Source of the DNA: Bdellovibrio svalbardensis
GTDB taxonomy: Bacteria > Bdellovibrionota > Bdellovibrionia > Bdellovibrionales > Bdellovibrionaceae
NCBI RefSeq assembly: GCF_029531655.1
Contig: NZ_JANRMI010000001.1
Location: 372,001 to 436,000, forward strand
DNA length: 64,000 bases
Direction of reading: 5' to 3'
Of the stretch, positions 1 through 64,000 are shown one piece after another (the first letter of the stretch is position 1; every line of letters starts with the position of its first letter). The position numbers and the translations under genes were made by a program. The notes beneath the pieces are model-generated. The model worked only from the letters and a program-made list of their open reading frames with translations, searched no databases and was not told the DNA's origin.

Positions 1-1
1 A

Positions 2-751
2 GTCTATCTTTCCCAGGATCTTTCGCAGCAAGGCCGGGAAGGTCTTGAAAGTTTTCTTAAAGAAACGGGCAAGGTTGGTGAGATTCGCTACGTCACGCAA
101 GAAAGTGCCCTCGGTGATTTCCGCACTCAGCTTGCTAGCTATGCGCCAGATATGAGCCAAGATGAAGAACTCTTGAAGCTTATCCCCGCGAGTCTTCAAG
201 TAAGTCTGGCTCCTTCCGTTGCGACTCAAGATCAGATGCAAGTTCTGCAAAATCTTGCTGCGGATTTAAAGAAAAAAGAAGGCGTCGATGAGGTCAGCTA
301 CGGGCAGGATTGGGTTGAAAAATACGGAGCCTTGGTAGCGGCAGTTGAAATCACGATGAAACTTCTGGGCCTGGTTATTTTGGCGGCTTCTTTGTTTGTG
401 ATGTCCAATGCCATCAGAGCCTCAGTTCAATCGCGCCGAGATGAAATCGTCGTGCTTGAGATGATTGGGGCTACGAACTCGATGATCCGCAAACCTTTCC
501 TTAAGGAAGGGGCCTTGTTGGGAGTGATTTCGTCGGTCCTCGCCGTGAGTCTATGCTTCGGGACATATCTGTTTTTCAAAAACTTGTTGATCACAAAATT
601 GAGCTTCCTGCAGTTAGGTCAGCATCTTACTTTCATTCAACCTATTGCCATTGTGATCTTAATTGCGGGTGGAACAGCCTTAGGTGCATTTGGTTCTTAT
701 CTTTGTGTCAGAAGAATTAACGACGGCTGGGCCGCGAGTCAGAGGTCCTAG
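2..751 (+). CDS. ftsX: FtsX cell-division ABC permease (5' end outside window)
   Basis: The reading frame is open from base 2, so the window begins inside the gene; the first in-window ATG at 152 is internal. FtsX is the membrane half of FtsEX, which uses FtsE ATP hydrolysis to switch on periplasmic peptidoglycan hydrolase activators at the septum. The first ~110 residues seen are the large periplasmic loop. They are followed by three hydrophobic segments and a charged cytoplasmic turn, SRRDEIVVLEMIGAT, typical of the FtsX/MacB permease core. The stop at 749-751 lies 1 base before the probable start of an EnvC-like gene, the known functional partner. The amino-terminal cytoplasmic part and first membrane helix are missing. 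Confidence 0.9.
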   Translation, partial: VYLSQDLSQQGREGLESFLKETGKVGEIRYVTQESALGDFRTQLASYAPDMSQDEELLKLIPASLQVSLAPSVATQDQMQVLQNLAADLKKKEGVDEVSYGQDWVEKYGALVAAVEITMKLLGLVILAASLFVMSNAIRASVQSRRDEIVVLEMIGATNSMIRKPFLKEGALLGVISSVLAVSLCFGTYLFFKNLLITKLSFLQLGQHLTFIQPIAIVILIAGGTALGAFGSYLCVRRINDGWAASQRS

Positions 752-752
752 T

Positions 753-1904
753 TTGAAATGGCAACAGGCCCTCGTGGCCGTCTTCTTTTTTGCTTCGTTA
801 GTTTCATCCGCCAGCGCGCAGGGTTCTGTGCCTTTTGGCGCAAAAGCTTCAGTGCCTGTCGACGCGGACGCGTTGGCTAAAGACTTTGAAGTCAATAAGA
901 AGAAGATCGAAGACGCAGAGATCAAACAGCGTCAGGTCCTGTCGGGTCTTTTTGAAATCAATAAGAAAATTAAAAAAACAGTCACCGAGCGCGGAGCTTT
1001 TTCCCAGCAGCGCGCTTTGATTGAAGTCAATATTAAGAACCTCACTCAAAAGGTCGAGGAGCTTGAGGGTAAAGCGAAATCTCAGCGGGCCCTTTTGGCG
1101 GAACGCTTGAGGGCCATTTATAAGCTCGGCGGACCTTCAGTCGCTCGTTATGTATTCTCATCAAACAGCTCGTCCTCTTTGGAGCGCAATCTCAAAATCT
1201 TAGGCATTGTGGCTGAACGAGACCTGGAGCTTATTAAGAACTACCGATTGGACCTAAAAGACCTTCAATCGAAGAAGAAGATCCTGGCCCAGCGATTGGA
1301 AAGTTTAAAATCGATAGAAGAGAAGATCTCCAGCCAGGAAAAGAAGCTAATTGCTGAACAAAACCTTAAGAACAAACTTTTAGACGGTATCCGCAAGAGC
1401 AAGCTTTTCGCTCTCAAGCAGATCAATGGGCTTCGCGAAAAGTCGACCCAGCTGAATATCGACGATGCCGGAGTCTTCGATCTTTTGTTCAAGCCATCTT
1501 TCCTGGATCAAAAAGGGGAGTTGCCTCATCCCATTCTTGGGGTCGTGACTCGCAAATTTGGACTTATGAAAGGCCAGGATCAGCCGTACACTTTATCAAA
1601 TAAAGGTATTTTCATTTCTGCCGCAAAGGGCAGTCCGATCAAATCAGTCTTCGAAGGAAAAGTTTCTTTCGTTGGTGAGATCCCTGGATTTGGAACGACA
1701 TTAATTGTCGACCACGGAGATCATTACTACACGGTTTACGGTCATGCAGAAGAAGTGAAGGTAAATGTTGGGGATGAGATCACTCAGTCCCAAGTTATTG
1801 CCGCCGCAGGAGTTCCCTCTGGTGATGATCCTGCTGGAATTTATTTTGAGATTAGACATTTTTCAGAACCCTACGACCCGCAGCTGTGGATGAAAGGACT
1901 TTAA
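753..1904 (+). CDS. envC: EnvC-like murein hydrolase activator (coiled coil + LytM)
   Basis: About 383 residues. A TTG at 753 is the preferred start: AGAGG at 741-745 is a well-spaced ribosome site and it gives a clean signal peptide (KWQQALVAVFFFASLVSSASA). A GTG at 684 would overlap ftsX and spoil the signal. After the signal comes a long charged coiled coil (roughly residues 35-240), then a LytM/M23 domain at the C-terminus. The LytM zinc site is degenerate: the usual HxG(I/V)D segment reads NKGIFIS and the LHFE segment reads IYFEIRH, although YGH is kept. That fits EnvC-type proteins, which activate amidases under FtsEX control rather than cutting peptidoglycan. Its position directly after ftsX supports the role. 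Confidence 0.85.
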   Translation: MKWQQALVAVFFFASLVSSASAQGSVPFGAKASVPVDADALAKDFEVNKKKIEDAEIKQRQVLSGLFEINKKIKKTVTERGAFSQQRALIEVNIKNLTQKVEELEGKAKSQRALLAERLRAIYKLGGPSVARYVFSSNSSSSLERNLKILGIVAERDLELIKNYRLDLKDLQSKKKILAQRLESLKSIEEKISSQEKKLIAEQNLKNKLLDGIRKSKLFALKQINGLREKSTQLNIDDAGVFDLLFKPSFLDQKGELPHPILGVVTRKFGLMKGQDQPYTLSNKGIFISAAKGSPIKSVFEGKVSFVGEIPGFGTTLIVDHGDHYYTVYGHAEEVKVNVGDEITQSQVIAAAGVPSGDDPAGIYFEIRHFSEPYDPQLWMKGL

Positions 1905-1908
1905 CTAC

Positions 1909-3288
1909 ATGCAATCACTGAAACGCTATTGGAAAACCTATATCTTGGGATTTATTTTAATCCTGACGATCTTCATCATGGCAGAAACAGGTTTTCAAGT
2001 CCCTGCATTCGCTCAAGAAAGATACGCAGATCTTCAAAATTTCAGTAAGGTTCTAAACCTCATCCAACAATACTACGTTGAAGAAGTAGACACGAAAAAA
2101 CTTGTCTATGGAGCCATCAAGGGGATGTTGCGCGAGCTGGATCCACATACCAATTTCATGCCTCCGGAAATCTTTAAAGACTTCGAAACTGAAACGAGCG
2201 GAGAATTTGGTGGTTTGGGGATTGAGATCTCCATTCAAAACGGCATTCTGACTATTATTTCTCCAATTGAAGACGCTCCAGCCTGGGAAGCGGGAATCAA
2301 GGCGGGCGATAAGGTTGTCGGCGTTGACGGAACGAGCACTAAAGGCATGAGCCTGGTTGAAGCCTCTCAATTGATGCGCGGTAAAAAAGGCAGCAAAGTT
2401 GTTCTGCGAGTCGTGCGTGAAGGCGAGGATAAGCCTCGGGATATCACCGTCACTCGTGGCAGCGTGAAAATCAAATCAGTTAAATACACAGACATGGGCG
2501 ACGGTTTTGCTTATGTCAGAATCACAAGCTTCATTGAGAACACATCGAAAGATCTTGAGAAGATCTTGGAAACTCATGCGAAGAATAACAAAGGGAAAAT
2601 CTCTGGTTTGTTGATTGATATGAGAAGAAACCCAGGCGGTTTGTTGGATCAGGCAATCAAAGTCAGTGATATGTTCCTTAAAGAAGGTGTGATCGTCAGC
2701 ACGATCGGTCGTAACAAGGCTGAAAAAGAAGTGGCTTCTGCGACTAAAAAAGGAAAATACACAGATGTTCCTTTGGTGATCTTGGTAAATGAATACACCG
2801 CGAGTGCTTCGGAAATTGTTTCCGGTGCTCTTCAAGATAACAAACGCGCTTTGATCACCGGTCAACGCACGTTCGGTAAAGGCTCTGTTCAGTCAGTTAT
2901 TAAATTGGGTGATGGCAGTGGTTTAAAACTGACCGTTGCTCGCTACTACACACCAAGTGGCGTTTCGATTCAGGCGGAAGGTATCCATCCTGATATCGAG
3001 ATCGATGATGTGGATGTCGAAGCATTTGCGAAGTCCGTCGTGAAAGGACAGACCACTCGTGAGGGCGATATCGCGGGTCACTTGAAGGGTGATAAAGAAA
3101 GAGCCGCTGAAAAATTGGATCTTAAAAAAGCCACAGAAGAAGGCGCAATGGCTTGGTGGAAGGATTTGGGCTCAAAAAAAGAAGAAAAGCTGTCGCCTCG
3201 CGACAAACTTCTGAAGTCAGATTATCAAGCATATCAAGCATTTAGCTATTTGAAGGCGTGGAACACCATGAAGGGTTTGACGCGCTAG
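1909..3288 (+). CDS. ctpA: CtpA-type carboxy-terminal processing protease (S41)
   Basis: 459 residues, starting 4 bases after the envC-like stop, so probably in the same operon. It has an N-terminal signal/anchor helix (about residues 10-27), a PDZ domain (GGLGIEIS ... AGIKAGDKVVGVDG, about 100-185) and an S41 protease core. By comparison with E. coli Prc, the catalytic pair is Ser299 in TASASE and Lys324 in TFGKGSVQ, 25 residues apart as expected. The family trims periplasmic proteins from their C-terminus, including peptidoglycan hydrolases. A charged tail of about 100 residues follows the core. The ftsX-envC-ctpA order is common in proteobacteria. Confidence 0.92.
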   Translation: MQSLKRYWKTYILGFILILTIFIMAETGFQVPAFAQERYADLQNFSKVLNLIQQYYVEEVDTKKLVYGAIKGMLRELDPHTNFMPPEIFKDFETETSGEFGGLGIEISIQNGILTIISPIEDAPAWEAGIKAGDKVVGVDGTSTKGMSLVEASQLMRGKKGSKVVLRVVREGEDKPRDITVTRGSVKIKSVKYTDMGDGFAYVRITSFIENTSKDLEKILETHAKNNKGKISGLLIDMRRNPGGLLDQAIKVSDMFLKEGVIVSTIGRNKAEKEVASATKKGKYTDVPLVILVNEYTASASEIVSGALQDNKRALITGQRTFGKGSVQSVIKLGDGSGLKLTVARYYTPSGVSIQAEGIHPDIEIDDVDVEAFAKSVVKGQTTREGDIAGHLKGDKERAAEKLDLKKATEEGAMAWWKDLGSKKEEKLSPRDKLLKSDYQAYQAFSYLKAWNTMKGLTR

Positions 3289-3356
3289 TTATTGCCTCTC
3301 CTAAATAGGTCTCCTACTCTACGCGCCTACTTGAGGGGCAGATGAGGGGGCCTTTT

Positions 3357-3932
3357 ATGTTAAAAGTTGTCTCTACAATCTTGCTACTTTGCTCTGTTGC
3401 GAAATCCGCTGAACTTGCGGGTTTTGCTTCGGGACGCGAATTTGCAGCGACTCCTCTTGAGGGGACTGTTGTTATGACCTGCGAAGGTTTCAACGGAACC
3501 GGGCAGGCTGTCTATACCTGTCGTGATGTCGTTTTAGATCCTCAATCCTACGATACATTTATTGGCCCTGTGGATGCTCGTGCAAGCCAGGTTGAACTTC
3601 GCGCTGAGCACGAAGACGGATCAACTCGCGTCAAGATGGCGGGCTATAACGGAAAAGTCGGGAAGAGTGTTTCGACGTTCAATCTTTGGGTTTCAACGTT
3701 GTTCCAAAAGCCGTTGTTGATGGCGGGTACAAATAAGCTTTCCTACACGATCTACAACGGAAGCGGAGAGAGCTACCAGGAATATGCTCGTGGCAACTTC
3801 ATCGTCACAGTCAAACGCAACAGCCTGCGCCGCTGTCCAACAACTCAGTACAACTCTACAGATGTTACAGATTGCAATTCTCAATACTCCATCTGTCAGC
3901 GCTACTTCGAACAATACAATAACTGCCAATAA
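3357..3932 (+). CDS. Secreted cysteine-containing protein, function unknown
   Basis: 191 residues from the ATG at 3357, preferred because GAGGGGG lies just upstream; the ATG at 3342 has its purine run too close. It has a signal peptide (LKVVSTILLLCSVAKSAE). The mature part is rich in short beta-type stretches, and its last 35 residues carry four cysteines (RRCP, TDCN, SICQ, NNCQ) that could form disulphides in the periplasm. I do not recognise the family. The stop codon (3930-3932) directly abuts the left terminal repeat of a transposase element, so the native transcript end may have been displaced by that insertion. Confidence 0.7.
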   Translation: MLKVVSTILLLCSVAKSAELAGFASGREFAATPLEGTVVMTCEGFNGTGQAVYTCRDVVLDPQSYDTFIGPVDARASQVELRAEHEDGSTRVKMAGYNGKVGKSVSTFNLWVSTLFQKPLLMAGTNKLSYTIYNGSGESYQEYARGNFIVTVKRNSLRRCPTTQYNSTDVTDCNSQYSICQRYFEQYNNCQ

Positions 3933-3957
3933 GGTACGGACACACTTTTGGTGTCGC
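3933..3957. repeat. Left inverted repeat of RAYT element
   Basis: 25 bases starting GGTACGGACACAC, exact reverse complement of 4652-4676. Internal stem GACAC/GTGTC can form a small hairpin. Confidence 0.9.
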
Positions 3958-3980
3958 GCACGCGTCAAGGAGTCCATCTC

Positions 3981-4598
3981 TCAAAAAGAGCATTGCCGCC
4001 GATTGCTTCTATTCAGAGGTTCGAAGACTGTCTTTTTCAAGTTTTGTTGAATAATAAGACGTGTTTCTTGTTGGAAGCTTTGATTAAGCCAATCTCTTAA
4101 ATCATTTGAGGCTACAGGAATATCAGCGAACCATTCGTCTCGTTCGGTGGTGGGTATTAGTGAAGTGTTTAGGGTTGAGTAACTGTAAAGCTCGACCGAA
4201 CTCGTGATGCCAGCTTCCACTGGATTTCTGGCGACATATTTAAACACGGCAGAAAAATGTTCTGGGTGTCTGATGAGGCAAGCTTTGTAAGGGCCTCCGA
4301 AAATATGATTCGTTCTTTGGGCTTGCTTGTTAATTTCTCGGCTTACAGATTTTTGAAGCCAAGCCATGACTTCGCCGAGGTTGTGCTTTGATGAGCAACT
4401 TCCGATTAAGTGGTAGTGGTTGTCCATTAAAACAAAGAGATAAACTTTAAAACCAAATTTTTTTTGAGCGAAAAATAAATGCCTAGAAAAAATTTTCCAG
4501 CATTCGATAATGGGGAGATAAAACCACTCCTTGTTATTGGAGCGGGCCATGATGTGATAGGGATGTTCATCGGTATATAGCAATGGTTTTCTAGGCAT
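3981..4598 (-). CDS. REP-associated tyrosine transposase (Y1_Tnp, RAYT)
   Basis: 205 residues from the ATG at 4598 (MPRKPLLYTDEHPYHI); a longer frame to 4661 has an unlikely N-terminus and would run into the right repeat. HIMARSNN near the start and MDNHYHLIG (an HUH-type His-x-His metal site) are the hallmarks of Y1 transposases. The catalytic tyrosine should lie in the helix holding the conserved AVFKYVARNPVEAG stretch. RAYTs handle single-stranded REP hairpins and are often domesticated single-copy genes. No frameshift is visible, so it may be intact. Confidence 0.85.
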   Translation of the reverse strand: MPRKPLLYTDEHPYHIMARSNNKEWFYLPIIECWKIFSRHLFFAQKKFGFKVYLFVLMDNHYHLIGSCSSKHNLGEVMAWLQKSVSREINKQAQRTNHIFGGPYKACLIRHPEHFSAVFKYVARNPVEAGITSSVELYSYSTLNTSLIPTTERDEWFADIPVASNDLRDWLNQSFQQETRLIIQQNLKKTVFEPLNRSNRRQCSF

Positions 4599-4651
4599 TC
4601 TGAACGTACTTGCTAATGTAATGCCGACGATGAAGAGGAAATAACGCGGAT

Positions 4652-4676
4652 GCGACACCAAAAGTGTGTCCGTACC
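4652..4676. repeat. Right inverted repeat of RAYT element
   Basis: 25 bases ending GTGTGTCCGTACC, exact reverse complement of 3933-3957. Confidence 0.9.
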
Positions 4677-4837
4677 TCGCGCGTGATTTCATGAAAAGTG
4701 AATAGAGTTTGTTCACTTAAACAAAGAGATATGCACTGATCTCGCTATTTTCTGAGCTGAATTTGCAGAATAAATACTAGAATTTTGACAGTTTTTCGAA
4801 CAGTCAAGGCCGTTAAAAATCAGCCGATCTGTTATTC

Positions 4838-5551
4838 ATGCAAAAAACTACTTTCAAAATAATTTTGGTAATCGCGGCTCTTGTCACTTTCAAAGCAAAC
4901 AACGCGTGGTCGTTCGGCCAAAGACTGCCGGCTTTGGATACGTCGACCTCAACGCCCACTCCAGCACCATCACCAGTCCCTCCATCGTCGGGAACAGGTG
5001 GCACGACATTGGAGGTAGCGCCGTTGTGGGAGGCAAAGATTTCCGGAAGCAAAACTTGGACAGATCATGTGAACAATGAGCTCGATAGACTTGGAAAAAA
5101 TCTTTTGGATGTGATTCCGGCAGATAAAAACACCTTCTGTCCCAAGTACGACAAGTTGTCTTATGCCCAACGTAAACAGTATTGGGCCTTCTTGATTTCT
5201 TCGATGGTGAAGTTTGAAAGCAACTTTAATACGAACACTTCATACACAGAGAGTTTTGCTGACAGTAATGGCAATCGTGTTGTGAGCCGTGGCTTGCTGC
5301 AAATCTCAATTGAAAGCGGAAATGCCTATGGGTGCGGATTTAAAACAACCAAAGATCTGCACGATCCTCTACAAAACTTAAGTTGCGGTATCAGAATTTT
5401 GGATCGTTGGATTGGCCGGGACGGCCGGATCGCAGGAAATGTCGGAGGCTGGAAAGGCGGATCCAGATACTGGTCGGTTCTTCGCACCAGCAACTCAACC
5501 CCATACAACTCGATTGTGAACGGCAGTAAAAACTTAGCAATGTGCAAATAA
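4838..5551 (+). CDS. Exported lysozyme-like / lytic transglycosylase-like protein
   Basis: 237 residues with a signal peptide (about 1-26), then a Ser/Thr/Pro linker (about 35-55). The C-terminal domain resembles SLT/lysozyme-fold enzymes: Glu127 in VKFESNFNTN is the candidate catalytic acid and SRGLLQIS matches the family's GLMQI segment. It is followed by DPLQNLSCGIRILDRWI, like the NI..G..YL.. part of SLT domains, and GGWKGGSRYW. It would act on peptidoglycan in the periplasm or outside the cell. The substrate and the exact subfamily are not evident. A strong bidirectional terminator follows. Confidence 0.75.
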   Translation: MQKTTFKIILVIAALVTFKANNAWSFGQRLPALDTSTSTPTPAPSPVPPSSGTGGTTLEVAPLWEAKISGSKTWTDHVNNELDRLGKNLLDVIPADKNTFCPKYDKLSYAQRKQYWAFLISSMVKFESNFNTNTSYTESFADSNGNRVVSRGLLQISIESGNAYGCGFKTTKDLHDPLQNLSCGIRILDRWIGRDGRIAGNVGGWKGGSRYWSVLRTSNSTPYNSIVNGSKNLAMCK

Positions 5552-5554
5552 AAA

Positions 5555-5580
5555 AAGGCTCCCTTGGGGGAGCCTTTTTA
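5555..5580. terminator. Bidirectional terminator between lysozyme-like gene and tig
   Basis: AAGGCTCCC-TTGG-GGGAGCCTT stem-loop with A run before and T run after, serving the convergent genes on both sides. Confidence 0.9.
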
Positions 5581-5604
5581 GTTTCTAAAAGTTTAGAAAG
5601 CTAA

Positions 5605-6918
5605 TTAGTTAGCTTCGTCTTTCAAAGAGCCAGCTGGCACTTCTTTTACTTTCACAGTTTTGTTGAGGAAGTTGATCACTTTCTCTTCTGTGATTTGATA
5701 AGTCAGACGGCTAGCTTGGTCTGGGCGACCGTAGAATTCTTTGATACGAGAAACTTCAATACCAGTTTGTTGAGCGTACTCAGCAAATTTAGCATCAAGG
5801 TCTTCTTTCTTCGCAAAAAGATCATGTTTTTTCGCAATAGCATCAACCAAGAATGAAGATTGGATCATCTCAGTCGCAGTTTTAGCGAAATCGCCATCCC
5901 ATTTTTCAACGTAAGAAGCGAAATCAGCTTCGCCCATGCCTTGTTCAGACATACGTTTTTTGAAGTCTTCTACCAATGAAGCTTTTTGTTCTTTCAACAA
6001 AGAAGGTGGAACTTCGACTGGGTTTTCTTTTACAAGAGTTTTCAAAAGACGGTTTTTGAAAGCGTCTTCGATTTTTTTCTTGTCGCCTTGTTCAAGGTCT
6101 TCTTGGATTGTTTTTTTCAAATCAGCCAAGTTGTCTGGTCCACCAAGTGATTTCAAGAAATCATCAGTCAACTCAGGCAAAACTTTTACTTGGATGTTGT
6201 TAACAGTCACTTTGAACTCAACTGGTTTACCAGCAAGGTCCGCAGAGTGGTATGGATCTGGGAATTTCAAAGACAAAGTTTTAGTTTCGCCTTTTTTCAT
6301 TCCTACGATGCCATCTTCGAAACCGTCGATGAATTGTTTTGCGCCAAGATCAAGGTGGTGGTTAGTGCCCGCACCGTTTTCAAGTTCTTTACCGCCAACA
6401 TAACCAACGAAATCGATAACTGCGATATCGCCAGCTTTAGCAGCGCGCTCTTCTTTAAGATCTTCAAAAGTCGCGCGTGATGCACGGATGTTCTCAAGAA
6501 CTTGATCAACTTTTTTAGGGTCGAAAGAGTAAGCTTCTTTTTCTACTTCAAGACCTTCGTATTTTTTCAAATTGATTTCAGGGCGAACATCGAAAGCTGC
6601 CGTGAAAGAGAAGTCTTTGTCTTCAGTTGGATCTGCAAATTCAAACTCAGGGTAGCTGATTGGCTCAAGTTTGTGTTCTTGCAAAGCTTCTGCGTAGTGC
6701 TTTTGAACCAAGTCTTGAACGACGTCTTGTTTTACGCGATCGCCGTACATGCTTTTGATTGTGTTCAAAGGAGCTTTACCTTTACGGAAGCCTTTGATTG
6801 TTACGTCTTTTTGGATGCCGTTAAACACCTTATTGAAAGATGATTGAACTACAGCAGCTGGAATTTCGATGCTGATTTTTCTGGAAAGGTTAGAAACCTT
6901 TTCTACATTTGATTTCAT
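5605..6918 (-). CDS. tig: Trigger factor, ribosome-bound chaperone
   Basis: 437 residues from the ATG at 6918, which has AGGAG upstream; the frame extends to 7002 but those codons are not trigger-factor-like. The N-terminal ribosome-binding domain contains the signature GFRKGKAPLN. A central FKBP-type prolyl isomerase domain (about 155-240; VIDFVGYVGGKELENGAG, GLKKGE-like GMKKGETK) and a helical C-terminal chaperone domain follow. It shelters nascent chains emerging from the ribosome. In many bacteria tig precedes clpP-clpX; here they are some 21 kb apart and on opposite strands. Confidence 0.96.
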   Translation of the reverse strand: MKSNVEKVSNLSRKISIEIPAAVVQSSFNKVFNGIQKDVTIKGFRKGKAPLNTIKSMYGDRVKQDVVQDLVQKHYAEALQEHKLEPISYPEFEFADPTEDKDFSFTAAFDVRPEINLKKYEGLEVEKEAYSFDPKKVDQVLENIRASRATFEDLKEERAAKAGDIAVIDFVGYVGGKELENGAGTNHHLDLGAKQFIDGFEDGIVGMKKGETKTLSLKFPDPYHSADLAGKPVEFKVTVNNIQVKVLPELTDDFLKSLGGPDNLADLKKTIQEDLEQGDKKKIEDAFKNRLLKTLVKENPVEVPPSLLKEQKASLVEDFKKRMSEQGMGEADFASYVEKWDGDFAKTATEMIQSSFLVDAIAKKHDLFAKKEDLDAKFAEYAQQTGIEVSRIKEFYGRPDQASRLTYQITEEKVINFLNKTVKVKEVPAGSLKDEAN

Positions 6919-7055
6919 GTTTTTACTCCTAAGTGCAGACAGATAAGCGCGAATACGCCAAAACCGCTGGATCTTAGAAGATGCCCACTGTATTGGCATC
7001 AAATAATGCCATGCGCAATGCCTATATTTCAGAGGTCAGCCACACTTAGGGATCT

Positions 7056-7925
7056 ATGAAGCAACAGATTCACTTTGTGACGGGAAAAGGTGGGGTTGGA
7101 AAGTCGGTTCTGGCCGCTGCCCTGGCTTTAAAATTGAGCCAATCGGGAAATCGGGTCCTTCTGGTGGAGCTCGGTGACCAGAGCTTTTATCGCGATTTCT
7201 TCGATTTGCCACAAGTTGAGTTCCATCCGACCCAAGTTAAGCAAAATCTTTCAGTGGCTTTGTGGTCCGGAGACACCTGTCTTCGCGAATATGCCCAATA
7301 TTTAATAAAGGTGGAGAGTCTGGCAAAGCTCTTCTTCGATAATGCCGTCATGCGTGCGTTTATCAATGTGGCGCCGGCCCTGCCGGAGCTCGCAATTCTA
7401 GGTAAAATCACCAGTGGCCCCCGCAAGCATGGTCCGGCACTCCCGTTTGATTGCATTGTGGTGGACGCCTTCGCAACAGGACATTTCAAGGCGCTGCTGG
7501 AGGCCCCGAAAGGGATGGCACAAGCCGTTCAATTTGGCCCGATGGGAGAACAAAGTCGCAATATCGACAAGGTGATTCGCGACAAAGAGATTTGCCATTA
7601 CCACATCGTGACTTTGCCAGAAGAACTTCCGCTTAAAGAGGCGACGGAATTGTCGCAAGATCTCAAGTCAGAGTTCGACATTGAAGCAGAGATCATCCTT
7701 AACAAGATGTTGGCGGTGCCGGTTTCAGTAAGCGCTATTGACGAGGCTGCGAAAGAACCAGAAGAGGGTCTTCGTGATTTTGCTTTGTATCTTCAGCAGC
7801 ATCTTCATCGACAAAGTGAAATGGTGAAGAATGCTCAAGGACTCACGAAAGATTTGAAATCTGTGCCACTCTTTTTTGAAACTCAGCCGTGGAAGCTTGT
7901 TGAGTTGATCGGAGAGAAACTCTGA
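7056..7925 (+). CDS. ArsA/Get3-like ATPase, first of a pair
   Basis: 289 residues. It starts with a deviant Walker A motif, GKGGVGKSVLAAAL, and carries a switch segment DAFATGHFKALLE corresponding to the DTxPTGHxLRLL signature of ArsA/Get3 ATPases. It has no membrane segment. The stop overlaps the start of the next gene by one base (TGATG), so the two ATPases are translationally coupled and probably form a heterodimer or pseudo-heterodimer. There is no arsenite pump or ArsR regulator nearby, so arsenic export is unlikely. Related pairs are known from delta-proteobacteria but their job is not settled. Confidence 0.8.
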   Translation: MKQQIHFVTGKGGVGKSVLAAALALKLSQSGNRVLLVELGDQSFYRDFFDLPQVEFHPTQVKQNLSVALWSGDTCLREYAQYLIKVESLAKLFFDNAVMRAFINVAPALPELAILGKITSGPRKHGPALPFDCIVVDAFATGHFKALLEAPKGMAQAVQFGPMGEQSRNIDKVIRDKEICHYHIVTLPEELPLKEATELSQDLKSEFDIEAEIILNKMLAVPVSVSAIDEAAKEPEEGLRDFALYLQQHLHRQSEMVKNAQGLTKDLKSVPLFFETQPWKLVELIGEKL

Positions 7926-9004
7926 TGGCTTCAGAACTTTTTAAAGACACGAAGGTTTTGGTTTGTGTAGGCAGCGGAGGAGTGGGAAAAACCACAGTCG
8001 CTGCTTCATTGGCGGTAATCGCAGCGAAAGAAGGCAAACGCGTTCTGGTGTTGACGATTGATCCGGCTAAACGTTTGGCGCAAACTTTGGGAATTGAAGG
8101 TTCCACTGATATCACCAAGGTTCCGGGGCAGAACTTTAGTGGTGAGCTCTATGCTTCGGTTATTGATCACAAAAAAACTTTTGATGAATTTGTAACTCGG
8201 GCCGCGCAGAAATCGGAAGCGGTTAAAAAGATCTTTGCAAACAGTTTGTATCAGCAGCTTTCAACCAATCTCAGCGGCTCTCAGGAATTCACTTCTTTAG
8301 AAAAACTTTATTCATGTTATGAGTCGGGCAATTTTGATCTGATCATTCTCGACACTCCTCCAACGAAACATGCGATTGATTTCCTCCATGCTCCGCAAAA
8401 GCTTTCGGCATTGTTCAACGAAGGAGTTGCAAAGTGGTTCCGCGATCCTGAAGGCAAAAAATCAGGATTCTTTGGACAGCTTCTGCAAACCAGCACGCGA
8501 CAGGTGCTAAAAATTCTGGAAAACCTGACGGGATCTCAATTCATTCATGAGTTGGGCGATTTCTTTATGAACATCGAGCAATGGCAGGGAAAACTTTTGC
8601 AACGAACGGTCGACGTTCATCGTATGCTCGTTTCTCCGACCACCAAGTTTGTACTGGTTACGAGTTTTGATCAGGCAAAGCTGAAAGAGGCTGAGTACTT
8701 CTCTCGCGAAATAAAAAAGGGTGGCTACCACCTTGACACCGTCATTTTGAACCGCATCTTTCCTTATTGGCTGGACCTGGGAACAGGATCTGAGAAGAGC
8801 GGACCGGATCAGCCACTCATCGACTTGTACACGCAGATGAAGTCCTTCTACAATCAGAGGGATGCTTTGTATCAGCAGTTTGAATCGAGAATGGAAAAGG
8901 AAGCTCGCGTCTTGCGAATTCCTGACCTGGTTAAAGACATTTCAGATCTGTCTGGGTTGGAAGAACTCAGCGAGTTGATTGAAGAAAGGGAAAAGAAAAA
9001 GTGA
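7925..9004 (+). CDS. ArsA/Get3-like ATPase, second of a pair
   Basis: 359 residues, closer to canonical ArsA than its neighbour: P-loop GSGGVGKTTVAASL, TIDPAKRLAQTLGI (the adenine/switch region of ArsA) and DTPPTKHAIDFL in place of DTAPTGHTLRLL. The His is kept, the Gly becomes Lys. There is a helical insertion region (about 170-230) where Get3/ArsA bind clients. It overlaps the upstream ATPase by 1 base and the downstream lipoprotein by 4 bases (GTGA), so the three gene products are probably made together. Role unknown; assembly or targeting of an envelope machine is a guess. Confidence 0.82.
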   Translation: MASELFKDTKVLVCVGSGGVGKTTVAASLAVIAAKEGKRVLVLTIDPAKRLAQTLGIEGSTDITKVPGQNFSGELYASVIDHKKTFDEFVTRAAQKSEAVKKIFANSLYQQLSTNLSGSQEFTSLEKLYSCYESGNFDLIILDTPPTKHAIDFLHAPQKLSALFNEGVAKWFRDPEGKKSGFFGQLLQTSTRQVLKILENLTGSQFIHELGDFFMNIEQWQGKLLQRTVDVHRMLVSPTTKFVLVTSFDQAKLKEAEYFSREIKKGGYHLDTVILNRIFPYWLDLGTGSEKSGPDQPLIDLYTQMKSFYNQRDALYQQFESRMEKEARVLRIPDLVKDISDLSGLEELSELIEEREKKK

Positions 9005-10131
9005 AGTCTAAAATTCTGGGGCTGAGTTTACTTTCTTTTCTTATGGGCTCCATAGTAGCTTGCAGCTCTTTCCAGATTGATCGAAGTGATGAGTCCGCCG
9101 TTGCCGCAAAGAATCTTGCAGAAGAAAATGAAATCAATAATGCCGAAAGACTCTTAGCCCTGGCGCGATTTGAAGAAGCTCGCGCACAGTTCAAGAGTTT
9201 TCAAGGGACTTATCCACAGTCATTTTATTTTCAATCTTCACGCTTGGGTGAGGCGGAGTCCTTAGAGGGCCTGGGGAAATGGTCGGAAGCTGTCACCATT
9301 GATCGTGATGTGTACGAGAAAACTTTGAAGCACCAACCAGCGATCGCGGCGCGTGCACTTTATCGGATGTCATTTGCCTATGAGGCTTTGGGCGATGATT
9401 TAAAAACTTTGGCAACTCTTTTGGATGCCTACAGGATGGGTTCACAACTTCCCAGCGAAGTGGCGAATGCCGAAATTCCTGCGCGCTTGGCATCGGTCTA
9501 TGGCAAAGCGGGACGTGATAAAGAGGCGATGGAGTATTTGAATCTTGCTGAAAAAGGAATTGCGAAAGTTCGCGAGGAAAAGCGCGATCTGGATCAAACT
9601 TGGCTGGCAAAAACTTATGTCCAGATGGGAACGGTCTCGACCAATCAAGTCTCCAGTGAAAATTTCGAGGCCGCAGTCGAAGGTCAAAAGATGGTGCAAG
9701 TTTATTTGATCAAGGCGATGCAAATGAATGACCCAATTTGGTCTCAGCGTGGTGTGGATCAGGCTAAGAACACCTATCTCGTTTTCCTCACCTTGCTGCA
9801 GGCACAACACGGCAATCGTCAGCTTGAAGCCAATATGGGCGGAAGTTTGAGTGATTTGATCGAACAAGCAGAATTGTTTAAGCCGCTGCAGGGACAAAAA
9901 GTGAACAGCTTTGAGAAAGATTTTTTCTCATATCTGCAGGAAGTTAGAAAAAAAATAGAAGATATTTTATATCAAACCAAAGAGACAATGTCTTTGACCG
10001 AAGAATCGCAACGTATGAACAGCGTGAAACGGCCAGGCCGGGCCAAGGTAGATGCCTTGCTTCCCGAAGAAGAGAAGCGTCCTATTCAAACGCCTCCGAA
10101 AATTGTACCTACTGAAGATCCGAATCTGTAA
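9001..10131 (+). CDS. TPR-like lipoprotein coupled to the ArsA-like pair
   Basis: 376 residues from the GTG at 9001, which overlaps the preceding stop. A lipoprotein signal ends in SIVAC with the lipidated Cys at 21. The body is all-helical with repeated pairs such as LALARFEEARAQF, GEAESLEGLGKWSEAV and ALYRMSFAYEALGD, typical of tetratricopeptide-like repeats. The tail is charged and proline-containing. It is probably a periplasmic scaffold tethered to a membrane. The 4-base overlap implies a shared function with the two ATPases, although they sit in a different compartment. Confidence 0.75.
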   Translation: MKSKILGLSLLSFLMGSIVACSSFQIDRSDESAVAAKNLAEENEINNAERLLALARFEEARAQFKSFQGTYPQSFYFQSSRLGEAESLEGLGKWSEAVTIDRDVYEKTLKHQPAIAARALYRMSFAYEALGDDLKTLATLLDAYRMGSQLPSEVANAEIPARLASVYGKAGRDKEAMEYLNLAEKGIAKVREEKRDLDQTWLAKTYVQMGTVSTNQVSSENFEAAVEGQKMVQVYLIKAMQMNDPIWSQRGVDQAKNTYLVFLTLLQAQHGNRQLEANMGGSLSDLIEQAELFKPLQGQKVNSFEKDFFSYLQEVRKKIEDILYQTKETMSLTEESQRMNSVKRPGRAKVDALLPEEEKRPIQTPPKIVPTEDPNL

Positions 10132-10140
10132 GGAGATAAG

Positions 10141-11394
10141 ATGGCGAAGCTCACACTTCACAAACAAACACTCGCCAACATGAACGAGATTTGCGAATGG
10201 TTCGCGGCAAAGACGGCAACTTTGTCCTATCCTATTTATTCAAGCTATGACATCCGTGATGCCGGCTACAAGATTTCAAACGTCGATGCGAATATTTTTC
10301 CGGCGGGGTTTAATAACATTTGTCCCACTGACAAAGAGACCTCTGCTGGGTTGATGACGAAATATATAAGCAAACATTATGGTGACGTGAAAAACGTTAT
10401 GCTGGTGACGGAAGAGCATACAAACAACGCCTTCTATTGGGAGAACGTCTACACGATTAAGTCGTTGATCGAATCATCCGGTATCGTTGTGAAAGTTGCT
10501 ATTCCCAAGGATCTTCCGGAGCCGTTAAAGGTGACGAGTTCAACGGGACGCGAGATTGAGGTTCACTCTGCGTTGGTGGGTGGTCCTCTTTTGAAGACAT
10601 TCAAGCCGGATCTCATTATCAGCAATAATGACTTTTCTGAGCAGTATGAAGAATGGTCCAAAACAGTGTTGGACTATCCAATGAATCCTCCCCATGAATT
10701 GGGTTGGTACCAAAGAAAGAAAAGCACTTACTTCAAATACTACAATCAACTGGCAGAGGAGTTTGCCGCGATCGCGAAGATCGATCCGTTCCTGTTGACG
10801 GTTGAAACAGAGTTGTTTGAGCATTTCGATATTGGTGATGAAAAGAGCCGCGAAGCTCTTGCCGCTCGCGTGGATGCCATGATTGAAAAACTTCGCGCAG
10901 ATTACAAAAAACGCGGAATTGACCAAGAGCCCTTTGTTTTTGTGAAAAACAATGCAGGTACCTACGGGTTGGCAGTGATTCGTGTTGGTTCTGGCGCGGA
11001 AGTAAAAGAGTGGAGCTATAAATCTCGTAAAAAGATGAAAGCTGCCAAAGGTGGCCGTGACGTTGAAGAGGTGATCATCCAGGAAGGCATTCCTTCGGTG
11101 GTTCAATCGGATGGCGCAAGCGCAGAACCTTGTATCTATATGATCGGCTGTGAATTGGCGGGGGGCTTCCTGCGCACTCACTCTGAGAAAAGTTCAACAG
11201 ACAGCTTGAACAGTCCCGGTGCCGTTTACAAACGTCTGTGCGTTTCCGATCTTGCGATCAATACGCCAGGTTGCCCTCAGGAAAATGTTTATGGATGGAC
11301 GGCGAAGTTGGGGTTGCTGGCTATCGCGCACGAAGCTCGGGAGCTTGGCGCGCGCTATAAAGGGTATGTTCAGACAAGTTGTAGAGAATCTTAA
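10141..11394 (+). CDS. gshA: Glutamate-cysteine ligase, GshA (Acidithiobacillus) type, probable
   Basis: 417 residues, 9 bases after the TPR lipoprotein and preceded by AAGGAG. The whole sequence (FPAGFNNIC near residue 60, LIISNNDFS, HELGWYQRKKS, VKNNAGTYGLAV, EPCIYMIGCELAGGFLR) matches my recollection of the GshA family (Pfam GshA, TIGR02049), a glutathione-synthesis enzyme class distinct from the E. coli type. It would join glutamate and cysteine using ATP as the first step of glutathione synthesis. I see no gshB in the window. The assignment is by recalled pattern, not by alignment. Confidence 0.6.
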   Translation: MAKLTLHKQTLANMNEICEWFAAKTATLSYPIYSSYDIRDAGYKISNVDANIFPAGFNNICPTDKETSAGLMTKYISKHYGDVKNVMLVTEEHTNNAFYWENVYTIKSLIESSGIVVKVAIPKDLPEPLKVTSSTGREIEVHSALVGGPLLKTFKPDLIISNNDFSEQYEEWSKTVLDYPMNPPHELGWYQRKKSTYFKYYNQLAEEFAAIAKIDPFLLTVETELFEHFDIGDEKSREALAARVDAMIEKLRADYKKRGIDQEPFVFVKNNAGTYGLAVIRVGSGAEVKEWSYKSRKKMKAAKGGRDVEEVIIQEGIPSVVQSDGASAEPCIYMIGCELAGGFLRTHSEKSSTDSLNSPGAVYKRLCVSDLAINTPGCPQENVYGWTAKLGLLAIAHEARELGARYKGYVQTSCRES

Positions 11395-11403
11395 AAGCGA
11401 TTC

Positions 11404-12651
11404 CTAGTAGCATGAGCGAATATTGCCGACAGGTTCGCCGGTTTCGCTCAAGCTGACTGAGACATTGGATTTTATCAAGTCGGGTGTGAATCTGATTTTA
11501 GAATCATAAGGCGTTCTGCAAGGGACGCCACCCAGTCCGATCTCAATCAAATTCATTTTTCTATCAAAGCCGAAAATAGAATCTTGAGAAGAATAGGTTG
11601 CAAGAGAGCTTGGGCTTACAAAGACAGTTCCTTTGTAAGAAAACTCAGCTTGTGTTGTTAAAGGAGCTCCTTGAATTTGAACGACCTGTTCATTCTCATC
11701 AAATCTCCATTTGGTGCCAGAAATAAAGAGTGAAGAGTCAATTGAGTTGTACTGAAAGTATGGCAGCGGACAAGCCATTGATGACGCGAATTGGGGATCG
11801 ACTTCAACATTTAAAAGCTTTCCCTCTTTAGAAAGAAAAACAGCTCCCATGCGCGGACTCGCCTCAAGGTTAAAGCAAAGATAGTTGAAGTACGGCTTGT
11901 TGATGCTTTGGTGTGAGGAGAGAGCGGCATATCTAATTCTGCCACCCTCGTCGATATTGACTGGCGAACTTATCCATTCACCGGTGCTGTTCGCGGCACC
12001 CAGGAAAATCATAAGATCGTTGTACTGATAGCGACTGATGTGAACATCTTGAAGTTTTGCGATATAATCTTTTAAGCTAAAGATTCCCGGAAGATCAGAA
12101 TGAATGAAAGCGTTGAAGTAGCGAACTCTTTCAGAACTGAACTCTTGTGAGGGCGTCGAAATGAATTCACGGTAAATCAACTCATGAACGATCAGCGCCG
12201 CCTGATTGTCGGGATCCAGCTGATTCCAAAGCTTGGAATTGATAAGATAGCGATAGTTGTTAACCACCGAAGGCTGCTGTTGAACGATGACCTGCTCCAG
12301 TTGGCAGTTGTCTGGAATTAAAACCGCCCCCAGGTCTGGCGTTTTCGCAAAACTTCCACCGACAAAACTTGCAGTCCCCAAGAAACCGTCGAGCCAATCT
12401 TTGAAGAGCTTGGCGCGGTGTGAATCTATTCCTGAAAGGCGTGAAATCAACTCTGAAGCTTTAGCTAAAGTCTCAGTGGACTTTGTGGGCACTGGTGGAA
12501 GGTTAAAGCGTGTAGATGCTTCATAAAGATCGAGAACCTGTGGCTGTTGCCCCTGGCACAGAAGAACAAATCCGCCATTGCCGCGATCATACCAGTTATT
12601 CGCATACGAATTGATAGAGAACAAAAGAACAAGCGCGATAATGGTTTTCAT
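11404..12651 (-). CDS. Secreted protein coupled to a TIGR02147 regulator
   Basis: 415 residues with a signal peptide (MKTIIALVLLFSINSYA). The mature protein has segments like NSKLWNQLDPDNQAALIVHELIYRE; HELIYRE is metal-site-like (HExxxxE) but not a full HExxH. No known domain is recognised. Its ATG overlaps the stop of the upstream regulator gene by one base (TAATG), so the pair is translationally coupled. Such pairs of an exported protein with a TIGR02147 protein recur in Bdellovibrio, which suggests that the regulator controls or belongs to the same process. It converges on gshA, with a gap of only 9 bases. Confidence 0.7.
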   Translation of the reverse strand: MKTIIALVLLFSINSYANNWYDRGNGGFVLLCQGQQPQVLDLYEASTRFNLPPVPTKSTETLAKASELISRLSGIDSHRAKLFKDWLDGFLGTASFVGGSFAKTPDLGAVLIPDNCQLEQVIVQQQPSVVNNYRYLINSKLWNQLDPDNQAALIVHELIYREFISTPSQEFSSERVRYFNAFIHSDLPGIFSLKDYIAKLQDVHISRYQYNDLMIFLGAANSTGEWISSPVNIDEGGRIRYAALSSHQSINKPYFNYLCFNLEASPRMGAVFLSKEGKLLNVEVDPQFASSMACPLPYFQYNSIDSSLFISGTKWRFDENEQVVQIQGAPLTTQAEFSYKGTVFVSPSSLATYSSQDSIFGFDRKMNLIEIGLGGVPCRTPYDSKIRFTPDLIKSNVSVSLSETGEPVGNIRSCY

Positions 12652-13400
12652 TATTTTGTTACCTTCGTGACGGGGAAAAGTTGGATATTGAGATTGTATA
12701 CGTCAGTCTTTGGACCTTGTGACATGAGGTCCGCCATTTTTCTTCGGAATTTACGAATGATGCCTTTTGCTTCGGCGATTTTTTTTCGATTGATGGCAAA
12801 GGTGATGGAAGTCACATCTCTGAGATGCACCGGGACCGTATCCAATTGATCGACGACCTGTTGTAGTGACTGCCTATGCGAGCGACGAAGAGAGTCCGAA
12901 GGAATGTTATGTGTCGTCTCAAGTTGGCGCCTGGTTGCAACGAATTTTTTATCCTTGAGTTCTATTAGGCCTAAGCGAAGCAAGCGATCCAAGGCCGCCT
13001 GTGCAACTTCTGCAGGAATATTCAGGCGTTCACCAATCCATGCTGGATCTGATTGGAAAGACTTTAAGGTCATTAAAGCCATGATTGCAAAATGATACCA
13101 ATCGCAAATCACTGAAAACTCATCTTCGCGAAGTTGTGTTTCTGAGCGCAAAGTTTTTTTGCTTTTCTTGTCTAACTCAATCAAAGTTTTGAGATGTTCC
13201 AGATCAGCGGGGTTCAATGAGAGGTTCTTGGTAATCTGTTTGGCGACCGCGACAGTCATTACTCGGCGGCCATTCAAATAGTCACTGAGGCGACTGGCCG
13301 GAATTCCTAAGTTTTTAGCGAATTGAGAATTCGTTAATGCCGGAGACAAAGTTTTCTGTCTTTGGAATTCATTGAGAAGAAATTCTGAAGATTTATGCAT
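12651..13400 (-). CDS. TIGR02147-family DNA-binding regulator
   Basis: 249 residues. The N-terminus is a helix-turn-helix of the phage-repressor type (SQFAKNLGIPASRLSDYLNGRR, about 27-48). A C-terminal region follows with WYHFAIMALMTL and ending DVYNLNIQLFPVTK, the signature of the TIGR02147/DUF4423 family expanded in Fibrobacter and Bdellovibrio. It probably acts as a transcription regulator. Tandem palindromes lie about 80 bases upstream, between this gene and the divergent fibre locus, and are good candidates for its own operator. Confidence 0.85.
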   Translation of the reverse strand: MHKSSEFLLNEFQRQKTLSPALTNSQFAKNLGIPASRLSDYLNGRRVMTVAVAKQITKNLSLNPADLEHLKTLIELDKKSKKTLRSETQLREDEFSVICDWYHFAIMALMTLKSFQSDPAWIGERLNIPAEVAQAALDRLLRLGLIELKDKKFVATRRQLETTHNIPSDSLRRSHRQSLQQVVDQLDTVPVHLRDVTSITFAINRKKIAEAKGIIRKFRRKMADLMSQGPKTDVYNLNIQLFPVTKVTK

Positions 13401-13777
13401 AGGCTTCTTTTACTATAACGACAGAGTAGGGAGTCAAAGGCTTAGTGAGTTAGTATCGTATTCCTTCGAGGGTAGTGGTAAAATTACCAAATAAAATCAG
13501 GTAATTTACCATTTTGTAAGGGCCGAGGAATGCTGGAGGGGAGCGGGTTTGAGGGCTCTCATACAATTTTTACAATTGTCTCTCGAATGGCACTCTTCTG
13601 ATTCATTTGAAAGGTCAAAAAAATTTCCGCGTTCATGACTTTTTGAGGGGCGGAATCTTTATTTTGTGATCTAAGTTCTTCCAGAAATTTGCGGTAATTT
13701 GCACCGATTCGTCTGGGTTTCCATTGCAAGGCTATCACACTTCTTTAGGGCGACATATTCTAGTCCGAAGAGGAGAT
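13401..13777. other. 377-bp divergent intergenic region
   Basis: No credible gene. It separates the leftward TIGR02147 operon from the rightward lipoprotein/fibre genes. It is AT-rich around 13470-13520, where two dyads occur, and holds a degenerate third GGTAATTT..ACC at 13693-13705. I could not place a convincing -35/-10 pair for either direction. Confidence 0.6.
13476..13510. promoter_or_regulatory. Tandem dyads, candidate operator
   Basis: TGGTAA-AA-TTACCA at 13476-13489 and GGTAA-T-TTACC at 13500-13510. Their centres are about 22 bp apart, close to two helical turns, as for two repressor dimers on one face of DNA. They lie between a helix-turn-helix regulator gene and the fibre locus. 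The function is inferred from symmetry and position only. Confidence 0.5.
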
Positions 13778-14059
13778 ATGAGATTTAGTCTGTTCTTATT
13801 CATAGTTCTTTCGACATCACTTTTTTGCGTAGGTTGCTCCATCGATGCGAGCATTCAGTCGCTGGTGCAAGACAAATTCTCTATCGAGCGAAGTGGAAGT
13901 GCTTTGGCCATAGCGCCCTCCGTGCAAAGACAGGCCAAAGATCAATATGGTCAATACAAAGTTCAAAGCGCAGTAGGCGAAGTTCTGAAATCGGAAGGCA
14001 GCAAAACTAATGACGGTGTTTATCGAGCTGAAATCAGTGTGACATATCAATCGATGTGA
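13778..14059 (+). CDS. Small putative lipoprotein before the giant fibre
   Basis: 93 residues from the ATG at 13778 (GAAGAGGAG just upstream; an in-frame TTG-led extension to 13724 lacks a site). Its N-terminus is hydrophobic, ending FCVGC at Cys20, a plausible though imperfect lipobox. The mature part is short, polar and without recognised domain. The stop at 14057-14059 sits 11 bases before the fibre ATG at 14071, and a GTG at 14056 would even overlap, so the two are one transcription unit. It could anchor or assist the fibre, which is inference from position. Confidence 0.65.
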   Translation: MRFSLFLFIVLSTSLFCVGCSIDASIQSLVQDKFSIERSGSALAIAPSVQRQAKDQYGQYKVQSAVGEVLKSEGSKTNDGVYRAEISVTYQSM

Positions 14060-14070
14060 ATGAGGAACGT

Positions 14071-17000
14071 ATGAAGAGCATGAAGCTGATTGTTGCGATA
14101 CTTATCTTTGCGCAGACGGCCCTGGGAAATGGGCCGAAGGGCATCAATATATCAGGAAAGATTGTTGAAGATGCCTCTAACGTCGCGTTGTCGTCGGCAG
14201 CCGTGGATTTTACTATTAAGGTTTTAAGTCCAGACAATTGTTTATTGTATTCCGAGCAACATCTAAATACAGATCTAAGCGCAACAGGCGGAACGTTTTC
14301 ATTTACTATCGGTGAAGGAACATCTCCTATAAATGTTTATTCTGTGGGATCACCACAATCTCGCGCGAGCCTACTTAAGGTATTTTCAAACTCAACAGCA
14401 TTAGTGAGCGGTTTAACTTCAGAGGATCAGGGGCTCGAAACAACAGTGTGTCCTGGCTCCTACACTCCAGCAGCTGGAGATCAACGCAAGGTTAAAATCA
14501 TTTTTAATACGGGGTCTGGTGGCGATCGAGCGATCCTGCCTTATCACAATATTGGCTCAGTCCCTTATGCGATGGTTGCGGAAGAAGCTACAAGCGCGGC
14601 AAAGGCCACTGATGCTGATCAGTTAGGTGGGCAGCCTGCTTCAGCCTATGCACTCGCTTCAGATTTGAGTGTTTCAGTTCCTGCAAATGAAACCGATCCT
14701 TCGGTAAAATCATTTGCGAAGTCCAATCTTCCTTCATGTAACGCTGGTGAAGTATTAAAAGCTTCAGGCGGAGTGCTGACTTGTGTGAGTGCGGGCGGTT
14801 CTGTTGCTGTCGCAACAACAACATCCACTGGTATAGTGCAGGTAGGCAGTGGCCTTTCGGTCAACGGTGCGGGGGTGCTTTCAACTGATACGGCGGCAAT
14901 TAAAACTGCATTGGCTCTGGGACTTACCGATGTCACGGGATTACAAACAGCTTTGAACGATCGTGTTTTGTATTCTCAGATGCCTTCGTGTGGTGCGGAT
15001 GAAGTTTGGACTTTCGTTTCCCCTGCAGGTGGTTTCGTTTGTACTCCAATTTCGATCACGTCAGCCAAGGTGAGTGACTTCAATACCGCGGTGGATGCAC
15101 GAATTGCTGCTGATACGACAAAACTACCTTTGAGCGGCGGCACTATGACAGGTGCGATCAACATGAATGATCAGAATTTGACTTTAACCGGTTACATTAC
15201 GATGAACCCATCAAAGTCATTGCACCTTTCGAACAATGCGACGGATCCAGCGGGCTTGACGGTTGCAGATAAAGGTAAAGTTTGGTTTAACTCGACAACT
15301 AACGAAATGAAATACTGGGACGGCACGCAGGCTAAAGTAATAGGTACTGCGGGGGCTGGTGTTCAATCAATGAATGGTTTGAGCGACAATGCTCAGGCTT
15401 TTGCTTTGGGCACGAGCGGTACTGACTTTAATATTAATTCCGCTTCTGGCGTTCACACATTTAATATTCCAAGTGCTTCTGCCTCAAATCGCGGTCTTTT
15501 GACGGCGGCTGATTATACGACATTCTCTAATAAACTCTCTGCGGTTAGTGGCAGTGCTTTGCCTTCAGCTCAAATTTGGGTGGGTAATGCTGGTGGTAAT
15601 GCTGCGGCTGTATCGCTGAGTGGTGATGCGACGATTAGCAACGCTGGTGTTTTTGCGCTGAAAAACACTGGCGCTGCTGGAACTTACTACAAAGTGACAA
15701 CGGATGCGCAAGGTCGCGTTTCAAGCGGTGTCTCGACACTGGCTGTTTCAGATGTAACAAATCTTCAAACTGATTTGGATGCCAAGGTTCCATACGCTCA
15801 ATTGGCAACTTGTACTGATAATCAAACTTTGAAGTTTATTTCCCCAGTGGGTGGTTTTTCGTGTGTGAACATTGCGATCACCGCTTCACAGGTAACTGAT
15901 TTCAGTACGGCAGTGGATGCGCGAATTGCCGCAGATACGACGAAGCTGCCAGTTGCTGGCGGCACCATGACAGGTACCCTCAATATGGGTGGCCAAGATG
16001 TTACGAATGCGGGAAATGTTTCTTTAGCTTCAAATAAAAATCTTCAACTGGGTTCTTATGCAGCGGATCCATCAACGGCGGCTTGGGGAGCAGCGGAAAA
16101 AGGTCGGACTTGGTTTAATACCACCAGTAACCAGATTAAATATTGGGATGGAGCTGCAGTGCAGGCTCTGGGAATTTCTGGAGCGGGTTTAACTTCATTC
16201 AATGGTCAAGTTGGTTCTACTCAAACTTTAGCGGTGCCGGGCACTTCGGGCGCAGCTCCAAACTGGTCGTCATCTGGTAATACTCATACCTTGAATATTC
16301 CACTGGCGTCTTCTGCCGGCGCAACAGCGGGTCTTTTAAGTAAAACAGATTACGATTCTTTTGTTGCGAAACAGCCGGCAGGAAACTATGTCACAGCCTT
16401 GACGGGGGATGTGACTGCTACAGGCCCGGGTTCTGCGGCGGCGACAATTGCCGCGAATGCAGTGACAACAAGTAAAATTTTAGACGGAACCATCTTGGCT
16501 GCTGATTTGAATTTCACGGGCGTGAATACAGCAACTTCTGGAATTGCCATCGTAGATTCAGCTGGTAAGTTTAATAACTTCGCGTGCGGAACTACGGGTC
16601 ATGTTGCGACTTGGACCGTGACAGGCTGGGCTTGTCAGGCTCCTGCCGCAACAGGGGTGACGAGTGTTGCGACGGGCACGGGACTTACTGGTGGTCCCAT
16701 CACAGGAACTGGCACTATTTCTTTGGCAAATACTGCGGTCGCGGCTGCCTCCTATGGTTCCGCGACACAAATTGGAACCTTCACAGTGGATGCGCAAGGT
16801 CGTTTGACTGCAGCGGGCAATGTGACGGTAACTCCTGCGTGGTCTTCAATCACAGCAACGCCAACAACTCTTGCGGGCTATGGAATCACAGACGCTCAGT
16901 CATCTACATTGACTGATGGAAAAATCTTAGTAGGTAATGCTTCGAATATTGCGACAGCCCAAACAATGAGTGGTGATGCCACACTATCGAATGCTGGGGC

Positions 17001-20000
17001 TTTGACATTGGCTTCAAGCGGTGTGTCTGCGGGAACTTATTCTAAGGTGACCGTGGATGCAAAAGGTCGCGTGACTGTTGGAGCGAATATCGTTTCAGGT
17101 GATGTGACGACAGCCTTGGGCTACACTCCGCTGAATAAAGCGGGCGATGTGATGGCAGGGCTTTTAGGTCTTAATGGTGTTGCTGCGGACCCAGGTGGCC
17201 TTGTTGCTGGTGACAAAGGTAAGATGTGGTATCGCACGGATACTAACGAGATCAAATACTGGAATGGCTCCGCAGCAATTGCACTTGGTGTTTCGGGTGC
17301 AGGGTTGACTTCTTTGGGTGGTCAAACAGGATCAACACAAACTTTTGCCACGGGAACAACAGGTGCGGCTCCAGCTTGGTCATCAGCTTCCAATACTCAT
17401 ACACTCAATATCCCAATGGCTTCTTCTGCGGGGACTACCGCAGGTCTATTAAGCAAGACTGATTACGATTCTTTCGTAGCGAAGCAACCCGCAGGTAACT
17501 ATGTCACAGCCTTAACTGGTGATGTAACTGCCGCTGGTCCTGGCTCTGCGGCGGCGACAATTGTCGCGAATGCAGTGACAACAGGTAAAATTTTAGACGG
17601 CACGATCCTAGGTGTTGATTTGAATTTCACGGGCGTGAACACCGCGACTTCAGGAATTGCTATCGTAGATTCAACGGGCAAGTTTAATAACTTCGCCTGC
17701 GGAACTGCGGGCCACGTTGCAACTTGGACGGTGACGGGTTGGGCCTGTCAGGCTCCTGCAGCAACAGGGGTTACGAGTGTCGCAACGGGCACTGGATTAA
17801 CGGGTGGTCCAATCACGGGAACTGGTACGATTTCTTTGGCTAACACGGCTGTCACTGCTGCTGCGTATGGTTCTGCAACTCAAGTGGGGACATTCACCGT
17901 AGATGCTCAAGGCCGTTTGACTGCTGCAGGCAACGTGACAGTGACTCCTGCTTGGTCGTCGATTACGGGAACTCCGACGACGCTAGCGGGTTATGGCATC
18001 ACCGATGCTCAATCTTCCACTCTGGCAGATGGAAAGATATTTGTCGGTAACGGCTCCAACGTTGCAACCGCTCAAACAATGTCCGGCGATGCATCTTTAT
18101 CGAATGCGGGCACACTTACTTTGGCGAGCTCTGGTGTGACAGCGGGAACTTATTCTAAAGTGACTGTGGATGCGAAAGGTCGTGTGACTGTTGGAGCGAA
18201 TATCGCATCCGGCGATGTGACGACGGCCTTGGGCTACACGCCGCTGAACAAAGCGGGTGATGTCATGACTGGAAACTTTGGTCTTAACGGTGTGACCTCA
18301 GATCCAGGCGGTCTTGTCGCTGGCGATAGAGGTAAGATGTGGTATCGCACGGATACCAACGAAGTTAAATATTGGAACGGTACAAGCGCAGTTGCTCTCG
18401 GTGTTTCTGGTGCGGGTCTTACTTCGTTGAATGGTCAAAATGGTTCCACTCAAACATTTGCAATTGGAACGACGGGCGCAGCGCCAGCATGGTCATCAGG
18501 TTCTAATACTCATACACTGAATATCCCATTGGCGTCTTCTGCGGGTACAACCGCAGGTCTGTTAAGTAAAACTGATTACGATTCTTTTGTAGCAAAACAA
18601 CCCGCGGGTAACTATGTCACAGCATTGACTGGGGATGTGACTGCCGCAGGCCCAGGCTCTGCAGCGGCGACTATTGCCTCGAATGCAGTGACGACTGGTA
18701 AAATTTTGGATGGCACTATTTTGGGTGCAGATTTGAACTATACTGGTGTTAACACTGCCACTTCAGCAATTGCAATTAAAGACAGCACCGGTAAGTTCTT
18801 CGATTTTGCCTGCGGAACAACTGGCCACGTTGCTACGTGGACAGCAACTGGTTGGGCCTGTCAGGCTCCGGCAGCAAATGGAACTGTAACTAACGTTGCG
18901 ACTGGAGCTGGTTTGACTGGTGGCCCGATCACTGGCTCTGGAACTATTTCTTTGGCCAACACCGCAGTAACTGCTGCTTCGTATGGTTCTGCAACTCAAG
19001 TCGGAACCTTTACTGTCGATTCTCAAGGTCGTTTAACTGCGGCTTCGAATGTGACAGTGACACCAGCTTGGACCTCGATCACAGGAAAACCGACAACGCT
19101 TGCGGGCTATGGCATCACTGATGCTCAGTCTTCAACTTTGGTGGATGGAAAAATATTAGTTGGTAATGCTTCGAATGTTGCTACAGCTCAAACAATGTCT
19201 GGAGATGCAACTTTATCTAATGTGGGAGCCTTGACACTCGCGTCAAGCGGTGTGACTGCGGGAACTTACTCTAAAGTCACTGTCGATGCAAAAGGTCGCG
19301 TGGCTGTCGGAGCGAATATCGCATCCGGCGATGTGACAACAGCATTAGGCTTTGCTCCACTAAATAAAGCCGGTGATGTGATGTCGGGTCTCCTCGGCCT
19401 TAATGGTGTTGCAGCAGATCCAGGCGGACTTGTTGCTGGTGACAAAGGTAAGATGTGGTATCGCACGGATACCAACGAAGTTAAATACTGGAACGGCTCT
19501 ACGGCTGTTGCTCTTGGTGTTTCAGGCGCTGGTTTAACATCGCTGAATGGTCTTAGTGGATCGACACAAACATTCGCGACAGGAACGAGTGGAACTGACT
19601 TCAATATTTCTTCTGCATCGACAACTCATACATTTAATTTCCCGAGTGCTTCTGGCACCAATCGGGGTCTGCTAACGTCAGCAGACTGGTCTTCGTTCAA
19701 TTCAAAATTGGGAACAGCTTCTGCGTTTTCTGGAGATGTAAGTGGAACTTCATCGACGATGTCCGTGGATAAATTAAAAGGTAAGAGCCTTGCTCCAGTT
19801 GCTTACTCTGCCGGGCAACATCTTCGGTATGATGGCACGAACTGGGTCAATAGCTTATTGGCGCTTTCAACCGATGTGACTGGAACCTTGCCTGTGGCCA
19901 ACGGGGGGACGGGCTCGACGACTATAGGTTCAGGTAACTTGATGGTTGGTGCAGGCACTGGTGCTGTGACTTCGCTGGCGGCAGGAGTTGCAGGAAATGT

Positions 20001-23000
20001 AGTTTATGCGACAGGTGTTTCTACATGGGCAAGTGGTTCTCCTGATGCAGCGGGGGTTGTGGATAAAGCTAGCACCCAAGTAATCTCAGGCGCAAAGGCG
20101 TTCCTCAACTATATTCAATTGAGTTCACGAAATGAGGTTCGTTTCGCCGATCTGGATTCAAGTAACTACGTTGCATTCAATGCACCTGCGAATGTTGCTG
20201 CAAACGTGACGTGGACTTTGCCAGCTGCCGATGGTGCAAGTGGTAGTGTCTTAAGTACGAACGGAGCTGGAATACTGTCTTGGGCTCCCGTTTATAATGG
20301 TTCAGATAAGGTTACGAAGACCGGTGATAGCATGACCGGGGCGTTGCAAATGAATTCTCGAAATGAAATTCGGTTTGCTGATTTAGATTCGAGTAACTAT
20401 GTGGGGTTCAACTCACCAGCTAATGTGACTGCAAACGTTGTATGGACATTACCCGCTGCTGATGGCACAAATGGGCAAACTCTAACTACCAATGGATCTG
20501 GGGCTTTGTCCTGGACAACTCCAAGTGCTGGAGGAATCACTTCATTAAACGGTCTTAGTGGAGCGGCACAAACTTTTGCAACAGGAACGACGGGAACAGA
20601 TTTTAATATCTCTTCTGCATCAACGATCCATACTTTCAATTTTCCAAATTCTTCGGGTACCAATCGTGGTCTTCTAACATCTACCGACTGGACAACTTTC
20701 AATTCTAAATTGGGAACAGCTTCGACTTTTTCCGGTGATGTTTCTGGTACTTCTAGCACGATGTCAGTTGATAAAATAAAAGGTAAGAGTGTTGTTCCCG
20801 TGGCTTATTCTGCCGGCCAGGCTCTTCGTTATGACGGCACGAATTGGGTCAATACCTTAATCAATATATCAACGGATGTAACTGGGACTTTGCCAGTGGC
20901 CAACGGTGGCACAGGTGCGACTTCGATTGGCTCTGGTAACATAGTTGTCGGAGCAGGCACGGGTGCGGTGACATCATTGGCAGCAGGTGTGGCCGGAAAT
21001 TTAGTTTATGCTACGGGTGTTACAACTTGGGCAAGCGGCACACCTGATACGGCGGGCCTTGTTGATAAGACTTCAACCCAGACAATCTCTGGAGCAAAAG
21101 CATTTACAAACTATCTTCAAATGAGTGCGCAAAATCAGTTGCGTCTTGCCGATAGCGATTCTTCTAATTACATCGCTCTGCGATCTCCAGCAACTGTAGC
21201 AGCAAATGTGACTTTAACTATGCCAGCAACAGCAGGCACAAATGGTCAGGCATTAACGACTGACGGTAGTGGAACATTATCTTGGGTGACTCCAGGATTA
21301 CCAAGTAATTCAATTCCCATCTATCAAGTTCGAGTCGCAACGACGGCGAATATTACCTTATCAGGGACCCAAACAATTGATGGAGTCAGCGTTATCGCTG
21401 GGGATCGTGTGTTGGTAAAAAACCAAACGACAGATTCACAAAATGGCGTATATGTGGTGGCTGCAGGAGCTTGGACTAGAGCAACTGATATGGACGCGTG
21501 GACGGAGACAATTGGTTATCATGTGCAAGTGAGCGAGGGAAGTGCTGGAGCGGGGATGAGCTTTTCTTCCAGCACGGTGCCGTCGGGAACAATTGGGACT
21601 ACATCTCTTAACTGGACATCAAATGGAAGTGCGACAACGGTTGAAAATACAGCAAATGGTTTAAGTGCTCTATTTAAAAACACCACAGGGACCAACAATA
21701 CCGCAAACGGTGCATGGGCGCTTCTGAACAATACTTCGGGAATTGAGAACACCGCAAATGGCTGGGGCACGCTTTTCACAAATACCACTGGTGGTGAAAA
21801 TACTGCAGACGGCTCCGCAGCACTCTATGCGAATACGACCGGATCACAAAATACCGCAAACGGATGGAGTGCGCTTCGTTACAACACAACTGGTTGGTAT
21901 AACGTAGCATTGGGAGATCAAGCTCTCTACAGCAGTGCTACAGCGGATAACAACGTTGCCGTAGGCTCAAGTGCCATTTACTCCAACTCCACGGGGAGCA
22001 AAAATTCGGCGATTGGTGCAAATAGTCTGTTCGGTAATACGGTAGGTACTGGCAATACTGCCTCCGGGTATCAGGCCCTCTATAGCAACAACGCAAAATT
22101 TGAATCAACTGCTATTGGATACTTGTCAATGAAGTATGCGGATAGTACAGCCACGGCGTCCACTTCGTACAACACGGCCCTTGGCGCATATTCACTTTAT
22201 GGAAGTACAACGGCTTCTGCGAATACAGGAACTAAGAACACGGCACTTGGCCATTCAGCTTTAAAAATTATGACATCTGGAAGCTCAAATATTGGAATCG
22301 GTTATAACTCGGGATCGGCGATCACAACGGGAAGTAACAACGTTGTAATTGGGTCTAATACCGGTTCGACGATTGCAACAAGTTCAAATACTATTCTAGT
22401 ATCCGATGGCGCGGGCACAGAGAGATTGCGCATTGATAGTTCCGGCAACGTTGGTATCGGAACGACTACGCCCGCGCGATTACTTCATGTCTCTGGGCCG
22501 ATGCGAATTACTCCCGCCGCTTTGCCAGGTTCACCAGCAGCTGGTGATATTGCCATAGACAATGCTGCTTCCAACGCTCTCAAGTATTACAATGGTTCAT
22601 CTTGGGTGTCAGTGGGTTCCTCTTTCCCTCTTTTGGGTTCTGGTGGTTCATGGTCAGGTCCGACATATAGTTTTGCTTCGAGCACTACGACTGGTATGTA
22701 TAGTTCGACTCTTGATACTCTTGAGTTTGCAGCAGGAGGCAATCGAGTTTTCTATATTGATTCTCAAGGATTCAATGTGGGTGGCTATGGTCGCATCAAA
22801 GATGCTGGAATGGCATCAGCTCCCACCTATACTTTTCAGGCTGATACATCCAGTGGCATGTTTCAGCCTGCTGCAAACACTTTGGCGCTTTCCTCAGCAG
22901 GATCGGAGCGTGTTCGCATCACTGCAGCTGGAAACTTCGGTATTGGAACAGCGACTCCATCTACGGCACTACAAGTAAGCGGAGTGATTTCTCCGGCGGC

Positions 23001-23490
23001 GGATAATACCAACACTTTAGGAACAGCGGGTTTGCGATTTACGACTATCTACGCGACGAATGGAACAATCAATACCTCGGATCGTCGTCAGAAACAGGAC
23101 ATTGAAAATTCTGATCTGGGCTTGGACTTTATCAATAGGCTTCGTCCCGTTTCATACCGTTGGAAAACTGGAACAGATAAAGATCAGCATTATGGTTTAA
23201 TTGCACAAGAAACTGAAAAAGTTCTCAACGAGGTTTCAAAGTCCAACAGAAAACCAGCCGGCCAAGGCGTTGTTACTTATGACCGCGAGAGTGACCGTTA
23301 TGGTATTCGCTACACCGAGCTGATTTCACCCATAATCAAGGCGATTCAGGATCTATACGAGTCGTTAGTGGGAACTCAGAAAGAGGTCGTCGCACTGAAA
23401 GCTGAAAATACGATGATCAAAGCTTACCTTTGCAAAAAAGAGCCTACCGCACCCTTCTGCGGAGAGAGTTCAACCTTACTAGCCCGTTAG
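14071..23490 (+). CDS. Giant trimeric fibre/adhesin with S74 chaperone domain
   Basis: 3139 residues from the ATG at 14071 (GAGGA upstream); a GTG at 14056 would lengthen it by 5. A signal peptide (about 1-19) is followed by an N-terminal beta domain to about 170. The shaft consists of long repeats: a 371-residue unit about 2.9 times (residues about 772-1826) and a 334-residue unit about 1.7 times (about 1827-2409). Next comes a phage tail-fibre-like module (about 2414-2518: IDGVSVIAGDRVLVKNQTT), a YadA-head-like array of 14-15-residue NTAxGxxAL repeats (about 2523-2790), two GNxGIGTxTP segments, and a C-terminal S74 intramolecular chaperone (about 3003-3139: TSDRRQKQDI, YGLIAQETEKVL). This is the architecture of surface trimeric fibres, including Bdellovibrio mosaic adhesive trimers used for prey recognition. 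The specificity is unknown. Confidence 0.88.
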   Translation: MKSMKLIVAILIFAQTALGNGPKGINISGKIVEDASNVALSSAAVDFTIKVLSPDNCLLYSEQHLNTDLSATGGTFSFTIGEGTSPINVYSVGSPQSRASLLKVFSNSTALVSGLTSEDQGLETTVCPGSYTPAAGDQRKVKIIFNTGSGGDRAILPYHNIGSVPYAMVAEEATSAAKATDADQLGGQPASAYALASDLSVSVPANETDPSVKSFAKSNLPSCNAGEVLKASGGVLTCVSAGGSVAVATTTSTGIVQVGSGLSVNGAGVLSTDTAAIKTALALGLTDVTGLQTALNDRVLYSQMPSCGADEVWTFVSPAGGFVCTPISITSAKVSDFNTAVDARIAADTTKLPLSGGTMTGAINMNDQNLTLTGYITMNPSKSLHLSNNATDPAGLTVADKGKVWFNSTTNEMKYWDGTQAKVIGTAGAGVQSMNGLSDNAQAFALGTSGTDFNINSASGVHTFNIPSASASNRGLLTAADYTTFSNKLSAVSGSALPSAQIWVGNAGGNAAAVSLSGDATISNAGVFALKNTGAAGTYYKVTTDAQGRVSSGVSTLAVSDVTNLQTDLDAKVPYAQLATCTDNQTLKFISPVGGFSCVNIAITASQVTDFSTAVDARIAADTTKLPVAGGTMTGTLNMGGQDVTNAGNVSLASNKNLQLGSYAADPSTAAWGAAEKGRTWFNTTSNQIKYWDGAAVQALGISGAGLTSFNGQVGSTQTLAVPGTSGAAPNWSSSGNTHTLNIPLASSAGATAGLLSKTDYDSFVAKQPAGNYVTALTGDVTATGPGSAAATIAANAVTTSKILDGTILAADLNFTGVNTATSGIAIVDSAGKFNNFACGTTGHVATWTVTGWACQAPAATGVTSVATGTGLTGGPITGTGTISLANTAVAAASYGSATQIGTFTVDAQGRLTAAGNVTVTPAWSSITATPTTLAGYGITDAQSSTLTDGKILVGNASNIATAQTMSGDATLSNAGALTLASSGVSAGTYSKVTVDAKGRVTVGANIVSGDVTTALGYTPLNKAGDVMAGLLGLNGVAADPGGLVAGDKGKMWYRTDTNEIKYWNGSAAIALGVSGAGLTSLGGQTGSTQTFATGTTGAAPAWSSASNTHTLNIPMASSAGTTAGLLSKTDYDSFVAKQPAGNYVTALTGDVTAAGPGSAAATIVANAVTTGKILDGTILGVDLNFTGVNTATSGIAIVDSTGKFNNFACGTAGHVATWTVTGWACQAPAATGVTSVATGTGLTGGPITGTGTISLANTAVTAAAYGSATQVGTFTVDAQGRLTAAGNVTVTPAWSSITGTPTTLAGYGITDAQSSTLADGKIFVGNGSNVATAQTMSGDASLSNAGTLTLASSGVTAGTYSKVTVDAKGRVTVGANIASGDVTTALGYTPLNKAGDVMTGNFGLNGVTSDPGGLVAGDRGKMWYRTDTNEVKYWNGTSAVALGVSGAGLTSLNGQNGSTQTFAIGTTGAAPAWSSGSNTHTLNIPLASSAGTTAGLLSKTDYDSFVAKQPAGNYVTALTGDVTAAGPGSAAATIASNAVTTGKILDGTILGADLNYTGVNTATSAIAIKDSTGKFFDFACGTTGHVATWTATGWACQAPAANGTVTNVATGAGLTGGPITGSGTISLANTAVTAASYGSATQVGTFTVDSQGRLTAASNVTVTPAWTSITGKPTTLAGYGITDAQSSTLVDGKILVGNASNVATAQTMSGDATLSNVGALTLASSGVTAGTYSKVTVDAKGRVAVGANIASGDVTTALGFAPLNKAGDVMSGLLGLNGVAADPGGLVAGDKGKMWYRTDTNEVKYWNGSTAVALGVSGAGLTSLNGLSGSTQTFATGTSGTDFNISSASTTHTFNFPSASGTNRGLLTSADWSSFNSKLGTASAFSGDVSGTSSTMSVDKLKGKSLAPVAYSAGQHLRYDGTNWVNSLLALSTDVTGTLPVANGGTGSTTIGSGNLMVGAGTGAVTSLAAGVAGNVVYATGVSTWASGSPDAAGVVDKASTQVISGAKAFLNYIQLSSRNEVRFADLDSSNYVAFNAPANVAANVTWTLPAADGASGSVLSTNGAGILSWAPVYNGSDKVTKTGDSMTGALQMNSRNEIRFADLDSSNYVGFNSPANVTANVVWTLPAADGTNGQTLTTNGSGALSWTTPSAGGITSLNGLSGAAQTFATGTTGTDFNISSASTIHTFNFPNSSGTNRGLLTSTDWTTFNSKLGTASTFSGDVSGTSSTMSVDKIKGKSVVPVAYSAGQALRYDGTNWVNTLINISTDVTGTLPVANGGTGATSIGSGNIVVGAGTGAVTSLAAGVAGNLVYATGVTTWASGTPDTAGLVDKTSTQTISGAKAFTNYLQMSAQNQLRLADSDSSNYIALRSPATVAANVTLTMPATAGTNGQALTTDGSGTLSWVTPGLPSNSIPIYQVRVATTANITLSGTQTIDGVSVIAGDRVLVKNQTTDSQNGVYVVAAGAWTRATDMDAWTETIGYHVQVSEGSAGAGMSFSSSTVPSGTIGTTSLNWTSNGSATTVENTANGLSALFKNTTGTNNTANGAWALLNNTSGIENTANGWGTLFTNTTGGENTADGSAALYANTTGSQNTANGWSALRYNTTGWYNVALGDQALYSSATADNNVAVGSSAIYSNSTGSKNSAIGANSLFGNTVGTGNTASGYQALYSNNAKFESTAIGYLSMKYADSTATASTSYNTALGAYSLYGSTTASANTGTKNTALGHSALKIMTSGSSNIGIGYNSGSAITTGSNNVVIGSNTGSTIATSSNTILVSDGAGTERLRIDSSGNVGIGTTTPARLLHVSGPMRITPAALPGSPAAGDIAIDNAASNALKYYNGSSWVSVGSSFPLLGSGGSWSGPTYSFASSTTTGMYSSTLDTLEFAAGGNRVFYIDSQGFNVGGYGRIKDAGMASAPTYTFQADTSSGMFQPAANTLALSSAGSERVRITAAGNFGIGTATPSTALQVSGVISPAADNTNTLGTAGLRFTTIYATNGTINTSDRRQKQDIENSDLGLDFINRLRPVSYRWKTGTDKDQHYGLIAQETEKVLNEVSKSNRKPAGQGVVTYDRESDRYGIRYTELISPIIKAIQDLYESLVGTQKEVVALKAENTMIKAYLCKKEPTAPFCGESSTLLAR
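16384..19548 (+). repeat. In-frame 1113-bp tandem repeats inside fibre gene
   Basis: Units begin at 16384, 17497 and 18610 (each at the AACTATGTCACAGC codons), exactly 1113 bp or 371 codons apart. The third is cut short near 19548, where a second repeat family begins. Protein identity between units is very high while the DNA differs at many third codon positions. Confidence 0.92.
19549..21297 (+). repeat. In-frame 1002-bp repeat inside fibre gene
   Basis: Second repeat family. Copies start at 19549 and 20551 (GGTCTTAGTGGA in both), 334 codons apart. The second copy is shorter and ends near 21297 before the tail-fibre-like module. A shorter internal duplication (SRNEVRFADLDSSNYVAF and SRNEIRFADLDSSNYVGF) lies within the first copy. 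Confidence 0.88.
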
Positions 23491-23660
23491 GAAAGGAACC
23501 TAATTGGGCCGACCGTCTAACAATTTGTCGCTGGCGTCTTTGTCTTTAGCCTTATAAACCCATCTATTGCCTTCTGGGATGAGCTATCTGAAGAGCTTCC
23601 CCGGTATGGAGTTTGCTCTTCCAATCCTTGTTAAAATCAATTTATTTCAGGGAGATTATC

Positions 23661-24269
23661 ATGTTGAAGAAAAAGGCTATTTTGGCGTTTATGTCGGGTC
23701 TTCTCATTCAAAGCGTTGCTTCGGCAGGTGTGAAAGAAGCCGCCTTTCAGTGTGTGTACTTCACATGCCCTGCGATCCTATTGCGGGTAACAGGAGTCAG
23801 CTACCTTCTTGAGAATATTGAGCGCAATAAACAAGCTCAGAAAATTGTGGCCGCCACAGAAGATGCTAACTTCTTTAAGTCACATGTCATTCAGTCAAAT
23901 CGCGGTGAGCTGGCGAATGATCTCTATAACAAACTCGTGATTCATGTGGCTCCTGGGGACGTTGTAACACAATCAGTTCAGGTGAAGCATACCTCTGGTG
24001 ATGGCTCTTACTACTACACTTCAGAAGATGCGTTACTTGAAGTGGACACGACTCAGCCTATCCTTTTAGAAAACAGAATCGCAACGGGAGTAAAGATCAA
24101 TGGGCGTGCGCTTATTTCGCCAGCTTTGGCGGAAGCCCATTTGGCGGTGCAGTTCCTGATTTTCTCTGATGCCTTGGTTGTTAAAGATACAGATCGCACA
24201 CAGTACTCCATCGCAACGGATGCTCTTTCGTTGAACGAGATTGCGATCATGTTTGCTCATAAAAAATAA
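23661..24269 (+). CDS. Secreted protein, function unknown
   Basis: 202 residues from the ATG at 23661, with AGGGAG at 23649-23654. A signal peptide (LKKKAILAFMSGLLIQSVASA) and a mature part with two early cysteines (FQCVYFTCPAILL) are visible. No domain is recognised. A 170-base gap separates it from the fibre gene, so I treat it as separately transcribed. It is not obviously related to the fibre. Confidence 0.65.
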   Translation: MLKKKAILAFMSGLLIQSVASAGVKEAAFQCVYFTCPAILLRVTGVSYLLENIERNKQAQKIVAATEDANFFKSHVIQSNRGELANDLYNKLVIHVAPGDVVTQSVQVKHTSGDGSYYYTSEDALLEVDTTQPILLENRIATGVKINGRALISPALAEAHLAVQFLIFSDALVVKDTDRTQYSIATDALSLNEIAIMFAHKK

Positions 24270-24364
24270 CCCTGAACGTAGAGGTTTACCATGTCCGGGA
24301 TGTTATTTTGATATCCCGCTTCCCACCAAATATTTTTTCCGTATCCTTTAAATCGGGGGGCGGA

Positions 24365-24682
24365 ATGTCTGAAGATGTGAAGGCGCAAGTTGAAATGAAT
24401 ACGGCGGGCGCTCATATGAGAACCTATCTTGAGGAGATGGTTAAAAAGATCGTTCGCAATCCCAGTGACGCGCGGATTGAGTTTTCCCAGGGGGAGAAGA
24501 CGACGGTTTATATCGCTGTTGTAAATCCAGACGATCTTGGATTGTTGCTAGGTAAAAAAGGAGCGACGATTGATGCTATCCGAACTTTAGTGAGAGCGAT
24601 GATGGCTCGGTATGGGATGAGAGCCATCGTGCAATTAGACGAGCAACTTGAGAGTCATTGCGCTAAGAGTGATCTGGATTAG
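24365..24682 (+). CDS. khpA: KH-domain RNA-binding protein (KhpA/YlqC-like)
   Basis: 105 residues from the ATG at 24365, directly after a GGGGGGCGGA run; the frame opens earlier but that part is not KH-like. A single KH domain is visible with VVNPDDLGLLLGKKGATIDAI, including the GxxG loop (GKKG) that grips single-stranded RNA. KhpA partners with KhpB in Gram-positives and binds many small RNAs and mRNAs; here it stands alone. Its 3' end overlaps the convergent esterase gene by four bases. Confidence 0.8.
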   Translation: MSEDVKAQVEMNTAGAHMRTYLEEMVKKIVRNPSDARIEFSQGEKTTVYIAVVNPDDLGLLLGKKGATIDAIRTLVRAMMARYGMRAIVQLDEQLESHCAKSDLD

Positions 24683-25491
24683 CGACGAAACTTTACGAAC
24701 CACTTTGTGATCGCATCGGGAGCTTGATCCAACCATTGATGACTAGCGGTTGGGTCAGTCACGAGTGCGCTTTTAACGCCACTCTCTTTAAGTAAGTTAT
24801 AATAAGGCAGCATTGTGCTGATAGGGACGATCAGATCGGCATCACCGTGCAAAAATAAAGTGGGCGGGTGATCCTCAGGAAGTTGTTCTGGTAGATTGCA
24901 AAGAGGGCCACCACAAGTTGCCCATGAGCCTGATTGAATCGCAAGAGCTTTGAAAACCCCTGGGAATGAAAGTGCCATACGGCTTGTATTATACCCACCG
25001 CTAGAAATACCCGTCGCAAAAAGCTTGCTCATATTGATGGGGCCGAAGCTGCCTTCATTCATATTTTGCAAAAGATTCTGAATGAAGATTTCGTCTTCAG
25101 AGTTTTCGTATGGGATGCCGATCAGATTGGTCATCCATGCCAATCCGGATATTGCGGGCGGTGCGATCACGGCAAATCCATGATCCAAAAGACTTTGAAT
25201 CAGGCGGATCTCGTTGAATCCTCCAAAAGGCATCCCTTGATATCGCTCAAAATCGACAGAGAAAAAACTGCCTTGAAAAATCACGACAGTGGGCCAACCT
25301 TTTTTGGGAACTTTGCCCGGTGGAAGGGAGTACTTCACCGTTCGAGTGAGATGGTGTCCCTTGATGTCCAAACTGGAAGAGGGGCAGGTGATATGAGAAA
25401 TCACAATTCCAGTTGTTTCGCAGAAAGAAGTTTTTTGCTCAGCCAGAGCCGAGGCTGCTATGAAAGTTAGAAGTACGAACAAAAATTTCAA
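24679..25491 (-). CDS. Exported alpha/beta-hydrolase (esterase/depolymerase-like)
   Basis: 270 residues with a signal peptide (MKFLFVLLTFIAASALA). It has an alpha/beta-hydrolase core with nucleophile elbow GISSGG (Ser163), an acidic residue in FLHGDADLIVP and a late His in TASHQWLD, giving a complete Ser-Asp-His set. The HGDAD segment is typical of the polyhydroxybutyrate-depolymerase/feruloyl-esterase group. The substrate is unknown; it acts in the periplasm or is secreted, which fits a lifestyle of digesting prey. It overlaps khpA tail to tail. Confidence 0.75.
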   Translation of the reverse strand: MKFLFVLLTFIAASALAEQKTSFCETTGIVISHITCPSSSLDIKGHHLTRTVKYSLPPGKVPKKGWPTVVIFQGSFFSVDFERYQGMPFGGFNEIRLIQSLLDHGFAVIAPPAISGLAWMTNLIGIPYENSEDEIFIQNLLQNMNEGSFGPINMSKLFATGISSGGYNTSRMALSFPGVFKALAIQSGSWATCGGPLCNLPEQLPEDHPPTLFLHGDADLIVPISTMLPYYNLLKESGVKSALVTDPTASHQWLDQAPDAITKWFVKFRR

Positions 25492-25700
25492 GGGCTCCTC
25501 CGTTTGGACTCAGAGATGTTTATCAATGTCTGGGGTCGGATTGCAAATGAAAGGCTGTCCCGAGGCTCAAACTCGGGACGAATAGTTGATACATATGTAA
25601 AGGTTCCCAGCTTTTGTTGGACAGACCTAAGGCCTGACAGAGGCCAAAATAAGAGGTCCCATTCAGAAAGCATGTTATTCTGCATAAAAGAGGGCTAACT

Positions 25701-26333
25701 ATGCGTAATTTTGCAAGTGTATTGGGGATCTTTTTTCTGTGCTTTGCTGTGGGATATTCCTACCTCAGATCAACAACAGACGCCTATCAAGTGAACCGGG
25801 ACCCGGCTGCCATTCGTACAAACTTTGATTTTTCTCATCTTAGTGGCACGAAACTTCAAGACGCGGTTAAGCAAAGACTGGTAGCAGGCTTTGAGTTGAG
25901 AAAAAATGCAGAAGGAACCGGCATCGGTCTTGGTCACTTTGTGTTTCTCGATGAGAAGGGTGAAAAGAAATTGGCTTGCCAAGAGTTTGGTAAAGTCACT
26001 TTGTCCTTCGTGGCAGAAGGTATTTCAGTCGCGGGCGACAAACCGGCAATGGAACTTGAAGGTCGCTGTGAGTTTTCAACCGATATGACGAAGATCAACC
26101 CGTTGTACCTTCCTGTTGCGAAAATCTTGGGCGAAAAGCCGGGCGATGGTGAATTCCAATTTAACGAAGGCCATGCCATCACGGTTCGCTTCACCAATCT
26201 TCCAGAAGAGTGGCCAAGAACTTGGTTGCTGAAATCAGTGAAACTGACAAACGAGAAAAATAGCGAAGCTTTGGTCGTTGAAAGCAACGAAGTCGCTCGC
26301 TACCTAGGGCATCCGCTAGTTCTTACTTTCTAG
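25701..26333 (+). CDS. Exported or membrane-anchored protein, function unknown
   Basis: 210 residues, ATG at 25701 with AGAGGG upstream. One N-terminal hydrophobic segment (SVLGIFFLCFAVGYSYL) acts as signal or anchor, and the rest is soluble and beta-rich. No domain is recognised. It is followed by a strong terminator shared with pepA, which converges on it. Confidence 0.65.
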   Translation: MRNFASVLGIFFLCFAVGYSYLRSTTDAYQVNRDPAAIRTNFDFSHLSGTKLQDAVKQRLVAGFELRKNAEGTGIGLGHFVFLDEKGEKKLACQEFGKVTLSFVAEGISVAGDKPAMELEGRCEFSTDMTKINPLYLPVAKILGEKPGDGEFQFNEGHAITVRFTNLPEEWPRTWLLKSVKLTNEKNSEALVVESNEVARYLGHPLVLTF

Positions 26334-26376
26334 TTAGTGGTATACGGCGGTCCCGCCCACTCATAATTTTTGGGCA

Positions 26377-26417
26377 TAAAAAAACCCTCATAGGAAACTA
26401 TGAGGGTTTTTGTTTTT
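26377..26417. terminator. Bidirectional terminator, 25701 gene / pepA
   Basis: Perfect 13-bp stem AAAACCCTCATAG-GAAA-CTATGAGGGTTTT with A and T tracts on either side. Confidence 0.92.
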
Positions 26418-26438
26418 TTGAATCGAAGCAGAAGTCGA

Positions 26439-27956
26439 CTAAGTGTAAGACTTAGCGATTTCTACGAATGTACGGATCATCGCACCTGAAGCACCTTTTT
26501 TAGGAGCGTAAGGCAAACGATTTCCAACTGCCCAGCCAGTTCCCGCGATGTCGAAGTGAGCCCAAGGGATGCCTTCGCCAACGAATTGCTCAAGGAATGC
26601 CGCCGCAGTTGCAGAGCCTGCACCTTTACCAGATGACATGTTAGAAAGATCGGCAAAAGTGCCTTTCATGTCTTTCACGTGGAAATCTGTCAAAGGCATA
26701 TGCCATACCCATTCACCAGACTCATCAGCCGCTTTTTCCACTTTGTTTTTCAAAGCATTGTTGCGAGTGAAGTAACCTGTGTGAGTGTTGCCCAATGCAA
26801 CAACCATTGCACCGGTCAAAGTCGCAGCATCGCAGATCATTTGTGGTTCAAGTTCAGTTGCGTAAGACAAAGCGTCCGCCAAGATCAAACGACCTTCAGC
26901 ATCTGTATTGTTGATCTCGAAAGTTTTACCGTTGCGAGCTGTGTGAACGTCGCCTGGCTTAGTTGCAGAACCGTTAACCAAGTTTTCAGTTGAAGCGACC
27001 AAGCCAACAGCGTTGATTTTTAGCTTCAATTTTGCGATCGCAAGCATTGTACCGATAACATTTGCGCCACCGCACATGTCGTATTTCATTTCTTCCATAC
27101 CAGCTGAAGGCTTGATGCTGATACCACCGCAGTCAAAAGTAAGACCTTTACCTACGAAGCAAACTGGCTTTTTAGAAGCGGCAGCGCCTTTGTATTCCAT
27201 GATAATGAAGCGTGGCTCTTGGTCAGAACCCATAGAAACACCAAGAAGACCGCCCATGCGTTCTTTTTTGATGCGAGCTTTATCCCAGACAGTCACTTTC
27301 AAGTTGGCGATGCCTTTGGCAGCTTCAACTGTAGAGTCTGCCAGGATGGTTGGTGTCATCAAGTTGCCTGGCATATCGCCAAGACGACGAGAGAAGTTCA
27401 CCACAGAACCCAAGATCACGCCTTCGTTGAAAGCAGCTTTTACAGCCTTGTCATTACCTAGTTTAGTAGCAACGTGGATCGTGATTTCTTCATTTTCTTT
27501 TTTTGCATCCTTTTTCGCAGAAGATTTCAATTCGTCGAAAACGTATGAAGTCATAACAAGACCTTCAACAACCGCTTTGGCGAAATCAGCAAGGTCTTTT
27601 TTAGAAGTTGTGATGCCGTCGAAGTGCAAAGCTGCTTCTTTAACATTCAAAGCTTTAACAGCCTCGTAAGCAGAAGCCACTGACTGACGAACTGATTCGT
27701 GCGTGATTTCATTTTCTTTACCAAGACCGACAACGATCACGTGACGGAAGCCAGCGTGGTTGATTTCGCGGAAAGTAACCGCTTCTTGGTGTTTGCCGGT
27801 GATTGATTTTTCTTCGATAGAAGCGGCAAATTTTTTGTTGAGCTCAGAATGAGTCACTTTTGCGAGCTTTTCTTTTTGCGAAGATGATTTAGAAAACACG
27901 ACCAAAGCCGGGCATGTAAGTGAATCGACATCTTTGTTTAACAAGTTGATAGCCAT
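26439..27956 (-). CDS. pepA: Leucyl aminopeptidase, M17 family
   Basis: 505 residues. The C-terminal catalytic domain carries the M17 signature NTDAEGRLILADAL and the metal-site stretches VGKGLTFDCGGISIKP and KYDMCGGANV. The N-terminal domain (about 1-170) is the usual less conserved M17 part. It removes N-terminal residues from peptides with two divalent metals, in the cytoplasm as a hexamer. It is divergently placed from clpP, which suits a common role in recycling peptides, but the 148-base gap does not prove shared control. Confidence 0.95.
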   Translation of the reverse strand: MAINLLNKDVDSLTCPALVVFSKSSSQKEKLAKVTHSELNKKFAASIEEKSITGKHQEAVTFREINHAGFRHVIVVGLGKENEITHESVRQSVASAYEAVKALNVKEAALHFDGITTSKKDLADFAKAVVEGLVMTSYVFDELKSSAKKDAKKENEEITIHVATKLGNDKAVKAAFNEGVILGSVVNFSRRLGDMPGNLMTPTILADSTVEAAKGIANLKVTVWDKARIKKERMGGLLGVSMGSDQEPRFIIMEYKGAAASKKPVCFVGKGLTFDCGGISIKPSAGMEEMKYDMCGGANVIGTMLAIAKLKLKINAVGLVASTENLVNGSATKPGDVHTARNGKTFEINNTDAEGRLILADALSYATELEPQMICDAATLTGAMVVALGNTHTGYFTRNNALKNKVEKAADESGEWVWHMPLTDFHVKDMKGTFADLSNMSSGKGAGSATAAAFLEQFVGEGIPWAHFDIAGTGWAVGNRLPYAPKKGASGAMIRTFVEIAKSYT

Positions 27957-28104
27957 ATGAACCCCTTAAAATTATTAAGCTTTATGAAGCAGAATAAGAT
28001 GTAACATAGCAGTGTTGTGGGTCAAAGGTTTTTCGTAAAGTCCTGTTGGAGTATTCCGATAGGTAGCACAGCATAGGACTTCATTTCCAACCACAGGAGA
28101 CAGC

Positions 28105-28710
28105 GTGGCAGTCATTCCATACGTCATAGAGCAAACATCTAAGGGCGAAAGATCTTACGACATCTATTCTCGCCTATTAAAAGACCGTATTGTGATCCTC
28201 GGAACACAGGTAACGGACGAAGTGGCTAATGCCATCATTGCTCAATTTCTATTCTTGGAAGTGGATAATCCAGAAAAAGACATCCATTTCTACATCAATT
28301 CTCCGGGTGGTAGCGTTTCAGCTGGTCTGGCGATTTACGACATTATGCAATTCGTAAAATGCGACGTGGCAACTTACTGTATGGGTATGGCGGCCAGTAT
28401 GGGTTCGCTTCTTTTGACGGCGGGTTCTAAAGGTAAGCGTTATAGCCTTCCGAACACTCGTATCATGATCCATCAGCCACTTCTTTCTGGAGGCGGTTTG
28501 TCAGGTCAGGTTACGGATATCGAAATTCATGCCAGAGAGTTGCTCCGCACGAAGGAAAAGCTCACTCGTATCTATGAAACGCACACGGGTAAAGACTACC
28601 AATTCTTGAAAGATCAAATGGAAAGGGATAACTTTATGGACCCTTACCAAGCGAAGGAATTCGGACTTCTAGATCACGTTGTAGAATCTCGTAAGGCAAA
28701 AAAAGGATAA
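28105..28710 (+). CDS. clpP: ATP-dependent Clp protease, proteolytic subunit
   Basis: 201 residues from a GTG at 28105 (CAGGAGA upstream). The catalytic Ser98 is in MAASMGS and His123 in MIHQP, with the Asp expected near the RDNFMDP segment. It forms the two-ring protease barrel fed by ClpX or ClpA. The downstream clpX begins 6 bases after its stop, a conserved operon. Confidence 0.97.
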
Positions 28711-28716
28711 CAACAG

Positions 28717-30009
28717 ATGACGACGAAAGATACCAACGGCACTTTGAGATGCAGCTTTTGCGGTAAAGGCCAAAAAGAAGTCAAAAAACTGATTGCAGGC
28801 CCAGGCGTCTACATCTGCGATGAATGTATTGATCTATGCAATGACATTATCGACGAGGAAAAAGACAGAGAGACCGCGGTTAAAGGCACCTTTAAGGTTC
28901 CAAAACCGTCCGATATTAAAACTTACCTTGATGACTATGTGATCGGCCAAACTCAGGCGAAAAAGACGCTGGCAGTTGCGGTTCACAATCACTACAAGCG
29001 TGTGAATGCTTTGGCACAGGGTAAAAAATCTGCTGACGTTGAGATGCAAAAATCGAATATCTTGCTTATTGGTCCAACGGGATCTGGTAAGACGATGCTT
29101 GCTCAAACGATCGCTAAGATCCTCAATGTTCCATTTGCGATGGCAGATGCGACTACATTGACGGAAGCAGGTTATGTCGGTGAAGACGTTGAAAACGTGG
29201 TGTTGAATCTTCTTCAAGCTTCTGACTACGACGTAGAAAAGGCCCAAAAAGGTGTGATCTACGTGGATGAGATCGATAAGATCTCTCGTAAATCAGAAAA
29301 CCCATCTATCACGCGTGATGTGAGCGGTGAGGGTGTGCAGCAAGCTCTCTTGAAAATTCTCGAGGGAACTGTGGCAAATCTTCCGCCAAAAGGTGGTCGT
29401 AAGCATCCGCAGCAAGAGTTTATCCAGGTGGATACAACAAATATCTTGTTCATCGTGGGTGGTGCGTTCGTTGGTTTGGATAAAATCATCGATAACAGAA
29501 CATCAAATAAAACAATGGGTATCGCAGCGGATATTCGCACGGAACAAGAGACAGAGAAAAGCGCCAATCTTCTTGCGAAGGTGGAGCCAGATGACTTGTC
29601 TAAATTCGGTTTGATCCCAGAGTTCATTGGTCGTTTGCCAATGATCGCGGTGTTGGGTCAGTTGGATGAAGAAGCGTTGATGGATATTCTTGTGAGACCA
29701 AAAAATGCGATCACAAAGCAATACCAAAAGCTTTTCAGCTATGAAGGTGTCGAGTTGAAGTTTACGGAAAAAGCTTTGCGTGCGGTGGCACAAATGGCTT
29801 TGAAACGTAAAACAGGTGCCCGTGGTCTGCGCGGTGTTCTTGAGACGGCAATGTTGGATATCATGTACGACATTCCATCCAAGAATAACGTGAAAGAAGT
29901 GATCATCGATGAAAACGTGATCAACGACGGTGGCGCTCCGATGCTTGTTTATAAAACGGAAGAAGAAATTCAAGCCGAAGAAGAAGCAAAAAAGAAGAGC
30001 TCAGCTTAG
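28717..30009 (+). CDS. clpX: ClpX, AAA+ unfoldase of ClpXP
   Basis: 430 residues. It has an N-terminal zinc-binding domain with two Cys pairs (CSFCGKG and CDECIDLC), Walker [11 protein letters not shown], Walker [11 protein letters not shown] and a C-terminal AAA+ small domain. It unfolds substrates, including those tagged by tmRNA, and feeds them to ClpP. The tmRNA gene in this same window encodes a tag ending ALAA, the type of degron ClpX recognises. Confidence 0.97.
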
Positions 30010-30037
30010 TAGCCACTCTTTTAAAAGAGATTTAAAC

Positions 30038-30077
30038 AAAAAAGCCCAAGGACTTCGAAAGTCTTTGGGCTTTTTTC
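30038..30077. terminator. Bidirectional terminator after clpX
   Basis: AAAAAGCCCAAGGACTT, short TCG-type loop, AAGTCTTTGGGCTTTTTT. It serves clpX and the convergent gene at 30085. Confidence 0.92.
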
Positions 30078-30084
30078 ATTCTAC

Positions 30085-30528
30085 CTATTGCTTTTTCACA
30101 TAAGCGCTTAAGCGCATGCCTGGAGCCAGAGAGCTCGTCACAGACACCGTTGTGCCGCGAACAAGGTCTTCCACGGTGGTAGAGGCAAAGTCGATGTTGA
30201 AGTCAATTTTCTTACTGCGATCGCTTGGGCAGGTCATTTTGCCTCTGAAGGCCTTATTCGCAGCCAGAATGGCGTAGTCGTTCAAATAGAATGAGTTGGT
30301 CAGCGTATAACTGCCGTCACACAGCTCATCTTTGCGGCCATCTGGATAGGTTCTTTGAAACTCAAAAGAGTCTTGGTCAAGCACGCGAAAGTTCACATAG
30401 ACGGTTTGGAAGCCCGCTTTAGCCTGAACTTTATAGTGCCCTGGGAGATTGCCCGGAGAAAGTTCCGTGGCAAAAGCCTGAGAAGTTGAAAGCATTAGTA
30501 ATGCAGTTGTTAAGATATACTTCATCAT
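30085..30528 (-). CDS. Small secreted protein, function unknown
   Basis: 147 residues, ATG at 30528 with GGAGG seven bases upstream. A signal peptide (about 1-20, ending AFA) precedes a beta-rich mature domain with two cysteines (LCDGSYTL and MTCPSD). The general build (short exported protein beginning with GxY or similar and a TYPDGRK-like turn) resembles other small secreted proteins here (37964, 52585, 58224), but I cannot assign a family. Confidence 0.65.
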   Translation of the reverse strand: MMKYILTTALLMLSTSQAFATELSPGNLPGHYKVQAKAGFQTVYVNFRVLDQDSFEFQRTYPDGRKDELCDGSYTLTNSFYLNDYAILAANKAFRGKMTCPSDRSKKIDFNIDFASTTVEDLVRGTTVSVTSSLAPGMRLSAYVKKQ

Positions 30529-30664
30529 ATTGAATCCTCCATTTTTATAAGAAGATTTTTATAGAAGTGAATGCGATACAGGACAAAATAAAACCGCTAA
30601 GTGTGGGGGAATACATGAAGCGCAGACCACGCTGCATGGCGTGTTGCAGAAGTGTTGGAGAGTT

Positions 30665-31054
30665 TTAGATTGAAAGGTTGAGGTCGACTTTCAAGGCTTC
30701 ATTTAAAGCGTTGAAGTCCACGGGCTTGCTGAGGAATCGTTGCGCGCCCAGGCTTTCGGCTTTGGTGCGGAACTCAGTGGATTCGTAAGCGCTGACAACG
30801 TAGAAGGGCATCTTGGCATCAAATTTACGAACCTCTTGCAGAAGCTCGAAACCGTCCATTTCAGGCATATTAATATCAGACATGACAAGATCAACGTGGG
30901 GAGTGTCTTCGCGGCGAAGATAATTTAAACAATCCTTTGCGCTCAAAAAGGAAACCAACTTGAGGTCTCCCAAGGTCGCAAAAAACTTCTTAAATTTTAA
31001 CTTATAAAGCAGATGGGTATCTGCCTCATCGTCCACTATCACAATATGAATCAT
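30665..31054 (-). CDS. Stand-alone response-regulator receiver
   Basis: 129 residues consisting of one receiver domain: acidic pocket Asp8-Asp9-Glu10, phospho-acceptor Asp60 in VMSDINMPEMDG, Ser88 in VVSAYES and Lys110 in LSKPVD. There is no output domain, as in CheY-type or phosphorelay proteins. Its ATG overlaps the stop of the upstream histidine kinase (ATGA), so kinase and receiver are co-translated and likely cognate partners. Confidence 0.92.
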   Translation of the reverse strand: MIHIVIVDDEADTHLLYKLKFKKFFATLGDLKLVSFLSAKDCLNYLRREDTPHVDLVMSDINMPEMDGFELLQEVRKFDAKMPFYVVSAYESTEFRTKAESLGAQRFLSKPVDFNALNEALKVDLNLSI

Positions 31055-32592
31055 GCATGCAGTCTTTCATGGGAGATCGGTATAGACATCACAAATTCTG
31101 TCCACTGACCAAACTCACTCGTGTACTTTAAAGTACCACCATGTTTCTGTGCAATATTAAATGCAACAGTCAGACCTAGACCGGCACCTTCTCCGGGTGC
31201 TTTTGTGGTCAAGAACGGATCGAAGATTTTCTCTCCAAGAATAGCAGGGATCCCAATTCCATTGTCGCGAATGGAGATTTCGACATTTTCGCCGCGAACC
31301 ATCGTGGAAATAGTGAGTTCAGGTTCGAAATTTTTTTGGACCAACACCTTTTTTTCGATCGCATGAATCGAGTTGTCGATGATATTTGACAGGGCCCTTT
31401 GTAATGACACTGAGTACACCTGAGCGTGAACGTTGTCGCCTAGGCGGTAAGTCACTTTCGGTGGAACATAGCTTGATCCCAGAGAGCGATTTGAAATCGT
31501 CTGCTGATAGGCTTTTTTTAAGATGTCGTTGATATCAGTGCTCTCAAGAAGGTCGCTGTCATAGCCAGACAAAATCTGCATAGAGCGGACAATCTGGTCA
31601 ATGCGCTGGCTGTGCTTTAGAACCACGCGACTGACTTCTTTGATCTCTTCTGCATCTTCAGACTCTGTGAGCAGTTCGCTGAAGTTGAGAACAAAATTCA
31701 ATGGGTTGCGAATCTCATGGGCAACGCTGGCCGTTAGGCTTCCCAAAGAGGCCAAACGCTCTTGGGCCACCAAAGTTGCCTGCATACGCTTAATCTGGAA
31801 CATCGCCTTTTCCAGACTTTGATTTTTATTGGTGAGTTCGCGAGTACGATCCGCAACCTTCTGCTCCAGGGCCTGGTTGAGCTGTTCCAGTTTTTTGTTG
31901 GCTTCGAGCAACTCGACCCGGAAAAGGTTGATGGAGTCCGCCAGAACATCGAGTTCGTCCTTCTCAGCGTGGGGAGGACGGTTTAGGGCAAGATTCTTAT
32001 TCTCCCGGAATCCCGTTTTTAGGTAGTCGGCGATATGCTTGATGTGAATGACGATGATTCGATTGAAGATGAAGTACAAGCAGAAGACCACGACCAGGGT
32101 TTTTGCTGCCTGACGCACGAAGATCCAAATCGCCTCATGAAAATAGCGATCACGCAGGCTTTTTGTGTCGAGTTCCACATCCAGGTTGCCGAGGGTTTCA
32201 TTTGTATTTTTGTGGCGAATTTCGAAATTCTTATGGCTTTCTTCGGTCGGGTCCGTTTTGCCCGTTTCGTAGATGACCTTGTTGTCTGCCGTGAGTTTGA
32301 GATAGCTCACACCTTGCAAACGGCTCAAGCCATCCAGCTGGATTTCCAACAAGCGAGTGTCATAGGACCATAAATGCTCCGCCATGGAGTCCAAATAGGA
32401 GTTCTTGATAATCGAAAAGTTGTTCTGAAGCTTATCGAAGTCCTTTTGGTAGTCCAAAATCAATTGTCCAGCTGTGAGGATAAGCGTAGCAAACGAGCTG
32501 ACGGCCCATGTTGCTATAAGCAGCTTGAGTGATAATGAGTTGGTGCGTACCCAGGGTGATTCGTTACGTGTCACAGAGCACTTATCGTGCAA
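31051..32592 (-). CDS. Membrane sensor histidine kinase
   Basis: 513 residues. Two membrane helices (about 23-45 and 164-185) bracket a periplasmic sensing region containing [16 protein letters not shown], a stretch found in other sensor kinases. A HAMP-like linker and a coiled coil (about 220-275) lead to the H-box [12 protein letters not shown] with His292. An HATPase_c domain with N-box ([10 protein letters not shown]), DNGIGIP and GAGLGLT follows. It phosphorylates the receiver encoded right after it. It diverges from lon across 321 bases. The signal is unknown. Confidence 0.92.
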
Positions 32593-32913
32593 TTTGCGGA
32601 AAAAAGGGACGAAAATCTTTGTATGCGGTATTACAAATCAGAAAGGTCCCTGGATCCCTCTCAGAACACTACACAAATTAGAAATATTTTCGGGTAGCAT
32701 TAGGCTGTTTTATATTGCACAAACTTTGAGCAAGGCCGACCTCTGGCAAGGGCCAGAACTAAAAATTACTCTGATATATTTACTTCCCAGCAATCGTACA
32801 CATAGTTAGACTGGATATAGACTTCGCGAAGGTTGAAATGGAATTAACCTGAATGGAGATCCTCTTGTGTCCTATACGCAAGAAGCTCGTTAACCCAAGG
32901 GAGGGAGAGGATT
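32593..32913. other. 321-bp divergent region between kinase and lon
   Basis: No gene supported. It contains a 19-bp palindrome (32715-32733) and an AT-rich TGATATATT stretch near 32770 that could be part of a lon promoter. No CIRCE element or sigma-32-type heat-shock promoter was recognised. Just before lon, GAGGGAGAGG is the ribosome site. Confidence 0.55.
32715..32733. promoter_or_regulatory. 19-bp palindrome, candidate operator upstream of lon
   Basis: TTGCACAAACTTTGAGCAA, symmetric except for one A:A pair at positions 5/15. A near-identical copy lies at 36735-36753 before a transcription regulator gene. It is 180 bases before the lon ATG and 122 before the kinase ATG. Confidence 0.5.
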
Positions 32914-35421
32914 ATGAGCGAGGGAAAAGTACAACAACTACCACTTTTGCCCCTAAGAGACCTCATCATTTTTCCGCATATGATGATGCCTTTGTTCGTA
33001 GGTCGTGAAAAGAGCATTAATGCTCTTGAAGAGGCCATGAGCAAACAGACCGACATCGTGTTGGCTGCTCAAAAGGACGCTAAAACCAACAACCCAGAGG
33101 CGAAGGACATCTTTGCAATCGGTACAGTTGGAACAATCATTCAACTCCTCCGTCTTCCAGATGGAACTGTAAAAGTTCTGGTGGAAGGTAAACGTCGCGT
33201 AAAGATTAAGAATTTCGTAAACAACGAGAACTTCTTTGTCGTGGCAGTTGAAAACCTTGATGAAGAACCAACGAATATCGTTGAGGCACAAGCCCTTGTT
33301 CGCTCGGTAAAAACGACGTTCGAGACTTATGTGAAGCTCAATAAGCGTATTCCACCAGAAATCTTGATGCGTGTTTCAACGATCGAGAACCCAGGTGAAC
33401 TTGCGGATATCATCGTTGCCCAACTCAATTTGAAATTGGAAGACAAGCAAACTGTATTGGAGATCATTGATCCATCCAAACGTTTGGAGCATTTGCTGAA
33501 CTTGATGACAGGTGAGATCGAAATTCTTGAAGTAGAGAAGAAGATTCGCACTCGCGTTAAGAAGCAAATGGAGCGTTCTCAGAAAGAATACTATTTGAAT
33601 GAGCAAATGCAGGCCATTCAAAAAGAACTTGGTGAGAAAGACGACTACCAAGCTGAGCTTCAAGATCTTGAAGTGAAATGTAAGAACAAGAAAATGTCTC
33701 AAGAAGCTAAAGACAAGGTCATGAAAGAGATTAAAAAACTCAAAATGATGTCACCTATGTCGGCTGAAGCGACTGTTGTTCGTAACTACATCGACTGGAT
33801 CTTGTCTCTTCCATGGGCTGATTACTCTGAAGAGAAACATGACCTTAAAAATGCTCAACGCATCTTGGATGACGAGCACTGGGGTCTTGAAAAAGTTAAA
33901 GACCGTATCCTTGAATACCTAGCCGTTCTTTCGATTTCGAAAGATATCAAAGGTCCTATCCTTTGCTTGGCGGGTCCTCCAGGTGTGGGTAAAACTTCAT
34001 TGGCGAAATCTATCGCTGAATCTTTGAATCGTTCTTTCGCACGTATCTCTTTGGGTGGCGTGAGAGACGAAGCAGAGATCCGCGGTCACAGAAAAACCTA
34101 CGTTGGAGCAATGCCAGGTAAAATTATCCAGGCTTTGCGCAAAGTAGATAAAGGAAATCCATTGGTTCTTCTCGACGAAATCGACAAGATGGCCAATGAC
34201 TTCCGCGGTGACCCATCAGCGGCAATGCTTGAAGTTTTGGATCCAGAACAAAACTCAACATTCCAGGATCACTACCTAGAAGTTGAATACGATCTTTCAA
34301 AAGTGATGTTCATTGCGACGGCGAACAGCCTTCATACCATCCCACGTCCATTGTTGGATCGTATGGAAATCATCCAGCTTGAAGGTTATATCGAGCAGGA
34401 GAAATTCAATATCGCGAAGAACTACTTGGTTCCAAAACAATTGGAAAACCATGGTTTGAAAGACTACAAGGTGAGCGTTAAGGATGAAACTATCCGTGAC
34501 ATCATCCGCTACTACACAAGAGAAGCGGGCGTGCGTAACCTTGAAAGACAAATTGCGAATGTCTGCCGTAAAGTTGCAAAAGACATCGTGATGGGTGAAA
34601 CAGTTGAAAACTTTAAAGCTGAAGGCACTAAAAAGACTGCGAAAACTGCAGCCGCTAAAAAAGGTGCAAAAGGCGCGAAGACTTCAACAACGACAAGCAA
34701 AAACGCGGGTTACGTTGTAACTCCGGCGAAGTTGGTTGAGTTGTTGGGTGGCCACAAATACAAATTCGGCGTCATCGAAACTGAAAACGAAATCGGTTTG
34801 ACGAATGGTATGGCTTGGACGGAAGTGGGCGGTGACCTTCTTGCTGTCGAAGTGAGTGTGGTTCCAGGTAAAGGCAAATTCACAGTCACAGGCCAACTTG
34901 GCGATGTGATGAAAGAATCTTGCGCAGCTGCGATGAGCTACGTTCGTTCAAGAGGTCCTTTGTTCGGTTTGGATAAAGAATACTTCGCGAACATTGACGT
35001 GCATATCCATTTACCTGAAGGTGCTGTTCCTAAAGACGGTCCTTCTGCTGGTATCGCTCTGACAACTTCGATCGTTTCTGCGATCACGAAGATCCCTGTT
35101 AAACGCACAGTTGCGATGACAGGTGAAGTTTCTCTTCGTGGACGTGTGATGGCCATCGGTGGTTTGAAAGAGAAAGTACTTGCAGCTCACCGTGGTGGTA
35201 TCAAGTTGATCATCTGTCCTAAAGAGAATGAAAAAGATCTTAAGGACATCCCTAAGGAAGTGATGAAAGACTTGAAAGTGATCTTGGTAGATCACGTTGA
35301 CCAAGTGTTGATCAATGCATTGGATGTTAAAGGTCCTAAAGAGATCTTTAAAGTTCAAAAAGAACGCGAGTTCGGCATCAAGGCTCAATACACTGGCCAA
35401 CAAAATGTCGCTCACCACTAG
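32914..35421 (+). CDS. lon: Lon ATP-dependent protease
   Basis: 835 residues. It has a LON substrate-binding domain (from [15 protein letters not shown]), a coiled coil, an AAA+ domain with [13 protein letters not shown] and VLLDEIDKM, and a protease domain with Ser711 in KDGPSAG and Lys754 in [10 protein letters not shown]. The 43-residue spacing equals that of E. coli Lon. Unusually, a run of about 30 residues rich in Lys, Ala and Thr (about 571-600; [20 protein letters not shown]) sits between the AAA+ lid and the protease domain. It degrades damaged and regulatory proteins. The gene stands alone and ends at a strong terminator. Confidence 0.96.
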
Positions 35422-35450
35422 ATCCATCTAGTGAAAAAATAATTAAGTTT

Positions 35451-35487
35451 GAAAAAGGGCTGGTAGAAATACCGGCCCTTTTTTTGT
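35451..35487 (+). terminator. lon terminator
   Basis: AAAAAGGGCTGGTAG, AAAT loop, ACCGGCCCTTTTTTT: a long GC stem followed by seven T. Confidence 0.88.
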
Positions 35488-35617
35488 TCAAAATTTTCTC
35501 TGAATCAAAGGTCCTTATTTCTTTCTGCGGATTAAGCTTCTTTAGAATGACAAATTGCTGAAGCGTAGGGGTGGGTCTACCTTAAGGGTGAATGATTCGC
35601 TCACTAGGAGGTGGGTT

Positions 35618-36538
35618 ATGAAATCACTTCTTATGATTCTTGTGCTGGCGCTCTCATTGAGCCCCCGTGAATCGCAGGCGGCGCAAGATTTTGTTATGGT
35701 GGGTGCCGATCAGGCTTACTACGAAATTCGTGAAACATTTGGATTTGTTCCGACCTTTTTAAAGCAGTTTCCAGCGGAAGCCATCTCGGGCGCCTGGCAG
35801 GAAATGCGTGATCTGGAATTAAGCCCGACGACATCTCTCAATCAGAAGACGAAGGAGCTGATCGGTCTTGCCGTGGCTTCGCAGATTCCCTGTCAGTACT
35901 GCGTTTATTTTCACAAGCGAGCCGCTAAGTTCAGCGGTGCCACAGAAAAAGAAATGAATTATGCCATCGCTGTTGCCGCGAGTACGCGAAAGTGGAGTAC
36001 ATACTTTTATGGCGCACAAATTTCCATGGAGTCCTTCAAGTCAGACATTGGTAAAATGATTCACTTCATGAAAAACAAATCAGTGTCAGGTATTCCTGAA
36101 AGCTCCGGCATCGTGGCTTACGATGCACCCGAGGCAATGACAGACATGCGGAAAGCCTTCGGCTTCACACCTGATTTTATTAAATTCTATAGCAGTCGCG
36201 GACTTGCGGGCGCTTGGAACGAAATGAAAACTTTGGAAATGAACACGCAAGCACCACTGCAAAATAAAGTTTTGGATCTCATCAGTTTGGCTGTGTCGTC
36301 GCAGATTCCCTGCCAGTATTGCATTTACTCAGATACTGAATTCGCGAAATTTGACGGAGCCAACAAAGATGAAATCCAAGAGTCTGTGGCGATGGCGGGA
36401 ATTGTACGTCACTGGAGTACTTTCCTAAATGGAATGCAACAGCCGCAGAAAGCTTTTGAAAAAGAGGTCGATCAGATTTTTAAAAACTTGGAAATGAAAC
36501 GGGATAGCTTAAATAATAAACGAATTACATATCGCTAA
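35618..36538 (+). CDS. Exported double AhpD-like (carboxymuconolactone decarboxylase) protein
   Basis: 306 residues from the ATG at 35618 (AGGAGG upstream). A signal peptide (about 1-22) is followed by two tandem AhpD/CMD-type domains, about 30-155 and 170-300, clearly duplicated (SQIPCQYCVYFHKRAAKF versus SQIPCQYCIYSDTEFAKF). The first has the full motif Glu80, Cys92-x-x-Cys95 and His99. The second keeps Cys232/Cys235 but has Asp220 and Asp239 in place of Glu and His. AhpD proteins are peroxide-defence thiol enzymes, normally cytoplasmic; export would be unusual. The reductant is unknown. Confidence 0.85.
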   Translation: MKSLLMILVLALSLSPRESQAAQDFVMVGADQAYYEIRETFGFVPTFLKQFPAEAISGAWQEMRDLELSPTTSLNQKTKELIGLAVASQIPCQYCVYFHKRAAKFSGATEKEMNYAIAVAASTRKWSTYFYGAQISMESFKSDIGKMIHFMKNKSVSGIPESSGIVAYDAPEAMTDMRKAFGFTPDFIKFYSSRGLAGAWNEMKTLEMNTQAPLQNKVLDLISLAVSSQIPCQYCIYSDTEFAKFDGANKDEIQESVAMAGIVRHWSTFLNGMQQPQKAFEKEVDQIFKNLEMKRDSLNNKRITYR

Positions 36539-36578
36539 GACCAATCCTCCACACTAGGTTGTTCAAAGCGTTTTTAGG

Positions 36579-36610
36579 AAAAGAGCTGGTTGAAAATGCC
36601 GGCTCTTTTC
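36579..36610 (+). terminator. Terminator after AhpD-like gene
   Basis: AAAAGAGCTGG, variable loop, CCGGCTCTTTTC stem-loop. Confidence 0.8.
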
Positions 36611-36734
36611 TTCAGAAAGCCCCGAGTTGCTTGGCGCTGCAGCCTTACTCCTAAGCCAAAATTGACAATTGACCCACCTCAGCAAGAGGTGATTTCCGTG
36701 AGCTTTCATTAAATTACTGAAATCAATTCCCATG

Positions 36735-36753
36735 TTGCACAAATATTGAGCAA
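36735..36753. promoter_or_regulatory. 19-bp palindrome, second copy of the lon-region site
   Basis: TTGCACAAATATTGAGCAA, differing from 32715-32733 at only two central bases. It lies 94 bases before the ATG of a TPR/winged-helix regulator. Confidence 0.5.
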
Positions 36754-36847
36754 CTGTCCGCGTCTTGCATTGACCTTATCCTGACAATCTGACAGAAATC
36801 GTTTCCCTGCGAGTAAGGCAGATTTTGTTTTGGAGTTTTAATATCTT

Positions 36848-37951
36848 ATGAATCAATTCGATCGCGCTTTTGAGCTCGGCAAGCTGTACAGCGATCGCGG
36901 AGAGTTTGGTCCTGCAATAGACCATCTCCGTGAGGCCTCGGACGGCTATTTTGCTGAGAAAAATTTCTCTCAACACCTCAAGTGCATGAACTTGCTGCTG
37001 CGTATTTTTGCCGAGCGCGAGCAGTTTGACGACATCAACGCAACCAAAGAAAAACTCCAAGACTTGGTTTTGCAAGAAGGCTTTGAGCTCAACTCAAAGA
37101 CTTACTACACACTCGCGATCTGCGCGTCTTACAAGCAGCAACTTGATACAGCGATGGATTATTTCCAAAAAGCTTTGGCTATCGCTTTGGCTTCCGACAA
37201 CAAGGAAGACATCTGTCACGCTATCTTCGGTCTTGCTCACGTCTATGCAAGCCCTCAAGTAAACCGTCAGTCCGATGCATTGAAAGAGATCTACAATCTT
37301 CAGGTCTTCTTCCAGGTGTATCAAATGCCGGATGTTCAAGCGGCTTCATTATTCCTCAATGCGGAAATTTTGAAATCGATGAAAAAGTACGACGAAGCCA
37401 TTGAGATCTTGTGGCGCGCGTATGATGTCATCAGAGAAACTCGTAACTTCGTTATGAGCAATTATTTGATGGGTGCCTTGGCCGATGCTTACTATGAAAT
37501 CGGCGACAAGGACATGGCGAGAACTTATATCACTCTTGCTCAGAAATCGATTGATGGTGAGAACCACCGTCGTTTGGCTCGCATGGCGAAAGCCTTGGCT
37601 GAGAAAATCGGTGGCGAATCACAAACGAATTTCGATCTGATCTTCGATGAAATCAATCACTCTGTGATCGAGAAAAAAATCGGTCGCATTGATTTCAAAA
37701 ACCAATTTATTCTTTTGGATCTTTTGCGCCTGTTCGTTACGAACCAAGGCACGATCTACTCAAAAGAATTCCTGGTCGAGAATGTTTGGAAGCAGCCGTA
37801 TGACCCGGCTATTCACGACAACAAGATTTACGTGACGATCAAACGTCTTCGTAAATTGATCGAACCAGATTATGAAAAACCAAAGTATATCTTCAGAGCC
37901 AAAAACGGCTATTACATGAATAAAGCGGCTCGAGTTCATTTCGAGCACTAA
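36848..37951 (+). CDS. TPR protein with OmpR/PhoB-type DNA-binding C-terminus
   Basis: 367 residues. The first ~260 are helical repeats of TPR type (FELGKLYSDRGEFGPAIDHL, YTLAICASYKQQLDTAMDYF, DEAIEILWRAYDVI). The last ~95 form a winged helix of the OmpR/PhoB type: FVTNQGTIYSKEFLVENVW, then DNKIYVTIKRLRKLIE as the recognition-helix region and GYYMNK at the wing. There is no receiver domain, so regulation is probably through protein or ligand binding to the TPR part. A palindrome 94 bases upstream also occurs near lon. The secreted protein gene 12 bases downstream is probably co-transcribed. Confidence 0.85.
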   Translation: MNQFDRAFELGKLYSDRGEFGPAIDHLREASDGYFAEKNFSQHLKCMNLLLRIFAEREQFDDINATKEKLQDLVLQEGFELNSKTYYTLAICASYKQQLDTAMDYFQKALAIALASDNKEDICHAIFGLAHVYASPQVNRQSDALKEIYNLQVFFQVYQMPDVQAASLFLNAEILKSMKKYDEAIEILWRAYDVIRETRNFVMSNYLMGALADAYYEIGDKDMARTYITLAQKSIDGENHRRLARMAKALAEKIGGESQTNFDLIFDEINHSVIEKKIGRIDFKNQFILLDLLRLFVTNQGTIYSKEFLVENVWKQPYDPAIHDNKIYVTIKRLRKLIEPDYEKPKYIFRAKNGYYMNKAARVHFEH

Positions 37952-37963
37952 TTAGGGGGATTC

Positions 37964-38530
37964 ATGTTGCGTCACATCTTGCTAGCTACATTGATTGCGT
38001 TTTCGGGTTTAACGGCTCACGCGGTAACATCGTCTTATCTACAGGACGAAGAGCAGATTATGCCTGCTGGGGACCGCTGGACTCCGTTTCCTTGGAATTT
38101 TAAAAATGCTCAACCGTTCCCTTGGTCTGATATTCAGGGCACATGGAAAGTTGAACAGGACAGCTTCATTTCATACTTCTCTTTCAAAGTGATTCAGCAG
38201 AAGAACGGCGTGAGACAGTTGAAAGTGAAACAATACGACGGTGAAAGCTGCCGTTTGCTTGCCACAGGCGTTGGTATCGAAAAAGGCCAACTGGTTTATG
38301 CGCAAATGACGAGCAAATCTGGAAAGATCTACAGAGTGAGTCTGACAGCGTTTAAACGCTCTGATTCACCTCAGCCACCACTACAAGGCAATGTTTATAC
38401 AGAGTCAGTGATGGTTCTTTCTATCGGTGAACTGAATCAAGTGAGCGTCGAAGATATGATGCACACCCAAATTTTGAAGGTTTCATCTCAGCTAGATCAA
38501 AAATCTTGCGTCGATGACTTGAAAAATTAG
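37964..38530 (+). CDS. Small secreted protein, function unknown
   Basis: 188 residues starting 12 bases after the TPR regulator and preceded by a G-rich ribosome site (AGGGGG). It has a signal peptide (MLRHILLATLIAFSGLTAHA) and a short Pro/Trp-rich segment, WTPFPWNFKNAQPFPW. A beta-rich domain with two cysteines follows. Its WSDIQGTWKV start resembles other short exported Bdellovibrio-type proteins in this window. No function can be assigned. Confidence 0.68.
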   Translation: MLRHILLATLIAFSGLTAHAVTSSYLQDEEQIMPAGDRWTPFPWNFKNAQPFPWSDIQGTWKVEQDSFISYFSFKVIQQKNGVRQLKVKQYDGESCRLLATGVGIEKGQLVYAQMTSKSGKIYRVSLTAFKRSDSPQPPLQGNVYTESVMVLSIGELNQVSVEDMMHTQILKVSSQLDQKSCVDDLKN

Positions 38531-38595
38531 TTTTTTATAAAAAAGAGTTTGCAAATGAGGTCGGACCTTTGTTATTAATTGGTCCTTCCAACGAT

Positions 38596-38671
38596 AGGGA
38601 GTTAGCTCAGTTGGTAGAGCGCCACCCTTACAAGGTGGATGTCGCAGGTTCGAATCCTGTACTCCCTACCA
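38596..38671 (+). tRNA. tRNA-Val (anticodon TAC)
   Basis: A full 76-base cloverleaf: acceptor AGGGAGT/ACTCCCT, D arm GCTC/GAGC, anticodon stem CCACC/GGTGG with loop CTTACAA (TAC, reads GUA), variable loop ATGTC, T arm GCAGG-TTCGAAT-CCTGT, and encoded CCA. Confidence 0.97.
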
Positions 38672-38707
38672 ATCTTTCCTTGAAAGATTGGCCTATCAAA
38701 TCGAATT

Positions 38708-38732
38708 AAACCGCCTCATGGGCGGTTTTTTC
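38708..38732 (+). terminator. Terminator after tRNA-Val
   Basis: AAACCGCC-TCAT-GGGCGGTTTTTT. An extra weak stem, AATCTTTCCTTGAAAGATT, directly follows the tRNA. Confidence 0.88.
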
Positions 38733-38882
38733 GTTTCTGGGCCTGTAATTTCATATCAATCTCAAAAAAATCACTTTTATCTTAATATAAACTAGTCGTT
38801 GTTATTTGCGGCGCTGGTGTTGCGTTGCATTCTATTCCACCAGTAAACGGGGAGAGTTATTTTTCTAAGAGGTGAATCAGAT

Positions 38883-39929
38883 TTAAAATCTATATCCGTA
38901 AAAGAGTTGTCCGCTCATCACCGTTGAATAAATGTCCAGGGATCCAAGGCGCGAATAAAGAGTGTCAGTAAAAATTCGAGCCCCCCAGATGTCTTCTGTA
39001 GTGTTGTGAGCCAGACAAATTTTAAAGCCCCATTTTCCAGAGACTCCAAGGGTCCTTTCAGTTGCTGTATTTGGATTTTCAACGGTTTGACTTTGAATTG
39101 CCGGGCCAATCGAAGACTGAACCGAAAAAGAAGAATGATAGTTTGGAATCAACCAAGTATGACCGTAACCAAACGTACTGCCCAAGCTGACCAGTTGCAG
39201 GTGATTGATATCAGGCTTGGTTTGGATGGCGTCACTTTCGCTGCCGACAATGATTTTATCCCCCATATCTAAGACAAGATAATTTAAAAATGGCATAGCA
39301 AACCAGCTGCCGCCATTCGACAGAGGAATCTTCGTTTGGTCAAAGGCAGCTCGCGGACTATAGTGAGCTTCATCAAAGACGTAATAGAAATTTGCACCGA
39401 TATTGCTTACTGAGGCATCGGGAAACTGAGTGAAACGTTCCGGCTTACTAAATGAAAACTCTGTCAGCGGATTCCCCGCGTAAAGACCACGGTAATACTG
39501 CGAATAAAAATCAATAGCGTGCTCACGCCAGCGCGTGTGAAGAATGATGCTCTGCTGATCCGAATTTCCACGGCGATCGAGCTCTTCTTTAGGAATAGGT
39601 AAAGCGAAAGCCACGGTCAGTTGAGTGGCCTTCCAGCCTAAGGTTATACCAAGGCGGGTCGCATAGTTTGGTACAAAGGCATAACCCTTAATATCCGGAG
39701 CTCCTAAATAGAATGAATAGGTAGGCAATTCAAAAAACGGTTTGATCAAAAATGGTGTTTTTAGTTCTTCAAACAAAGAGGTCGGTGGCGGAGTTGGCAT
39801 TTGCGCCACTACCGGAATTTGGGGCGGAATTTCGGGCGGAATTTCGGCAATTCCTGTTTGCGCTTGTGCCTGGATGCAAAACGGAAACAGCATAAATATA
39901 AAGAGAGTAAAATGGAGCTGTAAGTGCAT
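38883..39929 (-). CDS. Outer-membrane beta-barrel-like protein
   Basis: 348 residues with a signal peptide (to about residue 23, ending QAQA). A Pro-rich linker (EIPPEIPPQIPVVAQMPTPP) is followed by alternating hydrophobic/aromatic strands throughout, ending in GYRF with the terminal Phe typical of outer-membrane barrels. It may belong to the DUF4421 group of predicted barrels, but I am not certain. No porin or receptor function can be inferred. It has no close operon partner. Confidence 0.65.
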   Translation of the reverse strand: MHLQLHFTLFIFMLFPFCIQAQAQTGIAEIPPEIPPQIPVVAQMPTPPPTSLFEELKTPFLIKPFFELPTYSFYLGAPDIKGYAFVPNYATRLGITLGWKATQLTVAFALPIPKEELDRRGNSDQQSIILHTRWREHAIDFYSQYYRGLYAGNPLTEFSFSKPERFTQFPDASVSNIGANFYYVFDEAHYSPRAAFDQTKIPLSNGGSWFAMPFLNYLVLDMGDKIIVGSESDAIQTKPDINHLQLVSLGSTFGYGHTWLIPNYHSSFSVQSSIGPAIQSQTVENPNTATERTLGVSGKWGFKICLAHNTTEDIWGARIFTDTLYSRLGSLDIYSTVMSGQLFYGYRF

Positions 39930-40202
39930 TCTGGTATTGGATTTTAACTTTCTGTCCCGAAGTAATAGAATCTAATTGTGCTGAAATACTCACTTTTTGC
40001 CTTTTTAAAGCCCTAAGGCCAGGTGGTGGGAAGCCCGCTAGTGGGCGACCATTGCTCTCATGAGGAGTGTTTAAAAAAACGACACATCCATAATCCTTAC
40101 AGGGCTGCTTCGTTTCGGAGGCAGAGGCCTTATCTTTTTGCTACAACCATTGAGATTTTAAATATGAACGCCTGTTTATTCGGAAAGAATAAGGAGATCT
40201 GT

Positions 40203-40949
40203 ATGAAGTTACTTGCTGCTGCCATGCTTGTTTTGGCTACCACTATCTCAGTAGCCCCTTCGGCACATGCTGAAACTGTCCAAGAGCTCGAAGCAAAATT
40301 GATGGTTGAAAAGCCTTATGAGGCTCCAAGAGGCCGTCTTTTTGATGAAGAAGCCTATTTCCGTGGTGAATTGGCTATTAACCAATTCACGAACGTAGTT
40401 GTGGTGAATAAAGCAGCCTATGGATCCGAAGCGCAAACAGCTCGTCTTTATATCAATCGCCAATTGGTTTTAAAAACGAAGGTCTCTACCGGTCGTGAAG
40501 ACGTAGAATATATCGCTCCGTTGAAGGGTCTTTTCCGTAAGATCTTCCAAACCAAAGGGACTTCAGAGTCTCATTGGAGACACACACTTCGTGGTTTCTA
40601 CGGCGTAACTCGCGTGATGGATGAGAACTACAAATCTGGCGAATCTAAAGTGCAAATGCCTTACGCTATGTTCTTCAATGACACTCATGGTTTGGCTTTG
40701 CATCAAGTTCCACCTGACTTGATCGGTGGGGAAGCAAATGGCATCGCAGCCTTGGGAACACGTGCATCTTCTGGTTGCGTTCGTGTGAATAAAGACCAAG
40801 TAATCCAAATCCACGATGCCGTTGTGGCAGCTGATCAAGGCCAAGTTCCTGTTATCGACTCACGAACAGGTCAACAAGTGGTGGATCAATATGGTCGTCC
40901 ACAGACCAAAATCGGTTGGAAAACAATCGTGATCGTAGAGGAATTCTAG
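40203..40949 (+). CDS. L,D-transpeptidase (YkuD family), exported
   Basis: 248 residues from the ATG at 40203 with AAGGAGATCT upstream; the frame is open back to 40023 but that part carries no signal. A signal peptide (ending SAHA) is followed by a YkuD domain. HGLALHQVP and the catalytic-site stretch TRASSGCVRV with Cys192 are diagnostic. It makes or exchanges cross-links to meso-diaminopimelate in peptidoglycan. Bdellovibrio-type predators carry many such enzymes and use them on prey wall, so a predation role is plausible but not shown here. Confidence 0.88.
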   Translation: MKLLAAAMLVLATTISVAPSAHAETVQELEAKLMVEKPYEAPRGRLFDEEAYFRGELAINQFTNVVVVNKAAYGSEAQTARLYINRQLVLKTKVSTGREDVEYIAPLKGLFRKIFQTKGTSESHWRHTLRGFYGVTRVMDENYKSGESKVQMPYAMFFNDTHGLALHQVPPDLIGGEANGIAALGTRASSGCVRVNKDQVIQIHDAVVAADQGQVPVIDSRTGQQVVDQYGRPQTKIGWKTIVIVEEF

Positions 40950-40984
40950 CGAGAACGCGTCTTGACCGAAATTAAAATTCATAG

Positions 40985-41020
40985 GAAAAAGGCTGAGCAA
41001 AATGCTCGGCCTTTTTTTAT
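40985..41020 (+). terminator. Terminator after L,D-transpeptidase
   Basis: AAAAAGGCTGAGCA, AAA loop, TGCTCGGCCTTTTTTT, ending only 15 bases before the next start codon. Confidence 0.88.
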
Positions 41021-41034
41021 CCAGGAGCTCGCTC

Positions 41035-41670
41035 ATGACATTGACTGACTTAGTTAAAATCCCTGACGAAAAACGCGATCACCAGTGGGAAATCGATTTT
41101 TTCATGGCGATCTCCAAGGGGAGCTTGAGACTTATTAACGATGCTCCCCAAACCGGACCTGACGGTTGGCCTTATTTGTTGGCGGAAACTTCTTTGGAAG
41201 CTTCGGAGCCGGCTCAACAGGTGATGCAGTGGTTGGCGATGAAGGGCGTGGGGCTTGTCGTAAACCCACAAAAAGAATATCCCGACTATGTTTTCACCTA
41301 TGGCATGATCTGGAACTTCCGCGAAACGGGATTGTTTTATCAAACCGCAGAAGCGGCTCCGGTGGGCGCTTTGCAGATTAACGAAGGTCAGGCTTTGCAT
41401 GCCGGTCCTCCGACGCCTCAATATCTGCCTCAGTATGTTCGCAATATTTTAAAAGAATTCTTCCGTGATCAAGCGGTGCTTCGTCCGCGCATCCTTGTGA
41501 TGAGTACGGATCGCAAACACTATGACCTGGCGTTTTCTTTGGAGTCTTTGGGAAATCCGCCTGAAAAAGAACATCAGGGTATTGCGGAAGCGATCAGCTG
41601 GTTCTTGCCGCCACATTATTCTATCGTGTTGGTTTCTGAAAAAGGACTTCCAGAGTTCGTAGATTTGTAA
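41035..41670 (+). CDS. Cytoplasmic protein, function unknown
   Basis: 211 residues from the ATG at 41035 (AGGAG at about 41022). There is no signal or membrane segment. Conserved-looking stretches include GPDGWPYLLAETS, YPDYVFTYGMIWNF, ILKEFFRDQ and HQGIAEAISWFLPPHYSI. I do not recognise the family. It begins 15 bases after a terminator, so it may depend on read-through or on a promoter overlapping that hairpin. Confidence 0.65.
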   Translation: MTLTDLVKIPDEKRDHQWEIDFFMAISKGSLRLINDAPQTGPDGWPYLLAETSLEASEPAQQVMQWLAMKGVGLVVNPQKEYPDYVFTYGMIWNFRETGLFYQTAEAAPVGALQINEGQALHAGPPTPQYLPQYVRNILKEFFRDQAVLRPRILVMSTDRKHYDLAFSLESLGNPPEKEHQGIAEAISWFLPPHYSIVLVSEKGLPEFVDL

Positions 41671-41695
41671 GCTTCAATTTACCAGCGAAGGAAAT

Positions 41696-41727
41696 AAAAA
41701 AGGGCTGAGAGATCAGCCCTTTTTTCA
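41696..41727. terminator. Bidirectional terminator, 41035 gene / PilZ gene
   Basis: AAGGGCTGA-GAGA-TCAGCCCTT with A and T tracts on either side. Confidence 0.9.
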
Positions 41728-42120
41728 TTAATCCAACTCACCTGGGGTCGGCAAAAGATCCATCAGGCATTCTCTCCAGTACTCGGGAGCTTCGTCGCTA
41801 TAATCGACAGCCACATAGAAACCTTTTTTACCCAGAAGTTGAGTGCGAGTGATCACACCTGACACTTCCAAATTCATTTCTTCCAAGTGCATGAAGACAC
41901 GATCACCAATCAGGCAATCCAGATTCAAATTTTTACGAAGAGCGGTGGGGATGAGATCTTCGCGTTTAATCAGAAGGAGCAATCCAGAAGAGGACGCTTC
42001 GACGATTTCACTATTTTTTGCGATCTTCGCAAAGTCATCCAATGAAGTTAGATATGATATATGAATGGGAGAGACTTCTTTCCTTGGAGCCACTCGTTTG
42101 TTGCTTTTTGAACTTCCCAT
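41728..42120 (-). CDS. PilZ-domain protein (cyclic-di-GMP effector type)
   Basis: 130 residues, a lone PilZ-like domain. RVAPR near the start fits the RxxxR switch motif. EASSSG fits the second motif (D/N)xSxxG, with Glu in place of Asp/Asn. The beta-barrel continues with GDRVFMHLEE, VSGVITRTQ and FYVAVDY. Such proteins bind cyclic di-GMP and act by protein contacts. The Glu substitution means binding is likely but not certain. Cyclic di-GMP controls the choice between predatory and host-independent growth in Bdellovibrio. Confidence 0.78.
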   Translation of the reverse strand: MGSSKSNKRVAPRKEVSPIHISYLTSLDDFAKIAKNSEIVEASSSGLLLLIKREDLIPTALRKNLNLDCLIGDRVFMHLEEMNLEVSGVITRTQLLGKKGFYVAVDYSDEAPEYWRECLMDLLPTPGELD

Positions 42121-42192
42121 TTTTCACCTGCTTGTTTAAGAACACTCTACAAATTGTCTGTTACTAAACTGATCGGCAGGACTCGACCAAAG

Positions 42193-42735
42193 TTAAGAGC
42201 AAAAAATAAAAAAGCCGAGAGTATGTGCGGATAAATGTTTTATCACGCCCCGTCCTTCAGAGGGAGCATTGAAGGCAGATGCATTTATGAGACGGAACGT
42301 CTCAGTCTGAGAATCAATTTTTTGCCATTCCCCTATAGAAATTTTCGAAAGGACCGACGGCTGATCATAGCTTTTAAGCGCTTTAAAAGCCGCTTCCTTC
42401 GCACACCACAGGCTGACGGGGCTTGGTGCTGCCTTAACCTCTTCGCGCGAACTGACACGGGCTACGGGGGCTTCTGTCACGCGGGCTGATAATTCAACAT
42501 CAACACCTATGGCTGAAGACGACAGGGCTATGGCTCCCAATTCATGGGTGTGAGAAATAGAATGCTGAAGATAAGAATCCACATTCACTTCTTGAAGAGC
42601 CGCTTTGATAAAATTTCTGTATTCAGGATTGTTGCTTCCCCATTCAGACCTGGCAAAGAGTTGCAAATCAGGGGAGCGCAGTAAGAAGCGCAAGGATTCG
42701 ATTTGGGACTCTAACACGTCATTTGAAATAGGCAT
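42193..42735 (-). CDS. 4'-phosphopantetheinyl transferase superfamily protein
   Basis: 180 residues. It carries the family's two magnesium/CoA motifs, IGVDVE and WCAKEAAFKAL, separated as expected, and SISHTHELGAIAL upstream. It is a short version of the Sfp/AcpT type. It would attach the phosphopantetheine arm of CoA to an acyl or peptidyl carrier protein. No carrier protein or synthase gene is in the window, so the partner is unknown. Its start is 30 bases from the nadA stop and both run leftward, so they may share a transcript. Confidence 0.82.
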   Translation of the reverse strand: MPISNDVLESQIESLRFLLRSPDLQLFARSEWGSNNPEYRNFIKAALQEVNVDSYLQHSISHTHELGAIALSSSAIGVDVELSARVTEAPVARVSSREEVKAAPSPVSLWCAKEAAFKALKSYDQPSVLSKISIGEWQKIDSQTETFRLINASAFNAPSEGRGVIKHLSAHTLGFFIFCS

Positions 42736-42765
42736 GTCAAAGTCCCTTGTCTTTCCTGAGAAAAA

Positions 42766-43731
42766 TTAAACAGTGAATTCCGCAGGCCATTGAACTGGCT
42801 TGCCGCTGGTGATAGCCATCATGCGATCCAAAGAAACCTGCGCCTTCACGCGAAGAGTTTCATCCAAGCCGACTTCAGGCTGCAAAGTCTCAAGCGCATG
42901 CTTGATCTTTTCCATATTGTTCATCTTCATGTAAGGGCAGTTGTTGCAAGAGCAACCCGCATCCAAAACCGGCGCTTGAATCAAAGTCGCCTCAGGACGT
43001 TTTTTCTGCATTTGATGGAAGATCCCAGTTTCCGTAGCGACAATAAATTTTGTCGCTGGGTTTTTCTCGACTTCTTCAAGCAAGCGAGAAGTTGAACCGA
43101 CAACAGAGGCATACTGAAGCACAGACTCATCACACTCAGGATGCGCGATAACCACTGCATCGGGATGTTGTTGAATCAACTCGTACAATCTTTTTGCATT
43201 GAACAGCACATGCACTTCACAAGCGCCTTGCCACAATTCAAAAGGACGATTGAGTTTCTTAGACAGCCAACGACCTAAGTGCTGATCCGGCCCAAACAGA
43301 ACCTTACGGTCCTTCGGAATAGAATCAACGATTTGAGCGGCATTGGAAGAAGTAATAATCACATCAGAAATAGATTTCACTTCGGCACTGGAATTAATGT
43401 AAGTCACCGCGATGCCATCAGGATGCTGACGACGCCAAGCCAGGTACTTATCGTAAGGAGCACCCTTCACCAAAGAACAGCTGGCTTCCAAGTTAGGAAC
43501 CAGAACAGTCTTAGTAGGATTCAAAATCTTCACGGATTCGGCCATAAAGACCACACCAGCAAGCAAGATCACTTGCTCTTTGACGGTCTGACCCATCTTA
43601 GCCAGATAGAAGCTATCACCGACATAGTCAGCAACGTCCTGAATATCACCATCTTCATAGTAGTGAGCCAAAACAACAGCATTCTTCTCTTTTTTAAGTC
43701 GCTGAATATCAGCAGCAATATCATAACTCAT
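42766..43731 (-). CDS. nadA: Quinolinate synthase NadA
   Basis: 321 residues from the ATG at 43731, which has GGAG eight bases upstream (a GTG at 43740 lies too near that site). VVLAHYYEDGDIQDVADYVGDS at the start and CSCNNCPYMKMN near the end are the family signatures. The conserved cysteines, such as those in EASCSLVKG, WQGACEVH and the CSCNNC stretch, bind the 4Fe-4S cluster. It condenses iminoaspartate with dihydroxyacetone phosphate to quinolinate for NAD synthesis. No nadB or nadC is in the window. Confidence 0.95.
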   Translation of the reverse strand: MSYDIAADIQRLKKEKNAVVLAHYYEDGDIQDVADYVGDSFYLAKMGQTVKEQVILLAGVVFMAESVKILNPTKTVLVPNLEASCSLVKGAPYDKYLAWRRQHPDGIAVTYINSSAEVKSISDVIITSSNAAQIVDSIPKDRKVLFGPDQHLGRWLSKKLNRPFELWQGACEVHVLFNAKRLYELIQQHPDAVVIAHPECDESVLQYASVVGSTSRLLEEVEKNPATKFIVATETGIFHQMQKKRPEATLIQAPVLDAGCSCNNCPYMKMNNMEKIKHALETLQPEVGLDETLRVKAQVSLDRMMAITSGKPVQWPAEFTV

Positions 43732-43883
43732 AGCAATCACTCCAAGCCTAGATTCTAACCTGAAAAGTCGCGAACACCTATAGCATAACTACCCGAAGGT
43801 CGTAAGCCAAATCCAGCACTGCGCAAGAGGGCAAAAGAGCCAAAAATTTATAGCAAATCAAAGGATAGTCATCATGGCAAAGA

Positions 43884-44012
43884 GCTCGTTAAGGGGAATA
43901 AAGTACCCTGAGCCAAGTTCCGCAAGCGAACAAAGAAACTATGAATATGAAAAAGGCCAACAAGAGCGAGGACTGTCCGAAGGATCAGGGTACTTTATTC
44001 CCCTTAACGAGC
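43884..44012. repeat. 28-bp perfect inverted repeat flanking a 73-base spacer
   Basis: 43884-43911 and 43985-44012 are exact reverse complements (left arm starts GCTCGTTAAGGGG, right arm ends CCCCTTAACGAGC). The spacer has no convincing gene. The unit lies just 8 bases past the mglA stop. It may be a miniature mobile element or a very large hairpin terminator; there is no T tract beyond either arm. Confidence 0.85.
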
Positions 44013-44020
44013 GGACTTCG

Positions 44021-44614
44021 CTATAAAGTCGTTCCGCCTTTTAAGACGTTGATAATGGATTTAGAAACGGTTTTAAGAGACTCGAACACACCACGGCCCT
44101 CAGAAGCACAGCCTTCGATTTCAGGCGCGTTATAAGGGTTCAGGGCGCTACGAAGTTCAGCCAAAGAAGCCACATTCGGAAGGTCACGCTTGTTGTATTG
44201 CATGATCAACGGAATTTCGCGGATGTCGTAGCCTTGTTGTTCCAAGTTTCTTTCAAGATTGCGCAAAGACTCAAGGTTTTCGTCCATACGTTCAATTTGA
44301 GAGTCCGCTACGAAAATCACGCCATCAAGACCCTTTAAGATCAATTTGCGAGAAGCATCGTAAACAACTTGGCCTGGAACGGTGTAAAGATGGAATCTGG
44401 TTTTAAAGCCACGGATGTCGCCGACATTCAAAGGCAAGAAGTCGAAGAACAAAGTACGCTCAATGTCCGTATTCAATGCCACCAGCTTGGATTTTTGATC
44501 CTCAGCGGTTTTTTGGTAAACCCACTGAATGTTCGTGGTTTTACCACCCAATGAAGGGCCGTAATACACGACTTTGCAGTGAATTTCTTTGGCATTGTAG
44601 TTAATAAAAGACAT
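44021..44614 (-). CDS. mglA: MglA, Ras-like polarity GTPase
   Basis: 197 residues. The P-loop GPSLGGKTT replaces the common GxxxxGKT form as in MglA proteins, and TVPGQ replaces DxxG of ordinary Ras-like GTPases. NKRD supplies the guanine-specific motif. MglA sets cell polarity with RomR and type IV pili in myxobacteria and Bdellovibrio. No MglB (its GTPase activator) lies beside it. The start overlaps the recR stop by one base (TAATG), so it is the last gene of the dnaX-ybaB-recR operon. Confidence 0.92.
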   Translation of the reverse strand: MSFINYNAKEIHCKVVYYGPSLGGKTTNIQWVYQKTAEDQKSKLVALNTDIERTLFFDFLPLNVGDIRGFKTRFHLYTVPGQVVYDASRKLILKGLDGVIFVADSQIERMDENLESLRNLERNLEQQGYDIREIPLIMQYNKRDLPNVASLAELRSALNPYNAPEIEGCASEGRGVFESLKTVSKSIINVLKGGTTL

Positions 44615-45228
44615 TACAGCTCCACTCTATTTTGCAGGGCACGACCCATAGTTCTATCATCTATGAAATCGATGTCGCTGCCAATAGGAACTCCATGAGC
44701 AATGCGAGATAATTTCAATCCCTTACCTTGAAGCTGCTTTGTGAGGTACAAAATTGTCGTATCGCCTTCAAGATCGGCATCTAATGCGAGAATAATCTCT
44801 TTTATAGTCGGACCATCGCCATCGATTCCGTTGTTCACGCGATCGAGCAGTTCTTGGATTTTCAAATCTTTAGGGCCAATACCTTCCAATGGCGAGATCG
44901 CACCATGCAAAACATGGTAGCGGCCGCGGAAGGCGCCTGAAGATTCAATTCGCATAATATCGGCCGGTTCTTCAACCACGCAGATAGATTCATCTGAACG
45001 ATGGGGCTCTTCGCAATAACGGCAAATATCCGCATCAGTAAAGTTGAAACAGCGAGGGCAATCATGAACCTCGGCACGCACTCTGAGCAAAGCTTCGCTG
45101 AGTCTTTCAGGAAACTCGTTTTCAGATTTTAGAATGAAATAGGCCAAGCGCTGAGCAGTCTTTGGCCCGATACCGGGAAGACGGCTCATTTCATGGACTA
45201 ATTTTTCAAGTGCCGAGATGTGAAGCAT
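44614..45228 (-). CDS. recR: Recombination mediator RecR
   Basis: 204 residues. It has an N-terminal helix-hairpin-helix (SRLPGIGPKTAQRLAYFIL), a four-Cys zinc finger (CPRCFNFTDADICRYC) and a Toprim domain (ICVVEEPADIMRIE, ILALDADLEGDTT). It loads RecA onto SSB-coated DNA with RecFO. It follows ybaB by 4 bases and overlaps mglA by 1 base. Confidence 0.95.
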   Translation of the reverse strand: MLHISALEKLVHEMSRLPGIGPKTAQRLAYFILKSENEFPERLSEALLRVRAEVHDCPRCFNFTDADICRYCEEPHRSDESICVVEEPADIMRIESSGAFRGRYHVLHGAISPLEGIGPKDLKIQELLDRVNNGIDGDGPTIKEIILALDADLEGDTTILYLTKQLQGKGLKLSRIAHGVPIGSDIDFIDDRTMGRALQNRVEL

Positions 45229-45232
45229 GCGT

Positions 45233-45556
45233 TTAGAACAATCCTGGGATGTTCATGCCGCCAGAGATTTTTTCCATCTCTTTAGCAGAAGTATCACGTG
45301 CTGTTTTAACAGCTTCGTTAGTTGCAGAAAGGATCATGTCTTGAAGCATCTCAACGTCGCCAGATTTTAGAACTTCTGGATCAATCGCCAAAGAAACGAT
45401 CATGTGGTCGCCGTTTACTTTTACTTTAACTGCGCCGCCGCCTGAAGTTGCTTCGTATTCTTTTACAGCAAGCTCTTCTTGTGCTTTTTTCATGCGCATT
45501 TGCATTTGATTAGCTTGCTTCATCAATTGAGCCATTCCGCCTGGAAGACCTTTCAT
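45233..45556 (-). CDS. ybaB: YbaB/EbfC nucleoid-associated protein
   Basis: 107 residues with the family core KVKVNGDHMIVSLAIDPEVL preceded by a Met/Gln-rich helix (LMKQANQMQMRMKKAQEEL). It binds DNA as a homodimer. The dnaX-ybaB-recR order is one of the most conserved in bacteria. It is preceded by AGGAG. Confidence 0.94.
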   Translation of the reverse strand: MKGLPGGMAQLMKQANQMQMRMKKAQEELAVKEYEATSGGGAVKVKVNGDHMIVSLAIDPEVLKSGDVEMLQDMILSATNEAVKTARDTSAKEMEKISGGMNIPGLF

Positions 45557-45568
45557 AAGAAACTCCTT

Positions 45569-47380
45569 TTATCTTTTCGAACTCTGATTTGAATCAGTTT
45601 TAAGTTCAACTACGGATTTGATCTGCCCTTTGAAAACTTCTTGGGCGGTCTTAACCATAGGATTGGTTTCGATCCGAGTGCGAATCTCATCTTCAGCCAA
45701 TTGCACCTTTTTTTGCTGCAAAGACTGAGCAGATTCACCGACCTGATCGCGGTTCATTAATACCTCAAAAGAATACCCAGCCGCCCAGTATGAATCAATA
45801 AATCCTTGAAGCTTTTTACGCACCTGAGTGTCGGACATTTGATCTTTGAGGAAAGCTAATTTTGGAGGAACGCCAAAGGTTAAAAGTTTGCCTTCTTCCT
45901 TAACGAAAAGAAGATTTTCAATTTTGGCTGCAAACAAGGCATCGTCTTGACGAAGCAACTCAACGAAACTGACCCATTTTTCCGAAGGCGTATTGCCAGT
46001 GGCCACTTTCGGAGCCGCAACAATGGGCTCAGCAGGAGCCGTTTGGACTTCTTGAGGAGCGGGAATCGAAGCCGCAACCGACGTCGACGCCGCTTTAGGC
46101 TTCGGCGCTTCCATCACGGATTTCATTTTTTCCAAACCCTGAGGAACTTCAGCTACTTTTTGAGCTTCTTGAAGACGCTGGTGGCCTTTGACAGGAAGTG
46201 CTACCGGCGGAACGTAGGGCCTGGCCCCACCTGCGCTGACTGTTTGCACTCCGGCGCCGCCTTGTAACAGACTTTTTAGATCAGTCAGTTTCGGAGCTGA
46301 GGCCATGCGAAGCAAAACAACTTCCAGCACAATGCGCGGATCTTGAGCGCGAGGAATATCACTGCCGCCTTTTAACGCCATGTCGAAGAGCAAGTGAATG
46401 TCTTCTTCGGAAAGTTTTTGAGACATGTCGTTCAAGGCATTCATTTCAGAGTCAGGCATTTCCAAAATCTGATCGACTTGGTTGCCTGAAACTTTAACGA
46501 GCAAAAGATTGCGAATCATCTCAAGCAAATCTTGAGAGAACAAATGCGGTTCAAAGCCAGCTTGGGCAATCTTTTCGATAACACCGATAATGCCCTGAGT
46601 GTTGCGCTCGACCAAGGCATCCAATGTTTCAAACAAAAGCGCGCGATCCGTCAGACCCAGGATCTCGACCACGTTGGCGCGAGTCAGGGGGCCGTTGGCA
46701 AAAGTGATCACTTGATCGAGCAAGCTTTGCGAGTCACGCATGGACCCGTCACCTTGGCGAGCGATCACCCACAAAGCATCTTCATCAGCCGTGACACCGT
46801 CTTGATCGCAGATCAATTTCAAGCGCTCGGTGATTTGACGAGTAGAGATTCTGCGGAAATCGAAACGCTGACAGCGAGACAAGATCGTTTGCGGAATTTT
46901 ATGAACCTCAGTGGTCGCCATGATGAAGATGACGTGAGACGGCGGCTCTTCCAAAGTTTTCAAAAGCGCATTGAACGCGCTCGTTGAAAGCATGTGCACT
47001 TCGTCGATGATGTAGATTTTGTATTTACCGCTGGTCGGCATGAACATGACGGTTTCGCGAAGCTCACGGATGGAGTCGACACCGTTGTTTGAGGCTCCGT
47101 CGATTTCCATAACGTCGACGCTGTTGCCAGTGGCGATTTCTTTACAAGAGTCACACTCGTTGCATGGAGTGAAGTTCACGGCATTGGGGCAACGCAAAGC
47201 TTTCGCTAAGATACGTGCTGAAGAGGTTTTACCTGTACCGCGGGGACCTGTGAAAAGAAGTGCGTGAGGAAGACGACCGTTTTTAAGAGCATTTGAAAGA
47301 GTTTGGGTAATATGATTCTGTCCGACAACGTCAGTGAAAGATTGGGGACGCCATTTGCGTGCAATCACCTGATAAGACAA
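45569..47380 (-). CDS. dnaX: DNA polymerase III subunit gamma/tau, TTG start
   Basis: 603 residues, starting at a TTG (47378-47380) with GGAG six bases upstream; SYQVIARKWRPQSF is the standard N-terminus, so the rare start is real. It has Walker A GPRGTGKTSSARI, a zinc finger (CPNA ... CNECDSC), Walker B IYIIDEVHML and the sensor VIFIMATTE. It is the clamp-loader motor. The slippery heptamer A-AAA-AAG occurs in frame at codons 556-558; a -1 shift there would add four residues and stop, removing only the last ~40. That is unlike the E. coli gamma form. Confidence 0.95.
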   Translation of the reverse strand: MSYQVIARKWRPQSFTDVVGQNHITQTLSNALKNGRLPHALLFTGPRGTGKTSSARILAKALRCPNAVNFTPCNECDSCKEIATGNSVDVMEIDGASNNGVDSIRELRETVMFMPTSGKYKIYIIDEVHMLSTSAFNALLKTLEEPPSHVIFIMATTEVHKIPQTILSRCQRFDFRRISTRQITERLKLICDQDGVTADEDALWVIARQGDGSMRDSQSLLDQVITFANGPLTRANVVEILGLTDRALLFETLDALVERNTQGIIGVIEKIAQAGFEPHLFSQDLLEMIRNLLLVKVSGNQVDQILEMPDSEMNALNDMSQKLSEEDIHLLFDMALKGGSDIPRAQDPRIVLEVVLLRMASAPKLTDLKSLLQGGAGVQTVSAGGARPYVPPVALPVKGHQRLQEAQKVAEVPQGLEKMKSVMEAPKPKAASTSVAASIPAPQEVQTAPAEPIVAAPKVATGNTPSEKWVSFVELLRQDDALFAAKIENLLFVKEEGKLLTFGVPPKLAFLKDQMSDTQVRKKLQGFIDSYWAAGYSFEVLMNRDQVGESAQSLQQKKVQLAEDEIRTRIETNPMVKTAQEVFKGQIKSVVELKTDSNQSSKR

Positions 47381-47430
47381 GAATCACTCCCGACTGGTCT
47401 ACACTCTGACTTCGTCAGAGTACAAAAAAA

Positions 47431-47530
47431 GTGGCCGAGCACCCCACATCACATAGTCCCTCGAGTGCCGTTGCTTCCTTCCGGACCTAGCGGAGTTCGT
47501 CAAGAGAGCTATTGTATGGGACCCGGCCAC
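47431..47530 (-). ncRNA. ffs: Signal recognition particle RNA (small bacterial type)
   Basis: About 100 bases on the minus strand. The ends pair (GTGGCCGGG... with ...GCTCGGCCAC). The apex carries the SRP signature AGGTCCGGAAGGAAGCA with a GGAA tetraloop closed by CC/GG. A T7 run follows at the 3' end (47424-47430), acting as a terminator. It lies just upstream of dnaX, a common arrangement. It binds Ffh to target membrane and exported proteins. Confidence 0.95.
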
Positions 47531-47589
47531 TCAGGGATGTACCCCATCGCCCCCCTCAATTCAGCCAATAACTCACCGCAGAACAATCA

Positions 47590-47637
47590 AAAGGGTGCCT
47601 GCCATCTTCTCGGAAAAGGTGCCTGCCATCTTTTTGG
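47590..47637. repeat. Two GGTGCCTGCCATCTT direct repeats
   Basis: AAAGGGTGCCTGCCATCTT at about 47590-47608 and AAAAGGTGCCTGCCATCTTT from 47614. Each is an imperfect palindrome related to the perfect one at 51094-51118. They look like REP-type intergenic repeats. Confidence 0.7.
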
Positions 47638-47760
47638 GTCTACGCTGCGTTATTCCCGGCATTTCAAGAGTTTAACCGAGTGAAAACGGGTTCATTTGCC
47701 AAATAGCCGCGAAAATTGACAGAGGTTCCAAAAGGTTTGAAAGATGGAGGGGTTCAAAAG

Positions 47761-48528
47761 ATGTTAGTGCGAGAACTCTTCGGAAAATTTGAGGCAAAAA
47801 TGTTAATCAAAGATCAGTTTAAGAATCAGGATTTTACTCTTTCGTTGAGTTCTGGCTACTTTGGTTTTTTTGCTCACTGCGGATTCGTCAAAGCGGTTTA
47901 TGAAGAGGGCTTGAAGCCAAAACTTCTAACTGGCAGCAGTGCAGGGGCGATTGTTTCGGCATGTCTGGCTTCCGGCATGACTCCACTTGAAATGGAAAAA
48001 GAGTTTCTGACTTTGGGAAAGCACAGCTACTGGGATCCCGCTTTTGGTTTTGGCGTGCTCAAAGGTGAGATCTTTGAGAAAACTTTGAAGCAGTTTCTTA
48101 AGGCAGATTTCGCTGACCTTCAGACGCCTTTAAGAATTGCGACTTACAATATTCGAAAAAGAAAAACAGAAATTTTCGATCAAGGCCCTCTGGCAAAAGT
48201 GGTCAGAGCCTCCTGTTCTATGCCGCTTTATTTTCATCCGGTGAAGATTGGCGATCATCACTACTGGGATGGAGGTATCAATGACAAAATGGGTTGGACC
48301 GGAATTGCAGAGTCAGAGCTCATTCTAGGACATTGGCTGCCTTCCGATAAAATCAGCGACTGGTTCGAGAGAAGATCCAACAAGCAGGCAAGTGCCGGAG
48401 CTAGCCAGATCTTGAAGATTCAAAATCTTCCGCCGACCGGGCCGGGACACTTCGCGAATGCTCCAAAGGCCATCGCTTTGGCCTATGAGGAAACAAAGAG
48501 ATTTCTCAATCAAACCGTTGTGGACTAA
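47761..48528 (+). CDS. Patatin-like phospholipase with altered oxyanion loop
   Basis: 255 residues from the ATG at 47761 (GGAGGGG about nine bases upstream; the frame is open from a TTG at 47716). The nucleophile motif GSSAG (Ser60) and the dyad Asp170 in YWDGG identify a patatin. The oxyanion-hole loop, usually GGGxRG, is SSGYFG here. There is no signal peptide, as for many patatins that act from the cytoplasm or are secreted by other routes. It would release fatty acids from phospholipids. Confidence 0.8.
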   Translation: MLVRELFGKFEAKMLIKDQFKNQDFTLSLSSGYFGFFAHCGFVKAVYEEGLKPKLLTGSSAGAIVSACLASGMTPLEMEKEFLTLGKHSYWDPAFGFGVLKGEIFEKTLKQFLKADFADLQTPLRIATYNIRKRKTEIFDQGPLAKVVRASCSMPLYFHPVKIGDHHYWDGGINDKMGWTGIAESELILGHWLPSDKISDWFERRSNKQASAGASQILKIQNLPPTGPGHFANAPKAIALAYEETKRFLNQTVVD

Positions 48529-48675
48529 ATTTGTTTTAAAACCCCCTTTTTGCCTAGATTTTTGACAGCCTTGAAAACTCTTCTTTAAGGTCATTTTGTT
48601 TGGAATTATCCACGTCATTTCAATAGATTAAGCTTTTATATCGATTTATCCAGTTGAGCCTAAAAAGGGACGGTC

Positions 48676-49590
48676 ATGAAGCATCTTGCGGCGCTTGTTT
48701 TGAGTCTGACATTGAGCCTTCTTTTCATCAGTTTTTCCGCACAAGCGTCGAACTGTTCTGGCGTTAACGGCGCGATCAAAGACGTCGTGTTTCTTGCGCA
48801 GCCTAACTGCGATCTTGCAGAAGGCGTTTCAATTGTTGTGAATGAGATCGCGAAAACTTTCGGTGGACCAAACATCACTGTCATCATGGGGTCCGTTTCG
48901 AACAATGCCTCTTTCGACTTGGGTCATCTGATCGAACTTCCTTATCAAATGATTTTCTACGGGCAGTACGGTGCCAGTTATCCGATGTCCCGAGTGAGTG
49001 TGATCACCAGTGCCGCTCATGAATATGGTCACGCCATTTTCCATGAGAGAGTTAAAAAAGAATTTCCAGATAAGTTCGGTGATCTTGCCGCAAAGTTCGC
49101 TAAGGTTTCAGATCTTAAAGAAGCAGTTGCACGCGGCAAAGCAACATCAGAGCAGCTAAGCAAAGCCGCACTGGAGCTCGCGGCAGCCCCAGCCTATGCG
49201 GATTTCAGCAAATACCTAACGGCTTATTCGGAGTTTTACGCAGATGTTATCACCGTATTTAACTTCGAAAGTAAAAGCGCGATGCTCAAGGCCCTTTACT
49301 ACGATCAAATGTCTGACAATGAATATTACTATGTAAGAACCAGAGACTTCGATTCAAAGCCATCTTCAAGTCATGATGATATGCTGAGCGAAGATCACGC
49401 CAAACTTGCGTATGTGCGCGCCTACGTCGGTGAGTTCATGTGGCCAGAGAATCGCGAACAAGCTCGTGTATACGCAGATAAAATCCTTTCCGCAATCATG
49501 GTCGTCGCAAAGGAAGACATCAAGTCCGGTCGCAGCCCCGAATTCAAAGAGATGAGCGATCGCCTGATCGCGGAATTGAAAAAGCCTTAG
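48676..49590 (+). CDS. Exported zinc-metallopeptidase-like protein
   Basis: 304 residues with a signal peptide (about 1-24, ending AQA). It has a zincin motif, HEYGH (His115-Glu116...His119), within ITSAAHEYGHAIF. Glu186 or Asp190 in YSEFYADVI, about 70 residues later, is a candidate third zinc ligand. Two cysteines at 27 and 45 may pair. The overall family is not recognised, so protease activity is inferred from the motif alone. It would act in the periplasm or outside. Confidence 0.72.
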   Translation: MKHLAALVLSLTLSLLFISFSAQASNCSGVNGAIKDVVFLAQPNCDLAEGVSIVVNEIAKTFGGPNITVIMGSVSNNASFDLGHLIELPYQMIFYGQYGASYPMSRVSVITSAAHEYGHAIFHERVKKEFPDKFGDLAAKFAKVSDLKEAVARGKATSEQLSKAALELAAAPAYADFSKYLTAYSEFYADVITVFNFESKSAMLKALYYDQMSDNEYYYVRTRDFDSKPSSSHDDMLSEDHAKLAYVRAYVGEFMWPENREQARVYADKILSAIMVVAKEDIKSGRSPEFKEMSDRLIAELKKP

Positions 49591-49812
49591 AAAAAGTTTC
49601 TTTGAAGTCTTTTTTAAAATCTGAGAAATTTGATTAATGTCTTAAGGTGAGACGGGTGAAGGGTCCAAAAATGGCAGCTTTAAAGAAGTTTGTCGCCGTC
49701 TCGTCTTGAATCGCCTTCTAATTATTTGAAATTATAAGAGTTTCCTCGCCTGAAAGGCTGATGTTCGGGGCATGTCAAATGCACTATCTCAGCTTAAGCG
49801 GAGGAATTTCCT

Positions 49813-51048
49813 GTGAACCCAAAGACATTAAACTTTAAAGCATTAATGACTTTTATAATAGTAATGTCTGCCGTTGGATGCAGCTTTAGGAAATCGGGCG
49901 AAGTAAATCAAGAGTCTCCTATCGAAGTAAAGAAGATTGCAAATGAGGATGACATTCAAGCGGTGCTTGAGTCTAAGATCGGAAAGAAAGATCTGGTTGG
50001 AGCTCTAAATTATGCTCTCTATAACGAATTAAGCCTCAGATATATCATCAAAGAAAAAGATAAGTCACTGATTGAGATCGCTGAAAGTTTCTCAGTGGAA
50101 GAGCTTTCTAAGTCCTCTGTTGTCTCACTGCTTCAATCTATTCAAAAAAAGAATCCAGTAAAAATATTGGATCAACGAAGTATGTTGGTAGTTGCTGCGA
50201 AGTCGATGGATAGAAGCTTCTTCCAGGAAACTGTTCAATCTCTTAGCGAAGAAGTGAAAGTCACAAAGGTAGATCATGAAGAGCTTTCTTCTGCCCTTGA
50301 AGAGATCGCATTAGAGTCGGAAAATAATTCAACCTTTGGAGAGGTTATTGAGGATTCAAGACTTTCTCAGAGGTTTGAGTGGATTAAATTTAAGACGGAA
50401 ACTTTAGGGAGTTTAAATCTCATTTCGAAAATGAATATTTCGGTGAAGGTGCTTAATTCGTATCTATATTCAAATTATATTAAGCAAAATCCTTCGAAGT
50501 CTTTGGAGTTGGTTAAGGCGCTAGATTCAGCAAAGATCGCTTGGGATTTAACTCATTCGGAGCAGCTATCAGTTTTTACGACTATTTATGCTGTTGGTCT
50601 TCCAGGTAATACGACGAAAGAATTAACCTTGTTTTTTCTGAGTAAAAATCGGTCAGCTGCCGAAATACTAACTTCAGAGTGCGACTTATCTACGCCATAT
50701 TTGCTAGATCCAGTAATTGCTAGTTTTAAAGTTGGCCACGACGATGAAGGTATTCTTGCAATGAGAGATTTAAGGGCGGCAATGAAAGGTAGCAAGAACT
50801 ACTGCCAGAATGGAATTAAGTATATTGTTGGAAATGTTACCGATGATGCAATTGCGGCAAGACTTATAAAGTCTTATGTCCAAATAGAGGGGCTGCCTAC
50901 TGAAGAGTTTATCAAAACTTTGCAGTTTGAGAGCAAGGCTAAAAAAAGACCTAATCTTGTTTCAAAAGTTCGTTCTCTTATTCCAGAAGAGCAAAGAAGC
51001 CAATTTGATCTATATGTGCAGATAGCTTCAGGCGACAAAGCTGAATAA
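49813..51048 (+). CDS. AT-rich putative lipoprotein, function unknown
   Basis: 411 residues from the GTG at 49813 with GGAGG eight bases upstream. A lipoprotein signal ends SAVGC, with Cys23. The rest is mostly alpha-helical and charged without recognised domain. Codon choice is clearly more AT-rich (many ATA, TTA, AAT, TTT) than in neighbours such as icd or the zincin gene, which suggests recent acquisition or weak expression. A strong terminator follows directly. Confidence 0.68.
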   Translation: MNPKTLNFKALMTFIIVMSAVGCSFRKSGEVNQESPIEVKKIANEDDIQAVLESKIGKKDLVGALNYALYNELSLRYIIKEKDKSLIEIAESFSVEELSKSSVVSLLQSIQKKNPVKILDQRSMLVVAAKSMDRSFFQETVQSLSEEVKVTKVDHEELSSALEEIALESENNSTFGEVIEDSRLSQRFEWIKFKTETLGSLNLISKMNISVKVLNSYLYSNYIKQNPSKSLELVKALDSAKIAWDLTHSEQLSVFTTIYAVGLPGNTTKELTLFFLSKNRSAAEILTSECDLSTPYLLDPVIASFKVGHDDEGILAMRDLRAAMKGSKNYCQNGIKYIVGNVTDDAIAARLIKSYVQIEGLPTEEFIKTLQFESKAKKRPNLVSKVRSLIPEEQRSQFDLYVQIASGDKAE

Positions 51049-51079
51049 AAAAAGCCCCAGGTTTCCCTGAGGCTTTTTG
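51047..51079 (+). terminator. Terminator after 49813 lipoprotein
   Basis: AAAAAGCCCCAGG-TTT-CCCTGAGGCTTTTT. Confidence 0.88.
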
Positions 51080-51093
51080 GCTCACCGTGTGAA

Positions 51094-51118
51094 GCAAAAG
51101 GTGCCAGGCACCTTTTGC
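51094..51118. repeat. 25-bp perfect palindrome, GGTGCC(A)GGCACC core
   Basis: GCAAAAGGTGCC-A-GGCACCTTTTGC, perfectly symmetric about a central A, 3 bases from the icd stop. It is the same family as the repeats at 47590-47637. On the icd strand it could also act as a hairpin terminator. Confidence 0.88.
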
Positions 51119-51121
51119 GGA

Positions 51122-52351
51122 TTACATTGAAAGAGCTTTTTTCAAGTTCTCATCAAGTTTGTTCAAGAACGGCTCAGTGTTCATGTATTTGTCTGCAGGA
51201 ACTTTATCGCCGTAGATGCAAACCGCAAGGTCTTTAGTCATGAAGCCAGCTTCAACTGTTTCAACGCAAACTTTTTCCAAAGTTTGAGCGAACTTAACCA
51301 AGTCTGTGTTTCCATCCAAGTTTCCACGGTGCTCAAGACCACGAGTCCAAGCAAAGATAGAAGCGATTGGGTTGGTAGAAGTTGGTTTGCCTTGTTGATG
51401 CTGACGGTAGTGACGAGTCACAGTTCCGTGAGCAGCTTCAGATTCCATTGTTTTACCATCTGGAGTGATCAAGACAGATGTCATCAAGCCCAAAGAACCG
51501 AAACCTTGTGCCACTGTATCTGATTGAACGTCGCCATCGTAGTTCTTACAAGCCCATACGAAGTTACCGTTCCATTTCAAAGCAGAAGCGACCATGTCGT
51601 CGATCAAACGATGTTCGTAAGTGATGCCAGCAGCATCGAACTTCGCTTTGAATTCTTTTTGGTAGATTTCTTCGAAGATGTCTTTGAAGCGACCATCGTA
51701 TTTCTTCAAGATTGTGTTCTTGGTAGAAAGGTACAAAGGCCATTTTTTAGTCAAAGCCTGGTTGAAGCAAGAGCGAGCAAAGCCAGAGATAGACTCATCT
51801 GTGTTGTACATTGCCAATGCCACGCCATCACCTTTGAAGTTGTAAACTTCGTGAGTGATTGTCTCGCCACCATTTTCAGGTTGGAAAGTGATCGTCAATT
51901 TACCTTTGCCTTTAGTCACGAAATCAGTTGCGCGGTATTGGTCACCGAACGCATGACGACCGATACAGATCGGCGCCGTCCAGTTAGGAACCAAACGAGG
52001 AACGTTTTTGCAGATGATTGGTTCACGGAAAACAGTTCCATCCAAAATATTTCTGATAGTACCGTTTGGTGATTTCCACATTTGCTTCAATTTGAATTCA
52101 GTAACGCGAGCTTCGTCAGGAGTGATCGTCGCGCATTTGATACCAACATTGTACTTTTTGATGGCTTCAGCAGCATCAACAGTTACTTGGTCGTTGGTAG
52201 CATCACGATGCTCCATGCCCAAGTCATAATATTTAATGTCGATATCTAGGTAAGGAGTGATGAGTTTTTCTTTGATGAATTTCCAGATGATTCTCGTCAT
52301 TTCATCGCCGTCTAGTTCAACGACGGGATTTGCAACTTTGATTTTCTTCAT
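51122..52351 (-). CDS. icd: NADP-dependent isocitrate dehydrogenase, eukaryotic type
   Basis: 409 residues. [14 protein letters not shown] at the start, [19 protein letters not shown] for substrate binding, and [11 protein letters not shown] with the downstream NYDGDVQSD for metal binding are characteristic of the homodimeric NADP enzymes also found in eukaryotes (IDH1/2). It makes 2-oxoglutarate and NADPH in the citric-acid cycle. It is a stand-alone gene with AAGGACT upstream. Confidence 0.95.
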
Positions 52352-52550
52352 AAGTCAGTCCTTTTGGTGTTTTGTAATTGAGCCCTGAAAATATAGAATG
52401 AAGCCCCTCTCAAGACAAAGGAAATCCATGTCCATCCCCGACCATATTTCTTTGAATTGGAGTGAAGTGAAGCTATTGCTCTTGCGTAGGCGTTTTGCGG
52501 CATCGAGTCGTGGAATAACAGGCTCAGGAGTCTTCTATCGTGGGGCGTAA

Positions 52551-52578
52551 AAAAGGGAGACTCTATAAGTCCCCCTTT
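52551..52578 (-). terminator. Terminator after 52585 lipoprotein
   Basis: On the minus strand AAAGGGGGACTTATAGAGTCTCCCTTTT forms a stem (GGGGGACT/AGTCTCCC) followed by T. The remaining 52352-52550 shows no gene. Confidence 0.7.
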
Positions 52579-52584
52579 AAAAAC

Positions 52585-53073
52585 CTAGCGGGGAGCCAGA
52601 GTCAGGCGGTCAGATTTTCCCTGTTGATAGAACACCAGGCAGTTCCCATCAAATGTGTAGTTCATCTTAGTTGTGCTCAGGCGGGCTTCGCAGCTCATCT
52701 TGAAAGTTGGGTTTTCGATATTCTGAACATCATAAGCCGCATTCATCGGCTGGAAAGTCATGTGATCGTAAGAGGCTGGTGCTGAAACCTGCGCACGCAG
52801 AGTCATGTCATTCATCACGCAGTCATTTGTAAGCTGAACAGCTCCGTTGGCAATTTGGAAGGTGGTAACGAAACGGAAAGGTCCTTGAGATTGAGTCATG
52901 TACCAAGTGCCTTCAATAGAGTGGGGAGCCGGGCTGATATGGCAAACACTGTAATCAGTTTCATTGACGAGTTCGTTGTCGGGATTAACTTTAGATTTCG
53001 TTTCTTCTGGCTTCTCACAGGCGGTGATTGAAAGAGTCAAAAGACCGACCAGAGCCATGGATAAGAACTTCAT
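52585..53073 (-). CDS. Small lipoprotein, function unknown
   Basis: 162 residues from the ATG at 53073 (GGGAGG upstream; longer frames to 53142 lack a site). It has a lipobox, SITAC, with Cys19, then a short charged linker. A beta-rich domain of about 110 residues (IEGTWYMTQSQGPFRFVTTF) follows, with cysteines. The EGTW start recalls the small secreted proteins at 30085 and 37964; they may be distant relatives, but I cannot show it. Confidence 0.7.
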   Translation of the reverse strand: MKFLSMALVGLLTLSITACEKPEETKSKVNPDNELVNETDYSVCHISPAPHSIEGTWYMTQSQGPFRFVTTFQIANGAVQLTNDCVMNDMTLRAQVSAPASYDHMTFQPMNAAYDVQNIENPTFKMSCEARLSTTKMNYTFDGNCLVFYQQGKSDRLTLAPR

Positions 53074-53195
53074 AAAGCCTCCCGCTTTGTAGAACATGTT
53101 GTTTGTACCCATAAGCTTTTCGTGGCGACTGTAGGGAGTCAATGAAAAGTGTGAGCGGTATTTACAATAACTACGCGAACCCCTAGGATGAGGAC

Positions 53196-53642
53196 ATGAA
53201 GAAGATAAATGCTTTCTATCGCATGCTGATGATTTTCATTCTGATCTCACTCAGTGCAAGGTTTGCGGGATTTCTTCGTTCTTGGCCGGAAGTTCTTTTG
53301 ATGACAATGACCTTGGTATTCTTCTTTGCGGGCGTCAGTCATTTTACCAAAGCACGACACGATTTCGAGAAAATGGTGCCCCCAGCAATTCCCGCAAGAA
53401 TGCTTATTGTCTATGTGACCGGAGTTTTGGAAGTCGTGGGTGCAATCACCTTGCAGATTCCCTCTTTGCAAAAGATCACTGCTGTAGCTTTGATACTTTT
53501 TTTGATCGCCGTCTTTCCGGCAAATTACTACGCAGCAAAATCAGGAACTCTGTTTCGAGGCAAGGCTCATCTGGGAGTCGTGCAAAGAGGATTGATTCAG
53601 CTGGGATTCATTCTCGCGCTCTATTTCGGAGCGCTCGCTTAA
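53196..53642 (+). CDS. DoxX-like membrane protein
   Basis: 148 residues with four hydrophobic helices (about 8-24, 34-50, 68-88, 91-110) and a last one at the end. FFFAGVSHFTKARHDFEKMVP is like the conserved DoxX-family segment (AGxxHF...F..mvP). The family is linked to redox or quinone-related functions, but the role of this member is not known. Confidence 0.75.
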   Translation: MKKINAFYRMLMIFILISLSARFAGFLRSWPEVLLMTMTLVFFFAGVSHFTKARHDFEKMVPPAIPARMLIVYVTGVLEVVGAITLQIPSLQKITAVALILFLIAVFPANYYAAKSGTLFRGKAHLGVVQRGLIQLGFILALYFGALA

Positions 53643-53649
53643 ATAATTA

Positions 53650-53680
53650 AAAACGGGGGACCTTGCGATCCCCCGTTAAG
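53650..53680. terminator. Bidirectional terminator, DoxX-like / 53683 gene
   Basis: AACGGGGGA, 8-base loop, TCCCCCGTT. Confidence 0.82.
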
Positions 53681-53682
53681 AA

Positions 53683-53982
53683 TTACACTCTGAAGAATGG
53701 ATTTCTTAAGTTGGTTTCCAGTTGTTGCAGACCTGGTTCAACAGATTCTGCTGCTCTTTCAGGTGTGATGAAACGTTGAAGTTTCGGTCTTTGAAACATC
53801 CATCTTGCAATGGCGAGCATTACTCCCAGTGTTTTATACACAAGGTAAAGGAGGAAGCTTGTTATTTGACCGGCCTTCTTAACGCTTTCAACAGACACAT
53901 CCGCAGAGGTTTCAACGAGCCTCAATAAAGTTCGCTCGTTCTGGTATTCCCATATTCTTTTCTTACGCAATAGTGCGTTCAT
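53683..53982 (-). CDS. Small membrane-associated protein, function unknown
   Basis: 99 residues from the ATG at 53982, which follows AGGGGGAAG. An in-frame TTG at 54135 would add 51 residues but has no ribosome site. One or two hydrophobic stretches (ITSFLLYLVYKTLGVMLAIARW) and a charged N-terminus are visible. No family is recognised. The codon use is AT-rich. Confidence 0.5.
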   Translation of the reverse strand: MNALLRKKRIWEYQNERTLLRLVETSADVSVESVKKAGQITSFLLYLVYKTLGVMLAIARWMFQRPKLQRFITPERAAESVEPGLQQLETNLRNPFFRV

Positions 53983-54535
53983 AATCTTCCCCCTAAGGTT
54001 GATAATGCTCGCCAAAGCGTAAGATCCAAAGGCCATGGACCAAATCTTCAGCGAGAGTTGATAATCTCCGAGTTCGTCGGAGTAATTGTTTAAATTTAGT
54101 TTCGTTTCAAAACCGATTTCTTCGAGTGAAGACAAGGCGACGCGCGAGATGGAGATTCAGACTTTCAAAAGCCCGAATTGCAAATGCAGCAATGCCTAAA
54201 ACGGTCATTAGTTTTTTAAAAATGCAAATTAGCAGTTATTTTTAGCAGTCAATTTTTTTACGTGATACCTGAGAACCTATAGTAAGAACGGCTAGCAAAG
54301 AGCCATAGAATTGTCAGAGGCCACGTCGACGTGTTGTCCTGTAGTTGTCATTTTTGCTGTAATCATCATTGTGTTAATCATGATGGCCTCCTTTCATTAG
54401 AGTGATTTCTAATATCAAGGATAGTGCTTAAAAAGTAAACTAATATTTTTGAAATATTTTAATTTTCGCTCTAGAGGCCAGTTCCAAGACGGAACCATTC
54501 TTAAGTTCGAAGAGCTTCTAGCAAGGTTTTTGATT
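53983..54535. other. 553-bp AT-rich region with one possible small ORF
   Basis: Apart from a possible 29-codon gene at 54292-54381 and the open extension of the 53683 frame, nothing convincing is seen. The AT-rich sequence between the two leftward genes may be eroded or horizontally acquired DNA. Confidence 0.5.
54292..54381 (-). CDS. Possible 29-residue small protein
   Basis: ATG at 54381 preceded by AAAGGAGG at ideal spacing, one of the best ribosome sites in the window. The predicted peptide begins MINTMMITAKMTTTG, ends SMALC, and is Met/Thr-rich with no membrane segment. It could be a leader peptide or small protein, or chance. Confidence 0.4.
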   Translation of the reverse strand: MINTMMITAKMTTTGQHVDVASDNSMALC

Positions 54536-55405
54536 CTACTTTTTTGTGATCGAAGTAATGAGATCTTTAAAATACGTCGGCATTTCTGCGCGTGGATACC
54601 ATGCGAGTGCAACGGCCTCGTCGAAAAACATTTCCTTATCCAAAGAAATCAAAGTTCCTTTTTTGATGAAGTCCGCAGCGAATTCAGAAGTAAGAACGGA
54701 GTATCCTACTCCTTGTTGAATCATAGATGTTAAAGCGTCGATGTTATTCGCGAAGTGTCTTTCGCTGCGGGCTTTTTTAAAGAGCTTATATTTTTTCAGT
54801 AAGTCAGAAGTCATAGTGTCGTTCGGATCAAAATCAATGATGCATTCTTTCTCCAGGATATCAGTCAAAGATCTTTTTTTCCAAGAGGCCGGTCCCACTA
54901 ATATATAGCGCTCAGGCGCAAGCATTTTTGAATCCAGCTCCAGGCCCACTTGATTTGCAGGCATAGCAACTATTTGCGCGAAGCCGGTTTTTAATTTTCC
55001 AAGAATGCTATCTGTATCAGTCAGGTCAAAGCGCACGCGCAGTTGTGGGTGCTTCTTTAGAACAGCACTCACGCGGGGAATGATTCTTGAGCGCATCAAA
55101 GTTGATGTCCCACTAAAGCAGATATTCACAATCGCAGAACTTTTCTTTCCAGAGAGCTTGGCAAGAGTATCGCCTTCAAGATCGCGGGCGGCCTGCACAT
55201 AGCGGAGTAAAGATTCGCCCTCGTTAGTCAGTCGCATGCCTTTACGAGAGCGTGTGAAAAGGGTGACCCCCAGCTGTTTTTCCAAACCTCTGATTCTTTG
55301 GGTCACCCCTGTCTGGGTGAGATTCACTATTTTAGCTGCTTCCAGGACCGTGCCTTTTTCGACAACGGCCCAGAAAGCTTCAAGGGAAGGGCTTAGTAAA
55401 CTCAT
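54536..55405 (-). CDS. LysR-family transcription regulator
   Basis: 289 residues. It has an N-terminal winged helix (LEAFWAVVEKGTVLEAAKIVN, VTQRIRGLEKQLGVTLFTR) and a C-terminal substrate-binding-like domain. The start is ATG 55405. It diverges from the secreted protein at 55552 across 146 AT-rich bases, the classic LysR layout, so that gene is a likely target. The effector is unknown. Confidence 0.9.
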   Translation of the reverse strand: MSLLSPSLEAFWAVVEKGTVLEAAKIVNLTQTGVTQRIRGLEKQLGVTLFTRSRKGMRLTNEGESLLRYVQAARDLEGDTLAKLSGKKSSAIVNICFSGTSTLMRSRIIPRVSAVLKKHPQLRVRFDLTDTDSILGKLKTGFAQIVAMPANQVGLELDSKMLAPERYILVGPASWKKRSLTDILEKECIIDFDPNDTMTSDLLKKYKLFKKARSERHFANNIDALTSMIQQGVGYSVLTSEFAADFIKKGTLISLDKEMFFDEAVALAWYPRAEMPTYFKDLITSITKK

Positions 55406-55551
55406 TTAAAATGATAATAAAATGATATTTATGAATTATACAAATACTTTCTTTAAGATTATTTAAGATTTTCAAAGTGCGTAATGTACGACGAAGTTTT
55501 CCACAGCAAGAATGTGGAAAAGTCGCGACAGTCACCACCACTAGGAGATTT

Positions 55552-56244
55552 ATGAAACTCAAAACTATGTTAGAAACTCTTATCGTGACTCTCGGGCTGC
55601 TTCTGGGGAAAGCCGCCACAGCAGCGGATAAGCCGAGCGTGCATGGAATGTTGGTCTTTGGCGAAAGCACCATTTTCTTTTCACATCTTCCGATGTTTCA
55701 CAGTCCGCACGACTATCAAGCCATCTTTAGTGTGAAGATAAGTGACGAAGTAAAAGATCTTTATCTGTCTGATAAAAAAGCACACCGTGAAGAAAGGGTT
55801 TACACTTTCGTACCTGAATTGATGGTGTTGTCAGATGCAGTTTTGCAAACAAAGACCTTCAAAGGCCAGTTGTACAGAGGCCACTTCGAACGTGCAGGCA
55901 CTTTGCTTGCCAATGACGTCCAAGTCACAGTTCAAGACGTTATCGTTTTCAAGAAATTTGATCCTGGCGCCAACAAAGCGACTCAAGCGTCGTATTATCT
56001 TTTCGGAAAAGACGGGGAGTACTGGTTGGCCCACAATATCACCAAGAAGCCTGATTTCGATCACGTCATCCCCGTGCGACTGATTTCTTCCTCCCATCAA
56101 GGGTCCGTAACCTTAGTGAACTTTGAACAGAGCGAAAAACCTTTAAACGATGGAATGTCATTCAACGCCCATTCAAGCGGTAAGACATTTCATCTGGAGA
56201 CTCTTCGCTCAATCTATTTGGAATTTGGCGATCTCGCTATGTAA
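55552..56244 (+). CDS. Secreted protein divergent from LysR gene
   Basis: 230 residues from the ATG at 55552 (AGGAGA upstream). A signal peptide (ending AATAADK) precedes a beta-rich mature part, with VHGMLVFGESTIFFSHLPMF near its start. No domain is recognised. It is probably regulated by the neighbouring LysR protein. The direct repeat TTTAAGATT occurs twice about 11 bases apart at 55451-55471 in the shared promoter region. Confidence 0.68.
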   Translation: MKLKTMLETLIVTLGLLLGKAATAADKPSVHGMLVFGESTIFFSHLPMFHSPHDYQAIFSVKISDEVKDLYLSDKKAHREERVYTFVPELMVLSDAVLQTKTFKGQLYRGHFERAGTLLANDVQVTVQDVIVFKKFDPGANKATQASYYLFGKDGEYWLAHNITKKPDFDHVIPVRLISSSHQGSVTLVNFEQSEKPLNDGMSFNAHSSGKTFHLETLRSIYLEFGDLAM

Positions 56245-56330
56245 GGGGCTCAGCGCCCGGAATATATTTGCGATGATGGTTGTTATGGTGGGCGGAGTTT
56301 TAGCCCACAGCTTTTCAAGCAGAATGAAAT

Positions 56331-57308
56331 CTAGGAGGGATTGATCGTCCAGGCGATTTTTTCTAATGCTTCCACTTCTTCGGCCCAATATCTGTAGGTG
56401 TTAAACTCAGGGAATAGGCGGGGGAAGCTGGGGTCATCCCAGCGTTTAGCGATCCAGCCAGCGTAAGAAATGATGCGAAGACCGCGAAGCAAAGGAATCC
56501 AGGCCCATTGATGATCTGGGAATTCACGAAGCTCTTCATAGCCCGCGATAATTTGTTCACGCTCTGTCGTTAGGGACTCTGTATCTCCGGAAAGAAGCAT
56601 CCAGAAATCTTGAATGACGGGGCCATTTACAAAATCATCGAAGTCGACCAGAAAGAACTGCTCGCCGTTATTGAGAAGATTTCCCTTATGACAGTCGCCA
56701 TGAATACGAATGAATTCCGAAGGATCGAAATTGTCGTCAATCGAATATAGAATATCTTCAGCGGCAATCGTATAGCGTTTGCGCAGCTCGGGAGTGATCC
56801 AATCCTGCAAATTATCTAAAGTTTCCCAGCCACCATAATAACTCGTATCTAGGACGGGACGATGTGGAGCCTCTTTGCGCGCACCCACATTGTGAACTTG
56901 CGCCATCAGACGGCCGACTTTTTTGAAGTCATCTCCTAAAAATTCCTGCGGCATACGACCGAGTACTTTCGGAAAGAAGGCGACGTACATGCCATCCACT
57001 TCACTGACAGTTGAGCCGCCTTGAAGCAAAGGAGCCACGGCGGGAATCCCCTCACCCTTTAAGGAAAGAAGAAACTCATGTTCCTCAAGGATGGCTTCCT
57101 TGCTCCAGCGATTTGGTCGATAGAACTTCGCAATGATGTTCTTGTTGTGGCTATTTGCTTCGAAAGGTTCTTCGAGCTTGATATCGAAAACGCGATTCTC
57201 GTAGGAATTTAATTGCGTGAACTCACCCGTCGGATAAAAGCCCGCATTTTCCGCAGAGAGCAGAACTTTGTCGGGATCCAAATTATAGAAAGAAGAGCTT
57301 TTATCCAT
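56331..57308 (-). CDS. srkA: SrkA/RdoA-like stress-response kinase
   Basis: 325 residues with an aminoglycoside-phosphotransferase-like kinase fold. IRIHGDCHKGNLL is the catalytic loop and FFLVDFDDFVNGP the metal-binding loop, both typical of SrkA (YihE). In E. coli it phosphorylates Ser/Thr residues and protects against MazF-linked and envelope-stress death. Here no dsbA follows, unlike E. coli. It is transcribed away from the YgjP-like gene. Confidence 0.85.
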   Translation of the reverse strand: MDKSSSFYNLDPDKVLLSAENAGFYPTGEFTQLNSYENRVFDIKLEEPFEANSHNKNIIAKFYRPNRWSKEAILEEHEFLLSLKGEGIPAVAPLLQGGSTVSEVDGMYVAFFPKVLGRMPQEFLGDDFKKVGRLMAQVHNVGARKEAPHRPVLDTSYYGGWETLDNLQDWITPELRKRYTIAAEDILYSIDDNFDPSEFIRIHGDCHKGNLLNNGEQFFLVDFDDFVNGPVIQDFWMLLSGDTESLTTEREQIIAGYEELREFPDHQWAWIPLLRGLRIISYAGWIAKRWDDPSFPRLFPEFNTYRYWAEEVEALEKIAWTINPS

Positions 57309-57427
57309 TTTTCCTTAAACAATGAAGCGGTGAGCCTCAAAAGCATTCGATGCCCACCTGCGGCGGGACCGGCGTACCCATTTCCTAATCTTGCCACTGG
57401 GCGGGGGTTAAGTCATTCTTTCTTGCG

Positions 57428-58186
57428 ATGGGTAGTCAGACTGAAAACTTTCTTTTCGCTAAATGGCCGGTAGAGGTGCACAGACGCGCCTTTCGTCGAT
57501 CTGTCTCCATCTATTTATACCCGAATAAGCCTATTAAAGTTGTCGCCAGCAAGATGACCTCGCAAAAGGTGATTATAGATTTTCTGATGGCGAAAAAAGA
57601 TTGGATCGCCAAGAACTTTGAAAAGTTCGCCGATCTGGCAGAGAAATTCCCGGAAAAGAAAATCAAAGCCTATGAGGATTTTCCCTATTTAGGCAAAGAT
57701 CGAAAATTCAAAGTCGTAATTACTTTGAATAAGAAATCTTTCGTCTCAGTCACTGACGAGCATTTGCTCTTACATATTCCGCGCAACGACTGGAATGCCG
57801 ACACTCCTTTGCAGGAACATCCCACGGCGCTGAATGAAATTCGTCACTTCTATAAAAGAGAAGCCGTGAAGCTTTTGAGTGAGCGCATTCATCACTGGTC
57901 ACAGCAGATGAACTTGCATCCTTCGCAAGTGAAGTTCCGCGAGCAGCGCACGCGGTGGGGCAGTTGTTCTTCAAAAAAAATCATCAACCTGAACTGGCGT
58001 CTGATCGTCTTCGGGCAAGACATAATCGATTACGTCATCGTTCACGAGCTGGCGCACTTAGAGCACATGAATCACTCAGATCGTTTCTGGAGCCTGGTCG
58101 AAAAGCATTTGGCGAACTATCAGGATCTGATGAAGACCCTCAAGCAATCGCAGAATTTGGTCGAGTTTCTGTCGGAAAAACCCTAA
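57428..58186 (+). CDS. YgjP-type metallopeptidase-like protein (DUF45/M48-like)
   Basis: 252 residues. The C-terminal part carries REQRTRWGSCSSKKIINLNW and VIVHELAHLEHMNHSDRFW, the full signature of the YgjP family: His206-Glu207-x-x-His210 and a third His in the NHS stretch. It is cytoplasmic with no signal peptide. The biological substrate of the family is not established. Confidence 0.85.
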   Translation: MGSQTENFLFAKWPVEVHRRAFRRSVSIYLYPNKPIKVVASKMTSQKVIIDFLMAKKDWIAKNFEKFADLAEKFPEKKIKAYEDFPYLGKDRKFKVVITLNKKSFVSVTDEHLLLHIPRNDWNADTPLQEHPTALNEIRHFYKREAVKLLSERIHHWSQQMNLHPSQVKFREQRTRWGSCSSKKIINLNWRLIVFGQDIIDYVIVHELAHLEHMNHSDRFWSLVEKHLANYQDLMKTLKQSQNLVEFLSEKP

Positions 58187-58220
58187 AAAAAGGGCCCTTG
58201 ATCATCTCAAGAGCCCGAAA
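58184..58220. terminator. Bidirectional terminator, YgjP-like / 58224 gene
   Basis: GGGCTCTTGA, short loop, TCAAGGGCCC with T and A tracts on either side. Confidence 0.78.
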
Positions 58221-58223
58221 TAT

Positions 58224-58562
58224 TTAGTCACCAAACTCAATCAGGGAAACATCGCCATCACAACTTAAAGTGGCGTGGATCCAGCATTCCGCACCTGGTC
58301 CGCAAGCCCAATAGTACAAGGTCCCCGTCAGGAAAACATTGCGGGAATCATCCCAAGCCGTCGTCGCAACACCTTCAGGAATGGAAGTGCGAGAGGTGGC
58401 TGCGCCGTATTGTTTCTTGATCATTTTCAGAAGAACTTTTTCTTGAGAGTGAAGCGTATCGCGGGCTTCAGTGTCGCTCATGCAAGCGGGGGCTGCGATA
58501 GCCTGGGCATTGAAAGAGATAACAAAAGTGAGGGACAATAGACTCAGAACAAGTTTATTCAT
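58224..58562 (-). CDS. Small secreted protein, function unknown
   Basis: 112 residues from the ATG at 58562 with AGGAGGCCCC directly upstream. It has a signal peptide (MNKLVLSLLSLTFVISFNAQA) and a mature domain with three cysteines (PACMSD, WACGPGAECWIH, LSCDGD). No family is recognised. Confidence 0.68.
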   Translation of the reverse strand: MNKLVLSLLSLTFVISFNAQAIAAPACMSDTEARDTLHSQEKVLLKMIKKQYGAATSRTSIPEGVATTAWDDSRNVFLTGTLYYWACGPGAECWIHATLSCDGDVSLIEFGD

Positions 58563-58638
58563 GGGGCCTCCTGATTTGGTTTTCAGCGTTGTCGCCGTTG
58601 CCAGATCAAGAGGCAAGTAAAGATTGTGTCAGGACGCC

Positions 58639-59331
58639 CTAATGAAGACTGTTCGGAGTCTTCTTCATCATCAATCTTAAAGCGAGCAAAGTACCAACGT
58701 ATCCCACGCAAGCTCCAAAGATGGTGTCGCTTAGGAAATGATCGTGCACAACAATACGAGTCGCACAGCCAATAATGGCGATTGCGAGCCACAGCCAACG
58801 CAATTTCGGGAATGCAATACTGAACATGGTGGCAGCAGTAAACAACACTTGAGAGTGGCCCGATGAAAACGAATGCCAGTGCCAGTGAGTCGTGAATGGA
58901 TCAAAAACAAAAGGATCAAAGTCAGGGGTTTTATGCGGGCGCTGACGTCCCACAGTGGCCTTAATAAGATGAGTTAGTACTCCTGAAACCAAGAGGGCAA
59001 CCAACAGACTCAAGCCCCAGCGACGAGCATAATCAATTTTCGCGGAATACTTTTTCAAAGAGGCGATTCGCGGCAGAACCCATCGAGCCAATGCCCACGT
59101 AAGAATCGCTATCACAAAATAGTAATCAGAAAGACCGATATCAGTCACAACGCGGGCCACAGGACGCCAAGTGGTGCGAATGTCTTCATGGTTAAAGAAC
59201 AAAGACAATCGCTGATCTAAGAAAGCCGCTGCTAAGGCCGCAAGAATCAAAGCAGATAAAGTCACAAGCAGGATATGCTTTTTCAATTTAGAGGGGCTGC
59301 GCAGGAGCTCGCCGAATTGTTGTACAGGCAT
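58639..59331 (-). CDS. PAP2-type membrane phosphatase
   Basis: 230 residues from the ATG at 59331 (GGAAGGAATT upstream). The three PAP2 motifs are present: KATVGRQRP, FSSGHSQ and TRIVVHDHFLSD, on a background of about six membrane helices. Enzymes of this kind remove phosphate from phosphatidate, undecaprenyl pyrophosphate or lipid A. Which substrate is used here is unknown. It stands alone. Confidence 0.88.
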   Translation of the reverse strand: MPVQQFGELLRSPSKLKKHILLVTLSALILAALAAAFLDQRLSLFFNHEDIRTTWRPVARVVTDIGLSDYYFVIAILTWALARWVLPRIASLKKYSAKIDYARRWGLSLLVALLVSGVLTHLIKATVGRQRPHKTPDFDPFVFDPFTTHWHWHSFSSGHSQVLFTAATMFSIAFPKLRWLWLAIAIIGCATRIVVHDHFLSDTIFGACVGYVGTLLALRLMMKKTPNSLH

Positions 59332-59470
59332 GTAATTCCTTCCAAAAGGGAGTGTAAAACGGTTGTGTATTCGAATACAAGCCCTGATAGAGGGTGACGA
59401 AAACTGGCCCAAGCCTTGCTGACGGCTAAAAGCTGAGTTGCTTCATTCGAACCAAATCTTGGAGGTTTCC

Positions 59471-60817
59471 ATGTTACCAATGCTTCACAAGCATACTATT
59501 ATTACGGCAGCTTTGATGGCATCACTCAGCCTTACTGCGTGCGGCAGTAAGAAAGATATTTTTACCCCACCAGAGACTCCTCAGCAGCAAACTGATTCTA
59601 ACAAAGGTGAAACTGAAACAGGTGGCACTATTGGTGGTAACCTTCCTGATCCTAACTCTGCAAATAACACCGAACCACCACTTCCTCTTCCAGACTATTC
59701 TGACTTGCCAAATCCTGGTCAAACACCTGGCTCGGGCCAAACTCTTCCTCGTCCACTTCCTGAAACTCCAAAAACTCCTCCTCCTGTGGCGGACACCCGA
59801 CCTTCTCCTGCACTTGGAACAAATCCACTTCCGGCAGACTATCGCTCTAACGACGCTTCAAATGTAGGTCGTGATAATTTGACGAAACGTATGACCGGTG
59901 GCGTGACGGCGGATGGACTTGTCTATACATCGTCTTCAACAGATGAACTTTTGAATTTGCTCAGAGGCCGTAACGAACGCGTTGATGAGTACTCTCGCCA
60001 AGCCAACTTGCAAGCGGCTGCTTCTGTGTTGTCAGCGAAGCTCACCGTTGATGGTATGTCCGGTGATGCGATCGTGACTTTGAAAGTTCAAGAAGGTCGC
60101 GATGTGAAAGTCTATAACGTAGCTGGTGGCATGAGCGGCGAATATGCGTCTCCATTGAAATCAGTGCGTGCGGGCAATGGCGAAAAATCAACAGGTCAGC
60201 GTGCTGTCGAAGGCACTATTAAATGTCTGGATCTTGATGGCCTTTGTGAAAATACTTTCGTCCGACTTAAAATTGGAACGCCCGGATCCAGCGCCATCGT
60301 TAACGTCGTCTTCAGAAACTCAGTTGCGGACTTGTACTTCAACTTGCCAGGCAAATATTCTGACAATCCAGAGTATTTGATTATGCGTGAGTTCATCAGA
60401 AACACGATCACTCAACAAAACACCGACAACAAAATCAAGCAAGCTCGTATGAGTTCATTTGAAGTTGTGAACGGTCGCTCGGGTGTGGCGTTGACGATGA
60501 AGGGTAAGAACAACGAACTTCTTGGTTTCTCAGGTCCATTGTTGGCTCCTGAAGCTGGAACAGGCGTGAATATCACTCTTTCTAGAATTGCCAAAGATCA
60601 AGACGACAGTTTGGATCTAATCAGTCTTGATAAATCACAATTAACTTACGCAAACTGGATTGGCGACGCCCGTATGGTGGCTAATAACGGTTTGGGCCAA
60701 GTTAAGATCGCTTTGAAAATGAGAAAGCGCTCTAACTACGGTCAAGACATGTTCACGGTGACTTTCATGAGAAAAATCAAACCTCTCGTGGAATTGACTG
60801 ACGACAATTTGAAATAA
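59471..60817 (+). CDS. Lipoprotein with proline-rich linker, function unknown
   Basis: 448 residues from the ATG at 59471 (GGAGG upstream). It has a lipobox, LSLTAC, with Cys24. A long Pro/Thr/Gly-rich linker (about 30-135: PLPLPDYSDLPNPGQTPG) is followed by a folded C-terminal region without recognised domain. The linker could reach through peptidoglycan from the membrane anchor. Its terminator is at 60860-60892. Confidence 0.72.
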   Translation: MLPMLHKHTIITAALMASLSLTACGSKKDIFTPPETPQQQTDSNKGETETGGTIGGNLPDPNSANNTEPPLPLPDYSDLPNPGQTPGSGQTLPRPLPETPKTPPPVADTRPSPALGTNPLPADYRSNDASNVGRDNLTKRMTGGVTADGLVYTSSSTDELLNLLRGRNERVDEYSRQANLQAAASVLSAKLTVDGMSGDAIVTLKVQEGRDVKVYNVAGGMSGEYASPLKSVRAGNGEKSTGQRAVEGTIKCLDLDGLCENTFVRLKIGTPGSSAIVNVVFRNSVADLYFNLPGKYSDNPEYLIMREFIRNTITQQNTDNKIKQARMSSFEVVNGRSGVALTMKGKNNELLGFSGPLLAPEAGTGVNITLSRIAKDQDDSLDLISLDKSQLTYANWIGDARMVANNGLGQVKIALKMRKRSNYGQDMFTVTFMRKIKPLVELTDDNLK

Positions 60818-60858
60818 GCTAAAAGCAAACATATAGAGTTCCTCCCTACATGTTTCCA

Positions 60859-60892
60859 AAGAGCCCCCAGTCTCCAAGCTGCGGGCTCTTTT
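60859..60892 (+). terminator. Terminator after 59471 lipoprotein
   Basis: AGAGCCC, loop, GGGCTCTTTTTTT. Confidence 0.8.
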
Positions 60893-60998
60893 TTTGTCCT
60901 TTGGGCAGCAGTTGGTATCTCTTTGGCCCTAAATTCTTTGGTACGGCGATTGCTTTATTGCTTGTCGGGGACTTTAATTGAAAACCACGGGGGACAGA

Positions 60999-61994
60999 AT
61001 GGCTCTAAAAAATAAAATCTTTCTAGCAATCGCAGTAAGTACTCTTTTAGGGATGGCTTCAGCGAAAGCCTATATCGTACCAGGCGGGACACGCCCGGAA
61101 CCACCACCACAAGGTGGCATTGGTCCCATTCCACAACCTATTCCTCAACAACCGAACGCACCCGTTCCACCTCCAATGCCCCTCCCGGGTGATGACGGCG
61201 GTGGTTACAATCCATACCCAGGTAATGGTGGTGGATACCCACCGGGCAATGGCGGCGGTTACGGCCCAGGCCAAGGCGGGGGCGGATACAACGATCAAGA
61301 ACAACGTGTGATTCAAGTTCGTCGTCGTATTATCAACGAACAACTTCCACTTCTTCAATTGGCTGGTATCGATCGTCGTTACGATGGTTACACTGTTCAG
61401 TCTATCGTTGTTTACGTTTCTGGCAGCGGTCCTCGTTCAGACATGTCTTTGGTGATCAACGGTCAACGTGATGCCAGCGCAGTGTCTCCTCGCGGAGCAG
61501 TGACTTTGATCCCTCGCTACAAGGCAGTTTTGGGCAGAGGCCAAGTGAACTCTATCCAACTTGCGATCTCTGGCGGAGTTGATGTCGATTCAATCGTCTT
61601 GAATCTGCAACCACGTAATGGTGGTGGTTACCCTCCAGGTAATGGCGGTGGCGGTAACTGGGGTCGTGAAATCACAGTTCCACTTTCAGTAGCACGCAGA
61701 ATGTTGGGTAACGATCGTTTGGATATTTCTCCATACATCGATATGTACCAATACCGTGGTATGAGAATCACTGCGATCGAAATCGAAGCAGCAGCTTTGT
61801 ACCAAGTGGCTTTCATTGATGTTCTTATCAACAGCTTCGGCCAAGGTCCTTCTGTACAAATCGGTAACTACATCCAAAGATACACTGTGTATCCACAAGA
61901 TGCTGTGATTGGTCAAAGTGCAGCAAGCATCGTACTAAGCACACGCGGTGACATGGACATCCGCGGAGTGACTTTAAGATTGTCTCGTCGCTAA
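60999..61994 (+). CDS. Secreted Pro/Gly-rich protein with duplicated domain
   Basis: 331 residues from the ATG at 60999 (GGGGGA upstream; a TTG-led extension to 60978 looks unlikely). A signal peptide (ending ASAKA) is followed by a Pro-rich then GGGY-type glycine-rich region (about 30-100). Two related beta domains follow, about 105-208 and 220-331, separated by a second GGGYPPGNGGGG linker. The domains match in pattern (SIQLAISGGVDVDSIVLNL against SIVLSTRGDMDIRGVTLRL). It could be a surface or matrix protein. No family is recognised. Confidence 0.7.
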   Translation: MALKNKIFLAIAVSTLLGMASAKAYIVPGGTRPEPPPQGGIGPIPQPIPQQPNAPVPPPMPLPGDDGGGYNPYPGNGGGYPPGNGGGYGPGQGGGGYNDQEQRVIQVRRRIINEQLPLLQLAGIDRRYDGYTVQSIVVYVSGSGPRSDMSLVINGQRDASAVSPRGAVTLIPRYKAVLGRGQVNSIQLAISGGVDVDSIVLNLQPRNGGGYPPGNGGGGNWGREITVPLSVARRMLGNDRLDISPYIDMYQYRGMRITAIEIEAAALYQVAFIDVLINSFGQGPSVQIGNYIQRYTVYPQDAVIGQSAASIVLSTRGDMDIRGVTLRLSRR

Positions 61995-62028
61995 GACGGA
62001 ACGACTCGTTCAAAAAAATTGAATTCCC

Positions 62029-62062
62029 GAAAAGGGCTTCTGGAAACAGAGGCCCTTTTTTT
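62029..62062 (+). terminator. Terminator after 60999 gene
   Basis: AAAAGGGCTTCTG-GAAA-CAGAGGCCCTTTTTTT. Confidence 0.88.
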
Positions 62063-62161
62063 ATGCTTTGCGAAAACTGGAAACCCGCGCCAGATTAAAT
62101 TCTCTTGTTTTGGCGATCCAAATCAGGTCCACTTAATGGGCGTAAAGGGGAATGAATTTCT

Positions 62162-63298
62162 ATGCAAAACAATCATCTAGAGTTTGGCAAAGGCAAAGAG
62201 AATTCAACGACTTCGCTGGTTCCGCCAGTCTTGTCTGATTACATGAATTACCGCCAGTTTCTGGCAGACTTTTATAAGTTCAAACGTCAGGCTTCCAAAG
62301 GAGCTTTGAGAGCTTATAACTATGCCGTGTTCTCTGCGGCAGCGAACATCAAATCTCCGAACTATTTGAAAATGATCATCGAAGGAAAAAGAAATCTTTC
62401 TGACGATATGATCGGCAAATTCGGTAAAGCCCTGGGTTTCAATAAAGAAAACACTGAAGAGTTCCGTTTGCTCGTGCAATTCACGCAAGCAACAGATCCT
62501 GCAGACCGCAATATGTTCCTGAAAAAACTCAGCGAACACAGAGTCGGTGTAAAACTTAAATCGGGTGAGATCGATCGTAAGAGCTTTGAAAAAGTTCCGA
62601 ACTGGGTTGCGTGGATTATCTATGCCATGGTCGATCAAGACGGAGTTTCCTTCGATACAGCCTCTTTGAAAAAGCTTCTTCGTGGCAAAGCCTCTGAAGA
62701 CGAAATCGAAACTTCATTGAACACCTTGGTGGCTTCTGGCGATCTGCGCAGAGACGAAGTGACCGGGGAGTTGAAGAAGGCCCGCAGTCTGACTGAATCA
62801 CCGGAAGACATTCCAGTGGCATTGGTCAGAAAGCTTCAATCACAATTGATGTACTTGGGCCTTGAGTCTTTGTACCAAGATCAACCCACAGACCGCGAGT
62901 TCGGTACATTGACGATGTCTTTGACGAAAACAGAATTCGAAGAAATCAAATTCAAGCTTCGCCAAATGCGCAAGTCGATCAATAAAGACAACTCTATCGC
63001 GCGCATGAAAACAAAAGGGGAGAGAGTTTACCAACTCAACATCCAATTGTTCCCAGTGACCAACGCCGCAGAGGGTTTGGAAAAAGCTGCAGAGAAAACA
63101 GTGACCATGAACCAGGTGATTCAGCCGGCTCTTGATGTGAAGGTTGACACAATGGTTGAGGTGGCTGCGGCTGCCCCAGTTGCTGCCCCAATTCCTGAGG
63201 CTGCACCAAATGTTGCTTCGGCGACCGCTCCTGCAAAAACTTCGAACGTCAGTTCGCTTGCCGCAACTGCTGCTTCAGCAGCAGATCTTTTCCGCTAA
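62162..63298 (+). CDS. TIGR02147-family regulator with Ala/Pro tail
   Basis: 378 residues. It has an N-terminal module with a DNA-binding-like helix set (SDYMNYRQFLADFYKFK, NYLKMIIEGKRNLSDDMI), a middle domain (VPNWVAWIIYAMVDQ) and VYQLNIQLFPVTN, the diagnostic TIGR02147 ending seen also in the protein at 12651. An extra Ala/Pro-rich tail of about 65 residues follows. It stands alone before tmRNA, unlike the first copy, which is coupled to a secreted protein. It probably regulates transcription. Confidence 0.82.
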   Translation: MQNNHLEFGKGKENSTTSLVPPVLSDYMNYRQFLADFYKFKRQASKGALRAYNYAVFSAAANIKSPNYLKMIIEGKRNLSDDMIGKFGKALGFNKENTEEFRLLVQFTQATDPADRNMFLKKLSEHRVGVKLKSGEIDRKSFEKVPNWVAWIIYAMVDQDGVSFDTASLKKLLRGKASEDEIETSLNTLVASGDLRRDEVTGELKKARSLTESPEDIPVALVRKLQSQLMYLGLESLYQDQPTDREFGTLTMSLTKTEFEEIKFKLRQMRKSINKDNSIARMKTKGERVYQLNIQLFPVTNAAEGLEKAAEKTVTMNQVIQPALDVKVDTMVEVAAAAPVAAPIPEAAPNVASATAPAKTSNVSSLAATAASAADLFR

Positions 63299-63308
63299 AT
63301 GCCTATTT

Positions 63309-63339
63309 GAGAGGCTGTCATTTAACACGACAGTCTCTC
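63309..63339 (+). terminator. Weak hairpin after TIGR02147 gene
   Basis: GAGAGGCTGTC, 9-base loop, GACAGTCTCTC; no T tract, so termination is uncertain. Confidence 0.5.
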
Positions 63340-63590
63340 ACGTTAATTTAAGATTCTTACATTTCAGTGTCACTTTTGCCCCATTTTTTGGGCAGCAATG
63401 TGGATAAGTCTGTGGAAGACCCCCATAAATGGTGGATATCTCGACCTTTTGGGACCTATTGTCTCATGCTTATGTTAGCGTACTGTTAGGACCTTGTAAC
63501 ATAACATGCTCAACTTTTGCGCTGTCTGGGTGCTTATTTTTTGATTGCTGTTTGTGTGTTATAAGTAAAGGATGTTCGAGTTATTCACAT

Positions 63591-63936
63591 GGGGGCGTAC
63601 TGGCTTCGACGTGGGTGCTGAAACATAAGGAGCATACCGGGGCGGATGAGGACCTCGATAAAAACGTCCATTTTGTAATTGGCAACGATTACGCACTTGC
63701 AGCTTAATTGACTGCACGATCTCCCTTGAGGCGGCTGCGCTCTTGGATAGATTGTCACTTTAGTGGCCTCGGCGTGTTGGGTTTTCTCCAGCAGACTCGC
63801 TTAAATACACTGGGGGAATGTGTCGCGTATATTTTGTCTGTAGAAGCTGCGCGAACAAATTAAAATACTGACTAAGTATGTAGCGCCTTATCGCGGATCA
63901 CTTGCGGACGGGGGTTCAATTCCCCCCGCCTCCACC
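63591..63936 (+). ncRNA. ssrA: tmRNA (SsrA)
   Basis: A 346-base tmRNA. The 5' GGGGGCG pairs with the 3' CGCCTCC, and GGGGCGTACTGGCTTCGACG and the T arm GGGGGTTCAATTCCCCC are diagnostic. The tag frame at 63681-63707 reads GNDYALAA then stop, following the conserved TAATT resume context. The 3' end is ACC then T, so the terminal A of CCA must be added by enzyme. A TATAAG at 63560-63565 is a probable -10 box. The gene rescues stalled ribosomes, and its tag directs products to ClpXP or Lon, all encoded in this window. Confidence 0.96.
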
Positions 63937-63972
63937 TGAGGTGAAATCGAAAGATTTCGGCTGAGGTGGAGG
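63929..63972 (+). repeat. Inverted repeat overlapping tmRNA 3' end
   Basis: CCTCCACCTGAGGTGAAATC-GAAA-GATTTCGGCTGAGGTGGAGG, about 20-bp arms with three mismatches. The left arm contains the 3' acceptor strand of tmRNA. Confidence 0.75.
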
Positions 63973-64000
63973 TGTAAAAGTCCTCTTAAATCAATCATTT

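Follow-up and report, generated by a model that had tools for sequence, protein, structure and literature searches.

Mosaic adhesive trimer (MAT) fibers of Bdellovibrio bacteriovorus are the closest described relatives of the locus reported here. These proteins have in common a signal peptide, an N-terminal domain (N-domain), a repetitive shaft and an S74 domain with an SDxxxK motif, the latter in 13 of the 21 MATs of strain HD100 (PMC10769870, NF053851). The accessible text of Caulton et al. 2024 (PMC10769870) presumes that MAT N-domains are tightly bound to an element of the predator surface and does not give the identity of this element. A different surface adhesin of HD100, the MIDAS lipobox protein Bd0875, is described as probably attached to the predator by a lipid anchor (PMC11003981). 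Bd0875 is itself lipidated, whereas in the gene pair described below the lipid would sit on a separate small protein. Phage fibers and spikes such as the L-shaped tail fiber of T5 (4UW8) are also alike in having a C-terminal S74 intramolecular chaperone that can be seen by sequence. However, the base of the fiber described here is a Sec-exported N-domain. To our knowledge, phage fibers are virion-attached and have neither a Sec signal peptide nor a lipoprotein partner.

The window analyzed in this study is a stretch of 64,000 nucleotides from Bdellovibrio svalbardensis (NCBI RefSeq assembly GCF_029531655.1, contig NZ_JANRMI010000001.1, positions 372,001 to 436,000 of the forward strand). The genome to which it belongs is 3.9 Mb in size, contains 16 S74 genes and about 21 MAT N-domain genes, and falls in one genus with HD100. 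A first-pass annotation of the window had called a 93-residue lipoprotein gene located 11 bases before the gene of a 3139-residue exported fiber, and our analysis confirms both reading frames and the 11-base gap (Table 1). The ATG at 14071 is the most plausible start of the fiber, with a GAGGA sequence just 5' of it. We present here the reading that these two genes constitute one functional unit consisting of a MAT prey-adhesion fiber and a dedicated lipoprotein that is its outer-membrane partner and most likely its anchor, a reading that we regard as probable, if not by a wide measure.

Table 1. Coordinates of the lipoprotein-fiber pair and adjoining features within the window.
Feature	Position	Strand	Basis
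Exported protein, 415 aa, overlaps TIGR02147 gene	11404..12651	-	Weak metallopeptidase-like match, below cut-off
TIGR02147-family putative regulator, divergently transcribed, adjoins pair	12651..13400	-	NCBIfam, E 2.3e-31
Putative ribosome-binding site (aagaggag region) of lipoprotein gene	13767..13775	+	Sequence inspection
Lipoprotein, 93 aa (ATG to TGA); proposed membrane partner of fiber	13778..14059	+	Signal peptide, lipobox, alignment with family members
Codon of predicted lipidated Cys20, Ser at +2	13835..13837	+	Cys invariant in 29 aligned members
Conserved C-terminal module (QYKVQSAVGE...GVYRAEISVTYQSM) of lipoprotein, with two strand repeats of G-Y-x-V form; proposed fiber-binding part	13943..14056	+	Alignments
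Putative ribosome-binding site GAGGA of fiber gene, within 11-nt gap	14062..14066	+	Sequence inspection
MAT fiber, S74 subgroup, 3139 aa	14071..23490	+	Sequence and family matches
Sec signal peptide MKSMKLIVAILIFAQTALG	14071..14127	+	Inspection
MAT N-domain, divergent lipoprotein-paired class (GINISGKI...)	14128..14592	+	NCBIfam NF053851
Shaft, three copies of 371/372-aa unit (1113-1116 nt)	16238..19548	+	Repeat analysis
Shaft, two copies of 334-aa unit (1002 nt)	19537..20838	+	Repeat analysis
Phage head-decoration or tail-fiber-like module, residues ~2416-2524	21316..21642	+	PHROG, PDB matches
NTAxG...NTTG repeat array, residues ~2520-2800	21628..22470	+	Matches to phage virion structural and tail-spike families (PHROG)
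S74 intramolecular chaperone or protease	23077..23487	+	Pfam; predicted self-cleavage at S3003

The fiber is a member of the known MAT family, as the first-pass annotation had proposed from its overall plan. Its N-terminal region matches NF053851 over residues 10-196 with 132.6 bits (cut-off 60, E 1.1e-38), and at the opposite end Pfam recognizes S74 at residues 3003-3055 (E 3.6e-14, 53.2 bits, cut-off 22) with the SDxxxK motif intact as SDRRQK, a region that is also matched by the T5 tail fiber structure 4uw8 (E 1.9e-5). The long shaft repeats were likewise borne out, with the three longer units exhibiting 77-82% DNA identity among 300-nt reference blocks. The fiber differs from the MATs of HD100 in being ~1.6 times the length of their longest member (1959 aa) and in that S74 is preceded by modules of the phage head-decoration and virion-repeat kinds. 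The description of this fiber as unusually long is thus valid relative to HD100 but not within its own genome, where longer reading frames of MAT or S74 type span 3367, 3531, 3689 and 4029 aa. A module originally termed tail-fiber-like does match tail-fiber families, but phage head-decoration families match it as well (PHROG matches to E 1.5e-31; PDB 9nx3, a capsid decoration protein, E 1.1e-7). The adjacent array had been likened to a YadA head, an assignment for which we find no support. A Pfam scan of residues 2520-2800 returned no family at E<=10, and hence no Hep_Hag/YadA head repeats, with phage virion structural and tail-spike families matching instead. Additionally, a Pfam scan of the whole fiber found no C-terminal YadA beta-barrel anchor, with S74 occupying that end, and no membrane anchor is visible by sequence in this MAT.

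The lipoprotein contains the lipobox FCVG-C20 followed by CSIDASIQSL, and it matches no family in Pfam, NCBIfam or PHROG. Alignments place it in a family that we define by a lipobox followed by C-S-[ILM]-[DE]-A-S-[IL] and a C-terminal two-strand G-Y-x-V module, the gene often being located upstream of a MAT. In the aligned family the Cys is invariant and the +2 Ser nearly so, after which a variable linker leads to two G-Y-x-V strand-like repeats, the last of which forms the very C-terminus of the protein. By the E. coli rule a Ser at +2 predicts sorting to the outer membrane, which would be the destination here if the rule applies in Bdellovibrio. There are also longer lipoproteins of ~200-350 aa that precede some MATs in HD100, in the genome of the window, in genus g17 and in families f7 and f9, and these resemble the small ones only in the C-terminal module. 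In two of them a Big_1-like Ig domain, with a sub-threshold score, lies between the lipid and the module. Attachment of the same C-terminus to spacers of unequal length is what would be expected if the C-terminus is the part that binds. A search of the PDB with the C-terminal part of the lipoprotein of Bd2734 gave only chance matches. The first-pass annotation noted that a clear unrelated role of the lipoprotein family would count against a link to the fiber, and searches of Pfam, NCBIfam, PHROG and PDB found none.

Pairs of this kind are not confined to the window. In the same genome, small lipoproteins of the same family lie upstream of three other giant MATs (C2:105962-106243, C2:313070-313354 and C1:1128792-1129079), and a further family member follows a MAT cluster (C1:803966-804286). 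At least one TIGR02147 gene adjoins each of these three other giant pairs, as is the case in the window. No conserved four-gene cassette is claimed, since the 415-aa exported protein of the window and a 341-aa exported protein in a similar place beside the second pair are dissimilar in sequence (E 1.1). Comparison of the lipoprotein and N-domain DNA with the phage records in our collection gave no match. Across relatives we inspected 94 distinct lipoprotein loci. In 52 of these, from 12 genera in three families (f1, f7 and f9), the lipoprotein gene is immediately followed by a same-strand gene for a MAT N-domain. The two genes of a pair usually overlap or almost adjoin, and overlaps by 4 or 8 nt are frequent. 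The recurrence of the pair in at least 12 genera therefore makes the lipoprotein a good candidate for the outer-membrane tie of the fibers. Chance adjacency, for which one can invoke the fact that Bdellovibrio encodes many lipoproteins, is effectively refuted by this recurrence and by the permutation results given below, and we assign it next to no probability.

Occurrence at the genome level is consistent with a link between the two proteins. At E<=1 the lipoprotein profile finds a match in 55 of the 66 genomes that represent the taxonomic family, and at the class level the lipoprotein (E<=0.001) is present in 56 and MATs in 106 of 144 genomes, with every one of the 56 lipoprotein-containing genomes also encoding MATs (hypergeometric 1.3e-10, a value that ignores shared ancestry). 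Two counts weigh against an anchor, namely that at 42 of the 94 loci no MAT gene directly follows the lipoprotein gene and that 50 of the 106 MAT genomes have no lipoprotein match at E<=0.001. The profile does overlook divergent members, as small lipoproteins were seen by eye next to MATs in three genomes without a profile match (G043, G050 and G052). There is also a stand-alone lipoprotein subtype, which most Bdellovibrio genomes retain in the vicinity of a MAT cluster or of prmA. Its conservation extends to loci that have no adjacent MAT gene (L073, L075 and L077). These unpaired loci would suit a lipoprotein that is an independent attack-phase surface or periplasmic protein, merely co-transcribed with the fiber and making no contact with it. 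We regard this as quite unlikely given that lipoprotein-positive genomes all have MATs, that pairing is structured by the class of N-domain and that both partners diverge together.

The HD100 genome gives the most detailed view of where pairing occurs. We detected 21 N-domain genes in this strain, which is also the MAT count given in the accessible text of PMC10769870. One of these encodes an 843-aa MAT that we identify as Bd2734 because its residues 691-843 are identical to the crystallized Bd2734 tip (8OKW). A lipoprotein gene is located immediately upstream of 6 of the 21 MATs, five being small and one 198 aa in length. In the Bd2734 pair the lipoprotein gene, at 2658561-2658842, overlaps the published 843-aa frame by 4 nt or, alternatively, stops 8 nt before an internal ATG, while the Bd2740 pair, with its lipoprotein gene at 2661396-2661674, is separated by 53 nt. 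The remaining small lipoproteins precede MATs at 682443, 2349942 and 2463239, and the 198-aa lipoprotein precedes the MAT at 3102058. By gene counting, we infer that the lipoproteins beside Bd2734 and Bd2740 would be Bd2735 and Bd2739, and no paper in the literature searched mentions either. Caulton et al. 2024 (PMC10769870) deleted six MATs, and Bd2734 and Bd2740 were the two without which predation on E. coli became slower.

The presence of homologous fibers without a neighboring lipoprotein had been put forward in the first-pass annotation as evidence against a pair. Such fibers do exist, comprising 15 of the 21 HD100 MATs, but almost all of them belong to a single canonical class, so the missing lipoprotein marks the range of the pair and is no refutation of it. 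This was established with a maximum-likelihood tree of 73 N-domain genes (21 of them paired) from the genome of the window, HD100 and nine genomes of genus g17, all fetched only through the fiber, by N-domain or S74, to avoid a bias toward the lipoprotein. Where a canonical MAT had a nominal "lipoprotein" separated from it by 128-183 nt (e.g. L139 and L043), we took the latter for a chance reading frame and scored the MAT as unpaired. The paired state changes 3 times on this tree versus 18.4 times with shuffled labels, with none of 500 shuffles giving a value as low. In the canonical class (SLTYQGRI and its relatives in g17) a single gene, from g17, is paired, and in the divergent N-domain classes all genes are paired but L146, a 626-aa frame that agrees with the length published for Bd2872. 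The window fiber has a divergent N-domain, with HD100 Bd2734 as its sister. For 38 pairs, lipoprotein distances are also correlated with N-domain distances (Spearman 0.56, equaled in none of 2000 permutations), a correlation that ignores shared ancestry. Thus the claim that the fiber has its own lipoprotein stands and gains much in strength, given that such pairs are found in 12 genera from three families, follow the class of N-domain and consist of partners that co-diverge. Canonical MATs are surface displayed although no lipoprotein gene is adjacent to them, an observation that we count against an anchor.

Co-variation of the lipoprotein with the base of the fiber also bears on whether it might shield the predator from its own fiber in a form of self-recognition or exclusion. 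Small outer-membrane lipoproteins can act in exclusion in other systems, and the gene is encoded together with an adhesin of variable tip. However, self-protection should follow the tip, and the conserved part of the lipoprotein instead co-varies with the N-domain, within one class of which the tips vary (S74 in the window, TNF-like in Bd2734); we consider such a role very improbable. More weight has to be given to the alternative that the lipoprotein functions in the periplasm as a factor for assembly or export, keeping unfolded N-domains on the periplasmic side of the outer membrane up to trimerization and crossing, with no permanent anchor formed. The lipoprotein-first, translationally close gene order suits a helper made just before its client, dedicated partners of divergent N-domains are equally in keeping with a chaperone and with an anchor, and the accessible text of PMC10769870 does not address how MATs pass the outer membrane. 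On the other hand, S74 is already a folding chaperone in many MATs, yet MATs without S74 such as Bd2734 are paired too, and the larger relatives with a Big_1-like spacer resemble surface stalks more than chaperones. An assembly factor is unlikely in our estimation, though it is the main alternative.

For the preferred reading, in which the lipoprotein is an outer-membrane anchor, the following sequence of events can be envisaged. The lipidated Cys would insert into the outer membrane and the conserved C-terminal strands of the lipoprotein would bind the MAT N-domain, while the S74 domain would trimerize the fiber and then cut itself off, leaving a mature fiber of ~3000 residues that would stand off the cell and contact prey. 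More tentatively, structural modeling suggests that the last strand of the lipoprotein may complete an Ig-like beta-sandwich of the N-domain in the style of donor-strand complementation. When folded alone, the window lipoprotein is modeled with strands at a pLDDT of about 45-50. The natural pair at locus L084 has both genes in the same frame, which allowed the stop to be treated as a residue and the two proteins to be modeled with AlphaFold as one chain. In this fused model, which contains a different lipoprotein from that of the lone model, the N-domain is well predicted and most of the last lipoprotein strand (residues 62-73, TVQTNVQSTLFK) lies in a block with a pLDDT of ~78, with the end of the strand in a block near 51. 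Nearly all alignments of the model to Ig-like domains start at residue ~58-62 and reach ~241, with Z scores of only 6-7, and a Foldseek search with the same model gave nothing significant (best E 0.011). The alignments read as if the sandwich opened with the lipoprotein strand and were otherwise built from the N-domain, which is a hint from a fused chain, where the strand contact could arise from proximity alone.

Donor-strand complementation in chaperone-usher pili serves here as a working analogy, by which a partner strand may complete the Ig-like domain of the fiber. The MAT pair is unlike these pili in having a lipoprotein partner, a trimer encoded by a single gene and no usher, and the comparison draws on one predicted model and is not a demonstrated homology. 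Canonical MATs, such as Bd3182 of HD100, may share the one conserved stand-alone lipoprotein, which in that strain is encoded at 3191019-3191369. Extending this, MATs in general might be held to the outer membrane through donor-strand complementation by a C-terminal lipoprotein strand, with a shared lipoprotein for canonical fibers and dedicated, co-diverged ones for divergent fibers forming a keyed anchor code, a proposal that we regard as rather doubtful as a whole.

As far as searchable text goes, a conserved lipoprotein partner of MATs is undescribed. The word lipoprotein occurs 0 times in the main text of PMC10769870, and we found no paper on such a partner in searchable text, although a mention in a supplementary file is possible. 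MAT fibers are the means by which Bdellovibrio recognizes and handles many prey, and the lipoprotein provides a specific, testable candidate for the surface element to which N-domains bind, with deletion and tagging tools already existing in HD100. If the proposed role is true, it would account for how fibers that have no membrane domain stay on the cell, and for how different classes of fibers might be positioned or released.

The S74 mosaic adhesive trimer (MAT) frame of 3685 aa in the window's own genome carries a canonical N-domain and has no upstream lipoprotein, and therefore the pairing of a MAT gene with a small lipoprotein gene is not predicted by gene length alone. A single orthologous stand-alone lipoprotein (DPAKTTGLVSGSTQTG...YKVYSSVQGAIVSN) is found near prmA; it is strongly conserved throughout the genus and is kept even without an adjacent MAT gene. 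The lipoprotein-family profile also gave weak matches, confined to model positions of about 4-36, in frames 800-2000 aa long. Many large Bdellovibrio lipoproteins seem to share, at their N-terminus, a post-lipobox motif, C-S-[ILM]-[DE]-A-S, which could be a surface-sorting signal.

Small genes resembling KH-domain RNA-binding proteins occur near several MAT genes, including one just downstream of the window fibre, where a 218-aa exported protein that matches no family is also encoded.

The window's genome has about 26 putative regulator genes of the TIGR02147 family. One or more adjoin each of its four pairs of a giant MAT and a small lipoprotein, and two MAT pairs of B. bacteriovorus HD100 likewise have such a neighbor. 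Next to the tmRNA gene, whose tag is GNDYALAA, is a further strong member of the family. Exported proteins encoded with TIGR02147 genes contain HE-L motifs and have weak, sub-threshold metallopeptidase matches; compared with each other, those of the window and of contig C2 exhibit no similarity. The TIGR02147 neighbors of the fibre pairs possibly provide local control of fibre expression.

Features discussed in the text (C1 and C2, contigs of the window's genome; L-numbers, loci)
Feature	Location	Strand	Remark
Lipoprotein near prmA	L043:4970-5260	-	
Lipoprotein near prmA	HD100 3191019-3191369; L061-L079		
TIGR02147, window pair	window 12651-13400	-	
TIGR02147, other giant pairs	C2:103905; C2:326061-326768; C1:1125573; C1:1127845		
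TIGR02147, HD100 pairs	681208; 2464210		
TIGR02147 beside tmRNA	window 62237-63064		
tmRNA	window 63591-63936		
TIGR02147-linked exported protein	window 11404-12651	-	
TIGR02147-linked exported proteins	L152:355-1200; L053 region		
KH-like gene	window 24308-24682	+	library comparison, window gene only
KH-like genes	L053 (C1:1124253-1124660, C1:1126479-1126838); L044 (C2:187695-188018)		
218-aa exported protein	window 23613-24269	+	
3685-aa S74 MAT	C2:176622-187679
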